Assembly (NCBI GenBank): GCA_023267795.1
Contig: JAHFMP010000003.1
Coordinates: 1 to 19,051 of the forward strand
DNA from: Candidatus Woesearchaeota archaeon
Lineage (GTDB): Archaea; Nanobdellota; Nanobdellia; Woesearchaeales; DSVV01
DNA: 19,051 bases
Reading direction: 5' to 3'
In this document: positions 1-19,051 of the stretch, in pieces
Layout: every line of letters begins with the position of its first letter
Position numbering within the stretch: position 1 is the stretch's first letter
Notes under the pieces: generated by a model
The model's database searches: none
What the model saw: only the letters and a program-made list of their open reading frames with translations
Told to the model about the DNA's origin: nothing
Made by a program: the position numbers and the translations under genes

Positions 1-57
1 CAATTAAAATGTATTGGAATTCTGCTATAGATAATTCTGTTGTTTATCCAAAATTCT

Positions 58-2367
58 TTATACTTTCCTATTCTGCAATACTCTTCTTGCAAAGATTTCA
101 AGCAAGAAGACAGCCATTGCTGCTGCAAGTATGTACCAATCAATTGCCATCTTTTCCAGTACTTTGACTTTAGAGTCGCTCTTTACTTTGGAGATAATGC
201 CATTCACATTTTCTGGACTAAAAATAACTCCGTTAGTATGTTCCACAAGCCTCTTCAGTGCTGCTTCATTATATCCAACATCCTGATACTCATCCTCATA
301 ATTCACTGCAAATGGCGTGTTCATTATTTCATCAAACCCTGTTTTTGCAGGAATCAAACGGCACTCGTAATGATTCTCAATTGCAAGGAATGTGCATCTG
401 CTTGTTCTTGGATATGTTGGTCCTTTATACTCTACTTTGACTTCTTTTCCAACAAAAGCTTCCCCTACTTCTACATAGGTTGCTTTTTTTCTGTTTGGAT
501 CTCCAATTGCCCAGTCAAAAATCCTGTATATCAGCGGCTGATTGATAGGTTCCACAATATCCTTTGCCCATTCATAGCCATCATCTGTTGTGATTGCAAC
601 AACTTTATTGTAATTATTCACAGTAACAATTGGCAATCCTGTTCCTGTTGTTATTAATTGAACACCGCTTGGGGAGATAGTAATTTTATTCTCTCCTGTG
701 ACAACAGCATTCAAAAAAAGATCAGAAGTAATGTAGTGATTATAATTTGCGATGATCAATGCTTTTTCAAACAATGAATTTAAGCTTGCATAAGAATCAA
801 TATACATTCCAGCACCTAAAGAGCTCAAATATTTTCTTACTTGTTTGAGGACACCATCATCAAGATCAGAGCTATGGAAGTCATAGGCATGAACACGAAC
901 ATTCATTTTTCGCAATTCTGCAATTTCATTGACTGCCTTTGGCAGATATTTAGTGCCATGGATATTTCCATCTGAAACAATTATAATGTTATTGTTGCCT
1001 TCAACACCTGTCAGCATTTCTCTTGCAACTTTCAAACCAGTATCAAGTGCTGCTGGCCTTAGCCAAAGCGTACCATCAATTGTCGAAATATCCTGAAAAT
1101 CACTCATTGCCTGTTTCATTGCATCTCCCTGACTTGCAGGAGATAATGGATAAATAATGTGGCCTGCATAAGAGAAATCAGCAACACCTATATTGACTGG
1201 TTCTTTTCTTTGTTTGAGGATATCAATAAGCGCTGCTGCAACCTGCTCTGTTTCAGTCATTGATAATTGAATAACTCCAGACATGTCAACAAGAATGATA
1301 AAGTTAAACGTTGCATTTTTTTCATCTGTTGTTCCAGCCTTGACAGGAAGCAATAGATCAAGTTCACTTGGTCCATGGAACGAGTTTATTCCACCAAACA
1401 CAACAAGGCCATTGCCATCATCAGTATATTCCTCAAGCATTTTTGACTGCTGCTCTGTCACGTCATGCATCACGTCATTTATTTCAACTGCAAAATACTG
1501 AGATACCTCTGATGGCAGGGAATCAACTATTGTTACATCATAACGCTCTGGTAAAATGCTATCTAATTCAGAAGCACGATACCCTACAGAAAGTATTTTC
1601 GGTTTTTCAACTATTTCCACAACTTTGTACCACTCATTGTTTTTGGAGAAATAATCTTCTCCATCAAGTGTTGCAATAATTTTATGATAGCCAAGAGCAT
1701 CAAATTTGTGCTTAAGATTCATGATTTGAGTACTTGTTTGTGCGTCATAGATAGGATATCCGTCAACAGTAATATGTACTCTTGTTTCTTTTTTCATATT
1801 ATCCAGAATTACTGTAAAATAATATTCTGTATCAACAATTCCAGATATAGGGCCCTTTATTTTTATTGCTGCATCTTCTTGTTCATTGCCAAGCTCAATT
1901 GCGTTAATAGTTGTGTTAAATTTTTCTGCATACGCTGCAAGATCTATGAAGTTCATGGAATCATGCGCATTATTGCCGTCTGTGAAAAGCAAAAGATTGC
2001 CATACTGAAGCTGACGGAATATTGCATCGCCTAGTTTGGAATTTGTGGACGACCCGATAATAATTTCTGAAACAGGAACTTTTTCCTCAAGAGCTGTTTT
2101 CAGGCTTTCTGCATCAACAGAAAAAAGATTCATTGAAGTGGAATTGTCCAAAAGCAGCATAATTCTCGGATCCCCTTCTGAAAGTGTTTCTTCAGAATAA
2201 AAAGGGCCAGCAATGCTAAAAACAAGCAATGTAAGAATAATTGTTCTTGTTATCATGACAAGGACGCGCATTTTCCAAATATGCCGAAGCTCTTCTTTTG
2301 GAATTTTCATGAAATTAAAGAAGGTGATTCCTGTTGAAACAAGAATAAGTGGAATTGCCAACCACAA
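58..2367 (-). CDS. Membrane-anchored protein with two VWA domains and a GATase1-like domain (BatA-like family)
   Basis: Function is not established. VWA proteins of this kind usually mediate metal-dependent protein contacts at the membrane. Two hydrophobic helices (about 1-19 and 34-54) precede a short VWA-like segment with an intact MIDAS motif DNSTS (74-78) and a TDG strand (129-131). An Ig-like stretch (about 165-255) follows, then a class I glutamine amidotransferase-like region (about 256-345, FGGINSF) with no catalytic triad seen. The second VWA domain (about 352-545) has DMSGV at 361-365, so the last MIDAS serine is Val, but keeps Thr433 and SDG 465-467. The tail has WAKD and IYRIFDWAIG, as in BatA-like GATase proteins, and a C-terminal helix (about 742-762). 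The gene lies 47 nt after another VWA gene and is probably cotranscribed with it. The start is doubtful: a TTG is used here, but the open frame extends upstream through residues FEYPEY, which resemble a BatA N-terminus, to a possible ATT at 2391. Confidence 0.8.
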   Translation of the reverse strand: MWLAIPLILVSTGITFFNFMKIPKEELRHIWKMRVLVMITRTIILTLLVFSIAGPFYSEETLSEGDPRIMLLLDNSTSMNLFSVDAESLKTALEEKVPVSEIIIGSSTNSKLGDAIFRQLQYGNLLLFTDGNNAHDSMNFIDLAAYAEKFNTTINAIELGNEQEDAAIKIKGPISGIVDTEYYFTVILDNMKKETRVHITVDGYPIYDAQTSTQIMNLKHKFDALGYHKIIATLDGEDYFSKNNEWYKVVEIVEKPKILSVGYRASELDSILPERYDVTIVDSLPSEVSQYFAVEINDVMHDVTEQQSKMLEEYTDDGNGLVVFGGINSFHGPSELDLLLPVKAGTTDEKNATFNFIILVDMSGVIQLSMTETEQVAAALIDILKQRKEPVNIGVADFSYAGHIIYPLSPASQGDAMKQAMSDFQDISTIDGTLWLRPAALDTGLKVAREMLTGVEGNNNIIIVSDGNIHGTKYLPKAVNEIAELRKMNVRVHAYDFHSSDLDDGVLKQVRKYLSSLGAGMYIDSYASLNSLFEKALIIANYNHYITSDLFLNAVVTGENKITISPSGVQLITTGTGLPIVTVNNYNKVVAITTDDGYEWAKDIVEPINQPLIYRIFDWAIGDPNRKKATYVEVGEAFVGKEVKVEYKGPTYPRTSRCTFLAIENHYECRLIPAKTGFDEIMNTPFAVNYEDEYQDVGYNEAALKRLVEHTNGVIFSPENVNGIISKVKSDSKVKVLEKMAIDWYILAAAMAVFLLEIFARRVLQNRKV

Positions 2368-2414
2368 ATATTCTGGATATTCAAATTGAATGACTGAAAA
2401 AAGTGTGAATGCGA

Positions 2415-4262
2415 TTAGAAATCACCTCTTGTTTTGACATACAACAATTCGAGGAATAAAAGTACAATCAATGCAGCAATAATGATTTTTGTCAGCGATT
2501 GTTTGGAACTTATTTTTTCTTTTTCTTCTTCCAATGCTTTTTCAAATTCTTGATTTACATAATCAATGTTTGATTCTATTGTATTCAAAAGATTCACTGC
2601 AACATGTTTGTTCTGATAAGTGTAAATCCCTATTTCATCGAATTCCACACTCGCTGCTTTTTCTTCTTTTCCTGACGGATGGATGACAGGTATTTCAGTA
2701 TCAAACACAACTTTTTCTCCTATTTTGTAATTCAGTGTTTCAACAGTATCTTTTCCAATTACATAATCAATAAGCTGCAGCCAGAACAAAGGATATGTAA
2801 CATCATACTTAAATGTACTATTGCTTTCAAAAATTCCATAATAAACAACTGTCCCTTCTCCATAACTTCCTATTGCAACAAGAGGAACATTATCACTTGT
2901 TGATGCAAGAGTCAAAGTATTTTCTTTTGCTTTTGTTTGCATATATTTGTCCACGCTTGTGATCGAAACACCAGTTGTTACTGCAGTAAGTACATTCTGC
3001 ATTGTCACATCAGTCTTTCTATTTACTACAGAATTTTCTGCAAAGACAACAGGCAAGGCATCATCAAGATTCAGTTGTTGAAGATCATCCTGTGCTGTGA
3101 CAATGAGTGTTGCACCTTCACTAACAGCTTCTTTAATTCTTCCGACAACAGAGCCTGGAAGATTTGCAGTATCAACCTCTGTAAGAATGATCACATCATG
3201 ATCCACAACAGGCATTACAGGAGGTTCTCCTTTTTCTATTATTGCTTCTTCATTCCAGATTTCTGCATATGCCTGCATAACTGGATAAATAAAGCTTTTT
3301 GGGTTGTTTGTAATCAAAAGCACTTTTGTTTCTTTTTTCTCAGGAATACTGAGAAGTACATAATTATCTTTCATAAAATCATCATCATATTTTAGCGTAA
3401 TGTTATTGATGCCTTCACGCTGGCCAAATGTGATTTTCTCCTGCCAATTTGCAGGAATTTCTGCATGATGCTCCTTGCCATTAATATCCACATCAACTGA
3501 AGCAGGTTCATCATTATAATTTTGGAGTGTCACAATAGTTTCATTGTCTACTGTCAACATTTCCACTATTCCAACATTATCTGCAGACTCTCTTATAGGA
3601 ATAAATTCCACTTTGTGGCCCTTTGCCTCAAGTGATTTTTTTGCGATATACGGATCAAGGGGATCTGTATTGATAAAATCACTGATAACAATAATTTTTC
3701 CTGTTTTGTCCTGAAGAATATCATCTGCTGCAAGAACACTTGACCCAATAGAGGATATTGCACTTGTTTGCGGAATATAATTTACAATATCCAAAGCATC
3801 ATTTTTATCTCCGTCGCGCAGCACAATAAATGGCGCATTTTGTATTAGAATAATGCTTATTTTTCCTTCAAGATTGTCTTTTGCTTCACTGATCGCATCC
3901 TTGAGCCGTGTTCCCAAGCCGCTTTCTGTGGACATGCTTGCACTGTTGTCAATAACAAGTACTGTATGTTCTGCTGCAACATCTGATTCAGTGTTATAAT
4001 AAGGATGCATTGCAGCAATTGTCATGAGAAGAAGAGCTAAGAAATGAAAAAGAATAAGAATATCGCGCAGCAATTTCTTAAGAAATGAATTGCTTTTTTG
4101 GGTCCGCATTTCCCGAATTAAAAACATTAATGATGGAACAACCTTTTCACTTGGTTTTGGCTTGATCAGATACAGAAGAATAAACAGGATAATCCCAAAA
4201 AATAGCCATGCGCCTGCGAGGTTGTCGAAATACTGAAAAAGATTCAGAGGATTCAATGCCAT
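2415..4262 (-). CDS. BatA-like VWA-domain membrane protein
   Basis: This is a BatA/aerotolerance-type membrane protein. The N-terminal helix (about 18-33) is followed by IKPKPSEKVVPSLMFL, characteristic of the BatA N-terminal family, and a second helix (67-84). A VWA domain starts at about residue 99 with an intact MIDAS start DNSAS (105-109) and has a later acidic strand, VISDF. The middle region carries Ig-like and amidotransferase-like stretches, and GTVVYYGIFESNSTFKY matches the conserved late part of BatA-like proteins. A final helix lies near 592-609. The ATG at 4262 sits about 27 nt from a TATA box, supporting a leaderless transcript that probably continues into the next VWA gene. In bacteria, such proteins accompany MoxR ATPases and DUF58 proteins; neither is visible here. 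A substrate cannot be inferred. Confidence 0.85.
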   Translation of the reverse strand: MALNPLNLFQYFDNLAGAWLFFGIILFILLYLIKPKPSEKVVPSLMFLIREMRTQKSNSFLKKLLRDILILFHFLALLLMTIAAMHPYYNTESDVAAEHTVLVIDNSASMSTESGLGTRLKDAISEAKDNLEGKISIILIQNAPFIVLRDGDKNDALDIVNYIPQTSAISSIGSSVLAADDILQDKTGKIIVISDFINTDPLDPYIAKKSLEAKGHKVEFIPIRESADNVGIVEMLTVDNETIVTLQNYNDEPASVDVDINGKEHHAEIPANWQEKITFGQREGINNITLKYDDDFMKDNYVLLSIPEKKETKVLLITNNPKSFIYPVMQAYAEIWNEEAIIEKGEPPVMPVVDHDVIILTEVDTANLPGSVVGRIKEAVSEGATLIVTAQDDLQQLNLDDALPVVFAENSVVNRKTDVTMQNVLTAVTTGVSITSVDKYMQTKAKENTLTLASTSDNVPLVAIGSYGEGTVVYYGIFESNSTFKYDVTYPLFWLQLIDYVIGKDTVETLNYKIGEKVVFDTEIPVIHPSGKEEKAASVEFDEIGIYTYQNKHVAVNLLNTIESNIDYVNQEFEKALEEEKEKISSKQSLTKIIIAALIVLLFLELLYVKTRGDF

Positions 4263-4285
4263 ACATATTTTTCTATAATTTGGAT

Positions 4286-4293
4286 ATTATAAA
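4286..4293 (-). promoter_or_regulatory. TATA box of the BatA-like VWA gene
   Basis: Minus-strand tttataat is centred about 27 nt before the ATG at 4262, the spacing for a leaderless archaeal transcript. Confidence 0.6.
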
Positions 4294-4326
4294 GTTTGCT
4301 TTTGTCGTAAAATCAATTCATTTTGA

Positions 4327-5427
4327 CTACTCCATCTTCTTCAACTGTTCCTTTTGTTCTTTGTTTTTGCGATGCTCGGAAAGGCGCTCTAATGAAGAAA
4401 CAGGCATTCGTGTAGTTGTAGGTGTATGTCGTTTTGCTGCTGGCTGTTGCACAGAATGCTTTTGCGGCGCAATTGGTTTTCTGTCAATCTCTTCTCGTAA
4501 ATAGTGCAGCATACCATTTTGGGAAGATGCAGAATGCGAAGCTTGTGAATGATACGGCTCTTTTGGAAGTGCTGCACCTATTTTTGCTACATGAATCTGG
4601 TCTTCCACAAAATGCTCTTCTTTTTCCAGTATTTTTTTCTGTTTTTTGTCCTTTATTCTCACAACAATCTCATCTTTTCCTTTTTTTGAAAATGCACAGA
4701 CAATTCCACAACTCAAAAATGCAAGCACTGCATTGAGAACAAGGATCATATCACTGCCTGGAACAGTTCCGAGAAATCCATATTGAATACCTCCAAGAAA
4801 TGCACCTAGTGTCACGAGCACTGCAAAAAGTGGAAGTGCGACAATGAGCTTTGAAGAAGAAAGGAAAAAGTATACTGCATTGATGAGAACAAATGCAAAA
4901 AATGCAGGAAAAAAATTTGGGAGAATTTTTACAATAGAGGTATCTGTTGCAATACTCAAAAATACAAGAAAAGCAAAAATCAGGAACAGTGTGACAGATG
5001 CAACAATTTGCTGTGGAAATTGAATTACTGAATATTCTTTTCTATAATCCACTACTTTCCCCTCTGAAATAATCATAATTGCTTCATCCACTACTTTTGG
5101 ATCATGGCCGTAATTAACAAGCGCTTTTTTTATTCCTTCCAGAGAATAGCCTATTTTGTGTTCCTTGACAATATAATCTATGAGCAAGCTCTGAACATAA
5201 ATGCGCAGTTCCTCATCAAGATCATGCACACTGTACATTGTTGTTTTCTTTTTTGGAAGTGCAGAAAGATCCAACTGATGAAGAATTTCCTTGACAAGGT
5301 ATTTTTTGTAGCCGAATTTCAGCAGTGCTTTTTTGATGTCATCGAGTGCATATCCTTGTTCTGCCTGAAATAAGATGTACTCAGACAAGTGCTGTTTCAT
5401 ATACATATCATCGAAAAGTGCATTCAT
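4327..5427 (-). CDS. Four-helix membrane protein with two N-terminal IKKAL-type helical repeats
   Basis: I do not recognise a named family. The first 125 residues contain two related helical units: GYALDDIKKALLKFGY (25-40, unit about 15-53) and GYSLEGIKKALVNYGH (93-108, unit about 78-120). Both fit the pattern GYxLxxIKKALxxxG followed by V and E/D-containing helices, a motif I associate with uncharacterised membrane proteins of DPANN archaea and candidate-phyla bacteria (recalled, not searched). Four hydrophobic segments follow at about 141-162, 168-190, 193-213 and 225-245. The last 110 residues are charged, rich in Lys, Gln, Ser and His, and probably disordered and cytosolic. The ATG at 5427 lies 28 nt from a TATA box. 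The gene is divergent from gatD and 64 nt upstream of the BatA-like gene, which has its own TATA box, so a functional link to the VWA proteins is only suggested by position. Confidence 0.75.
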   Translation of the reverse strand: MNALFDDMYMKQHLSEYILFQAEQGYALDDIKKALLKFGYKKYLVKEILHQLDLSALPKKKTTMYSVHDLDEELRIYVQSLLIDYIVKEHKIGYSLEGIKKALVNYGHDPKVVDEAIMIISEGKVVDYRKEYSVIQFPQQIVASVTLFLIFAFLVFLSIATDTSIVKILPNFFPAFFAFVLINAVYFFLSSSKLIVALPLFAVLVTLGAFLGGIQYGFLGTVPGSDMILVLNAVLAFLSCGIVCAFSKKGKDEIVVRIKDKKQKKILEKEEHFVEDQIHVAKIGAALPKEPYHSQASHSASSQNGMLHYLREEIDRKPIAPQKHSVQQPAAKRHTPTTTRMPVSSLERLSEHRKNKEQKEQLKKME

Positions 5428-5450
5428 AATCTTTTTTTGACAAAAAGAGG

Positions 5451-5460
5451 TTTATATAAT
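5451..5460 (-). promoter_or_regulatory. TATA box of the IKKAL-repeat membrane protein gene
   Basis: Minus-strand attatataaa is centred 28 nt before the ATG at 5427. It lies back to back with the gatD promoter in a 94-nt divergent spacer. Confidence 0.65.
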
Positions 5461-5489
5461 TTTGCAAATAAAACCAAATAAACAATAAC

Positions 5490-5499
5490 TTTAAAAGTA
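5490..5499 (+). promoter_or_regulatory. TATA box of gatD
   Basis: ctttaaaagt is centred about 27 nt before the ATG at 5522 and supports that start over the GTG at 5504, which would lie upstream of the transcript start. Confidence 0.6.
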
Positions 5500-5521
5500 T
5501 TTAGTGTGTTATAAGAAGAGT

Positions 5522-6853
5522 ATGGAAAAAAGTAACGAACACGAAGCGTATTTCCATGAACAGCAACCAGGAGATGTTGTTCATATATTTCTTCATGACA
5601 ATAAAGTTTTGACAGGAACACTTCTTCCCAGACCAACACTCCATCTCACTGAAGAAGAAATGTACACATTGAAACTCAAAACAGGCTATAATATTGGCAT
5701 CAAAAAAAGCAGCATAAAAAAAATAGAGATTTTGGAGAAGTATAAAGTTCCTGAAATCAAAACAAAAAAATATGAACCACAAAAAGGACTTCCTACTGTT
5801 GCGATCCTATCTATAGGGGGTACAATCTCATCTCGTATTGATTACAGAACAGGGGGAGTGTATGCAGACTATACTGCAGAAGATTTTGTTGAAATGTGTC
5901 CTGAAATTTCAGAATTTGCAAACATACATCCCAGAAAAGTGATGAGCGTGATGAGTGAAGACATGCTTTCTTCTGATTGGATAGAACTTGCAAAAATTAT
6001 TCATGACGAACTTCAAACAGATGTTGCAGGAGTTGTTGTGACAATGGGCACTGATATTTTGCACTTTGTGACTGCTGCAATGAGCTTTTTCCTAGGGCAT
6101 ATCAACAAACCAGTGGTGTTTACTGCTTCGCAGCGCTCTATTGATCGGGGAAGCACTGATGCATTCATGAATCTTATTTGTGCGGTGCGTGCTGCTGCAC
6201 AATTTGATGGTGCAGAAGTAATGACTTGCCTGCATGGAACAACAAATGATGATTATTGTTTATTGCTTCGTGGCACGAAAGTACGAAAAATGCATACTTC
6301 CAGACGAGATGCATTTAGGCCAATCAATGTCACTGCACTTGCAAAAGTTTTTGTGAACAAACCACTGGAAGTATTGCATGGTGAATATAGGAAAAGACAT
6401 AATGGAAGATTTTCTCCTGCTATACATTTTGAAGACAAGGTTGCATTTATTACTATTGTTCCAAACATGGAGCCTGATATTATTGATTTTTACATGCGAA
6501 AAGGATATAGGGGCATTGTCATTGCAGGAACTGCACTTGGCCATGTCAATACTTGGACAAAAAAAAGCATGATTCCTTACATTAAGAAAGCAACAGATGC
6601 TGGTATTGTTGTAGTCATTGCAACACAAACAGTGTATGGTGCAGTGCATCCGTATGTTTATACGAATTTACGAAAAGTTTCTTTGGAAGCAGGAGGCATT
6701 TACGTGCATGACATGCTGTCAGATGTTGCGTATATTAAATTAGGCTGGGTGCTCGGACAGACAAAAAGTTATGACAAAGCAAGAGAGCTTATGCTGACAA
6801 ATGTTGCAGGCGAATTATGTGAAAGAACGCATGTAGATACGTTTTTGAAGTAA
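5522..6853 (+). CDS. gatD: Glutamyl-tRNA(Gln) amidotransferase subunit D
   Basis: GatD is the glutaminase half of the archaeal GatDE complex. It releases ammonia from an amide donor so that GatE can convert Glu-tRNA(Gln) to Gln-tRNA(Gln). The protein is 443 residues, typical for the family. An N-terminal domain (about 1-85, PGDVVHIFLHDNKVLTG) precedes the asparaginase-like core. Catalytic positions are visible: Thr101 in SIGGTIS, Thr177-Asp178 in MGTDILHF, and Lys253 in GTKVRKMH. ASQRSIDRGSTDAFMN (202-217) is also a family signature. A GTG six codons upstream (5504) is in frame, but the ATG at 5522 is 27 nt from the TATA-like ctttaaaagta and gives a normal N-terminus. GatE is not in the window and must be encoded elsewhere. 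The gene is divergent from the IKKAL-repeat membrane protein and has its own promoter. Confidence 0.96.
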   Translation: MEKSNEHEAYFHEQQPGDVVHIFLHDNKVLTGTLLPRPTLHLTEEEMYTLKLKTGYNIGIKKSSIKKIEILEKYKVPEIKTKKYEPQKGLPTVAILSIGGTISSRIDYRTGGVYADYTAEDFVEMCPEISEFANIHPRKVMSVMSEDMLSSDWIELAKIIHDELQTDVAGVVVTMGTDILHFVTAAMSFFLGHINKPVVFTASQRSIDRGSTDAFMNLICAVRAAAQFDGAEVMTCLHGTTNDDYCLLLRGTKVRKMHTSRRDAFRPINVTALAKVFVNKPLEVLHGEYRKRHNGRFSPAIHFEDKVAFITIVPNMEPDIIDFYMRKGYRGIVIAGTALGHVNTWTKKSMIPYIKKATDAGIVVVIATQTVYGAVHPYVYTNLRKVSLEAGGIYVHDMLSDVAYIKLGWVLGQTKSYDKARELMLTNVAGELCERTHVDTFLK

Positions 6854-6861
6854 AAACAAAA

Positions 6862-6870
6862 CTATATATA
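6862..6870 (+). promoter_or_regulatory. TATA box of pilin-like gene 6894-7352
   Basis: ctatatata is centred 28 nt before the ATG at 6894 and only 10 nt before the in-frame ATG at 6876, so it decides the start in favour of 6894. Confidence 0.65.
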
Positions 6871-6893
6871 TTGTAATGCACCAAAAACTATTC

Positions 6894-7352
6894 ATGAAAA
6901 AAATGAATGTTAGTGTTTTTGTTAAGGCACAATTTTCTGTCGAATACCTCTTTGTCATTGCATTTGCAATGAGTGTTGTGCTGATTACTGCGTATGTTTT
7001 TTTTATGCAATCCAGAGAAACGAATGAAGAACAACAATTTGCAACTGTAGAAATCATTGCACGAGATGTTCTTTCCAACGCAAAAAATGTTTATTATGCT
7101 GGCCCATTGTCCAAAAAAACACTCCGCTATACAATGCCAGAAATTGTTGAAAATATTTCTGTCAGTGGTGATAATGCGCTTATCTTTACTGTGACAAAAG
7201 AAGGTGCAACATCTGAACTTACTTATTATTCAGATGTTCCTATCAAAGGATATTTTCCCTCTTCACAAAGCTATACACAACAAATAACACACATTCTTGT
7301 TTACAATAATGAAACATATAGCATGATTTGCTCTGAAGAGTTTGGGTGTTAA
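6894..7352 (+). CDS. Pilin-like protein with class III signal peptide
   Basis: This is a small exported protein (152 residues from the chosen start). Its N-terminus has the archaeal class III, type IV pilin-like signature: a basic leader ending KA, then QFSVEYLFVIAFAMSVVL. A prepilin peptidase would be expected to cut between A and Q, leaving the hydrophobic helix at the mature N-terminus for filament or membrane assembly. The rest (about 40-152) looks beta-rich and ends with two cysteines in CSEEFGC, a possible disulfide. An ATG at 6876 is in frame, but the TATA box at 6862-6870 is 28 nt before the ATG at 6894, which I prefer. The gene converges on another class III signal gene (7380-7817) with only 27 nt between them. 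The filament type cannot be told from the sequence. Confidence 0.82.
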   Translation: MKKMNVSVFVKAQFSVEYLFVIAFAMSVVLITAYVFFMQSRETNEEQQFATVEIIARDVLSNAKNVYYAGPLSKKTLRYTMPEIVENISVSGDNALIFTVTKEGATSELTYYSDVPIKGYFPSSQSYTQQITHILVYNNETYSMICSEEFGC

Positions 7353-7379
7353 AGAAAATTTTGCAAAGTTCTCTAAAAG

Positions 7380-7817
7380 CTATTTACACAGACAATCAGG
7401 ACATGCACTTAGTGTTACTTCTGTTGCTGACCGCTGCACCTCAAACTTTCTTGTTGTTTCATTAATCTCTTGCAGGCAAATTGAACCATTTACTTTATGC
7501 GAAAATCCTCTCGTAAAATCTTTTCCCAAATAACTGATTGCTATTGTTCCTGATGTGAAATTTAAAGAATAATTTTGGCCTTCAATAGTTACAGGAAGCG
7601 CAAACACACGAGAATAGCCAGGAATTGCGCCTTTTGCAAATGTCACTTCATCTTCAATAATTCCTAAAACAGCATCCACTTGCTGATTTCTGCTTTCCTG
7701 CATCACGTCATGAAGCTTGTTTGCAAACAACACAAGTAATCCAAGCACAACAAACAATCCAATGACCATAGACAACAAAAACTCAAATGATACTTGCGCC
7801 TTATTCTTGTTATACAT
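7380..7817 (-). CDS. Pilin-like protein with class III signal peptide
   Basis: This protein of 145 residues begins with a short basic leader and the class III signature KA|QVSFEFLLSMVIGLFVVLG, with expected prepilin peptidase cleavage before Gln. After the helix comes a polar alpha segment (HDVMQESRNQQVDAVLGIIE) and a beta-rich domain that ends CPDCLCK, a compact CxxCxC cluster that could form disulfides or bind metal. The ATG at 7817 is about 27 nt from a TATA box on the minus strand, consistent with a leaderless transcript. It shares the overall plan of the protein at 6894-7352, which converges on it, but the mature regions are not obviously similar by eye. Confidence 0.82.
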   Translation of the reverse strand: MYNKNKAQVSFEFLLSMVIGLFVVLGLLVLFANKLHDVMQESRNQQVDAVLGIIEDEVTFAKGAIPGYSRVFALPVTIEGQNYSLNFTSGTIAISYLGKDFTRGFSHKVNGSICLQEINETTRKFEVQRSATEVTLSACPDCLCK

Positions 7818-7839
7818 TCGAATTATCTTAGCATTATTT

Positions 7840-7849
7840 CTATATAATC
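7840..7849 (-). promoter_or_regulatory. TATA box of pilin-like gene 7380-7817 (near-palindromic)
   Basis: Minus-strand gattatatag is centred about 27 nt before the ATG at 7817. Read on the plus strand it is also TATA-like (ctatataatc), so it might serve the Lrp gene with a long leader; that second role is uncertain. Confidence 0.6.
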
Positions 7850-7889
7850 TTTCCGCCTTTACGAGAAACTATGCAGAAATTTTGAGAAA

Positions 7890-7908
7890 CTCTGTAAAAT
7901 ATTCAGAG
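7890..7908. promoter_or_regulatory. Inverted repeat upstream of the Lrp-like gene, possible operator
   Basis: CTCTG and CAGAG flank the A/T-rich 9-nt centre taaaatatt. The form (short arms, A/T centre) resembles Lrp-type sites, and the position in the leader or promoter of the regulator suggests autoregulation. GAGAAACT also occurs twice just upstream (7863-7870 and, with C at the end, 7884-7891). Confidence 0.35.
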
Positions 7909-7943
7909 AACAAAGAAAAATTGCGGAATGGAGAAAATAAAAA

Positions 7944-7948
7944 AGAGG
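7944..7948 (+). promoter_or_regulatory. Ribosome binding site of the Lrp-like gene
   Basis: GAGGG ends 8 nt before the ATG at 7957 and marks that start within a longer open frame. Confidence 0.5.
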
Positions 7949-7956
7949 GATGCCGT

Positions 7957-8442
7957 ATGAAAAAAATAATACAGAATCAGAAAGAGTACAAAAAGAAAGA
8001 TATAGCGCTGTTTACTATGCTGCGCAAGAACAGCAGAATGAGTTTGACAGATATCAGCAAAGCAACGCAAATTCCTGTTTCTACTGTGTATGAACGTTTG
8101 CGGCAATATTATGGCAAAGTGATAAAAAAATACACTGTTCTTCTTGATTTTGTACAGCTTGGATACAGCACGCATGTCACATTTTTTTTGAAAGTCAAAA
8201 ATAAGCATAAACAACGGCTGCTTATGCATATACAGACACAGCATAATGTCAACAATGCGTACTGCATTAATAATGGATTTGATCTTTGCTGCGATGCAGT
8301 ATTTAGAAACCTTCACGAATCAGAGGCATTTGCAAAGCATCTTGAAGAAGAGTATAACATTTCAAGGATACAAAGCTACTACATTCTTGCTGAAGTGAAA
8401 AGGGAAGGATTCTATCTTCAGCCAGCTGTTGGATGGTTGTAG
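7957..8442 (+). CDS. Lrp/AsnC-family transcriptional regulator
   Basis: This is a 161-residue DNA-binding regulator of the Lrp/AsnC (feast/famine) type. Residues about 15-60 form a winged helix-turn-helix: ALFTMLRKNSRMSLTDIS, then ATQIPVSTVYERLRQ as the recognition part. The second half (about 65-155) has the alternating strand and helix pattern of the AsnC ligand-binding domain, ending SRIQSYYILAEVKREGF. The family usually forms dimers or octamers and often represses its own gene in response to amino acids; the ligand is unknown. I chose the ATG at 7957 because GAGGG lies just upstream and family similarity starts soon after; the frame is open further upstream without matching the family. 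An inverted repeat at 7890-7908 may be its operator. A T-rich terminator-like run follows the stop codon. Confidence 0.85.
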   Translation: MKKIIQNQKEYKKKDIALFTMLRKNSRMSLTDISKATQIPVSTVYERLRQYYGKVIKKYTVLLDFVQLGYSTHVTFFLKVKNKHKQRLLMHIQTQHNVNNAYCINNGFDLCCDAVFRNLHESEAFAKHLEEEYNISRIQSYYILAEVKREGFYLQPAVGWL

Positions 8443-8444
8443 TA

Positions 8445-8458
8445 TTTTTTTATTTTTT
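8445..8458 (+). terminator. T-rich terminator after the Lrp-like gene
   Basis: Two runs of T (seven, then six) separated by one A begin 3 nt after the stop codon, as in archaeal oligo-T terminators. They also separate the gene from the next TATA box. Confidence 0.5.
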
Positions 8459-8463
8459 AGAAA

Positions 8464-8473
8464 ATTATATATA
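8464..8473 (+). promoter_or_regulatory. TATA box of the cysteine-rich secreted protein gene
   Basis: attatatata is centred about 28 nt before the ATG at 8496, consistent with a leaderless transcript that likely runs through 10400. Confidence 0.65.
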
Positions 8474-8495
8474 ACTGTATCACAAAAAAGAATGC

Positions 8496-9974
8496 ATGAA
8501 AAAAATGCTGATGTTATTTTTTATGTGCAGTGTTTTTGTTTTTAGCATTGTTTTTACAAAAGTTATCTCTGCTGTTACTGATCCAGGTACAATTGCTGGT
8601 ATCACGATTGGAGACACAAACCTCACCTGCGGAGAAGAAGATGATATCTGTCCTTCTGATTATGCAAATTGTTCCTCTTGTGTCATTGGAAGTGCAGTTG
8701 ATGACCCTGATTGCTGCACAGACAATGCCTGTGGATGGGGATGCACTAATGCAGGTGTTGTTTGTGGGGATTCTGATGATGAAATATGGAGTGATGAAAC
8801 AGACAGTGAAGGAGATACAGTTTCTGACAGCAGTGCTGAAGACTGTTCAGGAAACTGCACAGCAGGAACAGAAAATGTGATTGATGATGAAAATAATCCT
8901 GCCTGTGTTGATACTTACTATAATGGAACAGTTAATAGCTATGATGCATCAGAAAATTGCGCTGAAGACGGAATTGTGTTTATGCCGTATTCTCAAACCT
9001 CAAATATCTGTGCAGAGGAGAGAAGCTGTAGAGATACAGATGATGATGGAGATAGAGAGGTATGTGATGGTGGAAACTGGCATGACCCTGATGAAAGTGA
9101 AACATACTGCACTGCAGCAGAAGGTGTTTGGACAACTGGCACAGGCACTGATACATTCAAAGATGATTATGATGGAAACTTAAGCAACGGCTATTGTGAT
9201 GGCGATGATGGATACAAAGTTACTGGCGCAATTGTTGCAGAAACATACAGAGGAAGCAGCTATTGTGAAGCTGCAGATGGAGTTATTGTGAGCATCAAAA
9301 ATATTACAAACACAAGCCGTGTGTATGATACAGCTACAACTGCATCCTCTTCTTCTTGGTCAGAAACAACAACATGCCATCAGGATAGTGCTGATAATTC
9401 AGTAGGATCATATACAGTAACACTTGAACCTGGGAAATATTATCTTGTTGCAGAAAAAGAAGGATATAACACAGTTACACAAACAATTGATCTCAGCAGC
9501 ATGAGCAGTGATCAGGAACACAGCTATTTTTGGATGTATTATAACGACGAATGTCAATCTGACTGCACGAAAAATGACAAAATCTGTTATGCAGCATGCG
9601 AAGGAGTAAATGGATGCAATTATTCATCCTATGCTGGAACAAGCATTGCTGATTATTGCGATGGATTGCAAAAAGGATACAGATATGTGCTTACTGAAGA
9701 GATTGATGCAGCAAGCAACAGCATCTATGGGTCTGAAGTGTATTGCTGCAATACTGAACCACAAGAATATGTACGAGATTATTTTACAAGCGATGATGCA
9801 GAAACAAACTGCGTTGAGAACATTATTTCAAGAGAGAAAGGATTTTTTCTCACAGGAGAATGGGCTATATTCCATTTTGTGCTGTTCAGTGAGCCGCATC
9901 CTGAAAAATCAGATGCCTGCAAAAGCCTCTATGCTAACTTTGCCTGTGAAGTCTATGGAGAAGCATTTTGCTAG
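8496..9974 (+). CDS. Cysteine-rich secreted protein with a carboxypeptidase-regulatory-like domain
   Basis: The protein is exported by an N-terminal signal peptide (about 1-26) and carries 32 cysteines in its 492 residues beyond the signal, an even number suited to disulfides outside the cell. Residues 40-200 are acidic and Cys-rich (for example DDPDCCTDNACGWGC, and DTDDDGD, a possible calcium-binding Asp stretch). About 240-340 reads as a beta-sandwich of the carboxypeptidase regulatory type: VTGAIVAETY opens it and SYTVTLEPGKYYLVAEKEGY closes it. A last cysteine module (about 352-430, CTKNDKICYAACEGVNGC and EVYCCNTEP) resembles modules I recall from other DPANN surface proteins; this was not searched. 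The C-terminus is Cys. The ATG is 28 nt from a TATA box. It is followed after 48 nt by a pilin-like gene, probably in the same transcript. The substrate is unknown. Confidence 0.8.
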   Translation: MKKMLMLFFMCSVFVFSIVFTKVISAVTDPGTIAGITIGDTNLTCGEEDDICPSDYANCSSCVIGSAVDDPDCCTDNACGWGCTNAGVVCGDSDDEIWSDETDSEGDTVSDSSAEDCSGNCTAGTENVIDDENNPACVDTYYNGTVNSYDASENCAEDGIVFMPYSQTSNICAEERSCRDTDDDGDREVCDGGNWHDPDESETYCTAAEGVWTTGTGTDTFKDDYDGNLSNGYCDGDDGYKVTGAIVAETYRGSSYCEAADGVIVSIKNITNTSRVYDTATTASSSSWSETTTCHQDSADNSVGSYTVTLEPGKYYLVAEKEGYNTVTQTIDLSSMSSDQEHSYFWMYYNDECQSDCTKNDKICYAACEGVNGCNYSSYAGTSIADYCDGLQKGYRYVLTEEIDAASNSIYGSEVYCCNTEPQEYVRDYFTSDDAETNCVENIISREKGFFLTGEWAIFHFVLFSEPHPEKSDACKSLYANFACEVYGEAFC

Positions 9975-10022
9975 AGAGAATCGGGAGAATCTTGACAAAA
10001 GAAAAAATGCGAAAAAAGATAA

Positions 10023-10400
10023 ATGAAAAATGAAAAATCAGGACAAACAGTAACACTTGATCTCATTATAGGCGTTACTATCTTTATCACTGCCATTGTT
10101 CTTTTTTATTATCTTTTTGGTATTGATGTTACAAAAACAGAAGAAGAAGATGCAGCAGCAAAAATAGTGGAGGCACTTGACAGTAACTCTTATTTTGGGG
10201 ACGGAGAATTAGATAGCGATGAAGTAGAAGCACTTTCCAAGATGAATTGCACAGAAATAAAAGAATTTTTCAACACGAATAAAAATATTTGTATTTATGC
10301 AACTGACAAAACAGGCCACATTATTGATCTCAATAACAAAATTGCAGTAGGCTGTCCCGGAATTCAAATTAAAGATGTTATTTGCGGCATGGAGAGTTGA
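10023..10400 (+). CDS. Short pilin-like membrane protein with class III-type signal
   Basis: This protein of 125 residues starts with a basic leader and SG|QTVTLDLIIGVTIF, a variant class III signal in which Gln follows Gly and Asp takes the place of Glu in the usual QxSxE pattern. The hydrophobic helix (about 12-36) is followed by an acidic domain with four cysteines. No TATA box lies in the 48 nt after the upstream cysteine-rich gene, so the two are probably cotranscribed, and the pilin-like helix may anchor or export a partner of that protein. It may be a minor pilin or simply a membrane-anchored surface protein; the sequence does not decide. Confidence 0.72.
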   Translation: MKNEKSGQTVTLDLIIGVTIFITAIVLFYYLFGIDVTKTEEEDAAAKIVEALDSNSYFGDGELDSDEVEALSKMNCTEIKEFFNTNKNICIYATDKTGHIIDLNNKIAVGCPGIQIKDVICGMES

Positions 10401-10407
10401 CAATAGG

Positions 10408-10461
10408 ATGTTTTCTCGATTATTCCGGATATTTAAAAAAGGTAAGAAAATAAAAATTTGA
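10408..10461 (+). CDS. Possible 17-residue cationic amphipathic peptide
   Basis: Seven bases after the stop of the pilin-like gene, an ATG opens an 18-codon frame (stop included) reading MFSRLFRIFKKGKKIKI. Seven of 17 residues are Lys or Arg and they alternate with bulky hydrophobic residues as in a membrane-binding amphipathic helix. An AGG lies directly in front of the ATG, too close for a normal ribosome binding site. It would be the last cistron of the 8496-10400 transcript. A frame this short can arise by chance in A/T-rich DNA, so the call is weak. Confidence 0.2.
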   Translation: MFSRLFRIFKKGKKIKI

Positions 10462-10471
10462 GAACACATAA

Positions 10472-10480
10472 CATATAAAT
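10472..10480 (+). promoter_or_regulatory. TATA box of the secreted repeat protein gene
   Basis: catataaat is centred 44 nt before the ATG at 10520, so the mRNA would have a leader of about 20 nt, in contrast to the leaderless genes nearby. Confidence 0.6.
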
Positions 10481-10501
10481 ACTGGCAAATGAAGAGAATA
10501 C

Positions 10502-10519
10502 TAAAAAGAGGTCTTTTTT
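10502..10519 (+). promoter_or_regulatory. Ribosome binding site within a small inverted repeat
   Basis: GAGGT (10508-10512) lies 7 nt before the ATG at 10520. It is embedded in AAAAAGA-gg-TCTTTTT, so pairing of the arms could mask the site, although a 2-nt loop is too tight for the full stem. Confidence 0.45.
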
Positions 10520-11695
10520 ATGAAGAATAGGAAAATTATGAAAAATATGAAAAAAATTATTCTTTTTTTTATATTCGTTATTCTGTTCTTGAGTTTTTCT
10601 TTTTCTATCTTTGCAGCATCCTACGAACAAACTGCTGCTGACATTGGTCCTGGTGTTTTTGCTGATGGAAGTTATTATTTTTCCAGTACAGTGTATCTTG
10701 GAACAGATGACGATCCTGGTTTGGCTTCTGCTTATGATCCTTCTGTTTACATTTCCAATGGAGACAATAACTATGGCTTATATGTAAAGGAAGAGGATGG
10801 TGAAGCAGCAATATTTGCGTATGCAACAAGCACAGATGCAGAAGCTGTCTTAGGGGCATCTGTTGATGGAAGAGGAGTCAAGGGAACAACACAATCATCT
10901 GACAGCAGCAATGCAGGTGTTTATGGATATGCAGATAGTGGTGCTTCTGGCGTGATAGGTTATGATGCAAGTGGAAGTGGTATTGGAGTAAAAGCATATT
11001 CCTCAAAATACGGATTCTATACAAGCGGTGCAGACTATGGATTGTATATTCCTGACGCTGATACTTATGGTGTTTATGCTATATCAGATTCAGTAGGTGG
11101 AAAATTTACAGGTGATTCCTATGGTGTTCTAGGAAAATCAGATGGCATTGGAGGATATTTTAGTGGTGACCTTGTGGGAGTCTATGGAACCAGTTCATCG
11201 AGTTCAAGTCTTCAATGCGGAGTTCAGGCATATAATTCAGATTCAGGATATACTGGTTATTTAGGTTGTTCCAATTATGGGATTTATACGCCAAATAGTG
11301 CAAAAGTAGGAAGTTGCAGTGGCTGCGATATTGCAGAACATTTCTTAGGAGAGCAACTTGAACCAGGAAATGTTGTTGTTCTTGATCCTGCAAAATTAAG
11401 AAAGGTGACAAAAACAAACATTCCTTACAACAAACTTGCTGTAGGCATTGTTTCCACTGATCCAACAATTATTATGGGTATTGACGATGGAATTCCTATT
11501 GCACTATCTGGTGTTGTTCCAACAAAAGTAATTGGTACTGTTCACATTGGTGATTTACTGACAACATCATCAACACCGGGCTATGCAATGGCATGTGCTG
11601 ATATGCAAAAATGTCAAGGCGCTATTATTGGCAAAGCAATGGAAGAGCATAGTGCAGGAAGAGGAACAATTACTGTATTGGTGATGCTTGGATAA
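10520..11695 (+). CDS. Secreted glycine-rich repeat protein with peptidase-G2-like C-terminal domain
   Basis: The protein is exported through a long basic, hydrophobic signal peptide (about 1-33). Residues about 75-258 repeat a loose motif of about 15-20 residues built on GVYG, YGLY, GVLG and GGYF (for example NAGVYGYADSGASGVIGY), suggesting a beta-solenoid or fibre-like stalk. The C-terminal part from about 266 (CDIAEHFLGEQLEPGNVVVL, then VAGI-like KLAVGIVSTDP, IPIALSGVVPTKV, GDLLTTSSTPGYAMAC and GAIIGKAMEE) resembles the C-terminal domain of bacterial surface and phage-tail-like proteins related to peptidase G2, where it caps a trimeric fibre and in some members self-cleaves; no catalytic residues were identified. 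A TATA box and a GAGGT ribosome site 7 nt before the ATG support this start; Met at 7 and 10 are alternatives. A DUF212 gene follows by 13 nt. Confidence 0.75.
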   Translation: MKNRKIMKNMKKIILFFIFVILFLSFSFSIFAASYEQTAADIGPGVFADGSYYFSSTVYLGTDDDPGLASAYDPSVYISNGDNNYGLYVKEEDGEAAIFAYATSTDAEAVLGASVDGRGVKGTTQSSDSSNAGVYGYADSGASGVIGYDASGSGIGVKAYSSKYGFYTSGADYGLYIPDADTYGVYAISDSVGGKFTGDSYGVLGKSDGIGGYFSGDLVGVYGTSSSSSSLQCGVQAYNSDSGYTGYLGCSNYGIYTPNSAKVGSCSGCDIAEHFLGEQLEPGNVVVLDPAKLRKVTKTNIPYNKLAVGIVSTDPTIIMGIDDGIPIALSGVVPTKVIGTVHIGDLLTTSSTPGYAMACADMQKCQGAIIGKAMEEHSAGRGTITVLVMLG

Positions 11696-11708
11696 TTGTG
11701 AGAAACAA

Positions 11709-12173
11709 ATGATTTCATTTCAAGAACTTTTTACAAGCCCTATATTTTGGGCAATTGTTGTTTCTGTTGTAGTAGCACAAGCAGTCAAAATATTTTTGCT
11801 TGTCTTTAAACAACAACAGAAATTTGTGTTGAATGATATTTTTGTGACAGGAAATATGCCAAGTGCACACGCAGCAATTGTAACAGCGCTTGTATCTATT
11901 CTTTTTATTACAGAAGGTTTTTCTTCATTGTTTTTTGTTTCTTTGGTTTTTTCAGCAATAGTCATTCGTGATGCTGTTGGTGTCCGGAGAACTGTTGGCG
12001 AAGAAAGCAAAGTGCTGGGAAACGTGATCGCTGCTCTCAAGAAAAAATTTCATATTACTATTCCGCAAAAAATCCACCAGTCACTTGGTCATCAGCCAAT
12101 TGAAGTGATTGTTGGAGTTGCGATAGGGATTGCAGCGAGTGTTATGGTGTATATAATTTTCCTGATAATATAG
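11709..12173 (+). CDS. Divergent PAP2-family (DUF212) integral membrane protein
   Basis: This 154-residue membrane protein belongs to the divergent PAP2/acid phosphatase-related family (DUF212). Signature blocks are present in order: VTGNMPSAHAAIVTALVSIL, IVIRDAVGVRRTVGEES, and LGHQPIEVIVGVAIG, with hydrophobic helices around each. Relatives of PAP2 enzymes dephosphorylate lipid phosphates, but the activity of this divergent family is not firmly established. A TTG at 11688 is in frame and overlaps the upstream stop. I prefer the ATG at 11709, which follows GTGAG and gives the usual family N-terminus. It lies 13 nt after the surface fibre-like gene and is probably cotranscribed with it. Confidence 0.88.
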   Translation: MISFQELFTSPIFWAIVVSVVVAQAVKIFLLVFKQQQKFVLNDIFVTGNMPSAHAAIVTALVSILFITEGFSSLFFVSLVFSAIVIRDAVGVRRTVGEESKVLGNVIAALKKKFHITIPQKIHQSLGHQPIEVIVGVAIGIAASVMVYIIFLII

Positions 12174-12177
12174 AAAC

Positions 12178-12186
12178 AATTAAATA
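12178..12186 (+). promoter_or_regulatory. TATA box of the PHP gene
   Basis: aattaaata is centred 27 nt before the ATG at 12209. Confidence 0.5.
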
Positions 12187-12208
12187 ACAAAATATCAAAG
12201 AAAAACGT

Positions 12209-13117
12209 ATGTCCACTGTACTCTTTCAAAAAATAACTCCTGCTATTATTGAAAAATATACCACTCGAGGCTACACTGGCATTGATCTTCATTTTCACAC
12301 AGAATTTTCCATGGACGCAATTTCTAAAGTAGATAATGTACTAAAACTTGCAAAAAAGAAGAATATTGGTTTTGCTGTTTCAGATCACAATCAGATTGGT
12401 GGTGCACTGAAAGCACTGAAGCTTGCTAAACAAAAAAAACAGGAAACACTTGTTATTCCAGCAGTTGAGGCGACAAGCAAAGAAGGTTCGCATCTTATTT
12501 ATTATTTTTACACTGCTTCAGAACTGCAGGAATGGTACAAAAAAGAATTAGTACCACACCTGAAACATAATCCATTTTTTGCATCTATTCCTGCTGTTGA
12601 GCTTATTGATAATTCCACTAAGTATAATGCAGTGCTTTGCACTCCGCATCCATTTGCACCAGGCATTACAGGCTTTGCAAAAGTCAAACATACACAAAAA
12701 ATATTGAAGAAAGTTGATGTTATTGAAGTCTTAAACGCGTTTAACATTCATACGCTGAATCAAAAAGCAGAAGATTGGGCAGAGAAGTTAGGGAAAGGAT
12801 TTACTGCTGGCAGTGATGGCCATACAACTCCTGAGCTCGGTACAGCGCTTGCATTTGCATTCGGAAGCACTGTGGAAGAATATTTGCAATCTATCAAAAA
12901 ACATGAATCTATTGTTGTTGGCAAAGAAGAAAGCATTTTTCATAAGGCAATGATTTCAATTTTAAAAGAAGAAACGTATATTAAAAATGCAAAAGAGCAT
13001 AAAGAAGCATTTGAACTTATCGAAAGTCAGTGTGGCACTGAAGCACAATATCTAAAGAAAAAAAAACATCATGAACGTTCAGAGTTACTGCATTATTTTA
13101 GGATACATCATTGGTGA
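12209..13117 (+). CDS. PHP-domain metal-dependent phosphoesterase
   Basis: This is a PHP-family hydrolase of 302 residues. All expected metal-site motifs are visible in order: DLHFHTEFSMD (about 27-37), SDHN (about 60-63), PAVEAT (about 90-95), TPHPF and, late in the domain, GSDGHTTPELG. PHP proteins use two or three metal ions to cleave phosphate esters and include histidinol phosphatase, polymerase-associated and RNA/nucleotide phosphatase types; the substrate here cannot be named. The last 60 residues are charged and Lys/His rich. The ATG is 27 nt from a TATA-like aattaaata, suggesting a leaderless transcript separate from the DUF212 gene 35 nt upstream. It converges on the helicase gene across a 125-nt spacer containing inverted repeats. 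Confidence 0.88.
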   Translation: MSTVLFQKITPAIIEKYTTRGYTGIDLHFHTEFSMDAISKVDNVLKLAKKKNIGFAVSDHNQIGGALKALKLAKQKKQETLVIPAVEATSKEGSHLIYYFYTASELQEWYKKELVPHLKHNPFFASIPAVELIDNSTKYNAVLCTPHPFAPGITGFAKVKHTQKILKKVDVIEVLNAFNIHTLNQKAEDWAEKLGKGFTAGSDGHTTPELGTALAFAFGSTVEEYLQSIKKHESIVVGKEESIFHKAMISILKEETYIKNAKEHKEAFELIESQCGTEAQYLKKKKHHERSELLHYFRIHHW

Positions 13118-13147
13118 CGTATTTCGTGCAAAGCGCAGAAAATAAAG

Positions 13148-13181
13148 GTACGTATTAAGTCGCACCTAATTTAATACGTAC
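13148..13181. repeat. Perfect 11-bp inverted repeat between convergent PHP and helicase genes
   Basis: GTACGTATTAA (13148-13158) pairs exactly with TTAATACGTAC (13171-13181) around a 12-nt loop gtcgcacctaat. It may be a bidirectional 3'-end or processing signal, or part of a mobile-element remnant, since the adjacent 13196-13232 resembles the end of the element at 15971-16204. Confidence 0.75.
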
Positions 13182-13191
13182 AAATAAAGAG

Positions 13192-13209
13192 TTTCAGAGA
13201 GTTCTGAAA
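13192..13209. repeat. Second short hairpin, TTTCAGA/TCTGAAA
   Basis: TTTCAGA and TCTGAAA are separated by gagt. The right arm forms part of the sequence shared with the ends of the inverted-repeat element near uS15. Confidence 0.55.
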
Positions 13210-13232
13210 TCACTTGTGGAATCTGACGGCAC
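13196..13232 (+). repeat. Diverged copy of the terminal repeat of the 15971-16204 element
   Basis: By hand alignment without gaps, 30 of 37 bases match the reverse complement of the left end of the element (15971-16007), including TCTGAAATCACT and GAATC. It also matches the right end (20 of 26 bases up to GGCAC). No convincing partner end was found upstream in this 125-nt spacer, so it may be a solo end or a decayed copy. Confidence 0.6.
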
Positions 13233-13242
13233 ACCATAACAT

Positions 13243-15132
13243 CTATTTTATATATTTTCCAAAAAACAGCTGAATATCCAACTCTGGTTCTCTGCTCATC
13301 TCCACATTCAAATCCTCAGGAAAACATCTGCTGTACATAGGCCACGCATACCTTTCATCTAAAAAAATAATCACTCCTCTATCTGTTTCTGTCCTGATAC
13401 AACGGCCAGCGTTCTGAAGAACTTTGTTAAACGCAGGAAACACATAGCCATAATCCCAACCTTTTTTAAATTTCTTTTCAAAATACTCAATAAGTTGTTT
13501 TGTTTCCAAATCAGGGGCAAGGAGAGGAAGGCCAACAACAACAACACATCTAAGAAGATCACCTGGCAAATCAATCCCTTCTCCATAAGAACCAGAAACT
13601 GCTGCAAGAAGAACAGCACCTGCATCTTTGCATGCTTTAAACCTTTCAAGCAAGTCACTTTTTTCTTCTTTTCTCATGCCTGACATTTCCAAAAATACTC
13701 TTTTCCTGCTTACTGTATTGAAATACTTTGCAACTGCATCGCGAATAGCATAACTTGGAAAAAAAATAATGGAATTTCCTTTCACGGCATTGGTAATTGT
13801 TGTACATTGCTGTGCAATTGCATTGAATTGGTGCTCACTTCTTTCTGTAAATTTTGTTGTTGTTTTTGGAATAATTAATACCAACCTGTTTTTTTCAGGA
13901 AATGGATTATCATATACATGCTCCTCTGTTCTCTCTTTGTCAAATCCAAGAAGATCCCTATACAAATTTGTCGGAGTGAGTGTTCCAGACATGATTATTG
14001 TAGAATGCGTTTTGTCAAGAATTTGTTTTGTGACAACTGCTGGATCAAGGCATTTGTAGTGCAATGCAATCACTGCTTCATTTTTTGTTCTTGCAATCTC
14101 AAGTATTCTTGCATAGCCTTCTGAAGTTCCCTGCCAGAGCTCCAGAAATTTTGCAATACCTCCTATTGCACTTTTTTTTTGCAGTTGCCGCACTGCCTCA
14201 GCAATGAAGTTCAGGTCATCAACGAGCTTTTCATATTCTTTATATGTATTGAGTTCTTGCGCAAATTCTTCTTTTTCAATAAGTTTCTGCTGGCCAGGGA
14301 GAAGCTGCTGTGCCTTTCTGTTCAGTATATTTTGAATCATGACAAGACAGGCAGCTGTTTCCTTGTATTGGTATTTTTTTGCCTCCTTTATTCCATTTTT
14401 CAGCATGATGCCGGTGAGTTTTACTGATGCTGCACTTCGCACTCTGTTAGGAAGATTGTGGCCTTCATCAACTATCACAATACAATTTTCCAATATTTTT
14501 CCTGTTTTTTTCAAAAGCACATCTGAAATTAGGGGATTGAAAATGTAAGAATAATCACCAACAATTACATCTGCATCCTTAATCAATTCCAGTGTTATTT
14601 CGTATGGGCAAACAGTGTCCTGTCTGCAAAGAGTAATAACTTCTTCTGCATGATGAATCCCTTCTTTTACTTCTTCAAGTGTTTTTTTGCCCTGCACAGA
14701 TACTTTGAAATTTGTTCTGACATTGCTGTAGAATTCACATTTTCCTGCTTCTACTGTTGCTTTGCAGAACTCTGTGAATTCTCCTGACTGAAGCTCTTGG
14801 ACACCTGGAAAAAGACACATCCATTTCTTGCCGATAATGTCTGCAACAGTGAACTGCACATGATATTTTTTTTTGATTTCTCTGAGGGTGTTTATTGCAA
14901 TCTGGTGCTGGGTGTGTCTGCTTGTGAGAAAAAAGACAGTACGTTTGTTTTTTAATGCATACGTCAATGCAGGAGCAAGTGCAGCAGCTGACTTTCCAAG
15001 GCCAGTCGGAGCATGCAACAGAATATGCTCTTTGTTTTCCAATGCTTTTGTAATATCTTCTATCACTTCTTTTTGAATAGGGCGGATTTTGTCATGAGGA
15101 AAAAGAAGATCAGATGGCATGCTATTTTCCAT
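13243..15132 (-). CDS. XPD/Rad3-type iron-sulfur DNA helicase (superfamily 2)
   Basis: This is a 5'-3' helicase of the XPD/DinG type (629 residues from the chosen ATG), acting in DNA repair or resolution of unusual structures. Motif I is HAPTGLGKS (40-48). Cysteines at 106, 123, 132 and 175 (the last in CPYE) fit the four ligands of the family's iron-sulfur cluster, with an extra Cys at 169. The Walker B box is VDEGH (221-225) rather than DEAH. SGTLTP (motif III-like), SYGEGIDLPG and QNAGRCIRTETDRG (motif VI) lie in the second motor domain. An in-frame TTG at 15177 would add 15 residues, but a TATA box about 26 nt before the ATG at 15132 supports that start. The short divergent spacer (80 nt) also carries the promoter of a winged-helix gene. 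Confidence 0.92.
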   Translation of the reverse strand: MENSMPSDLLFPHDKIRPIQKEVIEDITKALENKEHILLHAPTGLGKSAAALAPALTYALKNKRTVFFLTSRHTQHQIAINTLREIKKKYHVQFTVADIIGKKWMCLFPGVQELQSGEFTEFCKATVEAGKCEFYSNVRTNFKVSVQGKKTLEEVKEGIHHAEEVITLCRQDTVCPYEITLELIKDADVIVGDYSYIFNPLISDVLLKKTGKILENCIVIVDEGHNLPNRVRSAASVKLTGIMLKNGIKEAKKYQYKETAACLVMIQNILNRKAQQLLPGQQKLIEKEEFAQELNTYKEYEKLVDDLNFIAEAVRQLQKKSAIGGIAKFLELWQGTSEGYARILEIARTKNEAVIALHYKCLDPAVVTKQILDKTHSTIIMSGTLTPTNLYRDLLGFDKERTEEHVYDNPFPEKNRLVLIIPKTTTKFTERSEHQFNAIAQQCTTITNAVKGNSIIFFPSYAIRDAVAKYFNTVSRKRVFLEMSGMRKEEKSDLLERFKACKDAGAVLLAAVSGSYGEGIDLPGDLLRCVVVVGLPLLAPDLETKQLIEYFEKKFKKGWDYGYVFPAFNKVLQNAGRCIRTETDRGVIIFLDERYAWPMYSRCFPEDLNVEMSREPELDIQLFFGKYIK

Positions 15133-15154
15133 GGCTTTTCGCAATATTGTTATG

Positions 15155-15160
15155 TTTAAA
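15155..15160 (-). promoter_or_regulatory. TATA-like box of the XPD-type helicase gene
   Basis: Minus-strand catttaaaca is centred about 26 nt before the ATG at 15132, favouring it over the TTG at 15177. Confidence 0.5.
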
Positions 15161-15181
15161 TGTGTTTGTATTGACAAATAA

Positions 15182-15190
15182 GTTTAAATA
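15182..15190 (+). promoter_or_regulatory. TATA box of the winged-helix gene
   Basis: gtttaaata is centred 27 nt before the GTG at 15213, supporting a leaderless transcript with a GTG start. Confidence 0.5.
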
Positions 15191-15212
15191 AAAGAAAGAT
15201 AATATAATCGTT

Positions 15213-15485
15213 GTGAAATCAAAATCAACATCTCTTGCACTGTTTTTTAAGGAAAAACCAACTAAAGTACTGCTCACTATTTTTGAAAGCAAACATGCAC
15301 TTTATGCTTCATCGCTTGCAAAAAAGATTCGCTATACTTATACCTACATCAATGAAGTGCTTCATGCAATGGAACAGAGTGGAATTATTGTTTTTGAAAA
15401 ACATGGAAGACTGAAACTGCTTGTATTAACTCAAAAAGGAAAAAAGATCGCAGAAGAAGTACAGAGAATTTTACTCAATCAATAA
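15213..15485 (+). CDS. Small winged-helix DNA-binding protein
   Basis: This 90-residue protein is a single winged helix domain. Helices about 18-30 and 33-41 lead to a recognition helix (YTYINEVLHAMEQSGIIVF), followed by a beta wing (KLLVLTQKGKKIAEEV). It resembles MarR/ArsR-like archaeal regulators with a final Lys-rich helix. The start is GTG, 27 nt after the TATA-like gtttaaata and therefore probably leaderless. It shares a divergent spacer with the helicase gene, and its last 15 nt overlap the last 15 nt of the uS15 gene on the other strand. Target genes are unknown; its own promoter and that of the helicase are the nearest candidates. Confidence 0.72.
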   Translation: MKSKSTSLALFFKEKPTKVLLTIFESKHALYASSLAKKIRYTYTYINEVLHAMEQSGIIVFEKHGRLKLLVLTQKGKKIAEEVQRILLNQ

Positions 15486-15926
15486 TCTCATTTTACTTTT
15501 GTCAAATTTCCACTCTGTTGGCAATCTGCCTCTATTTTTATAATATTTTACCAAGCGCAAAATCTTTGATGTAGTCAACTGCAGGCCTCGCTTTGCTGTC
15601 ATGTCCTGAGTGTTCGCATCAAAATGCTTTTCAAGTGATATGCTTTTCCTGATCAACCCAACAATATCATCAGGAATCTCTGGAACAAGTGATTTTTCCT
15701 GTAAAATATCTGTAATTGCTTTTCCAGTTATTGCTTTAATACTTGGAATACCATACGTATCCCGCAAAAGCAAGCCAATTTCAGCAGCATTTTTTCCTTC
15801 TTTTGCAAATTTGAGAACAAGCATTTCAACTTCTTTTGCTTTATAGCGGACCCATGCCTGTACTTTTTTTTCTACAGGTTTTTTACTGCCGGATTTTCCT
15901 TTTCTTCCTGAATGCATTCTTGCCAT
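15471..15926 (-). CDS. rps15: Small ribosomal subunit protein uS15
   Basis: uS15 binds the central domain of 16S rRNA and helps assemble the small subunit platform. The 151-residue protein has the archaeal/eukaryotic arrangement: a basic N-terminal extension starting MARMHSGRKGKSGSKKP, an extra helical part (VRYKAKEVEMLVLKFAKEG, IGLLLRDTYGIP), then the classic S15 core with LTTSKILRLVKYYKNRGRLP. The frame is open a further 17 codons upstream, but the Met at 15926 matches the family start and lies 27 nt from a TATA box, so the transcript is probably leaderless. A 234-bp inverted-repeat element begins just upstream of this promoter. The 3' end overlaps the convergent winged-helix gene by 15 nt. 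Confidence 0.96.
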   Translation of the reverse strand: MARMHSGRKGKSGSKKPVEKKVQAWVRYKAKEVEMLVLKFAKEGKNAAEIGLLLRDTYGIPSIKAITGKAITDILQEKSLVPEIPDDIVGLIRKSISLEKHFDANTQDMTAKRGLQLTTSKILRLVKYYKNRGRLPTEWKFDKSKMRLLIE

Positions 15927-15948
15927 AATAAAATGAAACATTGACTTG

Positions 15949-15957
15949 TTTATAAAT
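15949..15957 (-). promoter_or_regulatory. TATA box of the uS15 gene
   Basis: Minus-strand atttataaa is centred 27 nt before the ATG at 15926. The direct repeat of the inverted-repeat element starts 5 nt farther upstream, where the BRE (transcription factor B) contact site would lie. Confidence 0.65.
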
Positions 15958-15961
15958 ATTT

Positions 15962-15970
15962 CTCCGATAT
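15962..15970. repeat. 9-bp direct repeat (putative target site duplication, left copy)
   Basis: CTCCGATAT here is repeated exactly at 16205-16213. The two copies abut the inverted-repeat element, as expected for staggered-cut insertion. Confidence 0.65.
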
Positions 15971-16204
15971 GAGCCATCCGATTCAGCGAGTGATTTCAGA
16001 GATCTCTTTTCCACAAGAAATTAAGCCATACATTTTTTCCGCCGCCTGAAAACGCACGCTTGCCTCTTATTTGTCCCCCTTAATGAGAATAAGGGGGACA
16101 AAAAGAGACAAGGAAAAGAAAAAGTGAATAGAGATAGGCGGCGGAAAAAATGTTCCTCTGTTTCCTGTCGAAGTTGCATATTTCACTTGAGAAATCGGAT
16201 GGCA
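15971..16204. mobile_element. Putative 234-bp MITE-like element (non-coding, inverted ends, long hairpin)
   Basis: The ends match as inverted repeats: GCCATCCGATT (15973-15983) with AATCGGATGGC (16193-16203), exact over 11 bp and partly extended to about 21 bp. Inside are a perfect 18-bp inverted repeat (16030-16047 with 16136-16153, containing TTCCGCCGCC) and a central perfect 12-bp hairpin (TTGTCCCCCTTA 16071-16082, TAAGGGGGACAA 16090-16101, loop 7 nt). The central stem extends imperfectly to 16059 and 16112. No open frame of note is present. Exact 9-bp direct repeats flank it. Together this fits a miniature inverted-repeat transposable element moved by a transposase encoded elsewhere. A transcribed structured RNA is the main alternative. 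Confidence 0.65.
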
Positions 16205-16213
16205 CTCCGATAT
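16205..16213. repeat. 9-bp direct repeat (putative target site duplication, right copy)
   Basis: CTCCGATAT is identical to 15962-15970. The bases on either side of the two copies differ, so the match is exactly 9 bp. Confidence 0.65.
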
Positions 16214-16257
16214 CGTAAATTCTGTTTATTAGGTTATATTACAAAACAGAATTTACG
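16214..16257. repeat. Perfect 14-bp inverted repeat upstream of aIF1A
   Basis: CGTAAATTCTGTTT pairs exactly with AAACAGAATTTACG around a 16-nt loop beginning ATTAGGT. It lies immediately after the putative target duplication and 63 nt before the aIF1A TATA box. Confidence 0.75.
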
Positions 16258-16259
16258 AG

Positions 16260-16316
16260 ATTGATAATTCTGACAGATGTAACATAACTGTAACATAATT
16301 AGCAGGAATTATCAAT
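16260..16316. repeat. 11-bp inverted repeat enclosing a tandem 11-nt repeat, next to the aIF1A promoter
   Basis: ATTGATAATTC (16260-16270) pairs with GAATTATCAAT (16306-16316). Inside, TGTAACATAA occurs twice (16279-16288 and 16290-16299) with an 11-nt period, about one helical turn. The right arm ends 3 nt before the TATA box, where a bound regulator could act. Confidence 0.6.
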
Positions 16317-16319
16317 AAG

Positions 16320-16328
16320 CATATAAAT
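16320..16328 (+). promoter_or_regulatory. TATA box of the aIF1A gene
   Basis: catataaat is centred 26 nt before the ATG at 16350. Confidence 0.65.
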
Positions 16329-16349
16329 GAGGCCTTCTTCGACTGAGAT

Positions 16350-16712
16350 ATGGAAAGAAGTTTTCGCAAGAAAAAAGAAACAGAAGACATGACGCCGGAA
16401 GAGATTGAACAGATGGAAATACGGCGCACAGTGATGCCGAAAGACAAAGAAGTATTTGGGATTCTTGAACAAAGACTTGGCGGAAGCAGAAACAAGGTAC
16501 GCTGCCTTGATGGAAAAACACGCATCTGCAGAATTCCGGGCAGATTAAAAAGAAGATTGTGGGTAAGGGAAGGAGATTTGCTGCTTGTTGAACCATGGGA
16601 ATTATCAGGAAATGATAAAGGTGATATTGTTCATAAATACAAACCATCGCAGGTTGCACACCTCAAAAAGCTTGGTGTTTTGAAAAGCGCAGATGAATTT
16701 GAAGAATTTTAA
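16350..16712 (+). CDS. eif1A: Translation initiation factor aIF1A
   Basis: aIF1A binds the decoding (A) site of the small ribosomal subunit during start selection. The protein (120 residues) has a basic, acidic-patched N-terminus, then the OB-fold core: EVFGILEQRLGGSRNKVRCL, DGKTRICRIPGRLKRR, WVREGDLLLVEPWEL, and a short helical tail ending DEFEEF. These blocks match archaeal and eukaryotic IF1A. The ATG is 26 nt after the TATA box catataaat, indicating a leaderless mRNA. Two inverted repeats and an 11-bp tandem repeat lie directly upstream of the promoter. It converges on the Asp-rich surface protein gene with a shared A/T-run spacer. Confidence 0.95.
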   Translation: MERSFRKKKETEDMTPEEIEQMEIRRTVMPKDKEVFGILEQRLGGSRNKVRCLDGKTRICRIPGRLKRRLWVREGDLLLVEPWELSGNDKGDIVHKYKPSQVAHLKKLGVLKSADEFEEF

Positions 16713-16726
16713 AGAATAAAATAAAT

Positions 16727-16746
16727 AAAAAATTTAATTTTTTTTT
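16727..16746. terminator. Bidirectional A/T-run terminator between convergent genes
   Basis: Plus-strand T9 (16738-16746) follows aIF1A by 26 nt and would end its transcript inside the last codons of the opposing gene. A6 at 16727-16732 reads as T6 just after the stop of the Asp-rich surface gene. Confidence 0.5.
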
Positions 16747-17852
16747 CTAACCAAAACTGCTGCCATCATAATTATAACAATCAACAGCAACACTCCTAAA
16801 ACAGCCAGAAAACCAACTGAATTCCAGATAGCACTTGATTTTTGTGTTGGTGTTACTGTTGCAGTTGTTTTTGCATAAGATGGTATGCTGCTTGTACTTG
16901 ATGTTGTAGTAATAATCTCTACTGCTTCAGCCTTTACTGGAGATTCTTCTTTTGCCTCTTCGTCATCATCATCATCAGAGGCACTTGAAGCAGTACTTGT
17001 TGTTTCAGTTGTTGAACCACTGGTTGTTGTACTTGATGTAGTGCTTGCTGTTGTTGTTGATGAAGAACTGGAATCACTACTGTCTTCATCTTGAGTTAGT
17101 GCATCGCAGTTTGTTTCCTTATACTTGATTTCGTATTCAAGACAGTCAATGTCATCATAGAGTTCTTGAATGTCATCTTGAATGTTGTTTAGGTCATCCT
17201 CGACATCATTGTCATCCAGACCAACGTCATCAAAATCATCATTATCCAAATCATTATAATCATTATCAAGGTCATCATAGTCATTATCTGCATCGTCAAC
17301 ATCATCCTTTAAGTTATCGAGATCATCTTGCAAGTCATCCAAGTTATCTTTTGCATCATCTTTGTCATTATCATCATTGTCGTCAACTGCTTCCTGATAA
17401 TTGTCGATTTCATCTTCTACATCGTTTTCAATATCATCATAGTCATCCTGCAACGAACTAACATCATCTTCAAGATTATCAATTGCTGCAACAAGCTCTT
17501 CTGCATCTGTTCCTGAAACTGTGACAGAAACACTGCCACTTGCAGAAGCAGCGGAATTTGTAGAATCTGCAACTGTAATTGTTATTGTTTGTGATCCAAC
17601 CTGATTTGCTGTCGGTGTCCAGCTAATAACACCAGAAGAACTTACCGTTAATCCACTTGGTGATCCTGAGCCGACACTATAAGACAATGATTCAGTGCCA
17701 CTGTGCGTGACAGAGACTGTACAACTATATGCAGTTCTTGCTGTTGCTGTAGAAGAACAGCCAGAAAGAGAAACTGCCGACGGCGCATCTGCGACAACAA
17801 AACTAATTGCAAGCATCAACACCACAATCATACTCAATAATAGTTTTTTCAT
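16734..17852 (-). CDS. Surface protein: Ig-like domain, Asp-rich coiled coil, Ser/Thr stalk, C-terminal membrane anchor
   Basis: This is a predicted surface protein of 372 residues. A signal peptide (about 1-22) is followed by a putative-Ig/cadherin-like domain (about 24-113, with SGVISWTPTANQVGSQTITI as signature and Cys32 and Cys44 as a likely disulfide). Residues 117-245 are a long Asp/Asn/Glu-rich segment with heptad spacing of Leu, Ile, Val and Tyr (NLDDLQDDLDNLKDDV, then DYDDLDN and DYNDLDN), probably an acidic coiled coil that could bind calcium. A Ser/Thr-rich stretch (about 258-300), likely glycosylated, leads to a transmembrane helix (about 343-367) and RKKN. The frame runs upstream to 17972, but the ATG at 17852 has a proper signal peptide, a G-rich ribosome site and a TATA box farther upstream. 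The overall design resembles S-layer-like or adhesin stalks; function is unknown. Confidence 0.82.
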   Translation of the reverse strand: MKKLLLSMIVVLMLAISFVVADAPSAVSLSGCSSTATARTAYSCTVSVTHSGTESLSYSVGSGSPSGLTVSSSGVISWTPTANQVGSQTITITVADSTNSAASASGSVSVTVSGTDAEELVAAIDNLEDDVSSLQDDYDDIENDVEDEIDNYQEAVDDNDDNDKDDAKDNLDDLQDDLDNLKDDVDDADNDYDDLDNDYNDLDNDDFDDVGLDDNDVEDDLNNIQDDIQELYDDIDCLEYEIKYKETNCDALTQDEDSSDSSSSSTTTASTTSSTTTSGSTTETTSTASSASDDDDDEEAKEESPVKAEAVEIITTTSSTSSIPSYAKTTATVTPTQKSSAIWNSVGFLAVLGVLLLIVIIMMAAVLVRKKN

Positions 17853-17906
17853 GTTCCTAACCCCCAACATATATCTGTTATAGGTAAAGGAAGGAAGCCA
17901 AGCACT

Positions 17907-17915
17907 ATTTTTAAA
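17907..17915 (-). promoter_or_regulatory. TATA box of the Asp-rich surface protein gene
   Basis: Minus-strand tttaaaaat would place the transcript start near 17885, giving a leader of about 33 nt that contains a G-rich stretch (GGGGGTTAGG) before the ATG at 17852. Confidence 0.5.
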
Positions 17916-17947
17916 TGTTTTGGTTGTAATCACTGCGGAATGGAAAC

Positions 17948-17957
17948 CTATATATAG
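17948..17957 (+). promoter_or_regulatory. TATA box of membrane protein gene 18003-18629
   Basis: ctatatatag would start transcription near 17980, leaving a leader of about 24 nt with GAGGG at 17992-17996. Confidence 0.55.
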
Positions 17958-17991
17958 TTTAAATGATCTCAAATTTTTTATTGGATTTTAT

Positions 17992-17996
17992 GAGGG
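17992..17996 (+). promoter_or_regulatory. Ribosome binding site deciding the start at 18003
   Basis: GAGGG is 6 nt before the ATG at 18003 but directly abuts the ATG at 17997, so the later start is preferred. Confidence 0.55.
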
Positions 17997-18002
17997 ATGT
18001 AT

Positions 18003-18629
18003 ATGAATAAGCTTTACTATTTTATTTTAATAGTTCTTTTGTTATGTTTGGCATTCACAGCAGATTTGTTGGCATATTTGGCAGTTGAGGGTTCATTTTT
18101 TGTTATTGGTTTGTTTGTGTTGGGTACATTGCTTGCATTGAGTATTTTCTTCTATGGGAACAATGTTGGAAGTTTATTTTCCATGGCACTTTTTGGCATT
18201 ACGTTGTTAAGTGGAGTTATTTTGTTTCATCCATTATTTGCTGACAACAAAGAAGTAATTGCGCTTTTGCTGATTGTGGGAAGTTTTGGTTTTGTAGGAA
18301 GCTTGTGTTTTCCATGCAAAAAAAATTCAGGAAATTATGGTAATTCCGGTAGCAGTTGTGCTGGAAAGAAAACAAACAAAATGGATATGCCTCCATTGCC
18401 GTTAATTTATGATTCACCAACTAATTATGATTCACTAACAGGAAAAGGCAAGAATGAAATGAGAGTTTCCACATATGAAGTGGAACATCCGGAAATAAGC
18501 AGTTTAGCGACTATGGAATCATTAGATTCTATTAAGGATTCAAATGATGACTTTGTGGAGCTCAAAGATATTGAGAATCTTATTGCAAAGAAACCAACTA
18601 AGAAGAATGGGAAGAAGAAAAAGAAATAA
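18003..18629 (+). CDS. Four-helix membrane protein with charged C-terminal tail
   Basis: I do not recognise a family. The first 105 residues hold four closely spaced hydrophobic helices (beginning KLYYFILIVLLLCLAF, and including FSMALFGITLLSGVILF and EVIALLLIVGSFGFVGSL). A CFPCKK cysteine pair follows the last helix at the membrane edge. The remaining 100 residues are hydrophilic with acidic patches and end in KKPTKKNGKKKKK, suggesting a cytosolic tail. GAGGG at 17992-17996 is spaced 6 nt from the ATG at 18003, so I prefer this to the ATG at 17997, which abuts it. The last 32 nt overlap the 3' end of lspA on the opposite strand. The upstream spacer is shared with the divergent Asp-rich surface gene. 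Confidence 0.7.
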   Translation: MNKLYYFILIVLLLCLAFTADLLAYLAVEGSFFVIGLFVLGTLLALSIFFYGNNVGSLFSMALFGITLLSGVILFHPLFADNKEVIALLLIVGSFGFVGSLCFPCKKNSGNYGNSGSSCAGKKTNKMDMPPLPLIYDSPTNYDSLTGKGKNEMRVSTYEVEHPEISSLATMESLDSIKDSNDDFVELKDIENLIAKKPTKKNGKKKKK

Positions 18630-19051
18630 TGAGAAGCAAAATCGCTGCAACAGTAATCGAGCTGTCTGCTATGTTAAAAATAGGCCAGATTCTGAAGTCA
18701 ATAAAATCTGTTACTCTTCCAAACAAAAGCCTGTCAAAAAGGTTTCCAGCTGTACCTCCAAGAATCAGTGCAGATGCAAGACGATACTTGTCAGGAATTT
18801 TTTTGTAGAAGAAAATAGTTCCAACTACGACAACAATTGCAATTATTGTCAAGAAAAAAGAGAAATTTGTCAAAAGACTAAAACTTGCGCCTGTGTTTGT
18901 GGTGTGAGTGAAATAGAGAATGTTTGGAATAATTATAAGAGAAGTGCCTATATGAATTTTTTCCCGCACAAAATACTTTGTAATCTGATCCAAAAGAACA
19001 ACCATAACAGCAATTAAAAAAAAAATAGTGGTAGGAAGAGAAATAAATGGG
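18598..19051 (-). CDS. lspA: Signal peptidase II (lipoprotein signal peptidase), N-terminus beyond the window
   Basis: LspA is the membrane aspartyl protease that removes signal peptides from prolipoproteins. Conserved blocks are visible: VVLLDQITKYFV in the first helix, HTTNTGASFSLL, GTAGNLFDRLLFGRVTDF with the first catalytic Asp, and FNIADSSITVAAI with the second. The C-terminus is complete (TAA at 18598-18600). An internal ATG sits at 19005, but the frame stays open to the window edge and the upstream residues (LPTTIFFLIAVM) complete the first transmembrane helix, so the true start is off the window, a few residues away. Signal peptidase II is a mainly bacterial enzyme, so its presence in an archaeal contig suggests transfer. 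No clear lipoprotein substrate is encoded in the window. Confidence 0.9.
   Translation of the reverse strand, partial: PFISLPTTIFFLIAVMVVLLDQITKYFVREKIHIGTSLIIIPNILYFTHTTNTGASFSLLTNFSFFLTIIAIVVVVGTIFFYKKIPDKYRLASALILGGTAGNLFDRLLFGRVTDFIDFRIWPIFNIADSSITVAAILLLIISFSSSHSS

Follow-up and report, generated by a model that had tools for sequence, protein, structure and literature searches.

Miniature inverted-repeat transposable elements (MITEs) are usually explained as decayed relatives of one transposon, and the ends of a transposon must match its transposase. In the portion of PMC10969869 drawn on here, archaeal MITEs are listed from Sulfolobus, Halobacterium, Haloquadratum walsbyi, Desulfurococcus kamchatkensis and "several other archaeal genomes". 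Our search for literature joining "miniature inverted-repeat transposable", archaea and Woesearchaeota found no report, which for Woesearchaeota fits the remark, made in an earlier sequence-only reading of this DNA, that such elements are little described in DPANN archaea. The closest precedent that we found, among the matches listed, for a core shared between families is that of the coral CMITEs of Acropora, in which families with different terminal repeats have in common an internal region, which is conserved more strongly than the ends and whose origin is given as unknown in the excerpt consulted (PMC2872659).

The window, meaning the whole stretch of 19,051 nt of Woesearchaeote DNA that was analysed, contains an element that resembles prokaryotic MITEs, as described in the part of PMC10969869 used here, in falling within 50-500 bp, in its inverted ends and short direct repeats, and in being non-coding, multi-copy and strong in secondary structure. 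It differs from them in its Woesearchaeote host and in a core common to families with unrelated ends, a feature that this part of the source does not mention. Different ends around a conserved internal region are also its likeness to the Acropora CMITEs, but these are flanked by TTAA and tied to piggyBac in the excerpt of PMC2872659, whereas the Woesearchaeote core is accompanied by 8-bp and TA marks, consists of nested hairpins and resides in an archaeon. REP and REPIN sequences are likewise palindromic and multi-copy in the excerpts used (PMC3733652, PMC3116915), though REPs are palindromes of 20-40 bp (PMC3733652) and the window MITE is 235 bp long with 13-bp ends and an 8-bp duplication. 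The element and its boundaries are as follows.

15963..15970, plus strand: left copy of the target duplication TCCGATAT, from comparison of complete copies
15971..16205, plus strand: complete MITE of family A, 235 bp, with canonical ends and an 8-bp duplication; at least 20 family-A places in its own genome
15971..15983, plus strand: left terminal inverted repeat GAGCCATCCGATT, consensus GTGCCATCCGATT, from end matches and copy comparison
16193..16205, minus strand: right terminal inverted repeat, the exact consensus on the minus strand, from exact end matches
16206..16213, plus strand: right copy of the target duplication TCCGATAT, from comparison of complete copies

The ends were fixed by comparison with other copies in the same genome, which gave the canonical family-A ends GTGCCATCCGATT...AATCGGATGGCAC. 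An exact 9-bp match, CTCCGATAT, is indeed present at 15962-15970 and 16205-16213 and had been taken as a 9-bp target duplication around a 234-bp non-coding segment. Since the other copies show the canonical ends, the C at 16205 closes the right end and falls outside the target duplication, so that the element measures 235 bp and the duplication 8 bp; the non-coding character of the segment held, its interior containing no ORF of at least 60 aa and no transposase gene. A single base is mutated in the left end (GAG instead of GTG), and the 13-bp terminal inverted repeats accordingly have one mismatch. The features noticed earlier were all found in the sequence: exact inverted ends of 11 bp, which sit within a 21-nt pair of 81%, a perfect internal inverted repeat of 18 bp and the central hairpin. 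The folding z-score of the element as DNA was -7.7.

The genome to which the window belongs (G000; 996 kb in 151 contigs, 89% complete) was searched with the element, which returned 48 match rows, self-matches and opposite-strand rows of the palindrome included, with 40 of the 47 candidate stretches scored; the best match other than the window had an E-value of 6e-111. Sorted by reading, these rows correspond to at least 20 places with family-A arms, counting the window and fragments, and at least 15 further places that match in the centre only. The remaining 12 of the 48 rows are opposite-strand or second rows of counted places, and a 25-bp match on C128 was excluded from the count. Exact matches to the family-A end numbered 14, compared to none for the reversed control. 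Seven copies are complete, with the core and both ends (C88, which is the window, C117, C94, C45, C144, C47 and C124), and six of them are flanked by 8-bp duplications, five perfect and all different (TCCGATAT, AATAAAAG, TATTTTTA, TATTGAAC and GAATAACA); the duplication of C94 has one mismatch, while C47 has no target duplication. Several other copies are cut by contig ends. One core-less mini-A of 66 bp, at C149, retains both ends without a duplication. The MITE reading and the expectation of further copies in different flanks are thus supported by at least 20 places, seven complete copies and five distinct perfect duplications, and the segment is almost certainly a genuine MITE, a non-coding mini-transposon.

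We also compared the insertion site with that of a sister species. The element lies between two divergent genes, as listed below.

15471..15926, minus strand: uS15 gene (Pfam PF08069, PF00312), its start at 15926 read by comparison with the sister species
15934..15966, minus strand: conserved uS15 core promoter with TATA region, from the sister-species alignment up to the insertion point
16350..16712, plus strand: eIF1A gene (Pfam PF01176), the divergent neighbour

The MITE abuts the uS15 core promoter, in agreement with the earlier placement of the insertion beside it. In the sister species, Woesearchaeota G002 (uS15 stretch within JACRKI010000058.1; uS15 identity to G000 72-73%), the uS15 promoter gives an alignment of 34 positions that begins within the duplication, with a score of 39 against a maximum of 29 in 200 shuffles, and no family-A element was found at the sister uS15, the best blastn match on that contig being 15 bases at E 0.09. 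The distal flank did not align to the sister species (score 15, shuffle mean 18), and the empty site is therefore only one-sided; no uS15 match was found in G001. A single copy conserved in position without empty sites, which would have spoken against a mobile element, is not what we observed, as copies are multiple and the sister promoter is without the element. Taken together, this is very probably a multi-copy MITE that has entered unrelated sites, is absent from the sister uS15 promoter and would be mobilised in trans. DPANN archaea thereby gain a set of insertions that neighbour genes and, in at least one case, a promoter.

The stretch separating the element from eIF1A (16210-16316) holds two inverted repeats, one of 18 nt (16210-16227/16244-16261) and one of 11 nt (16260-16270/16306-16316), as well as TGTAACATAA in tandem at 16278 and 16289; these are possibly regulatory. 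TATA-like boxes near copies were noticed by eye. A second transposon graveyard of the window spans 13140-13233, where a mini-B is followed by a degenerate A end.

13140..13147, plus strand: left duplication AAATAAAG of the mini-B, from flank comparison
13148..13181, plus strand: core-less mini element of 34 bp with family-B ends, from end matches and a perfect 8-bp duplication
13182..13189, plus strand: right duplication AAATAAAG of the mini-B, from flank comparison
13196..13233, minus strand: degenerate remnant of a family-A end (79% match to positions 9-46 of the 252-base query, E 0.002)

The centre-only matches in G000 turned out to be other mini-elements, of families B and C, which share the central core of the window MITE.

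16030..16047, plus strand: left arm of the outer stem, with TTTTTCCGCCGCC within it, from the 18-bp perfect internal inverted repeat
16034..16149, plus strand: core module, a 116-bp nested hairpin common to families B, C and D, from sequence matches and core comparison
16070..16102, plus strand: inner C5/G5 hairpin, its loop in both orientations among copies, from the inverted repeat, the fold and copy comparison
16136..16153, plus strand: right arm of the outer stem, with GGCGGCGGAAAAA within it, from the 18-bp perfect internal inverted repeat

The stem of the central hairpin has 13 bp (16070-16082/16090-16102), and the core of the window copy gave folding z-scores as RNA of -9.7 and -11.8 on the two strands. 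When one core each of A, B1, B2, C and D was tested, all folded into the outer stem with the long inner C5/G5 hairpin (z -5.2 to -11.8), and T5 stands at both entries of all 21 cores. In a comparison anchored on the inner stem, made without a shuffle control and counting 20 of the 21 cores (B1_C23 was left out), the second pair beyond the C4/G4 block was G-C (5), C-G (9) or A-T (1) and the fourth T-A (13) or C-G (4), while positions 2, 5, 6 and 8 include non-pairs (C-A, A-A), so that compensatory changes in this stem are suggestive only. The loop is inverted between otherwise alike copies (C45 versus C94; C47 and C84 versus C124), as would follow from folding or recombination of the palindrome in the cell, a step that we infer. 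Four right-end-only A copies begin at the A-tract closing the core (L019:1121-1180, L020:1971-2029, L021:1974-2033, L026:987-1044) and one left-part copy (L028:946-1032) ends at the same A-tract, while another left-part copy, L029, ends elsewhere within the core; such repeated breakage at the foot of the hairpin may reflect cutting of the palindrome by a nuclease. Two single-ended A copies share loci with AbiEii-type toxin-antitoxin genes (L019:1998-2648, L020:123-845).

Around this core, the ends differ between families. In G000, family B has the ends GTACGTATTAAGTC, with subfamilies B1 and B2, and family C has the ends GTAGAGGACA; a further family, D, with the ends GGCTGCGTAGAAATCC, carries the core or part of it at seven places in the sister G002, and its ends have no match with up to two mismatches in G000 and one in G001. 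Between families, the 21 cores are 59-79% identical, and when each family is represented by one core, the scores of all 10 family pairs lie at 60-124, compared to a shuffle maximum of 29. The arms, 24-63 bp long across families and bounded by hand-set borders accurate to a base or two, are unrelated in nine of the 10 pairs, with 29-294 of 300 shuffles as good; the exception is B1-B2, which share only the terminal repeat. A single branch of the core tree sets off the cores of each family, with support that is not strong for A (68/79) and D (90/90). Because the cores cluster by family, what is demonstrated is that the core is shared, with no direct sign of recent repeated exchange. The B1 and B2 cores stand apart in the best tree; a single origin of the B cores was not rejected by the AU test (p 0.286), and the idea of a double core uptake by family B, the test being compatible with one origin, was dropped.

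An 8-bp duplication is typical of IS6, though other IS families make 8 bp too, and TA at the edges is a mark of a Tc1/IS630-type mechanism. The 8-bp duplication, an IS6/IS240 trait, occurs in families A and D and in the mini-B. In family D, four of five complete copies in G002 have one, three of them perfect, and copy C26 has none; a core-less mini-D of 33 bp was recognised by eye. Unlike the mini-B in the window with its perfect 8-bp duplication, none of the three complete B copies has one (best 6 of 8, at C103). In family C, 8 of 8 left edges and 5 of 6 right ones (13 of 14 in all) carry TA; one row in L037 and another in L038 were discounted as hitting the C ends by chance. Both flanks could be read in two C copies, C76 and C109, and in neither does an exact match other than TA exceed one base; beyond the TA, C76 shows no match and C109 matches at 5 of 6 positions. 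The TA could be part of the terminal repeat instead of a target mark. Since A and D bear 8-bp marks and C has TA edges, these look like products of different transposition chemistry, and the core seems to ride on different transposition machineries.

In the explanation that we favour for family A, a transposase encoded elsewhere would bind the A ends and join them to a target whose strands are cut 8 bp apart, and repair of the gaps would leave the 8-bp target duplication. The core would be a transferable module that replaced the transposase gene between different transposon ends, through recombination or template switching at the long palindrome, and that was retained for aiding movement of the element or for letting the host tolerate it, a proposal to which we give about an even chance. 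That a nested-hairpin DNA module of ~110 bp was taken up independently, in Woesearchaeota, by mechanistically different ends (8-bp-stagger and TA-target) is a more tentative suggestion. What persists is the middle, at 59-79% identity within the ends of other transposon types, and not the ends, which makes the role of a MITE core directly testable; our best guesses for this role are a transposition aid or a bidirectional insulator.

The simplest rival is an ordinary MITE whose core was inherited from one ancestor, the core being constrained while ends and arms diverged into A-D. It agrees with the grouping of cores by family in the tree and with the single origin of the B cores that was not rejected, but we regard it as rather unlikely, as arms of 24-63 bp are dissimilar in nine of 10 pairs around cores that are still 59-79% identical, and the target marks differ between A/D (8 bp) and C (TA) although ends must match their transposase. 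A putative bidirectional transcription stop or insulator, tolerated by the host for sparing the neighbours of promoter-side insertions, is somewhat doubtful but would be compatible with the transferable module. The T-runs at both entries of 21 of 21 cores, the stable stems on both strands and the position of the window copy next to the uS15 promoter point towards it, as does the observation that none of the 34 copies examined is spanned by a start-codon ORF of at least 80 aa, a test blind to genes that the insertion itself had broken. It is no classical intrinsic terminator, however, since it is A rather than U that follows the strongest stems.

It is improbable that the core is itself a mobile palindrome inserting into other MITEs. 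Its own end repeats TTTTTCCGCCGCC/GGCGGCGGAAAAA and the similar boundaries in each family would suit such an element, but no direct repeat was seen by eye at the core/arm junctions of the copies read, and no solo core outside elements was recognised among the matches traced. A conserved regulatory or structured RNA upstream of uS15, with no transposon involved, has the very stable fold in its favour and is nevertheless extremely improbable, considering the different duplications at unrelated loci, the absence upstream of the sister uS15 and the lack of any Rfam family at gathering score in 15900-16350. We rejected this RNA, a chance repeat and a REP-like palindrome alike on the copies, the duplications and the sister absence; to our knowledge, REPs do not have target duplications.

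A transposase partner for these elements was sought as well. No autonomous element with family-A ends was found in G000, which is 89% complete and in which copies are cut at contig ends; mobilisation in trans is therefore only what we infer. The 10 ORFs on the inner side of six single-ended A copies contained no transposase families and instead matched chaperonin, ThyX, AbiE-type, MazE-like and DUF1189 families or nothing. Candidates for an IS1595 partner (transposase PF12762) and for a Tc1/IS630-type partner of family C (DDE_3, PF13358) were rejected, each being found in none of the three genomes G000, G001 and G002, of which G000 is incomplete. G000 has one IS240-type gene (PF13610), cut by the contig end at the broken end of C48 (within L127, C48:3500-6261), and just past its stop lies GTCGTATTAAAGG, by eye a B-like and not an A-like end.

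Finally, a covariance model of the core was run on 352 genomes of the order, with 10 candidates scored per genome among the matches listed. At least 15 of the 352 genomes had matches at E ≤0.01, strong only in G000 and G002 among the matches listed; G036 came next (3.8e-7), followed by 12 genomes with best E-values of 1.2e-4 to 0.0075, where ~3.5 chance hits are expected and E-values are rough. Several of the weaker matches proved on reading not to be hairpins of the core's kind. Exact matches to the core and to the family-A end were absent from viral contigs. The bare hairpin pattern TTTCTCCCCC-N-GGGGGAGAAA occurred in 10 of 352 genomes and was matched 29 times in G301, whereas the reversed control hit one genome of the 352 (G264, 8 per strand). 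Five distinct G301 copies that we read are a further MITE with the ends GGTAATGTCAAG, which resemble those of IS1; it shares only the hairpin with the core, and two of the five copies have 9-bp duplications, GCTTTGCGT and CTCTGAAAT (L110:1440-1582, L118:1444-1582). The likeness of its hairpin to the core may be either homology or convergence. Other repeats of the order with similar C5/G5 hairpins, such as this MITE, would be further cases of selection for such a core. Larger branched palindromes in which the same C5/G5 hairpin is joined to a short G/C one were observed in G296, G157 and G314 (L109:1400-1600, L106:1400-1640, L111:1-200), one of them partly in tandem.
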